DNA from: Polyangium spumosum
GTDB taxonomy: Bacteria; Myxococcota_A; Polyangia; Polyangiales; Polyangiaceae
DNA: 64,000 nucleotides
NCBI RefSeq assembly: GCF_009649845.1
Contig: NZ_WJIE01000008.1
Location: 62,001 to 126,000 of the forward strand
Direction of reading: 5' to 3'
Below are positions 1 to 64,000 of the stretch, piece by piece (the first letter of the stretch is position 1; each line of letters opens with the position of its first letter). A model generated the notes under the pieces. That model did not search any database. It worked only from the letters and a program-made list of their open reading frames with translations, and was not told the origin of the DNA. The position numbers and the translations under genes are program-made.

Positions 1-1
1 G

Positions 2-526
2 CTCGCGCTCATCACGGTGCAGCTCCAGCAGCGCGGCTACTTCCGCAAGATCAGCACGGTCGAGCATCGGCACGACATCGGCAAGCTGCTCCACGGGTTC
101 GTCATCTTCTTCGCGTACATCGGCTTCTCGCAGTTCCTGCTGATCTGGTACGCCGACATCCCCGAGGAGACGATCTGGTACCACCACCGCTGGGACGACG
201 CGGGGTGGGCGAAGGTGAGCCTCGCGATCTTCTTCGGCCACTTCGTGATCCCGTTCCTGCTGTTGCTCTCGCGGCACGCGAAGCGGCACGGGGCGGTGCT
301 CTCGCTCGGCGCGGTGATCATGCTGGTCATGCACTATGTCGACCTCTACTGGCTCGTCATGCCGACGTTCGACCACCACTTCCACTTCAGCGTGGTGGAC
401 ATCTGCGGCCTGCTCGGTCCGCTCGGCATCGCGGCGTTCCTGGTTGCGCGGCAGGCTGCGCAGGGACCGCTCTACCCGCTCCGTGATCCTCGGCTCGCCG
501 AGACCGTGAAGGTGGACAATCCATGA
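2..526 (+). CDS. actF: Alternative complex III subunit ActF, C-terminal part (truncated by window edge)
   Basis: This is the C-terminal part (about 174 residues) of an integral membrane quinol:cytochrome c oxidoreductase subunit of the ActC/ActF (NrfD-like) family. The reading frame is open to the left edge, so the true start lies outside the window. Four hydrophobic segments are visible, with the typical His/Trp-rich loops (WYADIPEETIWYHHRW, then MHYVDLYWLVMP and FDHHFHFSVVDI). In this family the subunit helps bind quinol in the membrane arm and passes electrons to the haem/FeS arm. The stop codon overlaps the next start (ATGA). The caa3 oxidase genes downstream fit the known pairing of alternative complex III with an oxygen reductase. 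ActF rather than ActC is inferred from its position at the end of the act genes. Confidence 0.8.
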   Translation, partial: LALITVQLQQRGYFRKISTVEHRHDIGKLLHGFVIFFAYIGFSQFLLIWYADIPEETIWYHHRWDDAGWAKVSLAIFFGHFVIPFLLLLSRHAKRHGAVLSLGAVIMLVMHYVDLYWLVMPTFDHHFHFSVVDICGLLGPLGIAAFLVARQAAQGPLYPLRDPRLAETVKVDNP

Positions 527-1206
527 GCAAGAAGAAGAAGAAGAACCAGGGCCGCGCGGAGGCCGCTGCCGAGGAGACCTCGAAGGTGTCCTCGAGCGAC
601 GAGGAATCCACCTCCGAGGAGCGCGAGGACGGCGCCGAGGCTTCCGCGCACGACGCGGGTCACGGCGACGAGGCGCACGGCGGCGGCCACGGGCACGGCG
701 GGCACGACCCGGTCGAGGACGACAGGCCCCGCAACGGGCTGATCGCGCTCGTCACGGTCGTCACCTGCGTGGTCGTGGTGGTCATGTGCGTCGCGGTGCG
801 CGAGATCTTCAACTACTACGTGGACAGCGAGCTCCACGAGAAGGTCCTCTCGCTCCAGTCGAGCGACCTTCGGGCGCTTCGCGCCGCCGAGCAGCAGAAG
901 CTCACGCATTACCAGTGGGTGAGCAAGAAGGACGGCGTCGTGCGGATCCCGACGGATCGCGCGATGGAGCTCACGATCGCGGCCTATCGGCAGCCGGCGC
1001 CCGAGCCCTTGAAGGAGGAGCCGGCCCCCGCGCCCCAGCAGGACAAGCCCGAGGAGAACAAGGGCGAGGACAAGGGCGAGGAGAAGAAGGACGGCGCCAA
1101 GGTCGAGGAGAAGAAGGACGGCGCCAAGGTCGAGGAGAAGGGCGAGAAGAAGGGCGAGGCCACGGACAAGAAGCCCGAGGACAAGCCCGAGGAGCCCAAG
1201 CAGTGA
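523..1206 (+). CDS. Single-pass membrane protein with charged tails, unknown function
   Basis: A 227-residue protein I do not recognise. It starts with a poly-Lys stretch, followed by an acidic and His/Gly-rich cytoplasmic segment (GHGDEAHGGGHGHGGH, possibly metal-binding). One strong membrane segment follows at about residues 73-94, then a helical region to about 160. The last 65 residues are almost pure Lys/Glu/Pro/Asp, including two identical 9-residue copies (EEKKDGAKV) encoded by a perfect 27 bp tandem duplication. It overlaps ActF by 4 bp and the SCO1 gene by 1 bp, so it is translated as part of the respiratory operon. A structural or assembly role for the complex III/caa3 unit is inferred from position only. 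Confidence 0.75.
   Translation: MSKKKKKNQGRAEAAAEETSKVSSSDEESTSEEREDGAEASAHDAGHGDEAHGGGHGHGGHDPVEDDRPRNGLIALVTVVTCVVVVVMCVAVREIFNYYVDSELHEKVLSLQSSDLRALRAAEQQKLTHYQWVSKKDGVVRIPTDRAMELTIAAYRQPAPEPLKEEPAPAPQQDKPEENKGEDKGEEKKDGAKVEEKKDGAKVEEKGEKKGEATDKKPEDKPEEPKQ
1078..1131 (+). repeat. Perfect 27 bp tandem duplication inside the Lys/Glu tail
   Basis: Two identical 27 bp units (1078-1104 and 1105-1131), each encoding EEKKDGAKV, lie in frame in the charged tail of the membrane protein. Identity at the DNA level suggests a recent slippage duplication. Confidence 0.9.
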
Positions 1207-2060
1207 TGGTTCGTCCGGGCCGCTTCCTTATGTTCTTCGCTGCCGCGCTCACGGCGGCCGTGGTCACGCTTGCGCCGGCTTCGCGGGCGCTCGCGGGGGA
1301 TCCGGCGTTGCCGAAGGAGCTCGTTGGTGTGGACATCGAGGAGCGACCCGGCGCCGACCTTCCGGCGGACGTGAAGCTCCGAGATCAAGAGGGGCGCGAC
1401 GTCACGCTGGGCAGCTACCTCGACGGCGAGCACCCGGTGATCCTGGTGCTCGCGTATTACGAGTGTCCGATGCTCTGCACGCTGGTCGTGAATGGCCTGA
1501 TGCAGGGCATGAAGGGCCTCGATTGGACGGCGGGCAAGGAGTACCGCGTCGTCGTCGTGAGCTTCGATCCTCGCGACACCCCCGAGATGGCCCGCAAGAA
1601 GCGCGACGTGTACGTCGGCGCGTATGGGCGTCCCGTGGGGGAGCGTGGGTGGGAGTTCCTGGTGGGGGAGGAGGCCCAGGTGCGTCGGTTGGCCGACGCG
1701 GTGGGCTTCCGGTACCGCTGGGAAGAGGCGACGCAGCAGTATGCGCACGCGGCAGGGGCCTTCGTATTCACGCCCGAGGGCAAGCTCTCGCGGACGCTGT
1801 ACGGGCTCAACTTTGCCTCGAACGACTTGAAGTTGTCCTTGCTCGAGGCGTCGCAGGGCAAGCTCGCGACCGCGTGGGGTCGCGTGCTCCTGTTCTGCTT
1901 TCATTACGATTCCGGCGAAAACAAGTACGTCCTCGCGACGAGGCGTCTGATGAAGGCGGGTGGCGCGTTCACAGTGCTGGGACTCGGGGGTATGCTCCTC
2001 GGGTTCTGGCGGCGTGAGCGTCGCCGCGCGTCGAAGTCGGCGGATGGAGCTCTGGCATGA
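1206..2060 (+). CDS. SCO1/SenC family copper chaperone for CuA assembly
   Basis: A 284-residue thioredoxin-fold protein. The copper ligands of the family are visible: the CxxxC motif (YYECPMLC, about residue 88) and the distal His (QYAHAAG, about residue 181), with the usual VSFDPRDTPE segment between. An N-terminal signal/anchor (residues 1-30) places the domain outside the cytoplasm, and a second hydrophobic segment near the C-terminus (AFTVLGLGGMLLGFW) followed by basic residues gives a second anchor. SCO proteins load copper into the CuA site of oxidase subunit II, the product of the very next gene. The ATG overlaps the preceding TGA by one base, and the stop overlaps the coxB start by 4 bp. 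Confidence 0.9.
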   Translation: MVRPGRFLMFFAAALTAAVVTLAPASRALAGDPALPKELVGVDIEERPGADLPADVKLRDQEGRDVTLGSYLDGEHPVILVLAYYECPMLCTLVVNGLMQGMKGLDWTAGKEYRVVVVSFDPRDTPEMARKKRDVYVGAYGRPVGERGWEFLVGEEAQVRRLADAVGFRYRWEEATQQYAHAAGAFVFTPEGKLSRTLYGLNFASNDLKLSLLEASQGKLATAWGRVLLFCFHYDSGENKYVLATRRLMKAGGAFTVLGLGGMLLGFWRRERRRASKSADGALA

Positions 2061-3013
2061 CGTTTGACCCGATCGACCTCGGCTCGTTCTGGATGCCGAA
2101 ACAGTCTTCGACGATCGCAGAGGAAATCGATACTGCGTACTACATCGTCTACTGGCTGGATGTCGTGATGTTCGTTGCCCTGATGGGAGCGCTCGCGTAC
2201 TTCATGTGGAAGTACAAGCGACGCGGCCCGAAGGACAAGCTCAGCGACGTCACCCACAGCACGACGCTCGAGATTTCCTGGACCATCATCCCGACGATCC
2301 TCGTGATCGGCCTCTTCTTCGTGGGCCTCAAGGGCTGGATGAAGGCGATGGTCGCGCCGGGCAATGCGCTCGAGATCCGCACGACGGCGGAGATGTACAT
2401 GTGGACGTTCACGTACCCGAACGGGAACGTGAGCGTGAACGAGCTGGTGGTGCCCAAGGGCCAGCCCGTGAAGCTCATCATGAGCTCGAAGGACGTCCTT
2501 CACAGCTTCTTCGTGCCCGAGTTCCGGGTGAAGCAGGACGTCGTGCCGGGCATGTACACGACCGTCTGGTTCGAGGCGATCGAGAACCGCGAGACCGTGC
2601 TGTTCTGCACGGAGTACTGCGGCGTCGGTCATTCGGACATGATGGCCAAGGTCCGGGTGATGGAGAAGGCCGATTACGACAACTGGCAGGAGACCGGCCT
2701 CCTCCCCGGGGAGAAGCCGCTTCCCCCGGCAGAGCTCGGCAAGAAGCTCTTCACGACGCGTAGCTGCAACACCTGCCATTCGCTCGATGGGTCCCGCATC
2801 CAGGGCCCCACGTTCAAGGGCATCTTTGGTCGGACCGAGCAGATCGCGGACGGCTCGTCGGTGAAGGTCGACGAGAACTACATCCGCGAGAGCTTGCTCG
2901 AGCCGAACAAGAAGGTGGTCCAGGGGTATCCGGCGGTGATGCCGACCTACAAGGGCCTGCTCAAGGAAACGGACATCGACGCGCTCATCGCGTACCTGAA
3001 GACGGTCCAGTAG
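2057..3013 (+). CDS. coxB: caa3-type cytochrome c oxidase subunit II with fused cytochrome c
   Basis: A 318-residue subunit II. Two N-terminal membrane helices (about 27-50 and 72-95) precede the cupredoxin domain, which has the CuA ligands: His in DVLHSFFVPEF (about 151) and the Cys/His/Met cluster CTEYCGVGHSDM (about 184-195). A class I cytochrome c domain is fused at the C-terminus, with CNTCH (about 236-240) as haem site and VMPTYKG as likely axial Met. This fusion defines the caa3 group and lets the oxidase accept electrons directly. The ATG overlaps the SCO1 stop (ATGA), tying copper delivery to synthesis. Confidence 0.97.
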   Translation: MTFDPIDLGSFWMPKQSSTIAEEIDTAYYIVYWLDVVMFVALMGALAYFMWKYKRRGPKDKLSDVTHSTTLEISWTIIPTILVIGLFFVGLKGWMKAMVAPGNALEIRTTAEMYMWTFTYPNGNVSVNELVVPKGQPVKLIMSSKDVLHSFFVPEFRVKQDVVPGMYTTVWFEAIENRETVLFCTEYCGVGHSDMMAKVRVMEKADYDNWQETGLLPGEKPLPPAELGKKLFTTRSCNTCHSLDGSRIQGPTFKGIFGRTEQIADGSSVKVDENYIRESLLEPNKKVVQGYPAVMPTYKGLLKETDIDALIAYLKTVQ

Positions 3014-3031
3014 GGAATCGGAGGCTCGATC

Positions 3032-4669
3032 ATGGCAAATACGGCTACGGTCGACGAACTCGGGCACGCGCCCGAAGTTCGAGGCAAAAACTACCTGAAC
3101 CAAACTGCGGGCGTCTGGTCCTGGCTGACGACGGTCGACCACAAGCGCATCGGCATCATGTACCTGGTGTCGGTGCTCGTGGGCTTCGGCCTCGGCGGCA
3201 TCTTCGCCTTGCTGGTGCGTCTCGAGCTCCTGACGCCGAAGAAGACGATCATGGACGCCACGATGTACAATCAGGCGTTCACGCTGCACGGCGCGGCGAT
3301 GGTGTTCCTCTTCATCATCCCGTCGATCCCGGCGTCGCTCGGCAACTTCTTCCTGCCGCTGATGATCGGCGCGAAGGACGTGGCCTTCCCCAAGCTCAAC
3401 CTCTTGAGCTTGTACCTGTTCTGGATCGGCGCGGTCTTCATGCTCGCGGCGATCGTGACGGGTGGCGTGGACACGGGCTGGACCTTCTACGTCCCCTACG
3501 CCTCCGGCGTGTCGACGACGTCGGTCATCTCGGCGACGTTCGGCGTCTTCGTGATGGGGTTCTCGAGCATCCTGACGGGGCTCAACTTCATCGTGACGCT
3601 GCACAAGCTGCGGGCCCCGGGGATGAGCTGGTACCGCATGCCGCTCTTCCTCTGGTCGCTCTACGCGACCAGCATCATCCAGGTGCTCGCGACGCCGGTC
3701 CTCGGCATCACGCTGCTGCTCCTCATCTTCGAGCGCGCCTTCCACATCGGCATCTTCGATCCGACGCTCGGCGGTGATCCCGTCCTCTTCCAGCACTTCT
3801 TCTGGTTCTACAGCCACCCGGCCGTCTACATCATGATCCTGCCGGGCATGGGCGTGGCGACGGAGATCCTCACGACGCACTCGAAGCGCCGCGTGTTCGG
3901 GTACAAGGCGATCGCGTTCTCGAGCGTGGCCATCGCCCTCGTGTCGTTCCTCGTGTGGGGCCACCACATGTTCGTCTCGGGGCAGAGCGAGCTCTCCTCG
4001 GCGATCTTCTCCTTCCTCACGTTCTTCGTGGCCATCCCGAGCGGCGTGAAGATGTTCAACTGGCTCGGCACGCTCTGGGGCGGGTCGATCCGGTTCACGG
4101 TCCCGATGCTCTACGGCATCGGGTTCCTCTTCCTCTTCGCGATCGGCGGCCTGACGGGCCTCTTCCTCGGCACGCTGAGCGTCGACCTGCACCTGCACGA
4201 CACGTACTTCGTCGTCGCCCACTTCCACTACGTGATGATGGGCAGCACGGCGATCGCGTTCTTCGGCGGCCTCCACCACTGGTGGCCCAAGATGACGGGA
4301 AAGATGTACGACGAGAAGCTGGCGCGCGTGGGCTTCGCCCTCACGTTCATCGGCTTCAACTGGACGTTCTTCACCCAGTTCATCCTCGGCACGCGTGGCA
4401 TGCCGCGCCGCTACTACAACTACCTCGACCAGTTCCAGCCGCTGCACGCGTTCTCGACGTACGGCTCGTGGGTCCTGGGCACGGGCTTCCTCATCACGTT
4501 CATCTGCCTCGCGCGCTCGCTCAAGAACGGCGCGCCCGCGCCGGCGAACCCGTGGGACAGCACGACGCTCGAGTGGCAGACGCAGTCGCCGCCGATCACG
4601 GAGAACTTCGAGAAGGCCCCCATCGTGACGCTGGACGCGTACGAGCGTCCCGCTGAGGAGACTGCTTGA
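3032..4669 (+). CDS. coxA: Cytochrome c oxidase subunit I (haem-copper, A2-like)
   Basis: A 545-residue, 12-helix catalytic subunit. Visible ligands and motifs are the low-spin haem His in FTLHGAAM (about 85), the CuB/cross-link region [11 protein letters not shown] (about 258-268), CuB histidines in WGHHMF (about 310), and the haem a3/a ligands in [13 protein letters not shown] (about 389-401). The helix VI motif reads YSHPAV, not the Glu-containing HPEVY form, which is the signature of the A2 subfamily of haem-copper oxidases. A Shine-Dalgarno-like GGAGG lies upstream of the ATG at 3032. The stop shares one base with the coxC start. Confidence 0.97.
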
Positions 4670-5349
4670 TGAGCGCGAAAGCCGAGGCTTTGGGCGGCGC
4701 CGGGGAGCAGAAGCTCTCCCCCCAGTTCCACGTCGCCCACCACTTCGACAAGGCGGACACGCAGTTCGACGCGGGTCGAATGGGCGTGTGGCTCTTCCTG
4801 GTGACGGAGATCCTGCTGTTCGGCGGCCTGTTCTGCGCCTTCGCCATCTTCCGGAGCAAGTACTTCCCGTCGTTCGTCGAGGCGCACCACCACCTCGATC
4901 GCGTGATGGGCGGTATCAACACCATCGTGCTGATCACCTCGAGCTTCACGATGGCGCTCGCGGTGCGCTCCGCGCAGAAGAGCGAGACCAAGAAGACCAC
5001 CGCCCTGCTCGCGATCACCCTCGCGTGTGCGGCGATGTTCCTCGTGGTCAAGTACTTCGAGTACAGCCACAAGATCCACGACGGGCTCCTGCCCGGCGGG
5101 AACTTCACGGCGGCGGATTTCGCGTCCGGTCATCCGGGCATCTTCTTCGCCATCTACTTCATGATGACCGGGATCCACGGCGTCCACGTGGTCATCGGCA
5201 TGGGCCTCATCCTCTGGATCCTCCTCCGGAACCAGAAGAACGAGTTCTCCAGCCGTTACTACGCGCCGGTCGAGAACGTCGGCCTCTACTGGCACCTCGT
5301 CGACCTCGTCTGGATCTTCCTCTTCCCGCTCCTTTACCTGGTCGGCTGA
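4669..5349 (+). CDS. coxC: Cytochrome c oxidase subunit III
   Basis: A 226-residue subunit III with five hydrophobic segments; the family motifs GVWLFLVTEILLFGGLF, FMMTGIHGVHVVIGMG and YWHLVDLVWIFLFPLLYL are all present. The subunit stabilises subunit I and is not itself redox-active. I chose the ATG at 4669, overlapping the coxA stop (TGATG), over a TTG one codon upstream. The length is that of the shorter seven- or five-helix bacterial forms. Confidence 0.95.
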   Translation: MSAKAEALGGAGEQKLSPQFHVAHHFDKADTQFDAGRMGVWLFLVTEILLFGGLFCAFAIFRSKYFPSFVEAHHHLDRVMGGINTIVLITSSFTMALAVRSAQKSETKKTTALLAITLACAAMFLVVKYFEYSHKIHDGLLPGGNFTAADFASGHPGIFFAIYFMMTGIHGVHVVIGMGLILWILLRNQKNEFSSRYYAPVENVGLYWHLVDLVWIFLFPLLYLVG

Positions 5350-5368
5350 ACCCCGGAGCAGAGCGCAC

Positions 5369-5899
5369 ATGAGCACCTCGCACGCAGAGCACGACCACGG
5401 TCACGGTCACGGGAGCGCGAACGGCGATCACGTCCCGCACGTGCTGCCGTTCAAGGTCTACATCGCCACGTTCGCCACGCTGCTCTTCCTCACGGTCGTC
5501 ACCGTGGCGGCGAGTTACGTGGACATCGGCCACACGGGCAACCTGATCGTCGCCCTCCTGATCGCCACGATCAAGGCGTCGGTCGTCGCGCTCATCTTCA
5601 TGCACCTCAGGTGGGACCAGAAGTTCCACTCGATCATCTTCATCTCCGCCCTCATCTTCCTGGCCGTCTTCATCGGCATCACGATGAGCGACACGCAGTA
5701 CCGCGGAGAAGCCGAGTCGATCGAGGCGCACAACCCGATCGACATCAAGGACCCGTTCAAGGGCCAGCGCATCGGCGACGTCGCCATTCCCAAGGAGGCG
5801 GCCGCGCCCGCCGCCGCCGGCTCGGCCGCTCCGGCCGCCGGTTCGGCCGCTCCGGCCGCCGGTTCGGCCGCGCCCGCCGCGGTCCCCGCCAAACACTGA
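5369..5899 (+). CDS. caa3 oxidase subunit IV with Ala/Pro-rich tail
   Basis: A 176-residue protein. The core (about residues 30-110) has three hydrophobic helices and the subunit IV signature ATIKASVVALIFMHLRW. The first 25 residues are His-rich (HAEHDHGHGHG). The last 45 residues are a low-complexity tail of GSAAPAA units ending in VPAKH, not part of the subunit IV family as I know it. It is the last gene of the oxidase operon, 19 bp after coxC, and is followed by a stem-loop. Confidence 0.88.
   Translation: MSTSHAEHDHGHGHGSANGDHVPHVLPFKVYIATFATLLFLTVVTVAASYVDIGHTGNLIVALLIATIKASVVALIFMHLRWDQKFHSIIFISALIFLAVFIGITMSDTQYRGEAESIEAHNPIDIKDPFKGQRIGDVAIPKEAAAPAAAGSAAPAAGSAAPAAGSAAPAAVPAKH
5822..5884 (+). 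repeat. Three 21 bp units encoding SAAPAAG repeats
   Basis: Two identical 21 bp units (5822-5842, 5843-5863) and a third diverged unit encode the Ala/Pro tail of subunit IV. Confidence 0.8.
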
Positions 5900-5917
5900 T
5901 CCCTCCCGCGCCCGCTC

Positions 5918-5953
5918 GGGGGCCGCGTTCGGACAAGCCGAGCCGCGACCCCC
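5918..5953 (+). terminator. Long stem-loop after the oxidase operon
   Basis: Arms 5918-5932 and 5938-5953 pair over about 14 bp (outer GGGGG/CCCCC, then CGCG/CGCG), with one mismatch and one bulge around the loop ACAAG. It starts 19 nt after the subunit IV stop. No T tract follows, so this is either an atypical terminator or a 3' end-protecting or attenuating hairpin before the regulator genes. Confidence 0.5.
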
Positions 5954-6024
5954 ACCTCCCCGAGCCCCTCGGAGCCGCGAACCGCTCGACACCGGGTTCC
6001 GACTCGCCATAGTCTGGCGACCCG

Positions 6025-7383
6025 ATGTCGGCCCGCGTCTCCGTCCCCCCCATCGAGATCGTCGAGCCGGGGACGGCGCGCGTGTCGAACGCCGCAGCCC
6101 CCGGAGGACGATTCTTCGTCCGGGACGTCCTCTCGAGCGCGGATCCCATCCCCGAGGGGATGGCGGCCCGGTGGTTGATCCAGCTCCGCTGGCTCGCGAT
6201 CCTCGGCATGGGCGCCACCACAGCGACGGGGAGATGGTTCGTCCCCGAGCTCGCCGTCGGCCCGGTGTTCCTGATCCTGGGCGTGCTGGTGATCCTGAAC
6301 GGCGCCTTCGCGTTCGGGTTCGGCCGCATGTTGCGCCACGAGCGACGCCTCGTCGCCGGTCAGATCGCGTTCGACGTCCTCGCCCTCGGCGCCGTCCTGT
6401 GGGTCACGGGTGGCACGGGGAACCCGTTTGCTGCGTTCCTCGTCTTTCAGATCGCGCTCGCGGGTCTGTTGTGCGGCGGCCGCGCGATCCTCGCGATCGC
6501 GGGCCTGACCGTGGCCGTGGGCGCGCTCGTCTCGGTCGCCGAGCCGCTGCCGCTCGCCTCGGCGCCGCTCGGCAAGGAGCGCGTCCATCACCTCGGCGCG
6601 TTCGTCTCGCTCGCGTCCGTGGCTGGTTTCCTCGGGGTTTTCCTGTTCGTTTACGCGCGCAGGCTGGACGAGCTCCGGCAACGCGCGTTGCGGAACGACA
6701 AACTCGCCATGCTCGGCCGCGTGGTCGGCGGCATGTCGCACGAGCTCTCGACGCCGCTCGCCACGATCCTGCTCGCGGGTCGCGAGCTGTCGGAGCTCAC
6801 GAAAGACGGCCCGCCCGACGCGTCCGATCTCGCGCGGACGATCGCGGGGGAGGCGCAGCGGGCGAGCGACATCATCGGGCTCGTGCGGGGGTACATCCGG
6901 CCGGACCAGCGGCGCGAGGAGGTCGAGCTCGGCAAGCTGGTGATGGAGATGGCGGGCAAGGAGCTGCGGCGGCTCGCGTACCGGGGCGAGATCACGATCG
7001 ACGCGCCGGAGCCGGTGCACGTGACGGTGATGCCGGCCGGTCTCCTGCAGGTGCTGGTCAACGTGCTGACGAACGCGACCGAGGCGATGGTGCGGACGCT
7101 GAAGCCGCGCATCCACATCGTGGTGCGGGACGGCGGGGATCACGCCGAGATCATGGTCGACGACAGCGGTCCGGGGTTCGCGCCGGAGATCCTGGCGCGG
7201 CTCGGCGAGCCGTTCCAGACGACGAAGGAGCGCGAGGGCGGGATGGGCCTCGGGCTCTACGTGAGCTCGGTGCTGCTCGATCGAATGAACGGCACGCTGA
7301 GCGTGGACAACAGGGGCGAGGGCGGGGCAAGGGTGACGATCCGGCTCGCGCGCCGTGTGGCGTCGCGTGATTCGGAGGTGTGA
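6025..7383 (+). CDS. regB: RegB/PrrB-like redox sensor histidine kinase
   Basis: A 452-residue membrane histidine kinase. Several hydrophobic segments fill residues 50-215. The sequence GGTGNPF (about 129-135) matches the quinone-binding heptapeptide GGxxNPF that marks the RegB/PrrB/ActS family. The kinase core has the phospho-accepting His in GGMSHELSTPLATI (about 239), the N box NVLTNATEA (about 347), the DDSGPGF box and GMGLGLY (about 406). The redox Cys that family members carry about 40 residues after the His is replaced by Ala here (AQRASDII). RegB-type kinases sense the quinone pool and control respiratory genes, which fits its place directly after the oxidase operon and before its response regulator. 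Confidence 0.85.
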   Translation: MSARVSVPPIEIVEPGTARVSNAAAPGGRFFVRDVLSSADPIPEGMAARWLIQLRWLAILGMGATTATGRWFVPELAVGPVFLILGVLVILNGAFAFGFGRMLRHERRLVAGQIAFDVLALGAVLWVTGGTGNPFAAFLVFQIALAGLLCGGRAILAIAGLTVAVGALVSVAEPLPLASAPLGKERVHHLGAFVSLASVAGFLGVFLFVYARRLDELRQRALRNDKLAMLGRVVGGMSHELSTPLATILLAGRELSELTKDGPPDASDLARTIAGEAQRASDIIGLVRGYIRPDQRREEVELGKLVMEMAGKELRRLAYRGEITIDAPEPVHVTVMPAGLLQVLVNVLTNATEAMVRTLKPRIHIVVRDGGDHAEIMVDDSGPGFAPEILARLGEPFQTTKEREGGMGLGLYVSSVLLDRMNGTLSVDNRGEGGARVTIRLARRVASRDSEV

Positions 7384-7385
7384 AG

Positions 7386-7934
7386 ATGCCTCGCAAGATC
7401 GAGACAGCGCTGCTCATCGACGACGACGACGCATTTCGCACGACGCTCCAGGGCGCGATGCGGCGACGCGGGGTGCAGGCGCGGACGGCGGCGACCGTGG
7501 AGGAGGGGCTCGTCGCGCTGGAAGACGCGCCGGTGGATCTCGTGGTCGTCGATTATCGCATGCCGCGCGTCGACGGTCTCTCGGCCCTGCCGCGATTGCG
7601 TCGGCTGTGCCCGGAGGCGGCGATCGTGATGCTCACGGGATTCGGGGACATCCCGCTCGCCGTGGCGGCCGTGCGCGAGGGCGCCGACACGCTGCTGACG
7701 AAGCCCATCGACGCGGATCGGCTGCTGCGCGAGGCGACGGTTTTGTTCGAGCGCCCGCGCGCGCCGCTCTCGTCGTCGCCGCCGTCGAGCCGGACGACGT
7801 ACAAGCTCGACGAGCTCGAGCGCGACGCGATCAACGCCGCATTGAAGGATTCTGGCGGGGTGATCGCGGTGGCGGCGAAGCTCCTGGGGATCGATCGCCG
7901 CACGTTGCAACGGAAATTGAAGAAATCGTCCTGA
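7386..7934 (+). CDS. regA: RegA/PrrA-like response regulator (REC + Fis-type HTH)
   Basis: A 182-residue response regulator. The receiver domain has the acidic pocket LLIDDDDAF, phospho-acceptor Asp in VVVDYRMPRVDG (about 55), Thr in MLTGFG and Lys in LLTKPID. A Ser/Pro linker leads to a C-terminal Fis-type helix-turn-helix (GGVIAVAAKLLGIDRRTLQRKLKK), the compact architecture of RegA/ActR/PrrA. I chose the ATG at 7386 because GGAGG lies 7 nt upstream; a GTG at 7380 overlapping the kinase stop is possible. It is the expected partner of the RegB-like kinase. The stop is 3 bp from the convergent uvrA stop. Confidence 0.85.
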   Translation: MPRKIETALLIDDDDAFRTTLQGAMRRRGVQARTAATVEEGLVALEDAPVDLVVVDYRMPRVDGLSALPRLRRLCPEAAIVMLTGFGDIPLAVAAVREGADTLLTKPIDADRLLREATVLFERPRAPLSSSPPSSRTTYKLDELERDAINAALKDSGGVIAVAAKLLGIDRRTLQRKLKKSS

Positions 7935-7937
7935 CGA

Positions 7938-10862
<2,925 letters not shown>

Positions 10863-10952
10863 GGGGCGGTGGTTTGTCCTCGGTGAATCGCGCGCGCCTC
10901 GCCCATACCACGTCCGTCCGTCCGTGTCTTCCCCAAACGCCTTGTCCGTTCC

Positions 10953-10996
10953 CATTCGAATGTGTGCCCGTGTATACCGCGTTACGTGAAACACGG
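10953..10996. promoter_or_regulatory. Palindrome and inverted repeat between uvrA and the glycosyltransferase
   Basis: The 227 bp divergent intergenic region contains a perfect 10 bp palindrome CATTCGAATG (10953-10962) and an inverted repeat CCGTGT (10968-10973)/ACACGG (10991-10996). Such elements between divergent promoters often bind regulators; no known SOS box was recognised. Confidence 0.3.
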
Positions 10997-11089
10997 TAGA
11001 ATGACGCTTTGTTGACCACCCCGGAGACTTTGGGGACCAGGGGGCGCCCTGCGTCTTGACAGGGGATCCGAGGGGTTTGGGGGTGATCA

Positions 11090-12616
11090 TTGGGCGCGCT
11101 CGTATGGCTGCTACGTATCCTCGATCTGGTGATCGTCGGGTACGTGACCGTGTTTTTCCTGATCAACCTGCGGTTCGTCCTGGTCAGCTACCGGCGCATC
11201 CGCAGGGAGCTCGTGGCCGAGCTCGTCCGGCCCGCGTCGCTCTCCGAGCGCGACGCGTTTTTGCCCGTCGTGTCGCTGCTCGTCCCCGCCTACAACGAGG
11301 AGGTCACGATCGTCGAGAGCCTGAAATCGCAGCTCCGTCTGCGGTATCCGGCCTACGAGATCGTGATCTGCAACGACGGATCGAAGGACCGGACGGTCGA
11401 GGTGTTGCTCTCGGCGTTCCCGTTCGTCCCCGCCGTGCTGGAGCGCGCGAGCGGGCTCGATACGGCCGCGGTGCGCGGGATGTGGGAATGCCGGACGGGG
11501 CTGCCCGACAACGTCAAGCGCATGGTCTTGATCGACAAGGAGAACGGCGGCAAGGCGGACGCGCTGAACGCGAGCACGAGCGTCGCCGTGGGCGAATTCG
11601 TGACGAGCATGGACGCCGATAGCCTGCTCGTCCCGGACGCGCTGCTGCTCGCCGTCCGCAAGGTGATGGAGTCGCCGGACGATACGGTGGCGGTGGGGGT
11701 GCAGGTGGGGCTCTCGAATGGATCGATCATCCGCGAGGGCGAGGTGAAGGAGCTCGCGCTGCCCGGGAGCCTCATCGGAAAGCTGCAGATCGTGGAATAC
11801 ATGCGGTCCTTCGCGAAGGGGCGGACGGCCCTGTCCGAGGACAACGCGGTCCTGATCTTGTCCGGCGTCTTCGCCTTGATCCGCCGCGACGTGCTCTTCG
11901 AGGTCGGGGGCTTTCTCACGCGCCACGTCCGCTCCAGGATCTGCATCGAATACTGTTCGGAAGGGGCGCACACCGTCTGCGAGGACATGGAGATCGTGGT
12001 GCGCCTCCACCGCTATCTGCTCGACAAGGGCAGGCCGGGTCGCATCGTCTGTTTGCCCTTCGCGGTCACGTGGACGGAGGCGCCCGAGAATTATCGGGAC
12101 CTGGGAAAGCAACGAGCAAGGTGGTACCGAGGGCTCTGGGAGGTCATGAGTTATCACCGGGCGATGCTGCTGCGGCCTCGGTTCCGGCAGATCGGCCTCT
12201 TCGCGATGCCGTATCAGCTCGTGTTCGAGGCCCTCGCGCCGCCGATCGAGTGCATCGGGTATCTCTTGCTCGTGCTGACGGTCCTCTTCGGAGCGCTCTC
12301 CGGGAAGGCATTGCTCGCGTTCCTGGGGCTCGCGATGGCCATGAATTTTTGTCTGTCGACGCTCTCGATCGTGCTCTGCACGTTCTCGGCGCGGCCCGGG
12401 CGGGGGCTCCCCGGCGCCGCGTCGCTCGTGCCGTACCCGCGGGCCCGGGACGCGGTGGAGCTCGTCCTCGTGGGGTTCTTGTCGAACCTCGGGTATCGAC
12501 AGTACCTCGTTTTCTGGCAGCTCCGGGGGCTCTACGATTTCTTGAAGGGGAAGAAGGGCTGGGACAAGTTCGGGCGCAAAGGGTTTGCACAGGCGGCCAC
12601 CGCTGCGCGGGCCTGA
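11090..12616 (+). CDS. Membrane-bound processive glycosyltransferase, family 2
   Basis: A 508-residue GT2 enzyme of the PgaC/cellulose synthase-like type. A membrane helix at residues 5-30 precedes the catalytic domain: LLVPAYNEE, the nucleotide-binding Asp in CNDGSKDRT (about 95), DxD in SMDADSL (about 174), the ED of CEDMEIV (about 298) and the processivity motif KQRARW (about 340). Two to four helices follow at about 375-480. Such enzymes polymerise and export a polysaccharide at the inner membrane; the sugar cannot be read from sequence. The TTG at 11090 is the first possible start, because an in-frame TGA lies two codons upstream. The HEAT-repeat membrane gene follows after 32 bp. Confidence 0.85.
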   Translation: MGALVWLLRILDLVIVGYVTVFFLINLRFVLVSYRRIRRELVAELVRPASLSERDAFLPVVSLLVPAYNEEVTIVESLKSQLRLRYPAYEIVICNDGSKDRTVEVLLSAFPFVPAVLERASGLDTAAVRGMWECRTGLPDNVKRMVLIDKENGGKADALNASTSVAVGEFVTSMDADSLLVPDALLLAVRKVMESPDDTVAVGVQVGLSNGSIIREGEVKELALPGSLIGKLQIVEYMRSFAKGRTALSEDNAVLILSGVFALIRRDVLFEVGGFLTRHVRSRICIEYCSEGAHTVCEDMEIVVRLHRYLLDKGRPGRIVCLPFAVTWTEAPENYRDLGKQRARWYRGLWEVMSYHRAMLLRPRFRQIGLFAMPYQLVFEALAPPIECIGYLLLVLTVLFGALSGKALLAFLGLAMAMNFCLSTLSIVLCTFSARPGRGLPGAASLVPYPRARDAVELVLVGFLSNLGYRQYLVFWQLRGLYDFLKGKKGWDKFGRKGFAQAATAARA

Positions 12617-12648
12617 CGGACGTTTTCGCAGGGGATCGGGGGAAGACG

Positions 12649-14595
12649 GTGAGTGTCCTTGTCTTGGTCCTGTACGTGGGGCTCGGGATCACGATCCTCG
12701 CGCTCGTGCCAGGCATTTCGGTGATCGGGCGCGAGGTCTGGCGGAGGCGGCGCGAGCGGCGCGCGGTCGAGCGGCTCGCGGCCGCGCGGAAGGTGCTCGA
12801 GAGGCTCCGCGTCGAGCCGGCCGCGCGCGTGGCGCGATCGCTCGCGCAGAGCTTCGATCGAGGCACGATCCAGGCGGCCCTCTCGCAGGCGCTCGACGAG
12901 GAGGCGCGCTGCGCCGCGGTATGCGAGGAGCTCGGCCTGCGCGCGGCCTGGGAGCGGACGCTGCGCGCATCGAAATCGTGGAACGAGCGGGCGCACGCGG
13001 CGCGGATGCTCGGCAAGCTCGGCGCCGCGTCGGCGAGCCCCGCGCTCGCCTCGGCCCTGACGGACCCCCACGAGGACACGACGGTGCGGCTCGCGGCGGC
13101 CGAGGCCATTGGATCGATCCCGGACATCGCGGTGATCCCGCACCTGTGCGAGGCGCTCGCGTCGCAAGGCGAGGGGAGCGCGAAGGTCGTGGCCGAGGCG
13201 CTCCTTTCATTCGGAGCGGAGGCGGTCCGGCCGCTCGTGAGAATGCTCGACGACGAGCGCGCGCAGGCGCGGACCTGGTCCGCGCGGGTGCTCGGTCGAA
13301 TCGGCGATCCGGGGGCGACCTTGCCGCTCGTGGCGCAGCTCGGCGACGGCAATGCGGCGGCGAGGACGGCCGCGGCGGAGGCGCTCGGGCATATCGGCGA
13401 TCCGCGGGCCACGCGGCCGCTCGTGACGGCCGTCCTGGGAGATCCCTCGGGCGCCGTGCGCGCGCGGGCCGCGGCGGCGCTCGCGCGGGTCGGCGACGAG
13501 GAGGTCGTGGCGACGCTCGTGGCCGCGCTCGGGGACCCGGACTCCGAGGTCCGATCGCGGGCCGTCGACGCGCTCGCGGCCCTCGCGCCGGAGGATCGAT
13601 CGGCGATCGAGCGGGCGCTCTTCGATCCTTGTGACGACGTGCGGAGGAGCGCGGCGCTCGCGATGGATCGGCTTGGAATGGTGTCGGCCTGGGCCGCGGC
13701 GCTGGGAGAGGCCTCGGCCGAGGGGCGCGCGGCGGCGCGCGCGGCGCTCGTGGCGGTGGGCCGCGCAGGTTTGTCCGAGGCGATCATTGCGGCGGCGCGG
13801 CACGAGGCGGCGGGGGTGCGCGCGGGGGTGCTCCGGATCCTCGGGGAGCTGGGTCTGTCGCGGCACGTGGTGGTGCTCGGGCGGGGGCTCGACGACGCGG
13901 CCGCGGAGGCGCGGCAGAGCGCGGCGATCGCGCTCGGTCGGATCGGGGGCGAGGCGGTCGAGGTGCTGCTCGGCCGCGACAAACCCGAGGGCGTCGCGCA
14001 GGCGGCGTGGATCGTGGCGCGGGCGCTCGCGGGCGTGGAGACGTGGATCGCCGAGGCGCGGGTCTGTCTTTCGGAGCCGGCCTTCGCGGCGGAGGCGCGG
14101 GCCCTCTGCGACGAGGAGGGCGAGGGGATCTTTCGGGCCTTCGAGGCGAAGGTGGGCTCGGCGCGCCCCTCCGAGAGCGGCCGCAGGGGGGTGACCTTGT
14201 CGCGGTTCGCCATTGCAGCGAGGCGCGCGGCGCGGCTCGAGGATCGGGTGCGGGCCATCCTGGAGCTCTCGGAGCGGCGCGGGCCCGAGGCGACGGCGGC
14301 GCTCGCGGAGGTCGTGATGAGCGACCCGTCCGCGGAGGCGCGCGCGCTCGCGGCGCGGAGCCTGGCGCAGGCGGAGGAGCGGTGGCTCGCGGTGCCCGCG
14401 CTCGTGCGGGCGCTCTCGGATCCGTCGCCGGAGGTGGTGCTCGAGGCGTCGCGGGCGCTCGGCCGAGGGCCCGCGAGCGAGGACCGGCGGGGGCCTCGAT
14501 CCTCGGAGGCGCCCGTGCCGTCGGAGCGGAATGGTGCGTCGCGACGAACCACCGGAAAAGTGCTCCGGGAGGAGGCGGGCGAGAGCGCGGCCTGA
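12649..14595 (+). CDS. Membrane-anchored HEAT-repeat (PBS lyase-like) protein
   Basis: A 648-residue protein. One N-terminal membrane segment (about 2-24) is followed by a basic stretch and then a long array of roughly 30-residue HEAT/PBS-lyase-type repeats (for example ARVLGRIGDPGATLPLVAQL, AEALGHIGDPRATRPLVTAV). The array runs to about residue 610 and a short Arg/Ser-rich tail closes the protein. I chose the GTG at 12649, preceded by GGGGGAAGAC. HEAT solenoids are protein-binding scaffolds. The spacing to the glycosyltransferase suggests one transcript and perhaps a role in organising that enzyme; this is inference. Confidence 0.8.
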   Translation: MSVLVLVLYVGLGITILALVPGISVIGREVWRRRRERRAVERLAAARKVLERLRVEPAARVARSLAQSFDRGTIQAALSQALDEEARCAAVCEELGLRAAWERTLRASKSWNERAHAARMLGKLGAASASPALASALTDPHEDTTVRLAAAEAIGSIPDIAVIPHLCEALASQGEGSAKVVAEALLSFGAEAVRPLVRMLDDERAQARTWSARVLGRIGDPGATLPLVAQLGDGNAAARTAAAEALGHIGDPRATRPLVTAVLGDPSGAVRARAAAALARVGDEEVVATLVAALGDPDSEVRSRAVDALAALAPEDRSAIERALFDPCDDVRRSAALAMDRLGMVSAWAAALGEASAEGRAAARAALVAVGRAGLSEAIIAAARHEAAGVRAGVLRILGELGLSRHVVVLGRGLDDAAAEARQSAAIALGRIGGEAVEVLLGRDKPEGVAQAAWIVARALAGVETWIAEARVCLSEPAFAAEARALCDEEGEGIFRAFEAKVGSARPSESGRRGVTLSRFAIAARRAARLEDRVRAILELSERRGPEATAALAEVVMSDPSAEARALAARSLAQAEERWLAVPALVRALSDPSPEVVLEASRALGRGPASEDRRGPRSSEAPVPSERNGASRRTTGKVLREEAGESAA

Positions 14596-14612
14596 AGGTG
14601 TGGCCTCTCCGA

Positions 14613-15686
14613 TCAGAACGCCGCCTGCGCCTGCACCATCACGAAGGGCTCCCAGGCGCGCGCCTCGTGCCTGCGCGCGAGCCCGACGTTGGCGACGATC
14701 TTCAGATCGTGCTCCGCGGCGTAATAGGCCGCGTCGAGCTCCAGCTCGGTGCGGGTGAGCTCCGGGGCATCAGCTCCCACGATCCGCGTCACCCGCGCGC
14801 CGAATCCGCTGCGCAGCGAGGGGATGTATCGATCGGCGCGGGCATACAAGCCCGCCACCGTGCGGCTGCCGGTCGTCGTCCGCTGCGATTGCCCCATGAG
14901 CTCCAGGGTCACGTCGAGCCCGTGGCCGCGGTATGCCATCTCGAATCCGCCGGCCGTGGCCCGCGCAGGATCGAGCGTCGTGTACCCCGAGAGCCCGACG
15001 ACGACCGTCCGCGGGCTGTCCAGGAAGTCCACCTCTCCCTCGATGCTCCGGCCCATCAAATTCCACGCGGCTCGCCCCGCCACGACCGGGGACTCGACGG
15101 CGGCGCCCGCCTCGCTGATGCGACCGACGCCGTTGAAGACGCCGACGGCGTAGTCCACGTGCGCGGCGAAGAGCTCCCCGCTCGCGAGGACCCCATAAGA
15201 GCGCCCCGGCGCGAGGGTCTGCGTGAGGCTCGTACGCTCCACGGACGCGATCATCCTGGCCGTCTCCACCCACTCGCGGAATACGGGGATCTTGAAGCGC
15301 CCGGCGCGGAACCCGATTGCGTCCGTCGCGCGGAAGTCCACGTACGCGTCGTAAAGCTCCGGGTGGATGGACGAGGCCGGTGTGCCCAGCATGAGGCGGT
15401 AGCGGACGTTCGGCGAATGGACGTGCCCGAAGGCATAGAGGCGCGTTCGTGGCGTGTCGAAGCTCGACGATTCGAGCTCGAAGTCACGCGCCACGAGCGT
15501 GTAACGCCCCTGCAGAAAGCCGCCCAGCGCCACGGAGTACCGCCCGTCCTTCGACCGGGCCTCGATCCGCGGCCGCACCGATTGCTCCTTCATCATGGGC
15601 GGCTCGGCCATCGCCGGCGTGGTCGTGGCGAGGAGCGAGACCGAGAAGCTGAACGCAAGCGCGCCGCGCAGCGACGAGAAACGCAT
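14613..15686 (-). CDS. Outer membrane porin, phosphate-selective porin O/P-like
   Basis: A 357-residue beta-barrel protein. A signal peptide ends near ATTTPAMA (about residue 27). The rest alternates polar and hydrophobic residues as in beta strands and ends in Phe, as outer membrane proteins usually do. The segment RAGRFKIPVFREWVETARM followed by SVERTS resembles the conserved strand/loop of OprO/OprP-type porins. Substrate selectivity cannot be inferred. It is convergent with the HEAT gene (17 bp apart) and preceded by a 395 bp non-coding stretch. Confidence 0.65.
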   Translation of the reverse strand: MRFSSLRGALAFSFSVSLLATTTPAMAEPPMMKEQSVRPRIEARSKDGRYSVALGGFLQGRYTLVARDFELESSSFDTPRTRLYAFGHVHSPNVRYRLMLGTPASSIHPELYDAYVDFRATDAIGFRAGRFKIPVFREWVETARMIASVERTSLTQTLAPGRSYGVLASGELFAAHVDYAVGVFNGVGRISEAGAAVESPVVAGRAAWNLMGRSIEGEVDFLDSPRTVVVGLSGYTTLDPARATAGGFEMAYRGHGLDVTLELMGQSQRTTTGSRTVAGLYARADRYIPSLRSGFGARVTRIVGADAPELTRTELELDAAYYAAEHDLKIVANVGLARRHEARAWEPFVMVQAQAAF

Positions 15687-16081
15687 GCGGCGCCGTCACA
15701 GCAAGGACGGCGCCACCCCGCGTCGCCGGGCGCCCGCGCCTCGTCCGCCGCCGAGTTTCGGCCCGAAATCGCTCTTCGACGCGATCACGATGAAACGTCG
15801 TGAAACATCTGCAACGAAGCTTGAAACGCCTCGTCGTGGCGCTCCGTGGGAGCACCGTCGTGCAGGACACAAGCACGAAGGTTCTGTCCGCCAAACCCGA
15901 CGAGAGGCGCGCGCGGCCGGGTCGTCCATGCCATCCGAGAGCTCCTGGCTACGGCGTTTCCCTCCCCAATCGGGATCATTCCATCTTTACCGATCACGTT
16001 TTGTGAGCAATCTTACGCGCAGGAGCTTCTTCCTGTTCTTGGCGACGTGGATCTAGCCGTCGCTACTGCCCTGGAGGTTTC
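15687..16081. other. Intergenic region (395 bp) between divergent porin and propeller genes
   Basis: I see no convincing gene here. It must hold both divergent promoters. A TCACGA-N7-TCGTGA inverted repeat lies near the porin side, and a GGAGG at 16072-16077 serves the + strand gene at 16082. Confidence 0.6.
15785..15803. promoter_or_regulatory. Inverted repeat TCACGA-N7-TCGTGA upstream of the porin
   Basis: Perfect 6 bp arms (15785-15790 and 15798-15803) separated by 7 bp, about 100 bp upstream of the porin start. The size and spacing are typical of a dimeric repressor or activator site. Confidence 0.35.
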
Positions 16082-18895
16082 ATGCAATCTTTGCACCGTG
16101 CGGCCACGCGCTTCTCGCGATGGCAATGCTTGGCTCTGTTTGGCGCCGCGCTCGGCGCGACCGTCTCTTCGAGCGCCGAGGTGTCCGCCGCGTCATCGTA
16201 TACCCTCTTCGAGAGCGGCCAGGTCCGTCCGCTGGCGATGACGCCGAGCGGAAACCTGCTCCTCGCGCTCAATACACCCGACAATCGCCTGGAGATATTC
16301 CGGCTCACGTACAGCGGCGTCCTCGAGCATACGGACTCCGTGCCCGTCGGCCTCGAGCCCGTCGCGGTCGCGGCGCGCAGCAACAGCGAAATATGGGTCG
16401 TCAACCACCTGTCCGACAGCGTGAGTGTCGTCCACGTGAGCGGGTCCGGGAAGGGCCAGCTCGTGCGAACATTGCACGTCGGCGACGAGCCGCGCGACAT
16501 CGTCTTCGCGGGGCCGCAGAGGAGCCGCGCGTTCATCACCGCGGCCCACCGCGGGCAAAACGCGCCCTTCGACCCGGAGCTCACGACGCCCGGCGTGGGC
16601 CGCGCGGACGTCTGGGTCTTCGACGCGAAGAACCTCGGCACGGCGATGGGCGGCACGCCGATCCAGATCCTGAACCTCTTCGGCGATACGCCGCGCGCGC
16701 TCGCGGTCACGCCCGACGGCTCGCGTGTGTATGCGGCCGTGTTCAATTCGGGCAACAAGACGACGATCGTCGATGAGACGCTCGTGCCCGACGGCGGCGA
16801 GGACGTGGGCGGCGTGCCCGGGCCGAACACCAATTTCGAGGGGATCCCCGCGCCCGAGGTCGGCGTCCTCGTGAAGCACGACGGCACGGCCTGGCGGGAC
16901 GTCCTCGGCCGTCCCTGGGACGACGCGGTGAATTTCTCGCTGCCCGACAAGGACGTCTTCGTCATCGACGCCCACGCGAACCCGCCGGCGCAGCTCGCGG
17001 GCTCCGCGGGGTTTTACTCCGGCGTGGGGACCACGCTCTTCAACATGGCCGTGAACCCCGCCAATGGGAAGGTCTACGTCAGCAACACCGAGGCCCGCAA
17101 CGACCTGCGATTCGAGGGCTTCGGCGATTTCGCCGGCGAGACGCTCCAGGGTCACCTGCACGAGAGCCGCATCACGGTGCTCGGCCCCGGCGGCGCTGTC
17201 CCGCGGCACCTCAACAAGCACATCGATTACAGCCTCCTGCCCGCGCCGCCGACCGTGAACGCGAGGAGCCTCGCGCAGCCGCTCGGCATGGCCGTCTCGA
17301 GCTCCGGCTCCACGCTGTACGTGGCCGCGTTCGGCTCCTCGAAGATCGGCGTATTCAACACGGCCGCGCTGGAGAACAACACGTTCGTCCCCAGCGCGGC
17401 GACCCACATCTCGCTGAGCGGCGGCGGACCGACGGGCATCGTCCTCGACGAGGGCCGGGCGCGTATGTACGTCCTTACGCGCTTCGACAATGCCATCTCC
17501 GTCGTGAGCCTGTCGTCGTACCAGGAGATGGCCCACGTCAGGATGTACAACCCCGAGCCGGAGAGCGTCGTGCGAGGGCGGCCTCTCCTTTACGACGCGC
17601 GGCTGTCCTCCAGCAATGGCGAGGCGGCCTGCGGGAGCTGTCACGTCTTCGGCGAAATGGACCACCTCGCCTGGGATCTCGGCAATCCCGACGGGTCGAT
17701 GCTCGACAATCCCGGTCCGTTCAAGGGGCCCCTGTTCGTCAACCCCGATTTCCACCCGATGAAGGGCCCGATGATGACCCAGAGCCTGCGTGGAATGGCG
17801 AACCACGGCCCGATGCACTGGCGCGCCGACCGCACGGGTGGCAGCGACGAGCCGAGCTCGCAGCCCGATAACGGGGCCTTCGACGAGGAGGCCGCGTTCA
17901 AGGCCTTCAACCCCGCATTCGTGGGCCTGCTCGGCCGGACGGCGGAGCTCAGCGACGAGGAGATGCAGGCCTTCACGGACTTCATCCTCCAGATCGCCTA
18001 TCCGCCGAACCCGATCCGGAACCTCGACAATTCGCTCACGCCCTCACAGCAGGCGGGCAAAGACTTCTTCGAGCACGGGTCGCTCCTCCCGAACGGGATC
18101 ACGTGTCGGTTCTGTCATGCGACCGAGGAGAATGCCAATGCGAACGATCCATTCCCGGGGTTCTTCGGGGGCGACGGATCCTCGAGCTTCGGCTTCGCGC
18201 CGCAGATCATGAAGAACGTGCACCTGCGCAGCTTGTACCAGAAGATCGGCATGTTCGGCACCGCCGCCAGCTTCGGCGCCGAGCCGCCCGATCCCTTCAT
18301 GGGGGATCAGATCCGCGGCTTCGGCATCAATCACGACGGGAGCTTCCCGACCTTGTTCCTGCGCAGCTCCATCTTCGACACGGGCACCCAGGTGCTCCCC
18401 GGCAAGCTGCCCGAGGTGGTCAAGGTCAATCCCGGCATCCCCGTCACGCCGGCGGGAGACCAGATCAAGCGCAACCTGGAGGCGTATCAGCTCGTCTTCG
18501 AATCGAACCTCGCGCCCATCGTCGGGCAACAGGTGACGCTCACCGGGGTGAACGAGGCGGCGGCCGGGGCGCGTATCGACCTTTTGCTGGAGCGCGCGAA
18601 TGCCCTCGAATGTGATCTCGTGGCCAAGGGGGCGTCCGGCTCCGCGGGCGCCGACGTCGGGTATCTCTACATCCCGGAGATCGAGCAGTTCGTCGTCGAT
18701 CAGCAGTCCATCCCGCCGCTCTCGGACGCGCTTTTGCGCTCGATCTTCCTCGGGAGCGGCAAGGCGCTCACCTATACCTGCGTGCCGCCGGGCTCCGGGG
18801 TGCGTATCGGTATCGATCGGGACCTCGACGGATACCTCGACGGCGACGAGCTCGCCGCGGGCAGCAATCCCGCGAATTCCCTGAGCACGCCCTGA
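16082..18895 (+). CDS. Secreted beta-propeller protein with two c-type haem sites
   Basis: A 937-residue exported protein with a signal peptide (about 1-37). The N-terminal half (about 40-500) has YVTN-type propeller repeats (for example [20 protein letters not shown]). The second half carries two haem c motifs, CGSCH (about 519-523) and CRFCH (about 675-679), as in di-haem peroxidase/MauG-like proteins. The C-terminus holds a calcium-binding-type loop [12 protein letters not shown]. It probably acts in the periplasm or outside the cell as an electron carrier or peroxidase; substrate unknown. GGAGG lies 6 nt before the ATG. It converges on the YaiO-like gene. Confidence 0.75.
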
Positions 18896-18904
18896 CCGGC
18901 CCCT

Positions 18905-20260
18905 TCACCAGCGTACGAGCGCGCCGATCTCGAAGGTATGGAGCGCGGCGCGCTCGGCGCCGGGGGGGCCGCGGAAGGTGAGGTTGTAGAGCGGCATCAC
19001 GCGCAAAAAGTCATACGGCCAGAGATCCGCGCCGACATACACGGCGTCCGTGACGAGGTCGAGGATCTGGAACGCCGCAGGGAACCGCTCGGCCTCGGCG
19101 CCATGCGCATACCCGGCCCGGAGCGCGAGCCAGGGCAGGAGCGCGCGGCCCGCCGAGATCAAAAAGGCATGCGTGAATCGACCTTCACTCGCCCCCGCAG
19201 GATCCGTGACGCTCACGTGCGTGAGCCAGTAGGTCGCGTCGAGCCGCAGCTCGTCGCCGATCACGACGCCGAGCGTCGGGCTCGCGCCGTGGGTCTCGAT
19301 GCCACCCGTGTACCTCCGGTACGTGTACGAGAGGCCGCTCGTGAGCCACGGGCGAACGGGCGCGGTCCCGTGCACGCGGAGCCTCAGCGTCGGGACGCTC
19401 CGGGCCGGCGCGCCGAACGCCGCCTCGCCGCCGAGCGAGAAGCCATGGCCAAAGAGCCAGGTGGCCTGGCCGCCCCAGGTCGCGCCATAGGCCCACCCGC
19501 CCGAAGCCGTGGACGGACGGCCGCCGTGCTCGGTCACGACGCCGAGCACGAGCCTGCGCCACGCCTGCGAGACCTCGACCTCGACCTGCCCGAGGGTCGG
19601 CATCGGCCGCGGAAAGACGAGCACCCGCGTGGTGATCCGCGCATAACCCGTGGAGAACCGCCGCGCGAGCGCCCGGAGCTCGCTGTTGCCTCCGGACGTC
19701 TCGTAGGCCCGCTCCGCCAGCCGATGCGCCGCCGTGAGGTCGCCCCGCGCGTGCTCGAGCTTCGCGCGGCACGCGAGCACGGTCGGTGATTGCTTCTGCG
19801 GCGCCGCGTCGAGGACGGCCTCGGCCTCGTCCCAGAGGCCCTGCCAGGTGAGCACGTGGAAGAGCCCGGCGCGCACGTCGTCGTCGTCCGGGTGGCGGGA
19901 GAGCACGTCGCGGTAGGTGGCCGTCGCCCGCGTGTAGTGCCCGTCCCAGGCGTCGAGCCGCGCGAGCCCGGTGCGCGCCTCGTCGTCCCGCGGATCCCGC
20001 GCGAGGAGCGCCTCGTAGCGCCGCCGCGCCCCGGCTCGGTCGCCCCGGTGCGCCGCCGTCCTCGCCTCGTCGAGCAACGTCCCGCGGTCCTCGGAGAGCA
20101 CCTCGCCGGCGCTCCGAGGAGGCGCCGACGTGCAGGACACAAGCGGCAGGGAGAGGGACGCTGCCACCCACCCCGCGAGCGCGCGGCGGCCCAGGCTTTT
20201 GGCCTGTGCACGGTGGCTGCGCACGGGGCCGAGCGTCGCACACGCACGCGCGGCGTGCAC
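18905..20260 (-). CDS. YaiO-like TPR/outer-membrane beta-barrel lipoprotein
   Basis: A 451-residue protein. A basic leader of about 30 residues precedes a lipoprotein signal with lipobox LVSC (about residue 43). Residues 60-200 are TPR-like helical repeats (HRGDRAGARRRYEALLARDP, WDGHYTRATATYRDVLSRHP). The C-terminal 240 residues alternate as a beta-barrel and end in LVRW. TPR plus barrel is the YaiO architecture, often linked to export of surface polysaccharide. The leader is long for a lipoprotein, so a GTG about 12 codons downstream is an alternative start. It lies 43 bp after the next upstream gene on the same strand. Confidence 0.65.
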   Translation of the reverse strand: MHAARACATLGPVRSHRAQAKSLGRRALAGWVAASLSLPLVSCTSAPPRSAGEVLSEDRGTLLDEARTAAHRGDRAGARRRYEALLARDPRDDEARTGLARLDAWDGHYTRATATYRDVLSRHPDDDDVRAGLFHVLTWQGLWDEAEAVLDAAPQKQSPTVLACRAKLEHARGDLTAAHRLAERAYETSGGNSELRALARRFSTGYARITTRVLVFPRPMPTLGQVEVEVSQAWRRLVLGVVTEHGGRPSTASGGWAYGATWGGQATWLFGHGFSLGGEAAFGAPARSVPTLRLRVHGTAPVRPWLTSGLSYTYRRYTGGIETHGASPTLGVVIGDELRLDATYWLTHVSVTDPAGASEGRFTHAFLISAGRALLPWLALRAGYAHGAEAERFPAAFQILDLVTDAVYVGADLWPYDFLRVMPLYNLTFRGPPGAERAALHTFEIGALVRW

Positions 20261-20303
20261 GCGCGACGTCGCGCCCCGGCGCGGCGTGTCCTGGATGGAT
20301 CCG

Positions 20304-21764
20304 TCAGTGGAAGCGGTAGCCGACGCCGATGGGCAGGGCGATCGCGTAGCCGTTCCAGGTCTTCAGGAACGTGGGCCAGGCGCTCGCGACGAGTGAGCCG
20401 GTGGTGATGCTCTTGCCCTTGCCGAACTCGGCGAGCGCGAACGAGACCTCGGCCGAGGCGCCGAAGGAGAAGCCGAAGCCGGTCTCGTTTTCTGCGGGGA
20501 TCGTGCGGTTGAGCTGCAGCTCCACCTCGTCGCCGCCGTTGAGATCGACCCACTCGCTCGGGACCTCGCCGCGCGCGCCGTTGATGGTCGCGTTTTGCCC
20601 GCCGAACCCGACGACGAGGGTGCCGCCGACCCAGAGTCGATCGTTCACGCGCACGGAGAGCGCGGGGCCGACGAGCAGCGAGTAGCCACCCGTGACGAGG
20701 TAGCTGCCGAAGAAGCGGCCGCCGAGGTGCATCTTCTCGGTGAGCGCGTACCCGACGAACACCTGACCGCCGACGGGCACGCCGATGGCGGGATCCACCG
20801 TCGCGTAACATGCGCTCGCGTCGCACGCCTTGTACTCGGCAGCCTCGCCTCCGAGCGGGTAGGTGATGCGGTACTCGTAGGTGAGGGACGACAGCGCATC
20901 GACGGTGCCACCGCCGAAGAAGAGCTGCCCGCCGCCGAAGGCGCCGACGTCGACGACGAGGCGCTTCGCGCGGTGGATCGGGCCCTTGCCGTCGTCCGGC
21001 TCCTCGGGTTTGTCCTTGGGCTTCGTGTCGCCCGCGGCGCCGCCGCCACCGTCCGTGTTCACGTTCGTCGTCCCGCCCGCTTGACCGGCCGCGGCGCCGT
21101 CCTGCCCGGCGGGTTTGTCCGGGGCCTTGTCGGGCGTGGCCGCGGCGGCGCTGCCGTCCTCGGCGAGGGCGGGGACGACGACGGTCTTGCGCTCGGCTTT
21201 GCCCAGGTTGAGCGTGGTCTCAAAGGGCTTGCGGCCGGGCGCGGAGGCCACGATCTTGTGCTCGCCGGGATCGATGGGTCGGCCTTTGCCGAGCGCGCCG
21301 ACGTCGATCTTCTGTCCGTCGATCGCGATCTCGATGCCGGGCGTGTTCGCCGCGACGGTGACGGTCACGCGTGGCAGCTTCGGCTCGAGCGCCTTGCTGT
21401 TCGCGCGCGCGCGCGTCTCGATGTCCGCGCGTCCGGCCTTGCGGGCGTCCGTCTCGGCGTCGAGCATCTCGCCCCAGGCGGTCGCGAGTTTGCCCTGCTT
21501 CTCGTGGCAGAGCGCGAGATCGAGCAGCGTCGCGGGCGACGGCGCGAGCTTGTACGACTCGGCGATCTTGGGGCATGCCTCGTCGTACTTCTTCTCGGTG
21601 ACGAGCTTCTTGCCCTCTTTGAGCAGCGCCTCGGCGTCGGCCGCGCCGGCGCTCGCGAGGGGCGCGAGGCACGCCGTCGAGAGGGCCGAAAGGAAGAGGA
21701 AGAGGCGCGCGCGCCGCGAAGCGCGGGGGACGTGCACATGGTTCGGCTTGTCTGTCTGGGTCAT
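20304..21764 (-). CDS. Envelope protein: TPR, PEGA-like region, Ala/Gly linker and beta-barrel
   Basis: A 486-residue exported protein. Signal peptide at about 15-42 (ending PLASAGA). A TPR-like segment (KEGKKLVTEKKYDEACPKIAE) is followed by a PEGA-like beta domain (PGIEIAIDGQKIDVGALGKG, PGEHKIVASAPGRKPFE). Then comes an Ala/Asp/Pro/Lys linker (about 200-265), and from about 275 a Gly/Tyr-rich barrel-like region ending GVGYRFH. This combination is common in Polyangiales; its function is unknown. I chose the ATG at 21764; a TTG four codons upstream is possible. Confidence 0.65.
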   Translation of the reverse strand: MTQTDKPNHVHVPRASRRARLFLFLSALSTACLAPLASAGAADAEALLKEGKKLVTEKKYDEACPKIAESYKLAPSPATLLDLALCHEKQGKLATAWGEMLDAETDARKAGRADIETRARANSKALEPKLPRVTVTVAANTPGIEIAIDGQKIDVGALGKGRPIDPGEHKIVASAPGRKPFETTLNLGKAERKTVVVPALAEDGSAAAATPDKAPDKPAGQDGAAAGQAGGTTNVNTDGGGGAAGDTKPKDKPEEPDDGKGPIHRAKRLVVDVGAFGGGQLFFGGGTVDALSSLTYEYRITYPLGGEAAEYKACDASACYATVDPAIGVPVGGQVFVGYALTEKMHLGGRFFGSYLVTGGYSLLVGPALSVRVNDRLWVGGTLVVGFGGQNATINGARGEVPSEWVDLNGGDEVELQLNRTIPAENETGFGFSFGASAEVSFALAEFGKGKSITTGSLVASAWPTFLKTWNGYAIALPIGVGYRFH

Positions 21765-21817
21765 CGCGTGGTCCAAGGCAGGAGCCCGGAAAAGGAAAGC
21801 TACGAGCGAGGCAGGCT

Positions 21818-21876
21818 GGAAATCAATTTTTTCCTTCGTCCACGACGATCCGGGCCTCGCTCGAGACGCGTGGACG
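21818..21876. promoter_or_regulatory. Inverted repeats between the envelope protein and Ser/Thr kinase genes
   Basis: The 136 bp gap contains an A/T-rich small hairpin, GGAAA-N7-TTTCC (21818-21834), and a wide inverted repeat CGTCCACG (21837-21844)/CGTGGACG (21869-21876). They could form a terminator for the kinase gene or an operator for the gene at 21764. Confidence 0.25.
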
Positions 21877-21900
21877 CTCGGAAGGTGGGCTGGGTGAGGT

Positions 21901-23100
21901 TCAGCGGGAAATGAGGCCTCGCCACCAGGCGGTGGGCGCCTTGTCTTCCGGGGTGTTCGCCGGGTCGGGGCCCTCGAGCTCGTCGCTGAGGCCGGAGAAC
22001 GTCTCGCCTTCGAGATCCGAGCCGAGCGAGGACGGGGAGGCCACCGGGTTCGCGCCCGTGAGCTTGAAGAGGTCGGGCTGCAGGCTGTTCGGAGCGGCGT
22101 TGTCCTGCTGGGTGAGGGACTTGAACTCGAGCAGCATCAGGTCGAGCATCTCGCCGATCATCGCGAGCCCGTCCTTCCGGACGGCGGGCGCGCCCGCGGC
22201 GCCGAGGACGAGATCGGCGACCTCGTACTCGCTGACGGGCCTGCCGAAGCGATAGAGGAACCGCGTCAGATCGCGGCCGAAATCACGCGCGGTCTGGTAA
22301 CGGACGTCCCGATCGCGGGCGAGGGCCGTGCGGAGGATCTCCTCGAGCTCCCCGGGGACGTCGGCGTTGATGGGCTTGAGCGACGGGATGTTCGCGTCGC
22401 GCACGAGCTTGACGGTGCCGAGGTCGGTCTCGCCGAGGAAGAGGCGCCTCCCCGCGAGCATCTCCCAGAGGATGATGCCGGCGGCGAAGACGTCGACGCG
22501 TTTGTCGACGCCGAGCTCCATCACGGTCTCGGGCGCGAGGTACCCGAACTTGCCCTTGATCATGCCCGCGTCGCTGTTGGCGAGCTGGCTCGACGCCTTC
22601 GCGAGGCCGAAGTCCACGATCTTGCACTCACCGTGGCGCGTGATGAGCACGTTGGCCGGCGTGACGTCGCGGTGGACGATGTTGAGGTGCTCGCCGTCGG
22701 GCGTGTGGAGATCATGGGCGTAGGCGAGGCCCTGGCAGATCTTCGCGGCGATGAAGCACGCGCTCTCGACCGGCATCGGCTTGCCGACCTTCTTCTGGTA
22801 CTCGATCACCTGCTTCAAGTCGGCGCCGTCGACGTACTCCATGACGATGAAGTACGTGTTGTCACCGACGCCGATGTCGAAGACGCTCACGACGTTGGAG
22901 TGCGCGAGGCGGCCGGAGAGGCGGGCCTCGTCGAGGAACATGTCGATGAACTGCTCGTTCTTGCTGAGGTGCGGCAGGACGCGCTTGATCGCGACCTGCT
23001 TGCGGAAGCCCTCGATCCCTGCGCTCTCCGCGACGAACACCTCGGCCATACCGCCCGAGGCGAGCCGCTTGATGACCCGGTAACGCTGGTTCTCCGACAT
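21901..23100 (-). CDS. Soluble eukaryote-like Ser/Thr protein kinase
   Basis: A 399-residue kinase without membrane segment. The kinase domain (about 7-275) has the Gly-rich loop RLASGGMAEVFVAE, catalytic Lys in QVAIKRVL, HRDVTPANVL as catalytic loop, DFGLA as metal site, and GYLAPE in the activation segment. The C-terminal 120 residues are Ser/Pro/Asp-rich with no recognised domain. I placed the start at MSENQRYRVIKR (23100); upstream open frame shows no kinase similarity. The second kinase gene lies 79 bp upstream on the same strand. Confidence 0.9.
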   Translation of the reverse strand: MSENQRYRVIKRLASGGMAEVFVAESAGIEGFRKQVAIKRVLPHLSKNEQFIDMFLDEARLSGRLAHSNVVSVFDIGVGDNTYFIVMEYVDGADLKQVIEYQKKVGKPMPVESACFIAAKICQGLAYAHDLHTPDGEHLNIVHRDVTPANVLITRHGECKIVDFGLAKASSQLANSDAGMIKGKFGYLAPETVMELGVDKRVDVFAAGIILWEMLAGRRLFLGETDLGTVKLVRDANIPSLKPINADVPGELEEILRTALARDRDVRYQTARDFGRDLTRFLYRFGRPVSEYEVADLVLGAAGAPAVRKDGLAMIGEMLDLMLLEFKSLTQQDNAAPNSLQPDLFKLTGANPVASPSSLGSDLEGETFSGLSDELEGPDPANTPEDKAPTAWWRGLISR

Positions 23101-23179
23101 CGATGGTTCCTCGTGACCCCCGCGCCTCCGAGAGTGTAACCGCTCGTCACGCCGATGTGATGTTTTTGTCCCTCGCGAC

Positions 23180-25315
23180 TCAGGGGACGAGGTCGACCGC
23201 GAGGACGTAGGCTTCGAGCCCACCCGACTGCACCCGCGGCGCTTCGGCCATCCAGGGATCACGCGCGAGCCGCACGCGCACGCAACGCGGCGTGCCTTCC
23301 TCGTAGGCGATCGCGGGGCCGATCCACGGAGAGCGCGCATCTTCCTGGGAGAGCGCACCCTCGCCCGTGGTGTGCACGCGGACCCTCGTGTCGATCTCCC
23401 GACCTCGCATCGTCGTGACCTCCAGCACCGAGCCCGCGTCTCGCACGACGTCACGCGCCGTCCAGCGGATCACCTTGCCGTTCGCGCCCGCGCCCACGCA
23501 ATACGTGTCCTGATCCTCGATCCAGCCGAGCGCGCCCGTCCATGATTCGCCCGGCTCGATCGGCGTGGCCGAGGGGAGCTCGTCGTTTGGCTCGATCTCG
23601 TGCGACGACGGCTGCTCGGCGAGCGCCACGGTGACGCTGTAGCTGTCGGACACGTTCTCGTGCACGAAGGGGATCCTCCGCTCGCCGCGCGGATCCAGGT
23701 CTTGCAGCACGGAGGCGTAGTACCGGCCCGGCTCGATGCGCAGGCGCGGGATCGAGAGATCACGCCCCGGCCGGCCCACGCAATACTGCGCGATCGGCGC
23801 GTGGAAGCCCTGCCGGTAGAGCAGCGTGCAGGTCTCCATGTTCGGCAGCGCCGTGACCACGAGCCGCGCGATCCGCGGCGCATCCACCGCGCCCTTCGGG
23901 ACCTCGAAAGCGTAGAAGTCACGATCGCTGCGCTGCGCGTCGATCCGCTTGCCGAGGAGCCCCGACGCCGACACCCCGAGCGGGAGCTCGGTCGCGTTCG
24001 CGGGCGTGTCGTTTGGCTCGATCTCCACCCCCGCGAAGCGCGGCGCCGCGCGTCGCCACATCACGAAGAGCCCCGCGCCCGCGAAGGCGAGGAGCAAGAG
24101 GCTCGACGCGAACCAGGCCAGGTGCCTCCGGCTCCTGAGCTTGCGCTCGTACGCCTCGACCTCGTCGCGGCTCGCGATCTCGCCCGGATCCGGCGCGGCC
24201 TCCGCCAGCGCCGCGCGCGTGAGCTTCCGGAGCGCGCTCGCGTCGAGCAGCGCCTCGACGTCCTCGGTCCCGAGCTTGCGGAGCTCCGCCGCGATCGCGG
24301 CTTGTAGCTCGTCCGCGCTCTGCCATCGCGCCGCGGGCTCTTTCTCGAGCGCGCGCAGCACGATGGCGTCGACCCCGGGCGGGACGCCACGCGAGGGCGC
24401 GCGGGCCGAGGGCGCGACCGCCTTCTCCGTCACGTGCTTGACCAGGATGCTCGCCGAGGTCTTCGCGTGGAACGGGTAGTGGCCGGTGAGCGCGTGGAAG
24501 AGGAGCACGCCGACGGCGTAGAGATCGGCGCGATGATCGACCGGGTCGCCGCGGATGAGCTCGGGCGCGAGGAAGTACGGCGTGCCGATGAGCTGATCGC
24601 GGCGCGTCACCTCGCCGCCCGCGCTCGCGTCGGCCTCTTCGCGGAGCTTCGCGATGCCGAAGTCGAGCACCTTGGCGATGTCGGTGCCGCCCTCCGTCGT
24701 CGTGATCATCACGTTCTGCGGCTTGACGTCGCGGTGCACGATGCCTTTGCCGTGCGCCTCGCCGAGCGAGCTCAGGATCTGCAGGACGATCTTGCCAAGG
24801 CGCGCGAACGGCATGGGGCCACCCTCGGCGAGCACCGCGGCGAGATCGCGGCCCGTCACGAGCTCCATCACGATGTACGTGAGGCCCGCGTCGACGCCGT
24901 AGTCGAAGACGTGCACGGTGCTCGGGCTCGCGAGGCGCGAGACGGTGAGCGCCTCGCGCTTGAAGCGACGCACGACCTCGGGGCTCGTGCTGAGCTCGCC
25001 CGCGAGCAGCTTCATCGCGAGCAGCTTGCCGAGGTGGACGTGCTCGACCTTGTAGACCACGCCCATGCCGCCGCGGCCGATCGGCGTGAGGATGCGGTAG
25101 CGGCCCGCGACGACGAGGCCGATGAGCGGATCGGCGAGGTGCGCGCTCTCCGCGTCGTCGAGGGGCATGGAGAGCGCGAGGGCCGCGATGCGCGAGGTCG
25201 GCTGCGGCGTCTCCGCGGGCGCGGCCGCGTCGAGCTCCGGCGCGAGGTCCGTCGCGAGCGCCGTGGTCTCGGCGTCGGGAGCGGTGTCGCCAGGCTCGTC
25301 CTCGCCGATCGTCAT
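23180..25315 (-). CDS. Transmembrane Ser/Thr protein kinase with PPC-like outer domain
   Basis: A 711-residue receptor-type kinase. An acidic Ala/Pro leader (1-70) is followed by a complete kinase domain: IGRGGMGVVYKVEH, AMKLL, IVHRDVKPQNVM, LDFGIAKL, GTPYFLAPE. A single membrane helix lies at about 415-437 (LAWFASSLLLLAFAGAGLFV). The outer part has two PPC-like segments that begin with the family pattern EPNDTPANATELP and EPNDELPSATPIEPG and carry D-x-D-x-Y strands. PPC domains are beta-sandwiches used for binding, so this could be the sensor part. The ATPase/SIR2 genes lie just upstream on the same strand. Confidence 0.9.
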   Translation of the reverse strand: MTIGEDEPGDTAPDAETTALATDLAPELDAAAPAETPQPTSRIAALALSMPLDDAESAHLADPLIGLVVAGRYRILTPIGRGGMGVVYKVEHVHLGKLLAMKLLAGELSTSPEVVRRFKREALTVSRLASPSTVHVFDYGVDAGLTYIVMELVTGRDLAAVLAEGGPMPFARLGKIVLQILSSLGEAHGKGIVHRDVKPQNVMITTTEGGTDIAKVLDFGIAKLREEADASAGGEVTRRDQLIGTPYFLAPELIRGDPVDHRADLYAVGVLLFHALTGHYPFHAKTSASILVKHVTEKAVAPSARAPSRGVPPGVDAIVLRALEKEPAARWQSADELQAAIAAELRKLGTEDVEALLDASALRKLTRAALAEAAPDPGEIASRDEVEAYERKLRSRRHLAWFASSLLLLAFAGAGLFVMWRRAAPRFAGVEIEPNDTPANATELPLGVSASGLLGKRIDAQRSDRDFYAFEVPKGAVDAPRIARLVVTALPNMETCTLLYRQGFHAPIAQYCVGRPGRDLSIPRLRIEPGRYYASVLQDLDPRGERRIPFVHENVSDSYSVTVALAEQPSSHEIEPNDELPSATPIEPGESWTGALGWIEDQDTYCVGAGANGKVIRWTARDVVRDAGSVLEVTTMRGREIDTRVRVHTTGEGALSQEDARSPWIGPAIAYEEGTPRCVRVRLARDPWMAEAPRVQSGGLEAYVLAVDLVP

Positions 25316-25358
25316 GAACGCGCGCCGATTGTGCCCGACGGACCTCCGCGCTGGAAGC

Positions 25359-26312
25359 TCAGATCCACGCGCCCCTGAGCCGCTCGGCCGCCGCGAGCAC
25401 GTGCGCCGCGGTGATCGGCTGTCGCAGCGGAGGCCGGAGCTTCTCCACGATCTCGCGCGCGAGGACGTTCACGACCCACGGGTGCCCGCCCGAGATCGCG
25501 GCGATGTGCGCCACGGCCTCGTTCTGGAACGGCTGCCCCGTCTCCTCCGTGTGCTCCGCGCAGAGCGCGGCCACCTGCGCGGCCGTGAAATCGGGCAGGC
25601 GGAGCGCCGTCACCGCGCCGGGATCCAGCAGCTCCACGGCCGCGGCGCGCACCTCCTCGGAGCCCGAGAGCACGACCGACCACGGCGCCGCGCGGGGCCG
25701 GGCCTCGTACGTCGCGCGGAGCTGCACGAGCAGGCTCGCGCGGGCCTCGCGGGGCAGGAGGTCCACGTCGTCGAGCAAGAGGACCAGCGGCCGAGGGCAC
25801 GCCCGCGCCCACGCCGAGAGCACGACGCCCGCGAACCGCACGTCGTACGAAGGTGGCCACGGCGGAGGCCGCAGCTCGGCCGGGAGCTGCTCCACGGCCG
25901 CCTGCGTGATCTCCTCGAGCAGCGCCCGCTCCGCCGGAGCCCCCTCCGAGGCGCCACGCTTCGGCCGGCACGACGCCCGCACCACGGCCCACGCCCCGCT
26001 CTCCGCGAGCCCGGCCGAGAGCCCCCGCAGCCACGTCGTCCGCCCATGCAGCCGCGGCGCGTGCACCACCACGTACGCCCCACGCGCCACCAGGCCCGGC
26101 ACCTCCGCGAGCCGCGCGCCGGCCGGTAGCATGTAATGCAGATCGCTGTGGCAAGGACCCACCACGTTGAACCTGCGTCGGTGCCGGTGCGCGCGCAGGA
26201 ACCCCGAATTGCGGGCCCTGTCGTGCCCTCGGTGTACTTTGGAATTTCGGTCATGATCGATGGCTGGTTCACCGAACCAACCTTGCCCGTGTTGCCTCGT
26301 CGTCGTGCTCAC
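25359..26312 (-). CDS. AAA/Orc-like P-loop ATPase with altered Walker A
   Basis: A protein of up to 317 residues. The core begins with RRFNVVGPCHSDLHYML, a typical entry to a family of stand-alone AAA-type ATPases. The P-loop reads HAPRLHGRTTWL, so the usual GKT/S Lys is Arg. Walker B is intact (LVLLLDDVDLL), followed by a sensor-like VVLSGSEE. A helical lid-like segment (GHPWVVNVLAREIVEKL) ends the protein. The start is unclear: GTG at 26312 keeps the whole conserved segment but adds about 45 basic, low-similarity residues, while GTG at 26165 cuts into it. It lies between the SIR2-like gene (49 bp) and the kinase gene (43 bp) on one strand. Confidence 0.7.
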   Translation of the reverse strand: MSTTTRQHGQGWFGEPAIDHDRNSKVHRGHDRARNSGFLRAHRHRRRFNVVGPCHSDLHYMLPAGARLAEVPGLVARGAYVVVHAPRLHGRTTWLRGLSAGLAESGAWAVVRASCRPKRGASEGAPAERALLEEITQAAVEQLPAELRPPPWPPSYDVRFAGVVLSAWARACPRPLVLLLDDVDLLPREARASLLVQLRATYEARPRAAPWSVVLSGSEEVRAAAVELLDPGAVTALRLPDFTAAQVAALCAEHTEETGQPFQNEAVAHIAAISGGHPWVVNVLAREIVEKLRPPLRQPITAAHVLAAAERLRGAWI

Positions 26313-26361
26313 GACGAGGAATGTCTCCAGGCGGGGCCCGTTCGAAGTTTTTCTGGGCCGC

Positions 26362-27198
26362 TCAGGCGACGCCGAGGGACCGTGCGATCGGGAGGAGCAC
26401 CTCGCCCGTGAAGTCCCGCGTCGAGCGCGGGACCCAGGCGACGCCGAGCCGCTCGAGCAGGCTTTGACGCGCGCGCTCGATGTGCGGCGTGACGAGCAGG
26501 GAGCGCGGTCGAGGGAGGTGCGGCTCCTCGCCGTTCGCGCCCGCCATCCGCTCGAGCTCTTGCCAGAGAGGAGACTCGTCGAGCCGGGTCCCGACGAAGA
26601 CGAACGGCTGCTCGCAAAAATCGTGGACGAGCGCGGCGTAGTGGGGATCTTTCTCCGTCGCGAGGCGCGCGCCGTACTGCGTCGTGGAGAAGGTCACGCC
26701 ACGCGCGCCGCTGCGCACGTGTCCGTTGAGGTGCACGACCTCCAGCCGGGAGGAGGCGGGGACCTCGTCCGGCGGCGGATCCCCCGCGAGGGCCGCGCGG
26801 ATCACGAGGGGCCGCGGCAGGTCGAACCGAGCCGCCGCGGCCGACGCGAGGTCGTCCACGTTCAGCGTGTAGATGCGGCGCCAGGGCAGGGCGAACCAGA
26901 CCCGGTAAAACGCCGGCAGCCGCGCCGCGTCGACCGTGAGCCGCCGCCGGAGCAGCGCCTCGAGCTCGTCGGGGGCCTCGGTCAAGGCGTGCTGGAAGAG
27001 GTCCGAGAGGGCGCTGCCATCGCGGCGTTCCCCGGGGAAGCAGATCTGCCAGAGCTCGTCGGCGAGCTCGGGCCCGCTCGGGATCGGGCTGCCGTCGTGC
27101 GCCTTGGCGTCGACGGAGAAGCCGGCGCCCGTGAACAGGACCACCCGCCCGGCCGCGAGCTGCCGGCCGAGATCGCTCGTGATGTCCCCCTCTGCCAT
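26362..27198 (-). CDS. SIR2-like NAD-binding protein
   Basis: A 278-residue SIR2_2-type protein. The NAD-binding motif is VVLFTGAGFS (about 19-28), followed by TLNVDD (111-116), a His in VVHLNGHV (160) and FVFVGTRLDESPLW (199-212), all in family order. SIR2-like proteins of this kind are often NADases in phage defence, or uncharacterised partners of ATPases. True protein deacetylases usually have a zinc ribbon, which is absent here. It is followed after 49 bp by the P-loop ATPase gene, a suggestive pair. The catalytic Asn, Asp and His appear to be kept, so NAD cleavage is plausible but unproven. Confidence 0.8.
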   Translation of the reverse strand: MAEGDITSDLGRQLAAGRVVLFTGAGFSVDAKAHDGSPIPSGPELADELWQICFPGERRDGSALSDLFQHALTEAPDELEALLRRRLTVDAARLPAFYRVWFALPWRRIYTLNVDDLASAAAARFDLPRPLVIRAALAGDPPPDEVPASSRLEVVHLNGHVRSGARGVTFSTTQYGARLATEKDPHYAALVHDFCEQPFVFVGTRLDESPLWQELERMAGANGEEPHLPRPRSLLVTPHIERARQSLLERLGVAWVPRSTRDFTGEVLLPIARSLGVA

Positions 27199-27244
27199 GC
27201 GGCGATCCCTCGGGCCGCGCCGCCCGACGTCGAGCCCGCCGCGG

Positions 27245-27625
27245 TCAGCGCGGGCTGGGCAGCCGTCCGAGGTGCATCCCGACGAACCCGGCGCAGAGGC
27301 AGCCGACGAGCGTCGCCGCGCCGTACGTCGCTGCGAGGCGGGTCTGTCCGTTCTGCGCGTACTGGACGAGCTCCAGGTTGAACGTGGAGTACGTCGTGAA
27401 CCCGCCCATGAACCCCGCCCCGAGCGCCATCTGCAGCGTGGGGGAGAGCCAGGTGACGCTCCGGGAGAGCTGGAACAGCAGCGCGAGCAGAAACGAGCCT
27501 GCGATGTTGACGGCGAGGGTCCCGTACGGGAACGCGGGGCCGTATCGCTGCAGGGACCAGGTCGTCACGAGGAACCGCGCCCCCGAGCCGAGCGCGCCGC
27601 CGACGCAGACCCAGACGAGCTTCAT
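27245..27625 (-). CDS. crcB: Fluoride channel CrcB/Fluc
   Basis: A 126-residue, four-helix membrane protein with the family motifs VGGALGSGARF, NIAGSFLLALLF and GFMGGFTTYSTFNLE. CrcB dimers export fluoride and protect the cell from it. I chose the ATG at 27625; a GTG two codons upstream is possible. I looked for a fluoride riboswitch between it and the divergent kup gene and could not support one. It is first in a minus-strand run leading to the SIR2-like gene 46 bp away. Confidence 0.93.
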   Translation of the reverse strand: MKLVWVCVGGALGSGARFLVTTWSLQRYGPAFPYGTLAVNIAGSFLLALLFQLSRSVTWLSPTLQMALGAGFMGGFTTYSTFNLELVQYAQNGQTRLAATYGAATLVGCLCAGFVGMHLGRLPSPR

Positions 27626-27753
27626 GACCACGGGCGCGCGCGCCTCCGAGCCGGCATCCCTCTACAGAAGAGCACACCGTCGTCGTGGTCAAGCCTTCGT
27701 GAGGGGGGCGGGCGCCTCGCCTCTCCGGCGGGATGCGGTAGCATCCGCGCGCC

Positions 27754-29700
27754 ATGACGGAAGACCAAGCGGGGACGCTCCCCTCCACCCCGCCACCCGC
27801 GAGCGCGGCGCCACACGCCGCGGCCCCGCACGGCGCCACGAGCCCTGGCGCGCGATGGGCCCTGCTCCTCGGCGCCCTCGGCGTCGTCTTCGGCGACATC
27901 GGAACGAGCCCGCTCTACGCGATCAAGGAGTGCTTCAGCCCGGCGAGCCCGCATCGGGTCCTGCCCACGCCCGACAACATCCTCGGCATCCTCTCGCTCG
28001 TCTTCTGGTCGCTCTTGATGGTCGTGACGGTGAAGTATCTCACGTTCGTCCTGAAGGCTGACAACCAGGGTTCGGGCGGCATCCTGGCGCTGCTCGCGCT
28101 CGTGCCGACCCGCAAGGGCCCGGGGACGGGGCTGCTCGTCTTGCTCGTGCTGCTCGGGGCGTCGCTCCTTTATGGCGAGGGCGTCATCACGCCCGCCATT
28201 TCGGTGCTCTCGGCCATGGAGGGCCTGGAGATCGTTTACGAGCCCTTGAAGCCCGCCGTCGTGCCGCTCACGGTGCTCATCCTCGTCGCGCTTTTCCTCG
28301 TGCAAAAGCGCGGCACCGGGGGCATCGGGAGCGTCTTCGGGACGGTCACGCTGATCTGGTTCGTGACCATCGCGGCGCTCGGGGCCCGGTGGATCGTGGC
28401 GAACCCGAGCGTGCTCGCGGCCGTGGATCCGCGGAACGCCGTACGGTTTTTCCTGGAACACAAGAGCCACGGCTTCCTCTTGCTCGGCGCGGTGGTCCTC
28501 TGCATCACGGGCTGCGAGGCGCTTTATGCGGACATGGGCCATTTCGGGCGCGGGCCCATTCGCCGGGTCTGGTTCGTGGTCGTGTGGCCCGCGCTCCTGC
28601 TCAATTATTTCGGCCAGGGCGCGTATCTGCTCCAGCACCCCGAGGGCGCGACGAACCCCTTTTATGCCCTCGCCCCCTCCTGGGCCCGCGGTCCGACGGT
28701 CGCGATCGCCACGGCGGCCACGATCGTCGCCTCGCAGGCGCTCATCTCGGGGGCGTTCTCCCTCACGCAGCAGGCGGTTCAGCTCGGCTACTTCCCGCGC
28801 GTGACGATCGTGCATACCTCGAAGGACACCGAGGGGCAGATCTACATCCCCGAGATCAACCGCGCCCTGCTCGTCGCGTGTATCACGCTCGTCCTCATGT
28901 TCCGCTCGTCGACCTCGCTCGCGGCGGCGTACGGCATCGCGGTCACGGCGACGATGACCATCACGACGATGGTCTATTTCGTGGTCGTCACGCAGCGCTG
29001 GGGCTGGCCGCTCTGGAAGGCGCTCCCGCCCGTCGCCGTCTTCCTCGCCATCGACGTCTCGTTTTTCACGGCAAACGCGGCCAAGTTCTTCCACGGCGGC
29101 TGGTTCCCCGTGGCGCTCGCGGCCGTGCTCTTCACGGTCATGACGACGTGGAAATCGGGCCGCAGGATCCTCGCCGAGTCCTTCAAGGAGGGCGTGCTGC
29201 CGCTCGAGCTCTTCCTCGAGGACGTCGAGCGCACGAAGCCCCACCGCGTCCGCGGCACGGCTGTCTTCATGGCCTCGAACCCGAACGGCACGCCGCCCGT
29301 CCTGCTCCACCATTTCAAGCACAACCAGGTCCTGCACGAGCAGGTCGTGCTCCTCTCCATCATGAACGAGCGGGTCCCCGAGATCCCGCCCGAGGCGCGC
29401 CTCTCCGTCGAGCACAAGGGCCACGGGTTTTACCGGGTCACGGCCCGTTACGGCTTCATGCAGACGCCGCACGTGCCGAGCCTGCTCGCCGCCTGCGAGG
29501 AGCACGGCCTCTCGATCGAGCTCGGGCGCGCGAGTTATTACCTCGGCCGCGAGACGCTCTTGCCGACGGGCCGCTCCAAGATGTGGAAATGGCGCAAGGA
29601 CCTCTTCGCCTTCATTTCCCGCAACGCCCGCCCCGCCACGGCGTATTTCGGCCTGCCCCCGGGCCGCGTGGTGGAGCTCGGAATGCAGATCGATCTCTGA
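27754..29700 (+). CDS. kup: Kup-type potassium uptake transporter
   Basis: A 648-residue KUP/HAK/KT transporter. After an Ala/Pro leader of about 30 residues come the family signatures GVVFGDIGTSPLYAIKE, KADNQGSGGILALLAL and YGEGVITPAISVLSAMEG, about twelve hydrophobic segments to residue 460, and a C-terminal cytoplasmic domain. It imports K+ probably with H+. It is divergent from crcB and followed by a hairpin 21 nt after the stop. Confidence 0.95.
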   Translation: MTEDQAGTLPSTPPPASAAPHAAAPHGATSPGARWALLLGALGVVFGDIGTSPLYAIKECFSPASPHRVLPTPDNILGILSLVFWSLLMVVTVKYLTFVLKADNQGSGGILALLALVPTRKGPGTGLLVLLVLLGASLLYGEGVITPAISVLSAMEGLEIVYEPLKPAVVPLTVLILVALFLVQKRGTGGIGSVFGTVTLIWFVTIAALGARWIVANPSVLAAVDPRNAVRFFLEHKSHGFLLLGAVVLCITGCEALYADMGHFGRGPIRRVWFVVVWPALLLNYFGQGAYLLQHPEGATNPFYALAPSWARGPTVAIATAATIVASQALISGAFSLTQQAVQLGYFPRVTIVHTSKDTEGQIYIPEINRALLVACITLVLMFRSSTSLAAAYGIAVTATMTITTMVYFVVVTQRWGWPLWKALPPVAVFLAIDVSFFTANAAKFFHGGWFPVALAAVLFTVMTTWKSGRRILAESFKEGVLPLELFLEDVERTKPHRVRGTAVFMASNPNGTPPVLLHHFKHNQVLHEQVVLLSIMNERVPEIPPEARLSVEHKGHGFYRVTARYGFMQTPHVPSLLAACEEHGLSIELGRASYYLGRETLLPTGRSKMWKWRKDLFAFISRNARPATAYFGLPPGRVVELGMQIDL

Positions 29701-29720
29701 ACCCGAACACGCCTCGGCGT

Positions 29721-29742
29721 TCGAGCGGGGCGAGCCGCTCGA
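29721..29742 (+). terminator. Stem-loop after kup
   Basis: A perfect 8 bp stem TCGAGCGG/CCGCTCGA with a 6 nt loop, starting 21 nt after the kup stop. No T tract follows. Confidence 0.45.
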
Positions 29743-29839
29743 GCGTGCGCTCCGCGTCGAGACCGTGATGCGATCGTGAGCCGTTGCGTCGGCGGGGTCC
29801 TTGCCCGATGCCCCGATACGGGATCGGGAGGCGCGGATC

Positions 29840-30529
29840 ATGGTCGACGAAAGAATGGAGAACACGCCGGTACGCGTGCCGGCAGGCGGCGTGATGCTGG
29901 ACGGGGATCTCGGGAACCCGGCGGGCGCGCGGGGCGTGGTGGTCTTCGCGCACGGGAGCGGCTCGAGCCGGTTCAGCCGGCGCAACCGTCATGTCGCTTC
30001 GATTCTGCAAGCCCGCGGGCTCGCGACGTTGCTCGTGGACCTCTTGACCGTCGAGGAGGAGGCCGTCGATCTGCGGACGGCCGAGGTCCGGTTCGACATC
30101 GACCTGCTCGCGCGGCGGGTCGTGGGGATCGTGGACTGGCTCGGCGGGGAGACGGTGACGGCGGGGCTCGGGATCGGGATCTTCGGCGCGAGCACGGGGG
30201 CCGCGGCGGCGCTCGTGGCGGCGGCGGAGCGCCCCGAGGCGGTGAAGGCGGTCGTCTCGCGCGGCGGGCGGCCGGATCTCGCGGGCGGCGCGCTGCCGCA
30301 GGTGAAGGCGCCGACGCTGCTCATCGTGGGGGGCGCGGACACGCTGGTGATCGACCTGAACCAGCAGGCGTTCGAGGATCTGCGGTGCGAGCGGCAGATC
30401 GTCATCGTGCCTCGGGCGACGCACCTCTTCGAGGAGCCGGGCGCGCTCGACCAGGTCGCGGATCTCGCGGGCCACTGGTTCGAGGCGCACATGGCGCCCG
30501 GGGAGCGGCGGATGGCCCGGGCATCATGA
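29840..30529 (+). CDS. Alpha/beta hydrolase (dienelactone hydrolase-like)
   Basis: A 229-residue alpha/beta hydrolase. Visible are the oxyanion-region motif VVVFAHGSGSSRFS, nucleophile elbow FGASTGAAA (Ser at about 115), acid LIVGGADTLV and the catalytic His in ATHLFEEPGAL. Proteins of this family are soluble esterases of unknown substrate, sometimes fused to phosphoribosyltransferases. I chose the ATG at 29840 with GGGAGG upstream; an ATG five codons later is possible. Its last 6 bp overlap the 3' end of the convergent citrate synthase gene. Confidence 0.75.
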   Translation: MVDERMENTPVRVPAGGVMLDGDLGNPAGARGVVVFAHGSGSSRFSRRNRHVASILQARGLATLLVDLLTVEEEAVDLRTAEVRFDIDLLARRVVGIVDWLGGETVTAGLGIGIFGASTGAAAALVAAAERPEAVKAVVSRGGRPDLAGGALPQVKAPTLLIVGGADTLVIDLNQQAFEDLRCERQIVIVPRATHLFEEPGALDQVADLAGHWFEAHMAPGERRMARAS

Positions 30530-31810
30530 GGCGACGGAGCGCGGGCGCAGGAGCGTAGGATCGCCCCGTTGCTCGAGGGCGTGGGCGATCCAGCCGGCGA
30601 GGCGGCCGATCGCGAAGAAGGTCGTGGCCGCGCCCGGCGGCAGGCCGAGGGCGAGGCAAAGCGCGACGAGGCCGACGTCCACGGACGGGGGCGGGTAGCC
30701 GGCCTCCTTCGTCGCGTCGAGCAATGCGAAGAGGGCGGCGACGTCGGTCTTTCGAGGCGCCCCCACGCGCGCGGCGTCCACGAGCAGGGGAGGGGTGCGG
30801 GGATCCCCCTCGGGGTAGAACGGGTGACCGAGCTCGAGGATTGCGTCGCCGCGGCGCGCGCGGGCGGCCACGACGTCGCGGGCTCGCTCCGGGCGCCCGA
30901 CCTCGGCGACCACGGCCTCGATGCGGTCGCAGGCGCCGCCGTGCTTGGGGCCGGAGACGGCGGCGAGGCCGGCGCTCACGCAGGCGTAGAGGTCTGCGCC
31001 GGTCGAGGCGGTGACCCGCACGGCGAAGGTCGAGGTGGCGAGCTCGTGATCCGCGATCAACACGAGGGCTCGTTCGACGGCGGCCTCGGCGCGCTCGGTC
31101 TTGCGTCCGCCGAGGGCGACGAGCAGGGCGCGGCTTACCGTGGGCTCGGCGAGCGCGGCCTTGGCGCGGCGCGCGCCGGCGGGCAGGGCCGAGAGCGCGG
31201 CGAGGCGGCGGATCAAGCCGCGGGCGCGGGGCAGCTCGGCCTCCTCGGTGGCGGCGAAGCGTAGCGGGTCACGCGCGGCGAGGGCCGGGACGGCGAGGGC
31301 GAGGGTCGCGACGGGCGGGGCGCCGTCGGGGACGAGGTCGGCGAGGCGTGTGACGGGCAGGGCGGCGTCCTCGGGCACGGTCCAGGTGGGGCGTTCGCGG
31401 GGCAAGGTGCCGGTCCAGAGCAGCTCGGCGACGGACTCGAAGGGCGCGCCGGCGGCGGCGAGGGCCGTGGCGGCCTGGCCGCGGTAGCGCGGGCCTTCGG
31501 GGCCGATCGTGGTGATCGTCGAGGTGAGGACGGGCTCGCCCCAGCGCAGGGCGGAGGCGGCGACCGGGCCGTGTCCGCGCCGCGCGTCGCTCCGGGCCTT
31601 CAACCGTTCGAGGTCCTCGCGGACGTAGAGGCGGCTCCTTCCGCCATCACTCGGCACGCTGCGGACGAGGCCGCGGCTCGTGTACGCGTAGAGCGTCTCG
31701 CGCTTCACGCCGAGCAGCGCGGCGGCCTCCGGGCCGGACAGGAGGCTCTCGGGTTGATTGTCGAATCCAGTGGGTTGATTGATCAATCCACGTTGATCAA
31801 CGTTGCTCAC
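30524..31810 (-). CDS. Citrate synthase-like protein with N-terminal helix-turn-helix
   Basis: About 428 residues. An N-terminal MerR/excisionase-type HTH (LLSGPEAAALLGVKRETLYAYTSRGLV, then SRLYVREDLERLK) precedes a citrate synthase fold. The latter has the usual catalytic points: His in GPKHGGACDR, His in ELGHPFYPEGDPR and Asp in SVDVGL, with the binding segment FFAIGRLAGWIAHALEQ. The normally conserved GHR is GHP, so substrate handling may differ. It could act as an enzyme, a regulator or both. The start is uncertain: GTG at 31810 has no clear ribosome site, and a TTG at about 31771 is possible. It is divergent from a second citrate synthase. Confidence 0.75.
   Translation of the reverse strand: MSNVDQRGLINQPTGFDNQPESLLSGPEAAALLGVKRETLYAYTSRGLVRSVPSDGGRSRLYVREDLERLKARSDARRGHGPVAASALRWGEPVLTSTITTIGPEGPRYRGQAATALAAAGAPFESVAELLWTGTLPRERPTWTVPEDAALPVTRLADLVPDGAPPVATLALAVPALAARDPLRFAATEEAELPRARGLIRRLAALSALPAGARRAKAALAEPTVSRALLVALGGRKTERAEAAVERALVLIADHELATSTFAVRVTASTGADLYACVSAGLAAVSGPKHGGACDRIEAVVAEVGRPERARDVVAARARRGDAILELGHPFYPEGDPRTPPLLVDAARVGAPRKTDVAALFALLDATKEAGYPPPSVDVGLVALCLALGLPPGAATTFFAIGRLAGWIAHALEQRGDPTLLRPRSVAS
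31754..31803. promoter_or_regulatory. Cluster of TTGATCAA palindromes between two citrate synthase genes
   Basis: Two perfect 10 bp palindromes, ATTGATCAAT (31778-31787) and GTTGATCAAC (31792-31801), have centres 14 bp apart. A looser inverted repeat GATT-N4-AATC lies at 31756-31767. They are between (or, on the minus side, just inside) the two divergent genes, so they are likely operators. The HTH of the minus-strand protein is a natural candidate binder (inference). Confidence 0.55.
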
Positions 31811-31844
31811 GCCATCAAGGATACCATCAACAACGGAGGAAACG

Positions 31845-32978
31845 ATGGATCTTGCGAAGCAAAATGGCGCGGCGAAGGCGGGCGGGCTGGATGGGGTCGT
31901 GGTGGCGGACACGGCGCTCAGCGAGGTCGACGGCGAGCGGGGGCGGCTCGTCGTGGCGGGGCACGACATCGAGGCGCTCGCGGGTCGGGTGGGCTTCGAG
32001 GATCTCTGCGGGCTGCTCTGGACGGGCGCGGCGCCGGACGCGGCGACGCGGCGCGCGATCGGGCAGGCGCTCGCGGAGGGGCGGGCGCTCGCGTTCGAGC
32101 AGATCCCGGCGCTCGGGGAGGCGCTCGTCGCCGAGGATGGAAGCGCGGCGCTCATGGCGTGCGTGGCGCATTTCGGGGCGCGCGCGGCGTGGCGGGCGGA
32201 GGGCGCTGCGCCGTGGACCGAGCTCGGCCGCGTGACGGGCGCGGTGGCGACGTTCGCGGCGGCGTGGGCGCGCCGGCGCGCGGGCGGGCAGCCGATCGCG
32301 CCGGACGTGTCGCTCGGGCACGCGGCGGACTACCTGCGGATGGTGCGCGGCGAGGTCGCGCCCGAGGCGGCGGCGCGGGCGCTCGACGCGTACCTCGTGA
32401 CCGTGGCCGATCACGGCATGAACGCCTCGACCTTCACGGCGCGGGTCGTGGCCTCGACGGGCTCGGATCTCGTCTCGGCGATCGTGGCGGCGACGGGCGC
32501 GCTCAAGGGTCCGCTGCACGGGGGCGCGCCGGGGCCCGTGCTCGACATGCTCGACGCCATCGGCGAGCCGGGGCGCGCTGGGGCGTGGATCGCGGCCGAG
32601 CTCGCGGCGGGCCGGCGCATCATGGGCATGGGGCATCGGATCTACCGGGTGCGGGATCCACGGGCCGCGGTGCTCGAGCGGGCCCTCGGGGAGCTCGAGC
32701 GGGGCGGGAGCGTGGGGGCGCGCCTCGCGCTCGCGCGGGCCACGGAGCGCGCGGCCGAGGCCTTGCTCGCCGAGCGCCACCCGGATCGACCGCTCAAGGC
32801 GAACGTCGAGTTCTACACGGCCGTCCTGCTCGACGCGGTGGGCCTGCCGCGTGAGCTCTTCACGCCCACCTTCGCCGTGGGGCGGGCGGCTGGGTGGTCG
32901 GCGCACGTGCAGGAGCAGCGCCGGGCGGGGCGCCTCATCCGGCCGGCTTCGCGGTATGTTGGGCCCGTCCCGGCCTGA
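31845..32978 (+). CDS. Citrate synthase / 2-methylcitrate synthase family protein
   Basis: A 377-residue single-domain citrate synthase. The catalytic motifs are standard: ALKGPLHGGAPG, MGMGHRIYRVRDPRA and KANVEFYTAVLL, then FTPTFAVGRAAGWSAHVQEQ. The Asp normally in VDFY is Glu here (VEFY). It condenses an acyl-CoA with oxaloacetate; citrate versus 2-methylcitrate activity cannot be decided by eye. The start has a clear GGAGG 5 nt upstream. Divergent from the HTH-citrate synthase gene, with shared palindromes. Confidence 0.85.
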   Translation: MDLAKQNGAAKAGGLDGVVVADTALSEVDGERGRLVVAGHDIEALAGRVGFEDLCGLLWTGAAPDAATRRAIGQALAEGRALAFEQIPALGEALVAEDGSAALMACVAHFGARAAWRAEGAAPWTELGRVTGAVATFAAAWARRRAGGQPIAPDVSLGHAADYLRMVRGEVAPEAAARALDAYLVTVADHGMNASTFTARVVASTGSDLVSAIVAATGALKGPLHGGAPGPVLDMLDAIGEPGRAGAWIAAELAAGRRIMGMGHRIYRVRDPRAAVLERALGELERGGSVGARLALARATERAAEALLAERHPDRPLKANVEFYTAVLLDAVGLPRELFTPTFAVGRAAGWSAHVQEQRRAGRLIRPASRYVGPVPA

Positions 32979-32995
32979 ATGACGCTGCTCGTCAT
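32979..32995 (+). terminator. Small hairpin after citrate synthase
   Basis: ATGACG/CGTCAT, 6 bp stem and 5 nt loop, directly after the stop codon. Weak, no T tract. Confidence 0.3.
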
Positions 32996-33111
32996 CGATC
33001 CGCCACTGTACATCTAGACAGCGGCCACGACCTGGGGTAGCGACCCGCCCGAGCGGATCGCGCAGGGTGCGGGCGCGCGCCCCGGCCCTGCAACGGAAAA
33101 CGGAGAAGACC

Positions 33112-33666
33112 ATGGACGTGGCAGATCCCATTCCTCCCTCGGTCCAGGCCCTGATGGACCTGTTCGCGAGCGAGCTCTCGCATGTGAGCTTCCCGGGCGT
33201 CGATCGGGCGATCCTCGAGCAGGTGGTCACCGACGTTCGGACCCACACCGAGGCCGTGGTGAAGGCCGAGGCGGCGCTCGAGGCGGCGCGCGCGGCGCTG
33301 CGCGAGAGCGAGGAGACGCTGTCGAGCAAGACCACGAAGGCGCTCGCGTACGCGCGGGTCTACGCCGAGGATCACCCCGACATCCGGTCGAAGGTCGACT
33401 CGGTCGCGCGGATCGCGGGCGTCTCGTCCTCGCCGCCCGGGCCTTCCAAGGAGGCCAGCGGCGACGCGCCGAAGCGTCGCGGGCGCCCGGCGAAGGTGAA
33501 GCCGGCGGCGAGCGCCGAGCCGGCCGCCGAGCCGAGCGACGCGACCCCGGCGGCGCCTCCGGTCATGGAGCTCGGGCCCTCGTCGATGACCGGCGAGGAG
33601 ACGGCCCCCGAGCCGTCCGAGCTCCCTGGCGTGTCCGAGCAGAACGGCTCGGCGCACCCGGCCTGA
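33112..33666 (+). CDS. Small coiled-coil protein with AT-hook-like segment, unknown function
   Basis: A 184-residue protein I do not recognise. Residues 1-100 are helical with a likely coiled coil (AVVKAEAALEAARAALRESEE). A basic segment KRRGRPAKVKPA follows, which contains the GRP core of an AT-hook. The last 60 residues are Ala/Pro/Glu-rich and probably disordered. This could be a DNA-associated protein; no further support. GGAGAAG lies before the ATG at 33112. Confidence 0.7.
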   Translation: MDVADPIPPSVQALMDLFASELSHVSFPGVDRAILEQVVTDVRTHTEAVVKAEAALEAARAALRESEETLSSKTTKALAYARVYAEDHPDIRSKVDSVARIAGVSSSPPGPSKEASGDAPKRRGRPAKVKPAASAEPAAEPSDATPAAPPVMELGPSSMTGEETAPEPSELPGVSEQNGSAHPA

Positions 33667-33677
33667 GCGGAGCGCTC

Positions 33678-34211
33678 TCAACGTAGGCGCGGCACGCGTG
33701 CTCCTTCGAGCGCGAGCAGCCGCGCCTTCGTCTGCACCCCACCTGGCGCGGAGAACCCGACGGCTGCGCCGGCTGCGCCCAGGATCCGGTGGCAAGGCAC
33801 CACGATGGGGATCGGGTTCTTCGCGAGCGCTTGCCCCACGGCGCGGGCGGCGCCTCGGGGGCGGCCGAGGCGCGCGGCGAGCTCGCCGTACGTGACGGTT
33901 TGGCCGGGCGGGATGTCCCGCGCGGCCAGGTACACGGCCCGGTAAAACGGCGGCACGCGCTCGAGATCGAGCGGCACCTTCGAAAAATCCTGCGGCGCGC
34001 CGCCGAGGTGCGCCGCCACGAGGTCCATCACCTCCTCGGCCCAGGGAGGCGGCGCTGCGTGCACCGCTCCGGGCGCGCTCGCGGCGATCCACGCGATCGT
34101 CTCCTCTTCCCGTTCGCTCGGCAGCGCGAGCGCGTAGAGCCCTCGCTCGCTCCAGGCCACGACCACGCGACCGAGCGGCGTATCGAAGGGCGCGAACCTC
34201 AATCCGTCCAT
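33678..34211 (-). CDS. ogt: Methylated-DNA--protein-cysteine methyltransferase
   Basis: A 177-residue suicide methyltransferase that repairs O6-alkylguanine. The active site PCHR is in IPIVVPCHRILGAAG (Cys at about 142), preceded by the HTH-bearing segment TVTYGELAARLGRPRGAARAV with the Arg finger and followed by GFSAPGGVQTKARLLALEG. I placed the start at 34211 (MDGLRF); longer starts add unrelated residues. Convergent with the coiled-coil gene. Confidence 0.92.
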   Translation of the reverse strand: MDGLRFAPFDTPLGRVVVAWSERGLYALALPSEREEETIAWIAASAPGAVHAAPPPWAEEVMDLVAAHLGGAPQDFSKVPLDLERVPPFYRAVYLAARDIPPGQTVTYGELAARLGRPRGAARAVGQALAKNPIPIVVPCHRILGAAGAAVGFSAPGGVQTKARLLALEGARVPRLR

Positions 34212-34668
34212 AATGGTGCTTCCTACCAAACCCCGACCTCGACGTCCACGACGGTTTGTCGCCGGGCGCGCCTGGTCTCCGGAGAACCCAGGGAGTCGCT
34301 CCACCTGCTCGCTGGTCCGTCCGCGTCATTGCCGTACGGCCGCGTACGTGCGTGGCGGAGCGCCCCTGGAGCAGCCGCTTCCCGCGCTCGTGTACGCCTC
34401 CACGGCGATCCACCCCGGGAGCTCTTCTCTGCCCGGGTTCATTTTGCGCTCCGTTCTGGATACACCCGCTCCTCGGTATGGGGCGTGCATTACCGCGCCT
34501 CGTTCCTGCTGTGGGGTGCATACCATCGGGCACGGCGACGCCGGCTATTCCCGGAATTCCCCGATGGCGTGCGCGATCGAATTCGTCACCTTGTGAGTCC
34601 GTGCTGGACTCATTGATCAACTTGAAACGGCGCGTGGGCGTCGATCGAGCTTCGAGCGGAGGGCGTGC
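34212..34668. other. Intergenic region (457 bp)
   Basis: I could not support a gene here; short open frames on both strands lack ribosome sites and domain signals. It contains a 7 bp hairpin at 34594-34612 and, right after, ATTGATCAAC (34612-34621), which carries the same TTGATCAA core found at the citrate synthase promoter. Confidence 0.5.
34594..34621. promoter_or_regulatory. Hairpin plus TTGATCAA element upstream of a secreted propeller gene
   Basis: TGAGTCC (34594-34600)/GGACTCA (34606-34612) is a perfect 7 bp inverted repeat with 5 nt loop, joined to ATTGATCAAC. It lies 48-75 bp before the start at 34669. Confidence 0.35.
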
Positions 34669-35778
34669 ATGACGCGATCCAGGGTTCGGCTGGGTGGAAG
34701 GTGCTTCGGGTTTCTCGTCGGCGCGGCGCTCGCGGCCGCGATGTTCCTCCAGGTGGAGGCGCCGTCGGCCGCGCCCGCGCATTGCGACTTCCTGGCGCGC
34801 CTCGCCGAGGCGCCGGGGTATCCGGATGGCATCGTCCTCCGCAAGAACCGCATCTACGTCGCGGGCCCGGCGTGGGGCGTCGACGTCGGCGCGGTCCCCT
34901 CCGAGATCGCGGTGTTCCACCCGAAGACGGGGGCCGCGCGCGGCACGATCCCCATTCAAGGGGAGGACCTCGCCGCGCCCCACGCCCTCACCGGCCTCAC
35001 CGTCGACGCGAGCGGCCGTCTTTATGCGTTGAGCTCGCAGCTCGGCCTCCTCAGGCTCTCGGAGAAGGGCCACGGCAAATGGCACCAGTCGGTTTATGCC
35101 GGGCCCTTCCCCGACACCCTGCTCTGCGATCCCGCCGAGCCCTCGGACCTGTGCTCCCTCGTCACCAAAGAATTGCCGCCGATGCCCAGCGACATCGCGT
35201 TCGCCAAGGACGGCAATGCCTACGTGACCGACGCGGCCCAGGCCACCATTTTCCGGATCCCGCCCGGCGGCGGCGCGCCCGAGGTCTGGCTCGAGAGCAC
35301 GAAGCTCGCCGGTTTCTACGACCTCCAGGGCGCGCGCGGCATCGTCGTGAGCCCGGACGGCAAGAGCGTCTACGTGACGGTCTCGTACGCGGCCGACGCG
35401 CCGTGGGAGGGCCGCGTGTATCGGATCCCGCGTATCCCTTCGCCGAAGGAGGCCGACGTCGCGCTCGTGGCCGTCTTCCCGGATTTCGAGGGCCCCTCGG
35501 GCCTCGCCCTCGGCGAGGACGGCGCGCTCTTCGTGGCCCTGTCCCTCAAGGACGAGATCGCGGTCGTGGACCCGGCCGGCGGCGAGCTCGGTCGATTCTC
35601 CGCCGCCACGAACGACGACATCCCCCTCGATGGCCCGGCGCACCTCGCCTTCGACGGCAAGGGCGGCGTCTTCGTGACGAACCAGGCCGTCGCCAGCGGG
35701 TTATCCGACCATTTCGCGGTGGTCGAGGTCGACGTGGGGGATCGGGGCCGGAAAATCCACCCGCCGAAGGTGCCTTGA
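34669..35778 (+). CDS. Secreted SMP-30/ScyD-like beta-propeller protein
   Basis: A 369-residue exported protein. A signal peptide (about 1-36) is followed by propeller-type repeats of the SMP-30/gluconolactonase or ScyD kind (LTGLTVDASGRLYAL, PSDIAFAKDGNAYVTD, ARGIVVSPDGKSVYVTV, PSGLALGEDGALFVAL, AHLAFDGKGGVFVT). Ligand and enzymatic activity are unknown. It is followed after 46 bp by a cupin lipoprotein gene. Confidence 0.75.
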   Translation: MTRSRVRLGGRCFGFLVGAALAAAMFLQVEAPSAAPAHCDFLARLAEAPGYPDGIVLRKNRIYVAGPAWGVDVGAVPSEIAVFHPKTGAARGTIPIQGEDLAAPHALTGLTVDASGRLYALSSQLGLLRLSEKGHGKWHQSVYAGPFPDTLLCDPAEPSDLCSLVTKELPPMPSDIAFAKDGNAYVTDAAQATIFRIPPGGGAPEVWLESTKLAGFYDLQGARGIVVSPDGKSVYVTVSYAADAPWEGRVYRIPRIPSPKEADVALVAVFPDFEGPSGLALGEDGALFVALSLKDEIAVVDPAGGELGRFSAATNDDIPLDGPAHLAFDGKGGVFVTNQAVASGLSDHFAVVEVDVGDRGRKIHPPKVP

Positions 35779-35824
35779 GGGCCGCTCGACCACGCCCAGG
35801 ACCTTCTGATACGCTCGGCGCGCC

Positions 35825-36331
35825 ATGCGTGCGCCGCTTCGCCCCACGACCTCGAGCGCCCTCTTCGTCGCGACCGCCCTGCTCGTCCTGTCCGCCTGCG
35901 CGCCCACGCAGGAGCGGTGCGCCGCCGCGCCCGCCGCCGCGCCTGCCCCTGCGCGCGGGGGGCGGGGCGAGTTTTTCCTGGGCAACGCACGCGATGTCGT
36001 CGAGAAAAACCCGATCGGGCCGGACGAGAAGACCAAGCTCGTCCCGCTCTTCGAGAATGCCGATCACACGGTCAACGTGATCCAGACCCGGGGCGCCGTG
36101 CCCGCGCATTACCATGCCGAGCACGACGAGCTCGTCGTGATCCTGGAGGGCAGCGGGACGTTCACCGTGGAGGGGCAGACGCGCGTGGTGAAGGCGGGCG
36201 ACGTGCAGGTCATCCCGCGCGGCGCCGTGCATTCCTACGTGCACGACGGCCCCGGCGTGACCGTCGTCGTGTCGACGTTCTCGCCGAGGTTCGATCCGAA
36301 AGATCGAATCATGGTCGACGCGAAGAAATGA
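35825..36331 (+). CDS. Cupin-domain lipoprotein
   Basis: A 168-residue lipoprotein with lipobox LSAC (Cys about 25). The single cupin domain has both motifs: HYHAEHDELVVILEGSGTF (metal ligands His, His, Glu) and GDVQVIPRGAVHSY (final His). Substrate unknown. A GC-rich stem-loop follows the stop. Confidence 0.85.
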   Translation: MRAPLRPTTSSALFVATALLVLSACAPTQERCAAAPAAAPAPARGGRGEFFLGNARDVVEKNPIGPDEKTKLVPLFENADHTVNVIQTRGAVPAHYHAEHDELVVILEGSGTFTVEGQTRVVKAGDVQVIPRGAVHSYVHDGPGVTVVVSTFSPRFDPKDRIMVDAKK

Positions 36332-36336
36332 GCACC

Positions 36337-36361
36337 GGCGCCCCGGTCCTCGGGCGGCGCC
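36337..36361. terminator. Bidirectional stem-loop between convergent genes
   Basis: GGCGCC (36337-36342) pairs with GGCGCC (36356-36361), with an inner CCG/CGG, filling the 30 bp gap between the cupin gene and the convergent hydrolase gene. Confidence 0.45.
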
Positions 36362-37126
36362 TCAGACGCTCGGCGGCGGCGAGGATTCGCGCTTGTCGGA
36401 GAGCTCGGCCCGCGCCAGGCGGTCGAGCGAGAGGGCGACCGCGCCTTGCGCCATCGCTTGCTCCTCGGGCCGCAGCCCCGCCCGCGCCGCGAGCCATGGC
36501 CGCACGTGGCGCCGCAGGACGTCGGGCAGCACCAAGCGTTGTTGCCGGATGTGCGCCTCGGCGTCCGTGCGCGCGCTCTCGTGGCTGTAGACGTGCAGCG
36601 CGCCCTCGTGCTCGCCCTCCGGCGCCGCGCTCGGCACGAGCGACAGCCCCGTCGCGAGCCGCAGCACGGTCACGGTCGCGCTGTATCGTTTTGGCTTCGG
36701 CAGGTCCGTCTCGACGTACGTGTTTTGCGTGCACGTCGCCACGAAGAGCCGCTCGCCTGCCCGCGCGCGCGCGGCGAGCGCCCGCCACGGCGCGAGCTGC
36801 CAGTCGGCCGGCGGCAGATCGCCGTGTGTCCCGTCGATCGCGAGCACGCCCGAGGGATCACGGCCTGCGATGAGCTCGCGGCGCACGGCCTGACAACCCG
36901 CGGAGAAACCCGCGAGGATGACGTCGCCCACGGTCGCGCCCGTCGTCGTCGCGACGCGGGCCACGGTCTGCGGCAATGGCTCGCCCACGGCCTCGTCGTA
37001 GGCGACGATGCTCGGCTCGGGCCCCAGCGCGGCGCGCAGATCCGCGTCGACGTGCGCGCCCACCAGATAAAGAACGACGAGCGGACGCTGCTCTCCCTCT
37101 CCACGCTGCACGAGGCGATAAGCCAT
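36362..37126 (-). CDS. Putative alpha/beta-hydrolase-fold protein
   Basis: A 254-residue soluble protein. The nucleophile elbow is ILAGFSAGCQAV (Ser about 74), with possible acid in VLAIDGTHGD and His in LHVYSHESA. I do not recognise a specific family. Its C-terminal 60 residues are helical and basic. Divergent from the MtfA-like peptidase gene with a 123 bp gap. Confidence 0.6.
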   Translation of the reverse strand: MAYRLVQRGEGEQRPLVVLYLVGAHVDADLRAALGPEPSIVAYDEAVGEPLPQTVARVATTTGATVGDVILAGFSAGCQAVRRELIAGRDPSGVLAIDGTHGDLPPADWQLAPWRALAARARAGERLFVATCTQNTYVETDLPKPKRYSATVTVLRLATGLSLVPSAAPEGEHEGALHVYSHESARTDAEAHIRQQRLVLPDVLRRHVRPWLAARAGLRPEEQAMAQGAVALSLDRLARAELSDKRESSPPPSV

Positions 37127-37249
37127 TGGATTTCCTCCGCGCTGGCCGGCGAGCGCCGGACGTCTCGATCCTCCAGCATAGCATCGATATCGCCGCTCGG
37201 GTCATTTCAGGTTCTCTCCGATACGGGAATCATGGCATGCTCCCCGCCG

Positions 37250-38020
37250 ATGCTCGGCTTCTTCAAGGAGCGAAGGCGCAAAGCCGTCCGGGGCCGGCCC
37301 TTTCCGCCCGCGTGGGAGGGGATCCTCTCGGAGAACGTGCCCTACTTCGGTCGGCTCGCCCCCGAGGACCAGGACGAGCTCCGCGGCCTCGTGTTGATTT
37401 TCCTCGACGAGAAGCGCTTCGAGGGCTGCGGCGGGCTCGACGTCGACGACGAAATTCGCGTCACGATCGCGGCCCAGGCCTGCATCCTGCTCCTCAACCG
37501 CGCGAGCGACGTCTACCCGGATCTCGAGGTCGTCCTCGTGTATCCGAGCACCTACGTCGACCGCCGCCCGCGGACGATCGAGGGCGGCATCGTCGTCGAG
37601 GACGGCGAGACGCGGCTCGGCGAGTCGTGGGGGCGCGGCGTGGTCGTGCTGGCCTGGGACGCGGTGCTGCGCGGCGCGGCCGACGTCCGCGACGGCCACA
37701 ACGTCGTCCTGCACGAGTTCGCCCACCAGCTCGACACCGAGGACGGCGCGGCCGACGGCGCGCCCGTGCTGCCGAAACGCGCGGCCTACGGGCCCTGGGC
37801 GCGTGTCCTCGGCGCGGCGTACGACGGGCTCTTGCGGGACCTCGCCTCGGGAGACCGGACCGTCATCGACAGCTACGGCGCGAAGAACCCGGCCGAGTTC
37901 TTCGCTGTCGTGACCGAAGCCTTCTTCGAGCGGCCGCGCGCCCTGCGGGCCCGACATCCCGCGCTCTACGAGCAGATGCGCGACTTCTACCAGCAGGACC
38001 CGGCCGAGTTGTCGTGCTAG
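37250..38020 (+). CDS. mtfA: MtfA-like zinc metallopeptidase (family M90)
   Basis: A 256-residue protein of the Mlc titration factor A family. The zinc motif is VVLHEFAHQLD, with the downstream Glu in NPAEFFAVVTEAFFE. The family core segments ENVPYFGRL, EKRFEGCGGL and IRVTIAAQACILLL are all present. I chose ATG at 37250 (MLGFFKERRR), the usual start pattern of the family; another ATG lies six codons upstream. In enterobacteria MtfA binds the glucose repressor Mlc, but here its partner is unknown. Confidence 0.88.
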   Translation: MLGFFKERRRKAVRGRPFPPAWEGILSENVPYFGRLAPEDQDELRGLVLIFLDEKRFEGCGGLDVDDEIRVTIAAQACILLLNRASDVYPDLEVVLVYPSTYVDRRPRTIEGGIVVEDGETRLGESWGRGVVVLAWDAVLRGAADVRDGHNVVLHEFAHQLDTEDGAADGAPVLPKRAAYGPWARVLGAAYDGLLRDLASGDRTVIDSYGAKNPAEFFAVVTEAFFERPRALRARHPALYEQMRDFYQQDPAELSC

Positions 38021-38060
38021 GACGGCGCTCCCTCGACCGACCTCGTTTCGACCATCCTCT

Positions 38061-39440
38061 ATGTCCAGAACCGCCACCGATCGCCCCGCCGCCGTGCTCG
38101 TCGCGGTCCAGCTCTCCACCGTCGCCGACGTGGATCACGAGGCCGACATGGCCGAGCTCGGCAGGCTCGTGAACACGCTCGGCTACGACATCGTCGCGAC
38201 GGTGTCGCAGCGCCGCTCGCACGTCTCGAAGGGCGCCGTGCTCGGGGAAGGGAAGCTCCGCGCCCTCGCCGAGATCACCGGCGGGCCCGGCCCCGCGGGC
38301 ATGCGCTTCAGGAAGCCGGGCACGAAGCGCGACGACGACGCGGACGAGCACGACGAGGCGCCCGAGAGCGTCGAAGGCGAGGACGACGCGGACGACGACG
38401 CCGGCTCCGTCGTCGCGACGAAACCCCCCACGCTCGTCGTCGTCGATCACGACCTCACGCCGAGCCAGCTCCGCAACCTGGAGAAGTGCACGGGCCTCGA
38501 GGTCCTCGATCGCAGCGGCGTGATCATCGAGATCTTCCACCGCCACGCGCGCAGCCGCGAGGCGCGGCTCGAGGTCGAGATCGCGCGCCTCAACTACGTC
38601 GCGCCCCGCATGCGCGAGTCGAGCGCCGGCGGCGACAGGCAACGCGGCCGCGGCGCGGGCGAGAGCCAGCTCGAGCTCGACCGGCGCAAGATCCGTGATC
38701 GGATCGCCGAGCTGCGCAAGGAGATCGACGGCATCCAGCGCGAGCAGGCCACGCGGCGCGCGCTGCGCCAGAACGCCCGCCGCGTCGCGCTCGTGGGTTA
38801 CACGAACGCGGGCAAGTCCTCGCTCATGCGCGCGCTCACGGGCAGCGACGTCTACGTGATGGACAAGCTCTTCGCGACGCTCGACACCACGGTGCGCGCG
38901 CTGCACCCCGAGGTGAAGCCGCGGATCCTCGTGTCCGACACCGTCGGCTTCATCAAGAAGCTGCCGCACGACCTCGTGGCCTCCTTCCGCTCCACGCTCG
39001 ACGAGGCGCTCGAGGCCTCGCTCCTGCTCTACGTGGCCGACGCCTCGGACCCGACCTTCCGCAGCCAGCTCGACGTGACCCGCTCGACGCTCGCGGAGAT
39101 CGGCGCGGAGGGCGTGCCCTACAAGCTCGTGCTGAACAAGATCGATCGGATCTCCGACGAGGAGCGGCTGATCCTCTCGCGCGAGTTCCCCGAGGCGATC
39201 CTGCTCTCGGCCAAGGATCCCGCGGACGTCGCGCGCCTTCGGCTCGTCCTCGTCGACTTCTTCGACGCGCTCATGGTCCCCGGCGAGCTCGTCGTGCCGT
39301 ACACGAAGCAGGCCCTCGTCAGCGAGGTCTACGAGCACGCGAAGGTCCTCTCCGAGACCTACGACGAGGCCGGCGCGCACCTCGTGCTCCGCGCCGAGCC
39401 CGCCGCGCTCGCGCGGCTCCAGAGCTTGATCACGCGATGA
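38061..39440 (+). CDS. hflX: Ribosome-associated GTPase HflX
   Basis: A 459-residue HflX GTPase, which in other bacteria splits stalled ribosomes. The N-terminal domain has the signature VSQRRSHVSKGAVLGEGK and DLTPSQLRNLE; the GTPase motifs are GYTNAGKSSL (G1), SDTVGFIKKLPH (G3) and NKIDRI (G4). An acidic insert of about 45 residues (DDDADEHDEAPESVEGEDD and flanks, about 92-130) interrupts the N-terminal domain. Its last 4 bases overlap the next start (ATGA). Confidence 0.95.
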   Translation: MSRTATDRPAAVLVAVQLSTVADVDHEADMAELGRLVNTLGYDIVATVSQRRSHVSKGAVLGEGKLRALAEITGGPGPAGMRFRKPGTKRDDDADEHDEAPESVEGEDDADDDAGSVVATKPPTLVVVDHDLTPSQLRNLEKCTGLEVLDRSGVIIEIFHRHARSREARLEVEIARLNYVAPRMRESSAGGDRQRGRGAGESQLELDRRKIRDRIAELRKEIDGIQREQATRRALRQNARRVALVGYTNAGKSSLMRALTGSDVYVMDKLFATLDTTVRALHPEVKPRILVSDTVGFIKKLPHDLVASFRSTLDEALEASLLLYVADASDPTFRSQLDVTRSTLAEIGAEGVPYKLVLNKIDRISDEERLILSREFPEAILLSAKDPADVARLRLVLVDFFDALMVPGELVVPYTKQALVSEVYEHAKVLSETYDEAGAHLVLRAEPAALARLQSLITR

Positions 39441-40336
39441 CGCGAGCCATGCGCCAAGCCGATCCCGCCCGCCCGCGCCTCCACCTCGTCGACGCCACCT
39501 ACGAGCTCTTCCGCGCCTACTTCGCGCAGCCCTCCCGCAAGGCCCCCGACGGCCGCGAGGTCGGCGCCGTCCGCGGCTTGCTCTCGACGTTGATGGTCCT
39601 CACGCGGGACGCCACGCACCTCGCTTGCGCGACCGATCACGTCGTGACCTCCTTCCGCAACGACCTCTACGCCGGCTACAAGACCGGCGACGGCCTGCCG
39701 GAGGAGCTCACCTCGCAGTTCGCCCTCGCCGAGGACGCCATGCGCGCGCTCGGGCTCGTCGTCTGGCCCATGATCGAATTCGAGGCCGACGACGCGATCG
39801 CCGCCGCGGCGGCCCGCTTCTCGGAAGACGCGGGCCAGGTCTTGATCGCCTCGGTGGACAAGGACCTCGCGCAGTGTGTCGACGGCACGCGTATCGTCAT
39901 GCTCGACCGGAAAAACGACAACACCCTGCTCGACGAGGACGGCGTGACCCGGAAGTTCGGCGTCAAACCCGCCTCGATCCCGGATTTCCTCGCCCTCGTG
40001 GGGGACTCGGCCGATGGATATCCGGGCTTGCCGGGCTGGGGGGAGAAGTCGGCCTCGTCCGTGCTCTCCGTGTTTGGCTCGATCGAGCGTATCCCGCGCG
40101 AGGCTTCCGCGTGGGGCATCAAGGTGCGTGGCGCCGACAAGCTCGCCGCGACGCTCGCCGCGCGGGCCGACGACGCGCGCCTCTTCAAGCAGCTCGCCAC
40201 CCTCCGGACCGACGTGCCCTTGACCGAGGGCTTCGACGACCTCGCCTACCGCGGGGCGCGGCCCGAGCTCCGGGCGCTCTGCGACGCGCTCGGTTTGCCT
40301 GACCTCGTCAAACGCGTGACACGCTGGGCGCCTTGA
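39437..40336 (+). CDS. Stand-alone 5'-3' exonuclease domain (Pol I N-terminal type)
   Basis: A 299-residue FEN/5'-3' exonuclease. Metal-binding motifs are HLVDATYELF, EFEADDAIAAA and IASVDKDLAQCV, and the helix-3-turn-helix is VGDSADGYPGLPGWGEKSA. No polymerase domain is attached. Such proteins process flaps or RNA primers. The start overlaps the hflX stop, so they are co-translated. Confidence 0.88.
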   Translation: MTRAMRQADPARPRLHLVDATYELFRAYFAQPSRKAPDGREVGAVRGLLSTLMVLTRDATHLACATDHVVTSFRNDLYAGYKTGDGLPEELTSQFALAEDAMRALGLVVWPMIEFEADDAIAAAAARFSEDAGQVLIASVDKDLAQCVDGTRIVMLDRKNDNTLLDEDGVTRKFGVKPASIPDFLALVGDSADGYPGLPGWGEKSASSVLSVFGSIERIPREASAWGIKVRGADKLAATLAARADDARLFKQLATLRTDVPLTEGFDDLAYRGARPELRALCDALGLPDLVKRVTRWAP

Positions 40337-40439
40337 ACCGTGGGGGCCGTGACGGAGGCCGCTCGAATTTTGCGTGCCGTCCTGGCCGAGCCGTCGAGAA
40401 GATGCCCGCCGCCCCGCTGCTGGTGTAGAACCGGGGCCG

Positions 40440-43400
40440 GTGGAGTCCGGACTGGGGGGCACGTACGACGGTGGCGCTGGGGAGTTCCCCGATGGGCCCG
40501 AGTCTCTTGCCGGCGATGACAGGCAGACGCTCGTCATCATCGGCAACGGGATGGTGAGCTATCGGCTCTGCCAGAAGCTCGTCGAGAACGGCGTCAACCA
40601 ATCGATCCGCATCGTCGTCTTCGGCGAGGAGCGCTTCCCCGCCTACGACCGCGTCCACCTCACCGACATCTTCGGCGGGCGCGACGGCGAGAGCCTGATC
40701 CTCGCGGAGGAGGACTGGTACGAGTCCCACGGCATCGACCTCTTCCTCGACGACCCGGTCGTCTACGTCGACCGCGAGCGCAGCTACGTCCAGTCGTACT
40801 CGGGCCGCCGCGTCCCCTACAACCGCCTCGTCTTCGCCACGGGCTCCGAGCCCTTCGTGCCGCCCATCGAGGGCATCCGCGTCGAGACCGACGACGGCAC
40901 CAAGCACATCCGCCCGGGCGTCTACGTCTACCGGACCTTCGACGACGTCTACAACATCGAGTCACACGTCGAGGGCTCGCTGCGCGTCGCCGTGATCGGC
41001 GGCGGCTTGCTCGGCCTCGAGGCGGCGAAGGCGATCTACGACCTCGGCCGGCGGCTGCACCCGATCGAGGTCCAGGTCATCGAGGTCGCGCCGGGCTTGA
41101 TGCCGCGGCAGCTCGACGCGCAGGGCGCCGCGGCGCTCAAGGAGAAGATCGAGGAGCTCGGCGTCAAGGTCCAGGTCGGCAAGAAGATCAAGGCCGTGCT
41201 CTCGGCGAAGGAGCACTTCGCCTCGAAGAAGAGGGCCGAAAAGGCGGCCTCGAAGGCGGCGTGGCGGCAGGCGAGGGAGGCGGAGCGGCAGGCGAAGAGA
41301 CAAGCGAGGCAGGCCCTCATGGCGCTCTCGCCCGGCGAGCTCGCCCCCGGCAACGCCGGCCCCTACCGCTTCACCCAGCCGCGCGGCGACGTCGACGAGG
41401 AGACGCCGGAGGAGCCCGAGCAAGAGCCGGAGGAAGAGGACCTCGCGTCGTCCGAGGACGAGGTCGAGGAAGAAGAGGAGGCGTTCGAGGACGAGGAAGA
41501 GCGCCTCGTGATGCTCTTCGACGACGGCACGATCCTCGCCGTCGACATGATCATCGTCTCCACCGGCATCCGCCCGCGTGGCGAGATCGCGAAGGCCGCG
41601 GGCCTGAACTGCGCGGCGAACGGGGGGATCCTCGTCGACGATCGGCTCCAGACCTCGGACGAGCAGATCTTCGCGATCGGCGAGTGCGCCTGCCACAACG
41701 GCATGACGTATGGCCTCGTCGCGCCGGGTTACCAGATGGTCGACGTGCTGGTCGCGAACCTGCTCGGCGAGGACGCGGAGTTCAAGGGCGCCGATCAGTC
41801 CGCGAAGCTGAAGCTGCTCGGGGTCACGGTCGCGGCGCTCGGCGAGTACGACGGCGACACGAAGCCGCTCTCGTCGGCGCTCCGGTACACGACCGGCGGC
41901 GTCTATCGCAAGCTCGTCACGCGCCAGGGCAAGCTCATCGGCGCGGTCACCGTGGGCGACTGGGAGAACCTCGATCGCATCCGCGACGCGCTCGTCGCGC
42001 CCGTGCCGATGTCGTTCTTCGACATGCGGCGCTTCCGCTCGACGGGCAACCTCTTCGCGAAGGAGGAGTCGAAGAGCATCACCGAGTGGGCCGACGACGC
42101 GGTCGTCTGCGGCTGCATGCGCGTCACGCGTGGCGCGCTCAGCCTGGCGATCGTCGAGGGCTGCGGGACGATGCAGGCGCTCTGCAGCAAGACGGGCGCG
42201 GGCACGGTCTGCGGCTCGTGCAAGCCGCTCATCGCGGAGCTGCTCGGCGTCGACGAGAACGCGCAGGTCCCCGTGGCGGTGCCCGTCTCCTCGGTGCGTA
42301 TGGGCGAGCGCCCGACCTTGCGGGAGCGAGCGCCCACGTCGCGCCGCTCGATGACCCCCGCGCCGGCCTCGCAGCGCCGCTCGACGTTGCCGGGTGTCTC
42401 GCGCTCCTCGACGCTGATGAACATCGTGATGCCGGGCAGCTTGCCGCCGTCGACCGGCGGGCGCGCGCGGCGCAAGACGCTCACGCAGATCGACCTCACG
42501 GCCGGGCTCGCGGATTTCAGCGCCGAGGCGCCGGCCGCCTTTGCCCCCGAGGCCATCATGCGCGAGACGGACGCGGCGCCGATCAGCAGCCGTCGCCCGC
42601 CGTCCTCGCGCCCGCCTGGCAGCCTCAAGCCGCGCCCCTCGTCGCGCCCGCCTGTGCCCACGCAGGCCGAGCTCGAGGCGGCGATCCGCGCGCTCGCGCC
42701 CCCGGCGTTACCCGAGGACGAGGCCGAGGTGGGCCTCTCGTCCGATCGTTCGCCGGCGTTGCTCTCCGAGGAGCCGGCGCGCGAGGCCATGGACCTGCAG
42801 ATCACGCCGCTGCCTCCCTTGCCGACGTTCCTGGACGAGTCCACGAGCTCTGACGACGTCGAGGGCGCGGACGAGGACGACGACGCGTACGAGGAGGAGG
42901 CGGAGGCCGCGTTCAAGGCGCTCGACGAGGGCGACTACGACTACGGCTACGTGCAGGCGCGGCGGAGCTGGGTGCCGCCGAAGCGGCATGGTTTGCTCCC
43001 GCCCGAGGGGCGCCCGTCCCTGCCAGACATCATCCTGCCGCGCATCAAGGGACCGCCGCCGCCCGAGTCGGGGCTCCGGCCTCTCCTCGTCGCTTCGATG
43101 GGCGCGTTCCTCCTCTCGGTGGTGGCGGTCGCGGCGCGGCCGATCCCGGTGCCTGCGACGATGGCGGGCCGGCTCGGCCCTGCTCGTCTGCTCACGGACG
43201 ACACGCTGAAGCAGATCTCGGGCTACGTGCTCCTGGGGCTCTGCGTGCTCAGCCTGGTGCTCTCGCTGCGCAAGCGCTGGCGGCGGTTCACGTGGCTCGA
43301 CGTGCCCGTGTTCCGTGCGATCCACGGGGTGATCGGGGCCTCGACGTTGCTCGCGCTCGTGGCGCACACGGGCCTTCGGCTCGGCCACAAGTTCAACCTC

Positions 43401-43592
43401 ATCCTGTCGGTCGATTTCCTTCTGGTCTGCGTGCTCGGCGCGGTGGCCGGCGTGGTCACGGCGATCTCGAACCGCTGGAGCCCGATGAAGGCGCGCGACA
43501 GGCGCCTCTCCACGTCACGCGCGCACCTCTGGGCGTTCTGGCCGCTGCCGGTGCTGGTCGCGTTGCACGTGGTGCAGGTCTACTACTACTGA
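40440..43592 (+). CDS. NirB-like flavoprotein fused to a [2Fe-2S] BFD domain and a haem-type membrane domain
   Basis: A protein of about 1050 residues. Residues 30-540 form a NirB/nitrite-reductase-large-subunit-like FAD/NAD(P)H oxidoreductase (IIGNGMVSYRLC, VIGGGLLGLEAAKA, IFAIGECACHNG). This is interrupted at about 258-353 by a Lys/Arg/Ala-rich helix followed by a strongly acidic stretch. A BFD-like [2Fe-2S] domain has four Cys in CGC (about 556) and CSKTGAGTVCGSC (about 581-594). A long Pro/Ser/Arg, then acidic linker (about 610-875) leads to about five membrane helices with His in FRAIHG, LVAHTGLRLGH, RAHLW and ALHVV, suggestive of haem b binding as in ferric reductases. It may pass electrons from NAD(P)H to a membrane acceptor. 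The start is uncertain (GTG 40440 or 40374). Confidence 0.7.
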   Translation: MESGLGGTYDGGAGEFPDGPESLAGDDRQTLVIIGNGMVSYRLCQKLVENGVNQSIRIVVFGEERFPAYDRVHLTDIFGGRDGESLILAEEDWYESHGIDLFLDDPVVYVDRERSYVQSYSGRRVPYNRLVFATGSEPFVPPIEGIRVETDDGTKHIRPGVYVYRTFDDVYNIESHVEGSLRVAVIGGGLLGLEAAKAIYDLGRRLHPIEVQVIEVAPGLMPRQLDAQGAAALKEKIEELGVKVQVGKKIKAVLSAKEHFASKKRAEKAASKAAWRQAREAERQAKRQARQALMALSPGELAPGNAGPYRFTQPRGDVDEETPEEPEQEPEEEDLASSEDEVEEEEEAFEDEEERLVMLFDDGTILAVDMIIVSTGIRPRGEIAKAAGLNCAANGGILVDDRLQTSDEQIFAIGECACHNGMTYGLVAPGYQMVDVLVANLLGEDAEFKGADQSAKLKLLGVTVAALGEYDGDTKPLSSALRYTTGGVYRKLVTRQGKLIGAVTVGDWENLDRIRDALVAPVPMSFFDMRRFRSTGNLFAKEESKSITEWADDAVVCGCMRVTRGALSLAIVEGCGTMQALCSKTGAGTVCGSCKPLIAELLGVDENAQVPVAVPVSSVRMGERPTLRERAPTSRRSMTPAPASQRRSTLPGVSRSSTLMNIVMPGSLPPSTGGRARRKTLTQIDLTAGLADFSAEAPAAFAPEAIMRETDAAPISSRRPPSSRPPGSLKPRPSSRPPVPTQAELEAAIRALAPPALPEDEAEVGLSSDRSPALLSEEPAREAMDLQITPLPPLPTFLDESTSSDDVEGADEDDDAYEEEAEAAFKALDEGDYDYGYVQARRSWVPPKRHGLLPPEGRPSLPDIILPRIKGPPPPESGLRPLLVASMGAFLLSVVAVAARPIPVPATMAGRLGPARLLTDDTLKQISGYVLLGLCVLSLVLSLRKRWRRFTWLDVPVFRAIHGVIGASTLLALVAHTGLRLGHKFNLILSVDFLLVCVLGAVAGVVTAISNRWSPMKARDRRLSTSRAHLWAFWPLPVLVALHVVQVYYY

Positions 43593-43613
43593 CCCGACTC
43601 GTATCGGAGGCGG

Positions 43614-44342
43614 TCAGAGCTCGACGAGTTGTCGTTCGAGTTGATGCGGAAGGTCCCGAAGCTGTGTCGCGCAGCGGCAGCGATATTCGGCGGTTACCTG
43701 CTCTGGAACACCGAGATAACGCCTCATACGCTCTTCGAGATCTCTGACGGCCCTCTTCAATATCTCCGCTTCTGTTCGAGCCCTGTCGTCGTCGGAACGC
43801 TCGAGTCGATTTGCGAGGCGTATGAGGGTGATTCGCCTCTCCAGGTGAGAATGAATGAATTGCCGGCGCGCTTTTCGTTTCCGGACCTTGCGCTCGTCGT
43901 TGATGTCGTAGACGATTTCCGCGTACGTGCCCCTTTCGGTCCTCGGCACGAGCCTGTCACCGACCACCTCGAAGTGGTCAGCCCATGCGTCGACTGTCGG
44001 GTCGAGGAGCGGAGTACCGTGTTCGTCGTGAAGGGGCGTGTTGGAGCGCGCCCTGTTGCAGAACCAACAGGCGTAGAGAAGGTTCTCGTACACGTTTGCG
44101 AGATTCCGGTCCACGCTTTGCGGAGTGCAGTGCTCGACGGTCATCTGGTGCGGCGTTTCCTCGACACCGCGCTCCGTGAGATCACCCTCGTGCAGTAGAC
44201 ATAGCGCGCACGTGAAACCGAAATCCCAGCGAAGACAAGGCACGTATGCTCGATACCCGCCCTGCCAATCGGCCTTCTTCGGAGCGTGAGCCCGCTCGAA
44301 AGGTCTAGTCGGTGGTTGTGTCGTCGGCGGGAGTACCTTCAT
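43614..44342 (-). CDS. HNH endonuclease family protein
   Basis: A 242-residue protein. The HNH/treble-clef elements are TCALCLLHEGD, MTVEHCTPQS and NVYENLLYACWFCNRARS, giving two CxxC zinc pairs and the catalytic His-Asn-His/Asn order. The C-terminal 120 residues are a basic helical region (RKVRKRKARRQFIHSHLERR). It is the last gene of a four-gene minus-strand cassette and overlaps the preceding gene by 38 bp. Codon use is visibly less G/C-biased than in neighbours, suggesting transfer. Target unknown. Confidence 0.8.
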   Translation of the reverse strand: MKVLPPTTQPPTRPFERAHAPKKADWQGGYRAYVPCLRWDFGFTCALCLLHEGDLTERGVEETPHQMTVEHCTPQSVDRNLANVYENLLYACWFCNRARSNTPLHDEHGTPLLDPTVDAWADHFEVVGDRLVPRTERGTYAEIVYDINDERKVRKRKARRQFIHSHLERRITLIRLANRLERSDDDRARTEAEILKRAVRDLEERMRRYLGVPEQVTAEYRCRCATQLRDLPHQLERQLVEL

Positions 44343-44688
44343 AGTATTCGACGAGCTTCATGGCTCGCTGAACGAGCTCCGAGTCTTCGTAGGCGGTTGC
44401 TGCATGCTCTGGACTGCATTCCGTCTCGCTCCGATCCGCATATTCGATCTGGAGCTGACGTCGCCGTGCGATGGCAGCCTCGAGTTTTGCCTTTACCTCC
44501 GCGTCCTTCGGGCGCGCGTTCCGCTCATGCAAGAGCGCTGCGACTTCGTCATGCATGGCGTTGATCTGTCGTTCCAGCTCATCGAGCGAGGGGAGAGCTT
44601 TTCCGACCTGTGGCTGTTTACGATGCCAGGTCGCTCGGTGAATGCTCTTCCCTCGCCGCTTCTCGAGTTTTTGCGCAGCCAGACCCAT
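44305..44688 (-). CDS. Small coiled-coil protein of the ATPase/HNH cassette
   Basis: A 127-residue protein I do not recognise. A basic N-terminus (QKLEKRRGKSIHRATWHRK) is followed by a coiled coil (LDELERQINAMHDEVAALLHERN, KAKLEAAIARRRQLQIEYADR) and an acidic tail. The start ATG at 44688 has GGGAGG ending 5 nt upstream, placed within the end of the ATPase gene. Its 3' end overlaps the HNH gene by 38 bp. It may bridge ATPase and nuclease (inference). Confidence 0.75.
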   Translation of the reverse strand: MGLAAQKLEKRRGKSIHRATWHRKQPQVGKALPSLDELERQINAMHDEVAALLHERNARPKDAEVKAKLEAAIARRRQLQIEYADRSETECSPEHAATAYEDSELVQRAMKLVEYYEGTPADDTTTD

Positions 44689-44690
44689 GG

Positions 44691-45686
44691 TCACCTCCCG
44701 AGTCTCAACGTTTCGACGAGGTCGTGCGGAACGTGGGCCATGTCGACATCGCCCTCCCAGAATACGTTGGCGAGCGTGGGGACATGATCGACGAAAGCAA
44801 TTGTCTCCTCGATGCCCGCAAGGCTCGAGATCGATCCGAGTCGACTGCGAGCGAGCGCTCGCACGGCGTTTGGCGCTCGAACCCGGCGGTTGACGACGGG
44901 CTTCAAGTTCGGAACGATATCGTGGTGGCGGGCGATGTACTCGAGCGCGGGCACGAGATCGTTGGTATCACAGCTTGTGACCAGGAAGGGATTCGGCTCC
45001 CAGCGTACGCCGCCCATGGATGGGTAGTCGTTGGGCAGCTTCTTCGTCGGTTCGAGCAACATCGAGACGAGATCCAGGACTTCGTGAGGAAATCCCCAGA
45101 CGCCAGTCGGTAGATCCAGGACGACGTCGGTCAACGATGGAATCTGGGAGGGCAGTGCTCCCAGGGTCCGAAGGAGCGCGCGAGCCCAGTCGAACTCCTC
45201 GCCGTAAAACCACGCTGCGCTCTCGACCACGTCGTCGTAGGTCGACGAAGAGGGCAGGTACAAGACACCATCCTCACGCTGGTGCTTCCACACCAAGGCA
45301 TCCACTCGCGCGGCGTGCTCGTAACCGAATGCGTGGTTGAGTACGTCGTTCACGAAGGGCGGTGGATGAGGGAAGTACCTCCAGCGCTCTTCTGTCTGCA
45401 TCGCCGTGCGCCGTGCCGCTCGCAGCGCTCTCGTTTCGTTGACGGAGAAGAACCTTCCCGTCGGCAACGCGTCCAGGTCGAGAGAGCCATCCGTCTGGAG
45501 CGTGACGTCTGGCGCGCGCAGCTCCAGACCGTCCGCGAGGGACGTTCCCAGCAGATCGCAGTCGATGAGCAAGGGGACGCGGCCCAGACCGCAGAGCAGC
45601 TTGGCGCAGACGGTGGCCAGGGTCGACTTGCCGACGCCGCCCTTGACGGAGCAGAAGACGTGCAGGCGGATCGAGCGATCCGTCAC
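44691..45686 (-). CDS. ParA/MinD-like (SIMIBI) ATPase
   Basis: A 331-residue P-loop ATPase. The deviant Walker A CSVKGGVGKSTLATV with its signature Lys is at about residues 12-26, the A' motif is PLLIDCDLLGTSLADGL, and a Walker B-like DVVLDLPTG lies near the middle. It is longer than typical plasmid ParA and has no ParB or chromosomal partition partner nearby. The start is GTG at 45686, overlapping the previous stop (GTGA) with GGAG 8-9 nt upstream. Second gene of the cassette; codon use differs from flanking genes. Confidence 0.82.
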   Translation of the reverse strand: MTDRSIRLHVFCSVKGGVGKSTLATVCAKLLCGLGRVPLLIDCDLLGTSLADGLELRAPDVTLQTDGSLDLDALPTGRFFSVNETRALRAARRTAMQTEERWRYFPHPPPFVNDVLNHAFGYEHAARVDALVWKHQREDGVLYLPSSSTYDDVVESAAWFYGEEFDWARALLRTLGALPSQIPSLTDVVLDLPTGVWGFPHEVLDLVSMLLEPTKKLPNDYPSMGGVRWEPNPFLVTSCDTNDLVPALEYIARHHDIVPNLKPVVNRRVRAPNAVRALARSRLGSISSLAGIEETIAFVDHVPTLANVFWEGDVDMAHVPHDLVETLRLGR

Positions 45687-45916
45687 GTGCTCTCCTTCTC
45701 GAGGCCAAAGAAGCCGAGCACCTCGCGCATGCGCGGATCATCCAGGAAGGGGGAGCGCTGCGCAAGTCCCAGGAGCACGGTGCGAGCGCGCACCGCGTCG
45801 ACGACCTGCACCTGATGCGCACGGCAGGCCGCGAGGATGACGTCGATCCAGCGGCCGAGCTGCGCCACGTACGCGTCGCCACACGGCGCCCTGGGGCCCC
45901 CTCGCCCCTCTTGCAT
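45683..45916 (-). CDS. Small helical protein, first gene of the ATPase/HNH cassette
   Basis: A 77-residue protein I do not recognise: an Arg/Gly-rich start, then helical residues (LGRWIDVILAACRAHQVQVV, ARTVLLGLAQRSPF) and FFGLEKEST at the end. The ATG at 45916 has AGGTGG about 6-11 nt upstream, and the stop overlaps the ATPase start (GTGA). The tandem repeat array begins only 10 bp upstream of this start, so the leader of the cassette lies in the repeats. The frame continues further upstream into the repeats but without support. Confidence 0.55.
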   Translation of the reverse strand: MQEGRGGPRAPCGDAYVAQLGRWIDVILAACRAHQVQVVDAVRARTVLLGLAQRSPFLDDPRMREVLGFFGLEKEST

Positions 45917-45926
45917 AGGCCCACCT

Positions 45927-46172
45927 GGGCACCCAAGGCGGCATCCTGCCACTTCGCACAGCGGCGACTCGGCTGCCCAGGTGGCGCCGTGCAACTTTAC
46001 ATAGCGCTCCCTGGCTGCCCAGGCGGCGTCATGCGACTTCGCACAGCGGTGACTTGGCTGCCCAGCTGGCGCCGTGCGACTTTACACAGCGCTTCCTGGC
46101 CGCCCAGGCGGCGTCATGCGACTTCGCTCGGGGGCAACTCGGCTGCCCTGGCGGGGCCTTGCAACGGCTCTT
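45927..46172. repeat. Alternating 42/43 bp imperfect tandem repeat array
   Basis: Six units start at 45927, 45971, 46013, 46056, 46098 and 46141. Each begins GGCTGCCCAGG(C/T)GGCG and contains TGC(A/G)ACTT. Two unit types alternate: one with GCCGTGC...TTTACA(C/T)AGCGC (units at 45971 and 46056, 42 bp) and one with GTCATGCGACTTCGC (units at 46013 and 46098, 43 bp), giving an 85 bp higher-order period. There are no unique spacers, so it is not CRISPR. Because 85 is not a multiple of 3, a conserved repeat peptide is unlikely. It lies between the cassette leader and the 3' end of the gene at 46172-46864. Confidence 0.88.
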
Positions 46173-46864
46173 CAGGGCGAGGGCTGCGTGGGCTCGTCGA
46201 CGATCACGGGCTTCGTGCGTTGTTGCTCGGCGAGGTCGTCGAAGATCTCGGGCATCATCGAGACTCTGTCGAGCGGGCGCAGCACGCCCTCGATGATCGA
46301 CTTCGTGGCCGTGTAGCGGCGCAACCAGGAGGCGCGGGCGCTGGCGACCTCCGGCGTCATCTGGTGCCGGTCGATACGCGCGCGCCGCACGCCTTCGTTC
46401 AGCGAGGACAGGGCGTCGCGCACCACGAGCAGGTCGGCCGACCAGGTCGCGTGCTCGGGCAGGCTCGCCTTGTATTTCTCGACGGCCGTACTCGCGTGAT
46501 TGAGCGCCGCGGCGAGCTTGACGGGGCGCCGCCGCAGGATGGTGGTCAGGGTCTCGCCCTGGAGGATGTCGTTCGCGATGGCGTCGCCGTTCGGGCGGGA
46601 TTCGGCGTACCGCACGAGCCGCCGCAGGAGGGTGCGCCCCGCGGCGACGACGTCCGCCTTTGATTCGTAGGTCACGATCTCGATCGCGCCCGCCTTTTCG
46701 AGCGCGGCCTTCATCGCGTCGGTCTCGCTCGCGAGGCGCGTCGCGGCGACCTTGATCATCGGATCGAGCTCCGGATCCAGCCCGACCACGAGCGCCAGGA
46801 TCTGCGAGACCGCGAACCCGCCATAAGCGATGGTCTCGTATTGGTCGATGTGCGTGTCCGCCAT
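46172..46864 (-). CDS. Helical protein of unknown function
   Basis: A 230-residue, mostly alpha-helical soluble protein with no recognised motif. Helices include AYGGFAVSQILALVVGLD, ATRLASETDAMKAALEKAG and ATWSADLLVVRDALSSLNEG. GC and codon use match the chromosomal background rather than the adjacent cassette. Its 3' end runs up to the last repeat unit. Confidence 0.7.
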   Translation of the reverse strand: MADTHIDQYETIAYGGFAVSQILALVVGLDPELDPMIKVAATRLASETDAMKAALEKAGAIEIVTYESKADVVAAGRTLLRRLVRYAESRPNGDAIANDILQGETLTTILRRRPVKLAAALNHASTAVEKYKASLPEHATWSADLLVVRDALSSLNEGVRRARIDRHQMTPEVASARASWLRRYTATKSIIEGVLRPLDRVSMMPEIFDDLAEQQRTKPVIVDEPTQPSP

Positions 46865-46989
46865 GGCGCGCAGTGTCGGCCAGCTCTCGATCCCTGGTCA
46901 AGAGGGATCGAAGCGACCGGGACGCTTTGTCGCGTCCTCCGGTACTCTCCCGCCACGCGGGCGCGTGACGCGTCCGATGCGAGGTGTTC

Positions 46990-49506
46990 ATGGCTTTTCG
47001 ATCAAAACGGAATGGATGGCTCGCCGCGGCGGGCGTCTTCGCGCTCGCCCTCTCGGCGCTCGGCCAGGGATGTGGTGACGGATCGAGCACGGGTACGGGC
47101 GGCGCGGGCGCGGGCGGGCCCGGCTCGGGCGGGATGGGCGGCGACGGCGGGACGTTCACCGTCGGCTCCGCGCAAGGCGGCGGGTTCCCGGGGACGTGTG
47201 ATCCGACGTGCGACCCTGCGAGCGAGGTCTGCTCGCACGGCGTCTGCGTGCCCGTGAAGGGCTGCGGCAACGACGCGGATTGCCAGAACGACACGTACTG
47301 CGAGCCCATGTCGAAGCAATGCGTGCCGTGGGAGAGCAAGGCGCCGCCGAACGATCCGACGTGTATCAACGTCATCGCGGCCGGGCAGTTCTCGCCGCGC
47401 GTGAAGTGCGAGTTCAGCACGGCGCCCGAGGGGGATCCGTTCCCCGGGCACGTCGACGTGCAGGGCACGCCGATCGTGGCGAACTTCAACAAACCGGCGG
47501 CCGCGGGCTCGCCGAGCATCGTCGCGGCGTTCACGGCGACCGTGGTGGCGAATTACACCGAGGACGCGGGCATGATCCGCGTGCTCAGCGGGAAGGATTG
47601 TTCGCTGGAGGCAAACCTCGGCGGCACGGACGTCGACGGGGACGGCGCGGTGGACTGGCTCGTCTCGTCGTCGACGCTCGCGGCGGGGGATCTCGACGGC
47701 GACGGCGTGGCCGAGATCGTCGCGTACGGGGCGGACGGCTCGACGCTCGCGTTCACGAAGAAGGCGGGGGCGTGGGGGCTGCTCTGGAAATCGGCCCACC
47801 AGGCCGGCATCGTGGGAGGCCCCTGCGATTTCAACCTGCACCGCTGCCCCGTGGGCTGGGCGGGGCCCTCGATTCACGACATCGACGACGACGGCAAGCC
47901 CGAGATCCTGCGCGAGGGCGCCGTCCTGCGCGCGGACGGCACGCTCGCGTCGGGCGCTCCGCCGGGGTATGCGAGTTATGGGTCCGGCCTCTTCTCCGTG
48001 GTGGCGAACCTCGATCAGGACCCGAACATCGAGCTCACGAACGGGCAATTCGTCTGGGAGTGGGCGAACGGCGCGTGGGCGCAGGAGCCGGGTTTCCCGG
48101 GCGCGTCGGCGTCGGCGCCGGGGCACGTGGCGATCGCCGATTTCGGCGCGTATGGAGAGGGCGCGCCGGCGAAGAACCCCGAGATCGTGGTCGTGCGATC
48201 GAGCCTCGTGATGATTTACGCGATCGACGGCACGCTCGTGCAGCCGCCCGTGGCCGTGCCCGGTGCGGGGGGCGGCGGGCCGCCCACGGTCAGCGATTTC
48301 GACGGGGATGGCCTGCCCGAGGTCGCGGTGGCCGGGCAGGCGTTTTACACGATCTACGACCTCGATTGTGGCGCCGCGCCGAGGCCCGGCGGGCAATGCA
48401 ACCTCGCGCGTTGTGATTTCGCGGGCGGCACGTGCGCGGCGGGCGGCTACATCCTCTGGTCGAAATCGACGCAGGACCTCTCGTCGAACGTGACGGGCTC
48501 GAGCGTCTTCGATTTCGAGGCCGACGGCTCGAGCGAGGTCGTCTACGGCGACGAGTGTTTCGTCCGCGTGTACGACGGGAACACGGGCGACGTGCTGTTC
48601 AGCCAGTATCGCTCGTCGTGCACGTGGTACGAGAACCCGCTCATCGCGGACGTCGACGGCAATTTCCGCGCGGACCTGGTCACGCCGTCGAACAAGGCGT
48701 GCTCGCCCGACGGGACGGGCATCGTCTGCCAGACGCTCGACGCGAACGGCGTGGATCCGCAGTTCCCCGGCGTGCGGTGCGAGGCGGCGGCCGATTGTGT
48801 CTCGGGGGTGTGTGACGCCGGGTTCTGCCGGTGCACGGAGACGAAACAATGCTGCGCGGCGCAGGACGACGCGGCCTGCATCGAGGAGGGCCTGAAATGC
48901 GCGCCGCCGCCCGACGGCACGCCCGGTACGGGGAGCACCTGCCGCGCCGGCCATCCGCACGGGGTCTCGGGGATCCGCGTGTATTCGGACGCGAACGACA
49001 AGTGGGTCCGCTCGAGGACGATCTGGAACCAGCACCCGTACGCGGTGACGCACGTGAACGAGGACGGGACGATCCCGCAGACGAGCGCGTGGACGAACAA
49101 CTGGGACGACCCCACGCTCAACAATTTCCGGCAAAACGTGCCCGGGAACGCGAACGGCGCGGCGACGGGGGATCCGACGGCGGGCGCGAGCACGCAATAC
49201 GCGTGCAGCGGGCAAGGCGCGGAGATCGGCGCGCCGATCTGCAACCGCGGGGCCGATCCCGTGGGCGCCGGGCTCTCGGTCGGCTTCTACGTCGGGCAGC
49301 AGAAGGTGTGCGAGGCGAAGACCACCGAGGTCCTGCAGCCGGGCGAGTGCCGGCTCGTGTCGTGCAACTGGAGCATGCCGCCGACGATCGAGGCCGAAAA
49401 AGTGGACGTGACCGTCATCCCGAACGACGACGGCGCGTACGCCGAATGCAAACCAGGCAATAACCTGGGGACGATCGTCGGCGTGTTCTGCAAGCCGCCG
49501 GCTTGA
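46990..49506 (+). CDS. Large secreted lipoprotein with FG-GAP/VCBS repeats
   Basis: An 838-residue lipoprotein; signal peptide with lipobox LGQGC, then a Gly-rich tether. Cys-rich EGF-like segments (CDPTCDPASEVCSHGVC; CVSGVCDAGFCRC) flank a propeller of FG-GAP-type repeats with calcium loops DVDGDGAVDW, DLDGDGVAEIV, DFDGDGLPEV. A C-terminal beta domain with paired Cys follows. Probably a cell-surface binding protein. I chose ATG 46990 with GAGG upstream rather than a GTG two codons earlier. Confidence 0.78.
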   Translation: MAFRSKRNGWLAAAGVFALALSALGQGCGDGSSTGTGGAGAGGPGSGGMGGDGGTFTVGSAQGGGFPGTCDPTCDPASEVCSHGVCVPVKGCGNDADCQNDTYCEPMSKQCVPWESKAPPNDPTCINVIAAGQFSPRVKCEFSTAPEGDPFPGHVDVQGTPIVANFNKPAAAGSPSIVAAFTATVVANYTEDAGMIRVLSGKDCSLEANLGGTDVDGDGAVDWLVSSSTLAAGDLDGDGVAEIVAYGADGSTLAFTKKAGAWGLLWKSAHQAGIVGGPCDFNLHRCPVGWAGPSIHDIDDDGKPEILREGAVLRADGTLASGAPPGYASYGSGLFSVVANLDQDPNIELTNGQFVWEWANGAWAQEPGFPGASASAPGHVAIADFGAYGEGAPAKNPEIVVVRSSLVMIYAIDGTLVQPPVAVPGAGGGGPPTVSDFDGDGLPEVAVAGQAFYTIYDLDCGAAPRPGGQCNLARCDFAGGTCAAGGYILWSKSTQDLSSNVTGSSVFDFEADGSSEVVYGDECFVRVYDGNTGDVLFSQYRSSCTWYENPLIADVDGNFRADLVTPSNKACSPDGTGIVCQTLDANGVDPQFPGVRCEAAADCVSGVCDAGFCRCTETKQCCAAQDDAACIEEGLKCAPPPDGTPGTGSTCRAGHPHGVSGIRVYSDANDKWVRSRTIWNQHPYAVTHVNEDGTIPQTSAWTNNWDDPTLNNFRQNVPGNANGAATGDPTAGASTQYACSGQGAEIGAPICNRGADPVGAGLSVGFYVGQQKVCEAKTTEVLQPGECRLVSCNWSMPPTIEAEKVDVTVIPNDDGAYAECKPGNNLGTIVGVFCKPPA

Positions 49507-49513
49507 TCCGTCG

Positions 49514-51250
49514 CTAACGCGCCCGCGGGGCCCCGCAGCTCGCCGGGGCCTTCGGGGCGAGCGCAAACGAGAACGCGTCGACGTTCTCACCACGCGGCAA
49601 ATAACGCACCTTCGTGAGCTTGCCGCCGCGGTCGACCTCGACCTCGACCGGCTTTTCAATCGTGCCGTCCCCGAGATCCGCCGCCGTGATGCGGTCCCCC
49701 TCCACGAGGCCCGCCTTCGCGGCGGCCGATTTCGGGGAGAGTCCCCGTACCTTCTTTTCAGCCACGGACGCAGGATCAAAGCCGAGGTCGTGCTGGGGGA
49801 CCTTCTTCTTCACCCGCGTGAGGCACGGGCCGAAGGCGTCGCCAGGGACGTCCGGCGCGGCGCCTCCCTTCACGAGCACCGCAGCGAAGCGAGTCTCCCC
49901 CTCGGCCCCGAGCTCCTTGCCAATCGCCTCGCGCAGCGCAGCGACGGTCACACGCGCCTGTTCGCCGGTCTCGTGCGGGCCAGGCTTCGGCGTGATCACG
50001 CGGATGACGTCGGCGAGGGAGCGTTTCCCGTCACTCTTCGCCCGCAAACGCGCGTCGAGCTCGGCCGCGAAGAGCATGCCAAGGTCGTCCGGATGGGCGC
50101 GCCGCGAGGAGAAGTACCGCGTCGCCCGCACATCAAGCTCCCCGGCGAGATCCGCGGGCGCGACGAGCTCCGCCCGGCGCAAGGCGTCGACCGCGAGGTA
50201 GGTGACGAAGCCCTCGTCGAACCAGCGCTCAGCCTCGACGGTGAGCCCGAGGTTCAAGCGCGCCATGGCCCACGCGAGGTCACGCTTCTCGGGCCAGCCA
50301 AACGTACGCCCCTCGTCCGCGACGGCAATCACGCCCGTTCCCGCAATGTCGAGGTCGAAGCGCCCGCCCGCAGCGCCGCTCGATCGCAAGAAGAGCTCGA
50401 AATGGCCAAGCGGCGCCTCGGTGAGCGGCTGGACGGAGAGGAAGGCCCGGCTCGCCCAGGCCCCGACGTCGAACATGTCGAAGGCGCCACGCCCAAGGGA
50501 GGTCAAGGTGACGACAGCACCCCTGCCTTCCTGCAGCAGGAGCTTCTCGACCGTCATCCGATCGAAGATCCCCGCGGTAAAGGTGGCGTCGCCAATCATC
50601 GTGAGCGGGCCAATACACTCGACGTCGCCCAGGCCAAACGAGGACGCAGCCCGCGCGCCAGGGCCGAGGCCCGCGACGTCCCAGCGCACACGCATCACAT
50701 GCGGCTCGGTCGTCTCCGGCACGAGCAAGAAGGCACGCCCCAGCCCAAGGAACCCGCCCGCCGTCGCCGAGAGGGCGGAGGGCCGCGCACCCGCGGTCGA
50801 AGCGATCTTCCGCGTGTACGTCACGGTGACGGGACCACGCGCGCGCCGCTCCGCACGCCAGCCAGGCAACGCCGTCGTGTCCTTGTCGTCCCCCTCGTCG
50901 CGCACGAGCGCGAGCGAGCCCTCCGCGTCACGCGCCGCGAGCTCGTCGACATCCTCCGCGCGAGCGCCGTCGAGCCGAAACACGAGCGGGCGCGTCTCAC
51001 CAAACTCCACCGGCGGCGCAGAGAAGCGCATCGACACGTCGATGGCGACAGCCCCACTCGCACCGTCACGCGTCGGGGCAAGGCGCACTTCAACCACGGG
51101 AGGCGCGTTCGTCTCGGCCTTCGGCAGCGCAGCCGCAGGAGCGACGCTCTTCGGAGCCGGCGGACACGGGGTTTCGGCGATCAGCGGCTCGGACGCGCAA
51201 GCCACGAGGCAGGAAGCCAGCGCGAGCAGGGAGAGGCAGGGGAGGCGCAC
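49514..51250 (-). CDS. M61-like lipoprotein with PDZ domain, probably catalytically inactive
   Basis: A 578-residue lipoprotein (lipobox LVAC at 15-18). An N-terminal beta domain and a middle helical domain resemble glycyl aminopeptidases (M61): the segment ERWFDEGFVTYLAV aligns with the family's third-ligand WFSEG helix. The preceding HExxH helix appears as DLAWAMARLNLG, with no His or Glu at the zinc positions. A C-terminal PDZ-like domain (VRGLSPKSAAAKAGLVEGDRI) follows. A binding rather than proteolytic role is inferred. GTG at 51250 is chosen for the lipoprotein signal. Confidence 0.6.
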   Translation of the reverse strand: MRLPCLSLLALASCLVACASEPLIAETPCPPAPKSVAPAAALPKAETNAPPVVEVRLAPTRDGASGAVAIDVSMRFSAPPVEFGETRPLVFRLDGARAEDVDELAARDAEGSLALVRDEGDDKDTTALPGWRAERRARGPVTVTYTRKIASTAGARPSALSATAGGFLGLGRAFLLVPETTEPHVMRVRWDVAGLGPGARAASSFGLGDVECIGPLTMIGDATFTAGIFDRMTVEKLLLQEGRGAVVTLTSLGRGAFDMFDVGAWASRAFLSVQPLTEAPLGHFELFLRSSGAAGGRFDLDIAGTGVIAVADEGRTFGWPEKRDLAWAMARLNLGLTVEAERWFDEGFVTYLAVDALRRAELVAPADLAGELDVRATRYFSSRRAHPDDLGMLFAAELDARLRAKSDGKRSLADVIRVITPKPGPHETGEQARVTVAALREAIGKELGAEGETRFAAVLVKGGAAPDVPGDAFGPCLTRVKKKVPQHDLGFDPASVAEKKVRGLSPKSAAAKAGLVEGDRITAADLGDGTIEKPVEVEVDRGGKLTKVRYLPRGENVDAFSFALAPKAPASCGAPRAR

Positions 51251-51294
51251 GGCGCGCGAGGATACTGCCAGGGCGTGCGCGAGTGCACGCGGAT

Positions 51295-52011
51295 TCAGAA
51301 CTTGATGACGTCCTTCGCCGAGAGGAAGTGCGAGCCCTTCGCGGTCGTCTTCGGCCCGGCCGAGGGGCGGAAGGTGAGCTTGCGGTACGCGGCGACGACA
51401 CACGTTTCGAAGCCTTTGCTCCACCACGGGTCGGCGCCACGCGTGAGCCCGCTGAGCGTCACGCGACCGACCTTGCCGGTGGGCTCGATGTCATAGGTCA
51501 CCGTGACGAACCCGTGCGCGTCGGGGTGTTTGCGTGTCTCCTCGTGATGGCAGGCCCGGACCTCGGGGGCCATGCGCTCCTCGGCGCGTTTGGTCTCGCT
51601 CTCCTCGGGATCCTCGTCGGTCGCCGCGCCCGAGGTCGACGCCGGGGGAGCGACGCGCGGCGGCGGGGGGACGTGCCCCTCGGCGACGGGGCCTTTCTCG
51701 TGCACGGGGGGCGTCGGCGCAGGCGCGGCAGGGAGCTCGGGGCAACTGACGTACACGAGCGGATCGTAGAGCGCCCAGAAGCCGAGGGCGCCGGCGCCGG
51801 CCACGAGGACGTGGGTGAGACCGAAGATGCCGATCCACGCGGCACGGGAGATCGACGGCTTTCCGCCGGCCCTGCGCAGCCGCGCGAGCTCGACGTTTTG
51901 CTCGGCGATCTCCGCCTCACGCGCCCGGAGCGAGGCCTCGCGCTCGGCGAGCTTCGCGTCGAGCGTCTCGATCCGCATCCGCGCCGCGTCGAGGTCGCTC
52001 CGGTACTCCAT
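51295..52011 (-). CDS. AgmX/PglI-type C-terminal domain membrane protein
   Basis: A 238-residue protein. N-terminal cytoplasmic coiled coil (about 6-45), membrane helix (about 58-80, ISRAAWIGIFGLTHVLVAGA), Pro-rich periplasmic linker, and a TonB-C-like domain of the AgmX/PglI type (GFVTVTYDIEPTGKVGRVTL, FETCVVAAYRKLTF). In myxobacteria such domains occur in gliding/envelope machinery; here the role is unknown. It starts 5 bp after the MepA gene on the same strand, so they are one operon. Confidence 0.75.
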   Translation of the reverse strand: MEYRSDLDAARMRIETLDAKLAEREASLRAREAEIAEQNVELARLRRAGGKPSISRAAWIGIFGLTHVLVAGAGALGFWALYDPLVYVSCPELPAAPAPTPPVHEKGPVAEGHVPPPPRVAPPASTSGAATDEDPEESETKRAEERMAPEVRACHHEETRKHPDAHGFVTVTYDIEPTGKVGRVTLSGLTRGADPWWSKGFETCVVAAYRKLTFRPSAGPKTTAKGSHFLSAKDVIKF

Positions 52012-52016
52012 GGCAG

Positions 52017-53216
52017 CTACCGCTTCCGCGGGGTCGTGGGCCGCTTGGGGGCTGGCGGCGCTTTGCGCGGGGCTACGGGTTTGGGGACCGGGATGCGGTA
52101 CCTCCGGCCCATCTTGATGTCGATTGTCTTGAGCCCGTTGGCTCCCTGGATTGCTTCGACCGTCGTGCCGTACCTGCGGGCCAGGATCTGGAGCGTGTCG
52201 CCGCTCCGGGCCTTGTGCATCACCACGGACTCGGCCACGTGGGCCGGCGCGACCTTCGCGCGCCTCAGGAACGAGCCGGCTTTGCGCCCGAGCTCCTGCG
52301 CGATGGGGCTCGAGAAGCGCACGTGCAGGTGGTTGCCGTGGCCGCGCGCGTGCCGCACCACTGCGCGGGGGCTCTTGCCGCGCACCTGGAAGACTTGGTC
52401 CAGCCAGGCCTCGTCCTCGCCCTTGCGCTGGGCGTACTTCACGAGCAGACGCTGCACGGCGGTGTCGATGAGGACGAGGTCCACGTCGGCCTCGTTCACG
52501 ATGGTTTTTACCAGCGCGAGTGTGCGCTCGAGGTCGAGGTTTGCCTCGGTGGCGCGGATGAAGTGGGACTTTGGCGGGTTGTGGTAGTAGCCGAGGTCGA
52601 CGTCGCGCCCTGACTGGTGGCTCTTGTGGGGTGAGAGGTGGCCGCCTTTGCGGGCGCTGATGTGCCCGATGGCGAGGGGCGGGGCGCCGGGGTGCTCGGC
52701 CGCGACCTTCTCGATGCTGCGCGCGATGGCGTCCACTGTCTCCTGCGTGCCCCAGGCGCACGAGGGATCTTGCACGATCCACTTGTCGCTCTTCGGCATC
52801 TGCACGCCGTTCACGAGTGCGCCCGCGTTTGGCACGCCGAGCGAGAGTGGGCCGACGGAGGCGGGATCCTTGCGGTAGCGGGCCTCGAGCTGCTCCACGC
52901 TGAGCGCGAGCATGGGGGAGGGGAGCTTGGGTTGCGGCGGCGGTGGGGCTGCGGTCGGGGGGGTGTTTTCGGCCTCGGCGGCCTCGGCGGCCTCGGCTTC
53001 GTCGTCGTCCGGACCTTCGTCGTCGCCTTCGTCCGTGTCTGCGTCGTGCGTCGTGGCCTGGGCGGGGGCGCTCGGCGTGGGCTTCGGGGCTGCGGCCTGG
53101 GCCGGCTTCACGAGCAGCGGCGCGGGGTGGGTCGCCTTCGGGCCTGCTTCCGCGGGCGCGGTGGCCGCGCAGCCGGGGAAGACCAGGAAAACGAGCCCGA
53201 AGAACCACCGCCGCAT
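52017..53216 (-). CDS. mepA: MepA-type murein endopeptidase with LysM domain
   Basis: A 399-residue lipoprotein (lipobox FPGC). After an Ala/Pro/acidic linker (25-100) comes the M74 penicillin-insensitive murein endopeptidase domain: zinc motif HKSHQSGRDVDLGYY and HARGHGNHLHVRF. It ends with a LysM domain (ARSGDTLQILARRYGTTVEA, ANGLKTIDIKMGRRYRIP). It should cut peptidoglycan cross-links in the periplasm while bound to the wall. Co-transcribed with the AgmX-like gene. Confidence 0.92.
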   Translation of the reverse strand: MRRWFFGLVFLVFPGCAATAPAEAGPKATHPAPLLVKPAQAAAPKPTPSAPAQATTHDADTDEGDDEGPDDDEAEAAEAAEAENTPPTAAPPPPQPKLPSPMLALSVEQLEARYRKDPASVGPLSLGVPNAGALVNGVQMPKSDKWIVQDPSCAWGTQETVDAIARSIEKVAAEHPGAPPLAIGHISARKGGHLSPHKSHQSGRDVDLGYYHNPPKSHFIRATEANLDLERTLALVKTIVNEADVDLVLIDTAVQRLLVKYAQRKGEDEAWLDQVFQVRGKSPRAVVRHARGHGNHLHVRFSSPIAQELGRKAGSFLRRAKVAPAHVAESVVMHKARSGDTLQILARRYGTTVEAIQGANGLKTIDIKMGRRYRIPVPKPVAPRKAPPAPKRPTTPRKR

Positions 53217-53380
53217 CGAGGTGGACTCTACCAGCGGCCGGCCGGATCTGGCTACCTTCTTGGGTTTCGGCGGGGCCTTTGCGCTTCTTCACACGGAGCG
53301 GGGCGCGCGCTTCACACGAGCGAGTGATGTTCCTTCGCGTGAACGACGCGGCGCAGGAGAAGCCGCGGAGGAGAGGGAAC

Positions 53381-53974
53381 ATGTTCGGATTTTTGATCGG
53401 GACCGCTTGCCTCATCGGCCTCATCAAGGTGCTGCGCCACGGCGGTTGTCACCGCGGCTACGGCTACCGGAGCTTCGGGTACGCGGGCGGTTGTGGCTCG
53501 TACGGCGGCGACGGTTGCGGGCACGGGTATGGCCATGGCGGATGGGAGGGCGGCGGCCACGGGCGCGAGCAGGGAGGGCCCTTCCGGACGCACGGCCGCG
53601 CGGGCTTCCGGCCTCGCGGGTACGGCATGCCGCACTTCGTGCTCCGCAGGCTCTTCGAGGCGCTCGACACCACGCCGGGCCAGGAGAAGGCGATCGCGGC
53701 GGCGATGGAGGAGATGCGCGAGGTGATGGCCAAGCACCGCGGCGAGCTGCGCAAGAGCCGCGAGGATCTGGCCCGCGTGATGCGCAGCCCGAGCTTCGAC
53801 GAGACCGTGATGGGCGAGCTCTTCGCGCGGCACGACGCGGCGCTCGAGGTGATGCGCAAGGCGACGGTGGGCTCGATGGCGAAGGTGCACGAGGTGCTCG
53901 ACGAGCGCCAGCGGGCGCGCCTCGCGGACTTGATCGAGCAGGGGCCGGGGTTCTGGGGCGGCTTCGGCGGCTGA
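53381..53974 (+). CDS. Spy/CpxP-like periplasmic helical protein
   Basis: A 197-residue exported protein: membrane/signal segment at 2-16, a Gly/His/Cys/Tyr-rich stretch (20-85, possible metal binding), then a helical hairpin domain (LFEALDTTPGQEKAIAAAM, VHEVLDERQRARLADLIEQG) with the LTxxQ-like pattern of Spy/CpxP/CnrX proteins. Strong GGAGG upstream of ATG 53381. A stress-sensing or chaperone role is likely. Paired with the small exported protein 33 bp downstream. Confidence 0.75.
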   Translation: MFGFLIGTACLIGLIKVLRHGGCHRGYGYRSFGYAGGCGSYGGDGCGHGYGHGGWEGGGHGREQGGPFRTHGRAGFRPRGYGMPHFVLRRLFEALDTTPGQEKAIAAAMEEMREVMAKHRGELRKSREDLARVMRSPSFDETVMGELFARHDAALEVMRKATVGSMAKVHEVLDERQRARLADLIEQGPGFWGGFGG

Positions 53975-54007
53975 GGCCTTCAAGAAAACAACGGACGAGG
54001 TGAGACC

Positions 54008-54190
54008 ATGAAGCGGAGACTGTTGATCGTGCTCTTGAGCCTGGGGACTCTCGGCGGATATGCCGCCGGCTTCGCGAGCCTGCGTTGCCACGGCGGGCAG
54101 AAGCGGCAGCACTTCGAGCAACACGTCGCGAAGATTTGCGTGGACGCCGCGAGGAACGCCGAGGCGCCCCCGCCCCCGCCGCCGCGTTAA
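54008..54190 (+). CDS. Small exported protein of 60 residues
   Basis: MKRRLLIVLLSLGTLGGYAA signal/anchor, then a short tail with two Cys (RCHGG, KICVD) and a poly-Pro end. A GAGG precedes the ATG by about 8 nt. It is likely co-expressed with the Spy-like gene. Its stop and that of the convergent gene share the palindrome TTAA. Confidence 0.65.
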   Translation: MKRRLLIVLLSLGTLGGYAAGFASLRCHGGQKRQHFEQHVAKICVDAARNAEAPPPPPPR

Positions 54191-55305
54191 CGCGTCTCGG
54201 GCTGCGGTTCGGTCGGGGCAGGGCGCGCCTGCTCCGGCCCGGGCCAGAGCTCGGGCGGATAACTCAGCTCCACGAGCAGCTTCTCGAAATCCGCGATGGG
54301 CATCGTGCAGCGGCCGTACCGGTCGACGATACGCGTGCGGATCCCCTCGAACCACGACTGCTGCGGATCCATCGGGTCGTCGTACGTGACGATCCCGTTC
54401 GGACGATCGATCTCGAGGATCCGCACCTTGTGGGCCGCGTGCTCGGCGCTGCCCGCGGCCCTGCGGACGGGGCTGCGCACCTTGGGCAGCTCCAGCGTCG
54501 CGAAGACGGTCTCGCCCGCGCTCGTCACGCGTTCGATGATCGAGAGCGCGTCGCGGTGCAGATCCGCCACCTTGCTCGTGTCCACGCCGAACCGCGCGAA
54601 GAGCGCGGCGAAACGCGCGTGCGCGTCGGAGAGCGTCTCCCAGTGTTTGCCCGTGATCCCGTCGAGCAGCCGATCGAAGGCGCCGAGGGAGAGGCCCGTG
54701 CCGGTGTTCTTCACGCCCTCGAACTGGCCGTCCTCCGCGTTGCGGTAATCGAGCTCGGGGTAGGCGTACTCCATGCACGCGACCTGAAAGAGCCGGCTCA
54801 CCGGGCTCCTGCGGAACTCGTATTCGTCGGGCTCGAGCACGTCCTCGTCGCGCGCGAGCTCGCGGCCGCTCCGGAGTTTTACCTTTCCCTCCGGGCTCAC
54901 GAGCCCGGCGACGATTCGCGCGTATTCGGCGGGATCTCGCTCGGCGACGTAGATCTCGATACACGTCGCGGCGCACGTGCCCTTCAGGCCCTGCGTGATG
55001 CGGCCCGGCTGGACGATGTTGCGGATGAGCTCTCCGAGCAGGATGGTTCGCCCCGGCGCCTCCTCGAACGTGGAGGCCATGGGCCCGTCGGCCACGGCGA
55101 ACAGGCTCTCGTGCAGCGGCCGACCGAGCGCGTCCTTGCGCTCGAAGAAGCCTCCTTTCCAGAGCCCCTGGAGCGCCTCGACGCTCCGCTTGCGCCAGAT
55201 GCCCACGATCTCCTTGTCCCGCAGCGGGTACGTCGGATGGACCGGGAGGTCGAGCCGCTCCTCGAGCCGATCGACGATCTCCTGAGGGTCCTGCAAATCC
55301 AGCAT
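54187..55305 (-). CDS. Conserved-looking protein with a possible Cys-protease-like core
   Basis: A 372-residue soluble protein. I do not recognise a named family. A Gln-then-Cys helix start (ITQGLKGTCAATCIEIYVAE, about 99-118), a later His (HAAHKVRILEIDRPNG) and an Asp (TYDDPMDP) are arranged as in papain-like folds, but this is weak. A signal peptide is absent. ATG at 55305 is preceded by GGGAG. Confidence 0.55.
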   Translation of the reverse strand: MLDLQDPQEIVDRLEERLDLPVHPTYPLRDKEIVGIWRKRSVEALQGLWKGGFFERKDALGRPLHESLFAVADGPMASTFEEAPGRTILLGELIRNIVQPGRITQGLKGTCAATCIEIYVAERDPAEYARIVAGLVSPEGKVKLRSGRELARDEDVLEPDEYEFRRSPVSRLFQVACMEYAYPELDYRNAEDGQFEGVKNTGTGLSLGAFDRLLDGITGKHWETLSDAHARFAALFARFGVDTSKVADLHRDALSIIERVTSAGETVFATLELPKVRSPVRRAAGSAEHAAHKVRILEIDRPNGIVTYDDPMDPQQSWFEGIRTRIVDRYGRCTMPIADFEKLLVELSYPPELWPGPEQARPAPTEPQPETR

Positions 55306-55472
55306 GGTTTGTCTCCCGAGTTTCCCCACCCCGGGCCTCTTGCCCCCGACGTCAGGGCCCGATCCTGACGTGTTTCCTCGCCCGGAGCAAGGTTCCGCGC
55401 CTTGCCTCCCGCCTCGATCCTGCTATCGCGCGCCGCCGCCACGCCGAGGCGTTTTCGAGTAGCATCCGCGCC

Positions 55473-56678
55473 GTGCTCCGTGCCCGCGTGTCGCTGCTCG
55501 CCCCCGCCTTCGTGGCGCTCGCGCCGGCCCTCGCAGAGGCCCACACCACCCCGGGCGGACTCACGTTGCACCAGATGGCGAGCGCCGCCGACGTCATCGC
55601 GGCCGCGCGGATCGAGCGTATCGGCCCCGAGCCCCGCGGCACCGGGCCCCTCCCGCCCGTCGAGGCGCGGATCCTCGAGCTGCTCCGCGAAGGCGACGCG
55701 AAGATCGGCCCCATCCGTTTTGTCCCGCACCGCCACGCCGACGAAGCCTACGTGGTCGGCGAGGAGGTGCTCCTCTTCCTCGAACGCAGGCGCGAAGGCG
55801 CGAAGGACGCCGACGTGGCGCCCTACGAGTCCGTGGAGGCCATCGCGGATCGTATCGTCCTCGTGCCCGCCTCCCGGGCGACGTGGATCGACGCGACGCG
55901 CGCTTATGCCGCGCTCGGAAAGGGCAAGCGGGCGAGCGACGATCCCGCCGCGCTGGGGCGCGTCACCGTCACGATGCTCGCGTCGAGCGAGCCTCGGATC
56001 ACGAACTTCGCGCTGCGGGATCTCACCCTCGCCGGCGCTGTGCCCCTCGTCGGCGAGGCCGACCGCCCCGCGCTCCTTGCGCTGCTCGGCGACGCCTCGC
56101 GGTCCGCCACCTCGCGGGTCGGCCTGCTCATGGAGCTCGAGCGCCGCAAGCTCGTCGAGGTGGGCCCGCTCTGGATCCCGCTGCTCCGCAGCGCGCGTCC
56201 GATCGAGCGCGCGCAGGTCATCCGCGCGGCGGGGGCGCGCGCCTTCGTCCCCGCCGTGACGGCCGAGCTCGTCTCGATCCTGGAGAAGGGCGAGCGGGAC
56301 GCGGCCGTCGCGGCGGCGCGCGCGCTCGGCATCGAGGGCAACGAGGCGGCCGTCGAGCCGCTCGGGCGCGCCGTGGATCACGAGCCCGCCGAGCTCCGCT
56401 TCGCCGCGCTCGGCAGCTTGCGGCGCGTCGGCTCGCCGAGGGCGCGTGATGTCCTCGCCCGCGTGGCGAGCTCGCACCCGGATCCCGAGACGAAGCGCGT
56501 GGCCGCCACCGAGCAGAACCTCCTCGCGGCTCGCCCGGCCGCGCCTCCGGCGGCCCCGCCTGCGGGGGACGACGCCGGTGTTCGTGGCATGAAGGGTCTC
56601 CTCGCGGCGGTGGTCGTCGTGGTCCTCGGGGCGATTGCCTTCTTTCTGTACGGAAAAAGGAAAGGAAAGGCGGAATGA
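55473..56678 (+). CDS. Exported HEAT-repeat protein with C-terminal anchor
   Basis: A 401-residue protein: signal peptide (1-24), a beta-rich N-terminal domain, HEAT-like repeats (about 230-350, AAVAAARALGIEGNEAAVEPL, LRFAALGSLRRVGSPRA), a Pro/Ala linker and a C-terminal membrane helix (GLLAAVVVVVLGAIAFFLYG) followed by basic residues. Probably membrane-held with its repeats outside the cytoplasm. The start is GTG; the stop overlaps the next ATG (ATGA). Confidence 0.7.
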   Translation: MLRARVSLLAPAFVALAPALAEAHTTPGGLTLHQMASAADVIAAARIERIGPEPRGTGPLPPVEARILELLREGDAKIGPIRFVPHRHADEAYVVGEEVLLFLERRREGAKDADVAPYESVEAIADRIVLVPASRATWIDATRAYAALGKGKRASDDPAALGRVTVTMLASSEPRITNFALRDLTLAGAVPLVGEADRPALLALLGDASRSATSRVGLLMELERRKLVEVGPLWIPLLRSARPIERAQVIRAAGARAFVPAVTAELVSILEKGERDAAVAAARALGIEGNEAAVEPLGRAVDHEPAELRFAALGSLRRVGSPRARDVLARVASSHPDPETKRVAATEQNLLAARPAAPPAAPPAGDDAGVRGMKGLLAAVVVVVLGAIAFFLYGKRKGKAE

Positions 56679-57346
56679 GTTTGCAGGGACGAACCGCGCT
56701 CCTCGCGGGCGCCACGGGCCTCGTCGGTCGGAGCTGCCTCGAGCGCTTGCTCGCGCACCCGGCGTATACACGTGTCGTCGCGCTCGTGCGCAGGCCGACG
56801 GGAATGAACCATGACAAACTGCAGGAGCTCCGCGCCGACTTCGACGCGCTGGCGGAGCTCTCGTCGTTGCCGGCGGTCGACGACGTCTTCATCGCGCTCG
56901 GCACGACCATCAAGGCGGCGGGATCCAGGCCGGCGTTTTACAAGGTCGACCACGATTACGTGGTCGCGGTCGCCGAGCTTGGAAGACGTGCGGGGGCTCG
57001 CAAGCTCGCGCTCGTGTCGAGCATCGGGGCGGACGCTGCGTCGAGGAACTTCTACCTGCGGGTCAAAGGTGAGGCCGAGCGGGACGTCAGCGGGCTCGGA
57101 TACGAATACGTCGAGATCCTGCGCCCGAGCTTGCTCGTGGGCGAGCGCAGCGAGGCCAGGACGGGCGAGGCGGTGGGTATCGCCGTGATGAGCGTGGTGA
57201 GCGGGCTCATGGTGGGGCCCATGCGAGTGTATCGCCCCGTTGATGCGCGCGACGTCGCCGCGGCGATGATTGCTTCCTTGGTGTCCGATGGCACGACTGG
57301 CGTGCATGTCCGCACCTTCGACGACATTCGTCGTCTCGCGTCGTAG
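56675..57346 (+). CDS. NAD(P)-binding atypical short-chain dehydrogenase
   Basis: A 223-residue Rossmann protein of the NmrA/HTATIP2-like group: ALLAGATGLVGRSCLERLL (nucleotide binding), VSSIGADAASRNFYLRVKGEAE with the YxxxK pair, and EYVEILRPSLLVGER. Overlaps the HEAT gene by 4 bp. Substrate unknown. Confidence 0.85.
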   Translation: MSLQGRTALLAGATGLVGRSCLERLLAHPAYTRVVALVRRPTGMNHDKLQELRADFDALAELSSLPAVDDVFIALGTTIKAAGSRPAFYKVDHDYVVAVAELGRRAGARKLALVSSIGADAASRNFYLRVKGEAERDVSGLGYEYVEILRPSLLVGERSEARTGEAVGIAVMSVVSGLMVGPMRVYRPVDARDVAAAMIASLVSDGTTGVHVRTFDDIRRLAS

Positions 57347-57369
57347 CGGCAAAAGCCAGCCTGGTTGTC

Positions 57370-57385
57370 TGGACCGACGTTTGCA
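57370..57385 (+). promoter_or_regulatory. Candidate sigma-54 promoter of the giant hybrid kinase
   Basis: TGGACCGACGTTTGCA matches the sigma-54 -24/-12 consensus at 10 of 12 fixed positions, with the required GG-N10-GC spacing. Transcription would start near 57397, leaving a leader of about 160 nt before the ATG at 57559. The surrounding 212 bp gap is less GC-rich than the genes. Confidence 0.5.
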
Positions 57386-57558
57386 GCACCAAGGAATTTC
57401 GTAGATCGTTTGACCGCATACGAACGATCGCTACGGATCCCATCTGGGCATAAGGGCATACCCGACACCCGAACCGGTGAGCGCCGGATTTCGCAAAGAG
57501 AGTCGCCGCGTAGGATGCAATCTGTTGCGGGCGGCGCGTCGTCGTCCCAGGGGGTACC

Positions 57559-63984
<6,426 letters not shown>

Positions 63985-64000
63985 GCGGAATGCCCCCCAG

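What the first reader, a model, noticed from the sequence alone, without database searches (positions are those of the whole stretch)
43614..45916. Candidate undescribed system: small protein, ParA/MinD-like ATPase, coiled-coil protein, HNH nuclease
Four minus-strand genes are tightly coupled (GTGA overlap, start inside the SD region, 38 bp overlap), have less GC-biased codon use than both flanks, and combine a SIMIBI ATPase with a nuclease. No partition or flagellar partner is present. ATPase plus HNH is a design seen in defence (for example Septu, with a different ATPase class).
Basis: inference. Interest (0 to 1): 0.75.

Follow-up and report, generated by a model that had tools for sequence, protein, structure and literature searches.

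The report
Gutted bacterial conflict operon: ATPase plus nuclease
Four coupled genes in a myxobacterium look like what is left of a larger, probably anti-invader system in which a ParA/MinD-type ATPase works beside a giant sensor-effector protein and an exchangeable DNA-cutting enzyme; here the giant protein has been reduced to a 77-residue stub.

Summary
The four minus-strand genes exist as described. Gene 1, however, is not an independent small protein: its residues 14-39 and 44-74 match residues 61-86 and 2299-2329 of a 2332-aa protein that precedes the same ATPase-adaptor-HNH trio in Sorangium cellulosum So ceGT47. It is an in-frame stub of a giant protein. I collected 18 distinct loci of this ATPase outside the window. 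In 18 of 18 an upstream ORF ends 21-51 nt before the P-loop codon: the giant protein in 12, with a SIR2, TIR, EAD1 or (below cut-off) nitrilase N terminus in 7 of these 12 by Pfam, and a shorter partner in 6, of which 5 also carry GAP1, part of published GTPase-centred conflict systems. Downstream cassettes vary (HNH, PIN, Uma2, MBL). Four of 5 congeners have the site empty. Reading: a laterally acquired conflict system switched by a SIMIBI ATPase, its sensor deleted here. The "undescribed ATPase-HNH system" is partly right; it is a new variant of a known kind, and this copy is incomplete.

The parts
45683..45916 (-). 77-codon in-frame stub of a giant nitrilase-TPR-helical-repeat protein gene: residues 14-39 = its residues 61-86, residues 44-74 = its residues 2299-2329; about 2,200 codons missing between
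   Evidence: Local alignment scores to the L044 protein 66 (N part; best of 500 shuffles 37) and 92 (C part; best of 500 shuffles 42); both are the best places in the whole 2332 aa
44691..45686 (-). SIMIBI (ParA/MinD-type) ATPase, 331 aa, KGGVGKST Walker A
   Evidence: CbiA 26.7 bits over the 25.4 cut-off; model pLDDT 87.7, pTM 0.91; FleN Z 20.6, rmsd 2.9, 238 residues; K15, K20, D42, D44, D191, N266 invariant in 15 of 15 rows (two rows are one place)
44305..44688 (-).
   Evidence: No family above a curated cut-off; homologue in L044 at the same place, 38%, E 2e-15
43614..44342 (-). HNH-type nuclease, 242 aa, with C45, C48, H71, N87, C92, C95, N96
   Evidence: Pfam HNH 21.7 bits over the 21.4 cut-off; PADLOC PtuB1 E 1.3e-14; these residues invariant in 4 of 4 aligned homologues
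45919..46173 (.). Three 85-bp direct repeats (82% and 71% to the first) directly upstream of the stub, where the first 60 codons of the large gene would lie
   Evidence: one further 72% copy in this genome, none in 5 congeners
43593..47010 (.). Approximate 3.4-kb block absent at this site in 4 of 5 congeners (holds all the above and the 46172-46864 gene)
   Evidence: Flanking genes lie about 70 bp apart in L097, L098, L099, L101

Best explanation
This is the remnant of a laterally acquired conflict (probably anti-phage) system. In the complete form, a giant protein carries a variable N-terminal domain (nitrilase, SIR2, TIR or the adaptor EAD1), then TPR and helical-repeat arms that would sense an invader. 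The ParA/MinD-type ATPase, coupled by stop/start overlap, would bind the giant protein's C-terminal arm and act as the ATP-dependent switch that sets the threshold, as MoxR ATPases or GTPases are proposed to do in related systems. A small downstream protein would link the switch to an exchangeable second effector, here an HNH DNase. In this genome an in-frame deletion removed about 2,200 codons of the giant gene and 85-bp repeats stand where its 5' end should be, so sensor and first effector are gone; ATPase, adaptor and HNH remain open and motif-intact, probably unable to respond to the original trigger. Shown: operon architecture, homology, the stub, the empty site, the predicted fold of the ATPase. 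Inferred: sensing, switching, binding, DNA cleavage and anti-phage role.
For: Intact operon in So ceGT47: 2332-aa protein, ATPase 58-60%, CC 38%, HNH 48%; P0001 and the L044 ATPase are sisters at 100/99. The stub matches both ends of the giant protein collinearly. In 18 of 18 other loci an upstream same-strand ORF ends 21-51 nt before the P-loop codon. In the order, of 9 ATPase places in 8 of 183 genomes, 7 have the giant protein next to them, 1 has another partner, 1 is the window. A model of the giant protein's C-terminal half found those same 7 genomes and no other of the 183 (it was built from these 7 among its 12 rows, and only 3 candidates a genome were scored). N-terminal domains over cut-off: SIR2 in L033, L036, L049; EAD1 in L035; TIR in L040; below cut-off: nitrilase in L044 and L047. 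GAP1-N1 in 4 of 4 proteins tested; DO-GTPase1, DO-GTPase2 and GASH in L055. A relative of the L044 nitrilase region (43%) is fused to a P-loop domain and WD40 repeats next to McrBC-type genes elsewhere in this genome.
Against: No phage assay exists, and the literature searches made found nothing on this ATPase family in defence. The giant protein's C-terminal model has no confident PDB match (no Foldseek E <= 0.001; best VIA Z 10.3, ambiguous for helical repeats). The nitrilase calls are below Pfam's cut-off. L032, L034, L046 gave no N-terminal domain above cut-off, L043 none at 0.01; L045 was not scanned. The stub's N-terminal match is clear for L044 and L032 only: in L046, L047 and L049 29, 89 and 52 of 500 shuffles reach it, in L045 343. 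Sequence similarity to P0003 was seen only in L044; a gappy alignment with an L113 gene has no BLAST support. ATPase departures from family-conserved columns are as few (1 of 35) as in intact loci (1 to 7), so decay after the loss is not visible.
Confidence: 0.66

Rival explanations
1. The window carries a working minimal system: ATPase, adaptor and HNH nuclease act alone, and the stub survives as a leader ORF that keeps the ATPase translated by coupling.
For: ATPase, CC and HNH are open and ATPase and HNH motif-intact; the deletion is in frame and the GTGA overlap is kept; codon-position differences against L044 are skewed to the third position for the ATPase (0.35, 0.22, 0.54).
Against: The giant protein is present in 12 of 12 other distinct loci of this ATPase branch (fork support 91/91). 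The codon skew covers the whole time since the split from L044 and does not date the loss; for HNH positions 1 and 2 are equal (0.33, 0.33).
Confidence: 0.22
2. CC plus HNH is a mobile two-gene nuclease module (stand-alone defence or toxin-like) that happens to sit behind the ATPase; the ATPase is not its switch.
For: HNH homologues at 42% (G211, L113) and 40% (G408, L114) lie in genomes without an ATPase match at E <= 1e-15; L113 has a small gene just upstream of its HNH.
Against: Order and overlaps of all genes are the same in the window and So ceGT47 although the proteins are only 35-58% identical; other ATPase loci have a nuclease-type gene downstream (PIN in L033, DUF3368 in L036, Uma2 in L043).
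Confidence: 0.15
3. Cellular positioning or partition set (ParA/MinD/FlhG type).
For: The ATPase model is closest to FleN, FlhG, ParA and Soj.
Against: Protein-family matches cover the nucleotide-binding part and are weak; 5 of 5 congeners lack it; the neighbours read as nuclease and conflict-protein genes, not parB, minC/E or flagellar genes (read from gene calls, not searched by model).
Confidence: 0.03
4. The stub is an assembly error and the genome really holds a full-length gene.
For: Repeats at the breakpoint; draft assembly of 61 contigs.
Against: No match to the giant protein's C-terminal half at E <= 1e-10 in this genome (only 3 of 56 first-look candidates were scored), and its N-terminal half matches at E <= 0.001 only a protein of other make-up about 250 kb away.
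Confidence: 0.05

Closest known systems
GAP1-N1 GTPase-centric conflict systems (Kaur et al. 2020, PMC7159879; abstract, passages and sections 28-29 read)
   Same: Related ATPases sit in such loci: GAP1-N1 in L037, L039, L042, L055, with DO-GTPase1/2 and GASH in L055. NTPase switch plus variable effectors.
   Different: The window's branch has no GAP1-motif ORF in the stretches read (0 of 12 loci, 8-21 kb each). In the passages read (12 of 38 places shown) a MinD/ParA domain appears only as a predicted inactive effector domain; here it is a separate protein with an intact nucleotide-binding motif.
TPR-GreA/B-C-PIN conflict proteins (PMC8195603; passages read)
   Same: Variable N-terminal domains (SIR2, TIR, EAD) on a TPR-containing core; weak PIN-TPR-GreABC match in L034 (E 0.027).
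   Different: 0 of 11 genomes have a match over Pfam's cut-off; described as mostly standalone genes, whereas here an ATPase and a variable cassette follow; long helical-repeat C-terminal arm.
Septu (PtuA/PtuB)
   Same: ATPase plus HNH logic; HNH matches PtuB1 models (E 1.3e-14).
   Different: ATPase is SIMIBI, not the PtuA class; extra giant protein and adaptor in the complete operon.
DRT1 nitrilase effector (PMC13275509; passages read)
   Same: A nitrilase domain at work in anti-phage defence; the L044 N-terminal region matches PADLOC RT_UG29 (E 1.6e-4; that this stretch of the profile is its nitrilase part is recalled) and CARF_nitrilase (E 0.003) models.
   Different: No reverse transcriptase was seen in the giant protein; the nitrilase is N-terminal on a TPR scaffold.

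Membership tests
ParA/MinD (SIMIBI) ATPases | Deviant Walker A KGGVGK[ST] and SIMIBI fold | tested here: met
   Sequence; predicted model against FleN Z 20.6 over 238 residues, rmsd 2.9; CbiA over cut-off, Pfam ParA 26.8 just under its 27.1
ParA/MinD (SIMIBI) ATPases | ParB/parS, MinC/E or flagellar partner beside it | tested here: inconclusive
   None recognised among neighbouring gene calls; no model search was made
Septu | PtuA-class ATPase | tested here: not met
   P0001 matches no PtuA model in PADLOC at E <= 1; only PDC-M28B, E 3.2e-6
Septu | PtuB HNH nuclease | tested here: inconclusive
   PADLOC PtuB1 E 1.3e-14, but NCBIfam PtuB equivalog 9.5 bits against a 150 cut-off
TPR-GreA/B-C-PIN conflict proteins (giant partner) | PIN-TPR-GreABC domain PF20698 over cut-off | tested here: not met
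   0 of 11 genomes over cut-off; L034 15.2 bits against 27.8
TPR-GreA/B-C-PIN conflict proteins (giant partner) | Variable N-terminal effector followed by TPR | tested here: met
   Over cut-off: SIR2 in L033, L036, L049, EAD1 in L035, TIR in L040; TPR over cut-off in L033 and L047, below it in L035, L040, L044, L046, L049. GreA/B-C domain itself was not tested apart
GAP1-N1 GTPase-centric systems | GAP1 plus DO-GTPases in the locus | tested here: not met
   For the window's branch: GAP1-motif ORF in 0 of 12 giant-protein loci, against 5 of 6 other loci; GAP1-N1 confirmed by Pfam in 4 of 4 tested
Anti-phage defence | Protection against phage | not testable with these tools
   No assay

The most novel reading that the evidence does not exclude
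A previously undescribed class of bacterial conflict system in which a SIMIBI (ParA/MinD) ATPase is the energy-dependent switch, in the place of MoxR ATPases or GTPases: an effector-TPR-PIN-like-helical-repeat giant, its coupled ATPase, an adaptor and an exchangeable nuclease, with the same ATPase family also built into GAP1/GTPase systems.
Probability: 0.45. Interest if true: 0.72.

Novelty: new variant of a known kind. Interest (0 to 1): 0.5.

Why it matters
SIMIBI ATPases are known from partition, division and flagellar placement (recalled). If they also gate suicidal or nuclease effectors, that adds a switch type to bacterial immunity and gives So ceGT47 as an intact operon to test. The window copy shows how such a system can break: the sensor-effector goes while the switch and nuclease stay.

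Tried and rejected
Pattern scan of genome contigs with P0001 alone found no relative; the alignment A1 found 24 loci, of which 6 are weak. Plasmids, phages and viral contigs: no match to the ATPase at the limits used. Rfam: none at gathering score. Promoter/terminator scan: nothing above chance. Solved-structure sequence searches: only weak ParA/MinD-type hits for P0001 and nothing useful for P0002. Giant-protein C-half against PDB: HEAT/ARM-like rows only, not decisive. Literature searches for KGGVGR, SIMIBI plus anti-phage, ParA-like ATPase plus HNH endonuclease plus defense system, TPR-GreAB-C-PIN, ParA/SIR2/TPR/anti-phage/KGGVGK, myxobacteria/nitrilase/defence islands, 6A-MBL, MinD-like plus antiphage gave no paper on this system by their listings. 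A search for remnants of the first codons of the giant gene upstream of the stub found none clear; the only hint is L032 residues 18-81 at 45976-45800, E 0.89. The stub's N part also matches the nitrilase protein 250 kb away (score 57), less well than L044 (66), so an origin from that copy is less likely but not excluded. Transposon cargo was considered: no transposase was recognised among gene calls in the block (no dedicated search).

The giant-protein model was built from the 12 loci it finds, so their match is by construction; their homology rests on all-against-all BLAST.

Full report
OBSERVATION. The four minus-strand ORFs and their couplings are as reported. Against 7 other window genes with GC3 0.852-0.967, the ATPase (0.780), coiled-coil (0.641) and HNH (0.671) genes stand out; gene 1 (0.846) barely does. 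The same four-gene order recurs in Sorangium cellulosum So ceGT47 (L044) with the same GTGA overlap and an overlapping CC/HNH pair, although the proteins are only 35-58% identical. Coupling is therefore conserved, not chance.

GENE 1 IS A STUB. In L044 the ATPase is preceded by a 2332-aa protein. The 77-aa window product aligns by residues 14-39 to its residues 61-86 (score 66; best of 500 shuffles 37) and by residues 44-74 to its residues 2299-2329 (92; best of 500 shuffles 42); shuffles were scored against the first 200 and last 120 residues, and both places are also the best in the whole protein. L032 shows the same pattern (49 against 41, 60 against 38). In L046 and L047 the same places score best, but for the N part 29 and 89 of 500 shuffles reach the score, for the C part 7 and 1. 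L049, which has SIR2 in place of nitrilase, fails for the N part (52 of 500) and passes for the C part (0 of 500), as would be expected; L045, which lacks the N-terminal part, likewise (343 and 0 of 500). The junction lies immediately before the VFPEY motif of the nitrilase domain (that this Glu is catalytic is recalled). The first 60 codons are not recognisable; three 85-bp repeats stand in their place.

THE GIANT PARTNER. Twelve loci have it, 1,088-2,332 aa as called. Most pairs of these proteins match by BLAST in the C-terminal half. N-terminal domains by Pfam: SIR2 over cut-off in L033, L036, L049; EAD1 in L035; TIR in L040; nitrilase below cut-off in L044 (E 7.8e-4) and L047 (0.014). L032 and L046 have no Pfam call there but align with L044 through that region. 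L034 gave no N-terminal domain over cut-off and L043 none at 0.01; L045 was not scanned and begins without the N-terminal part. In L044 the three segments FPEY, PKLH and LICLD are present. A TPR region follows, over cut-off in L033 and L047 only. No P-loop pattern was found in any of the 12, which fits the ATPase being the nucleotide-binding subunit. A model of L044 residues 1090-2280 (pLDDT 84.2, pTM 0.80) is mostly helical. Foldseek finds nothing at E <= 0.001, and VIA-align gives HEAT/ARM-repeat rows with Z up to 10.3, within the range of chance for helical proteins. PIN-like character rests on weak Pfam hits (L034, L047) and on the strand-helix order at the model's start; PF20698 is over its cut-off in 0 of 11 genomes.

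THE ATPASE. Fifteen aligned rows share K15, K20, D42, D44, D191 and N266 (two rows, L045 and L116, are one place). The model is confident (pLDDT 87.7, pTM 0.91) and closest to FleN, FlhG, ParA and Soj (FleN Z 20.6, rmsd 2.9, 238 residues). The window protein pairs with L044 at 100/99 support; other deep forks are partly unresolved. It is alone of its kind in its genome (next own-genome match E 0.008).

FIXED PARTNERSHIP, VARIABLE CASSETTE. In 18 of 18 distinct loci outside the window a same-strand ORF ends 21-51 nt before the P-loop codon (in L041 this ORF is cut by the contig end). In the order, of 9 ATPase places in 8 of 183 genomes, 7 have the giant protein beside them, 1 another partner, 1 is the window. 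A search with the giant protein's C-terminal half finds the same 7 genomes and none of the other 176, but the model was built from these 7 among 12 rows and only 3 candidates a genome were scored. Downstream genes differ: HNH (window, L044), PIN_3 (L033), DUF3368 (L036), Uma2 (L043), metallo-beta-lactamase fold (L055); 6 of the 10 downstream proteins tested matched no Pfam family above cut-off. The HNH search found 7 of 183 genomes: the window's, So ceGT47 (51%), two at 40-42% without this ATPase (L113, L114) and three at 24-35%, so the HNH is an exchangeable module.

LINK TO CONFLICT SYSTEMS. Six loci, which group apart in the tree (a fork drawn open), have a shorter partner. Five of these 6 carry an ORF with the GAP1 motif; all 4 tested by Pfam are GAP1-N1, and L055 also has DO-GTPase1, DO-GTPase2 and GASH. 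The sixth, L041, is a 6-kb contig. In the window's own genome, about 250 kb away, a relative of the L044 nitrilase region (43%) is fused to a P-loop domain (GEYGSGKST; NACHT-like by recall, no Pfam hit for that part or for the nitrilase at 0.001), pentapeptides and WD40 repeats, beside McrBC-type and ResIII helicase genes. Kaur et al. 2020 (PMC7159879; abstract, passages, sections 28-29) propose NTPase switches and variable effectors for such systems; DRT1 shows that a nitrilase domain can act in phage defence (PMC13275509; passages).

HISTORY. In 4 of 5 congeners the two flanking genes are about 70 bp apart; the window has about 3.4 kb more, with homology ending at 43595-43600 and resuming at 47011-47017. 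The fifth, G369, has another gene after the left flank. None of the 5 has an ATPase match at E <= 1e-15. Lower GC3 of these genes in both the window and L044 (L044: 0.794-0.862 against 0.941-0.980 in 3 other genes) agrees with lateral gain; loss in the congeners is not excluded.

MECHANISM. Most likely the giant protein senses and carries the first effector, the ATPase is the ATP-dependent threshold switch on its C-terminal arm, and the small protein hands the signal to the HNH nuclease. Only gene order, homology, stub, empty site and predicted ATPase fold are shown; sensing, binding, switching and cleavage are inferred. In the window the sensor is lost, so the remaining trio is either an orphan (more likely) or a reduced working system. 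ATPase departures at family-conserved columns (1 of 35) are no more than in intact loci (1 to 7), so the loss may be recent or the trio still selected.

LIMITS. Gene calls outside the window come from a simple codon-usage script, not a published gene finder. Many loci are from metagenome-assembled genomes. The pattern scan of genome contigs cannot give frequencies. Whether any of this stops phages is untested.

Noticed in passing
L127:4203-10049 (G000:C8:356202-362048): 1948-aa protein with a nitrilase-like N terminus, P-loop, pentapeptide and WD40 repeats between McrBC-type genes and a ResIII-HIT-PLD-S24 protein: a likely STAND-type defence protein in a defence island about 250 kb from the window locus.
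   Followed up: partly
45919-46173: Three 85-bp tandem repeats at the breakpoint; one 72% copy at G000:C10:233993-234143 and none in 5 congeners.
   Followed up: partly
46172-46864: 230-aa gene inside the inserted block; relatives in 6 of 6 genomes of the genus, the nearest (62-64%) at other places in G369 and G367; no Pfam family above cut-off.
   Followed up: partly
L113:8413-9287, L114:8862-9548: HNH homologues (42%, 40%) without the ATPase; L113 has a small gene just upstream, a possible stand-alone cassette.
   Followed up: partly
L037, L039, L042, L055: The same ATPase family inside GAP1 loci, with an MBL-fold gene tested in L037 and L055; the sections read of the published description do not mention either.
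   Followed up: partly
L100:4181-5749: Fifth congener (G369) has a different gene after the same left flank, so this site may be a variable spot.
   Followed up: no
L032:2415-3119: Downstream gene of the L032 system has an ILLGRDFL segment that recalls retropepsin-like proteases; no Pfam match.
   Followed up: no
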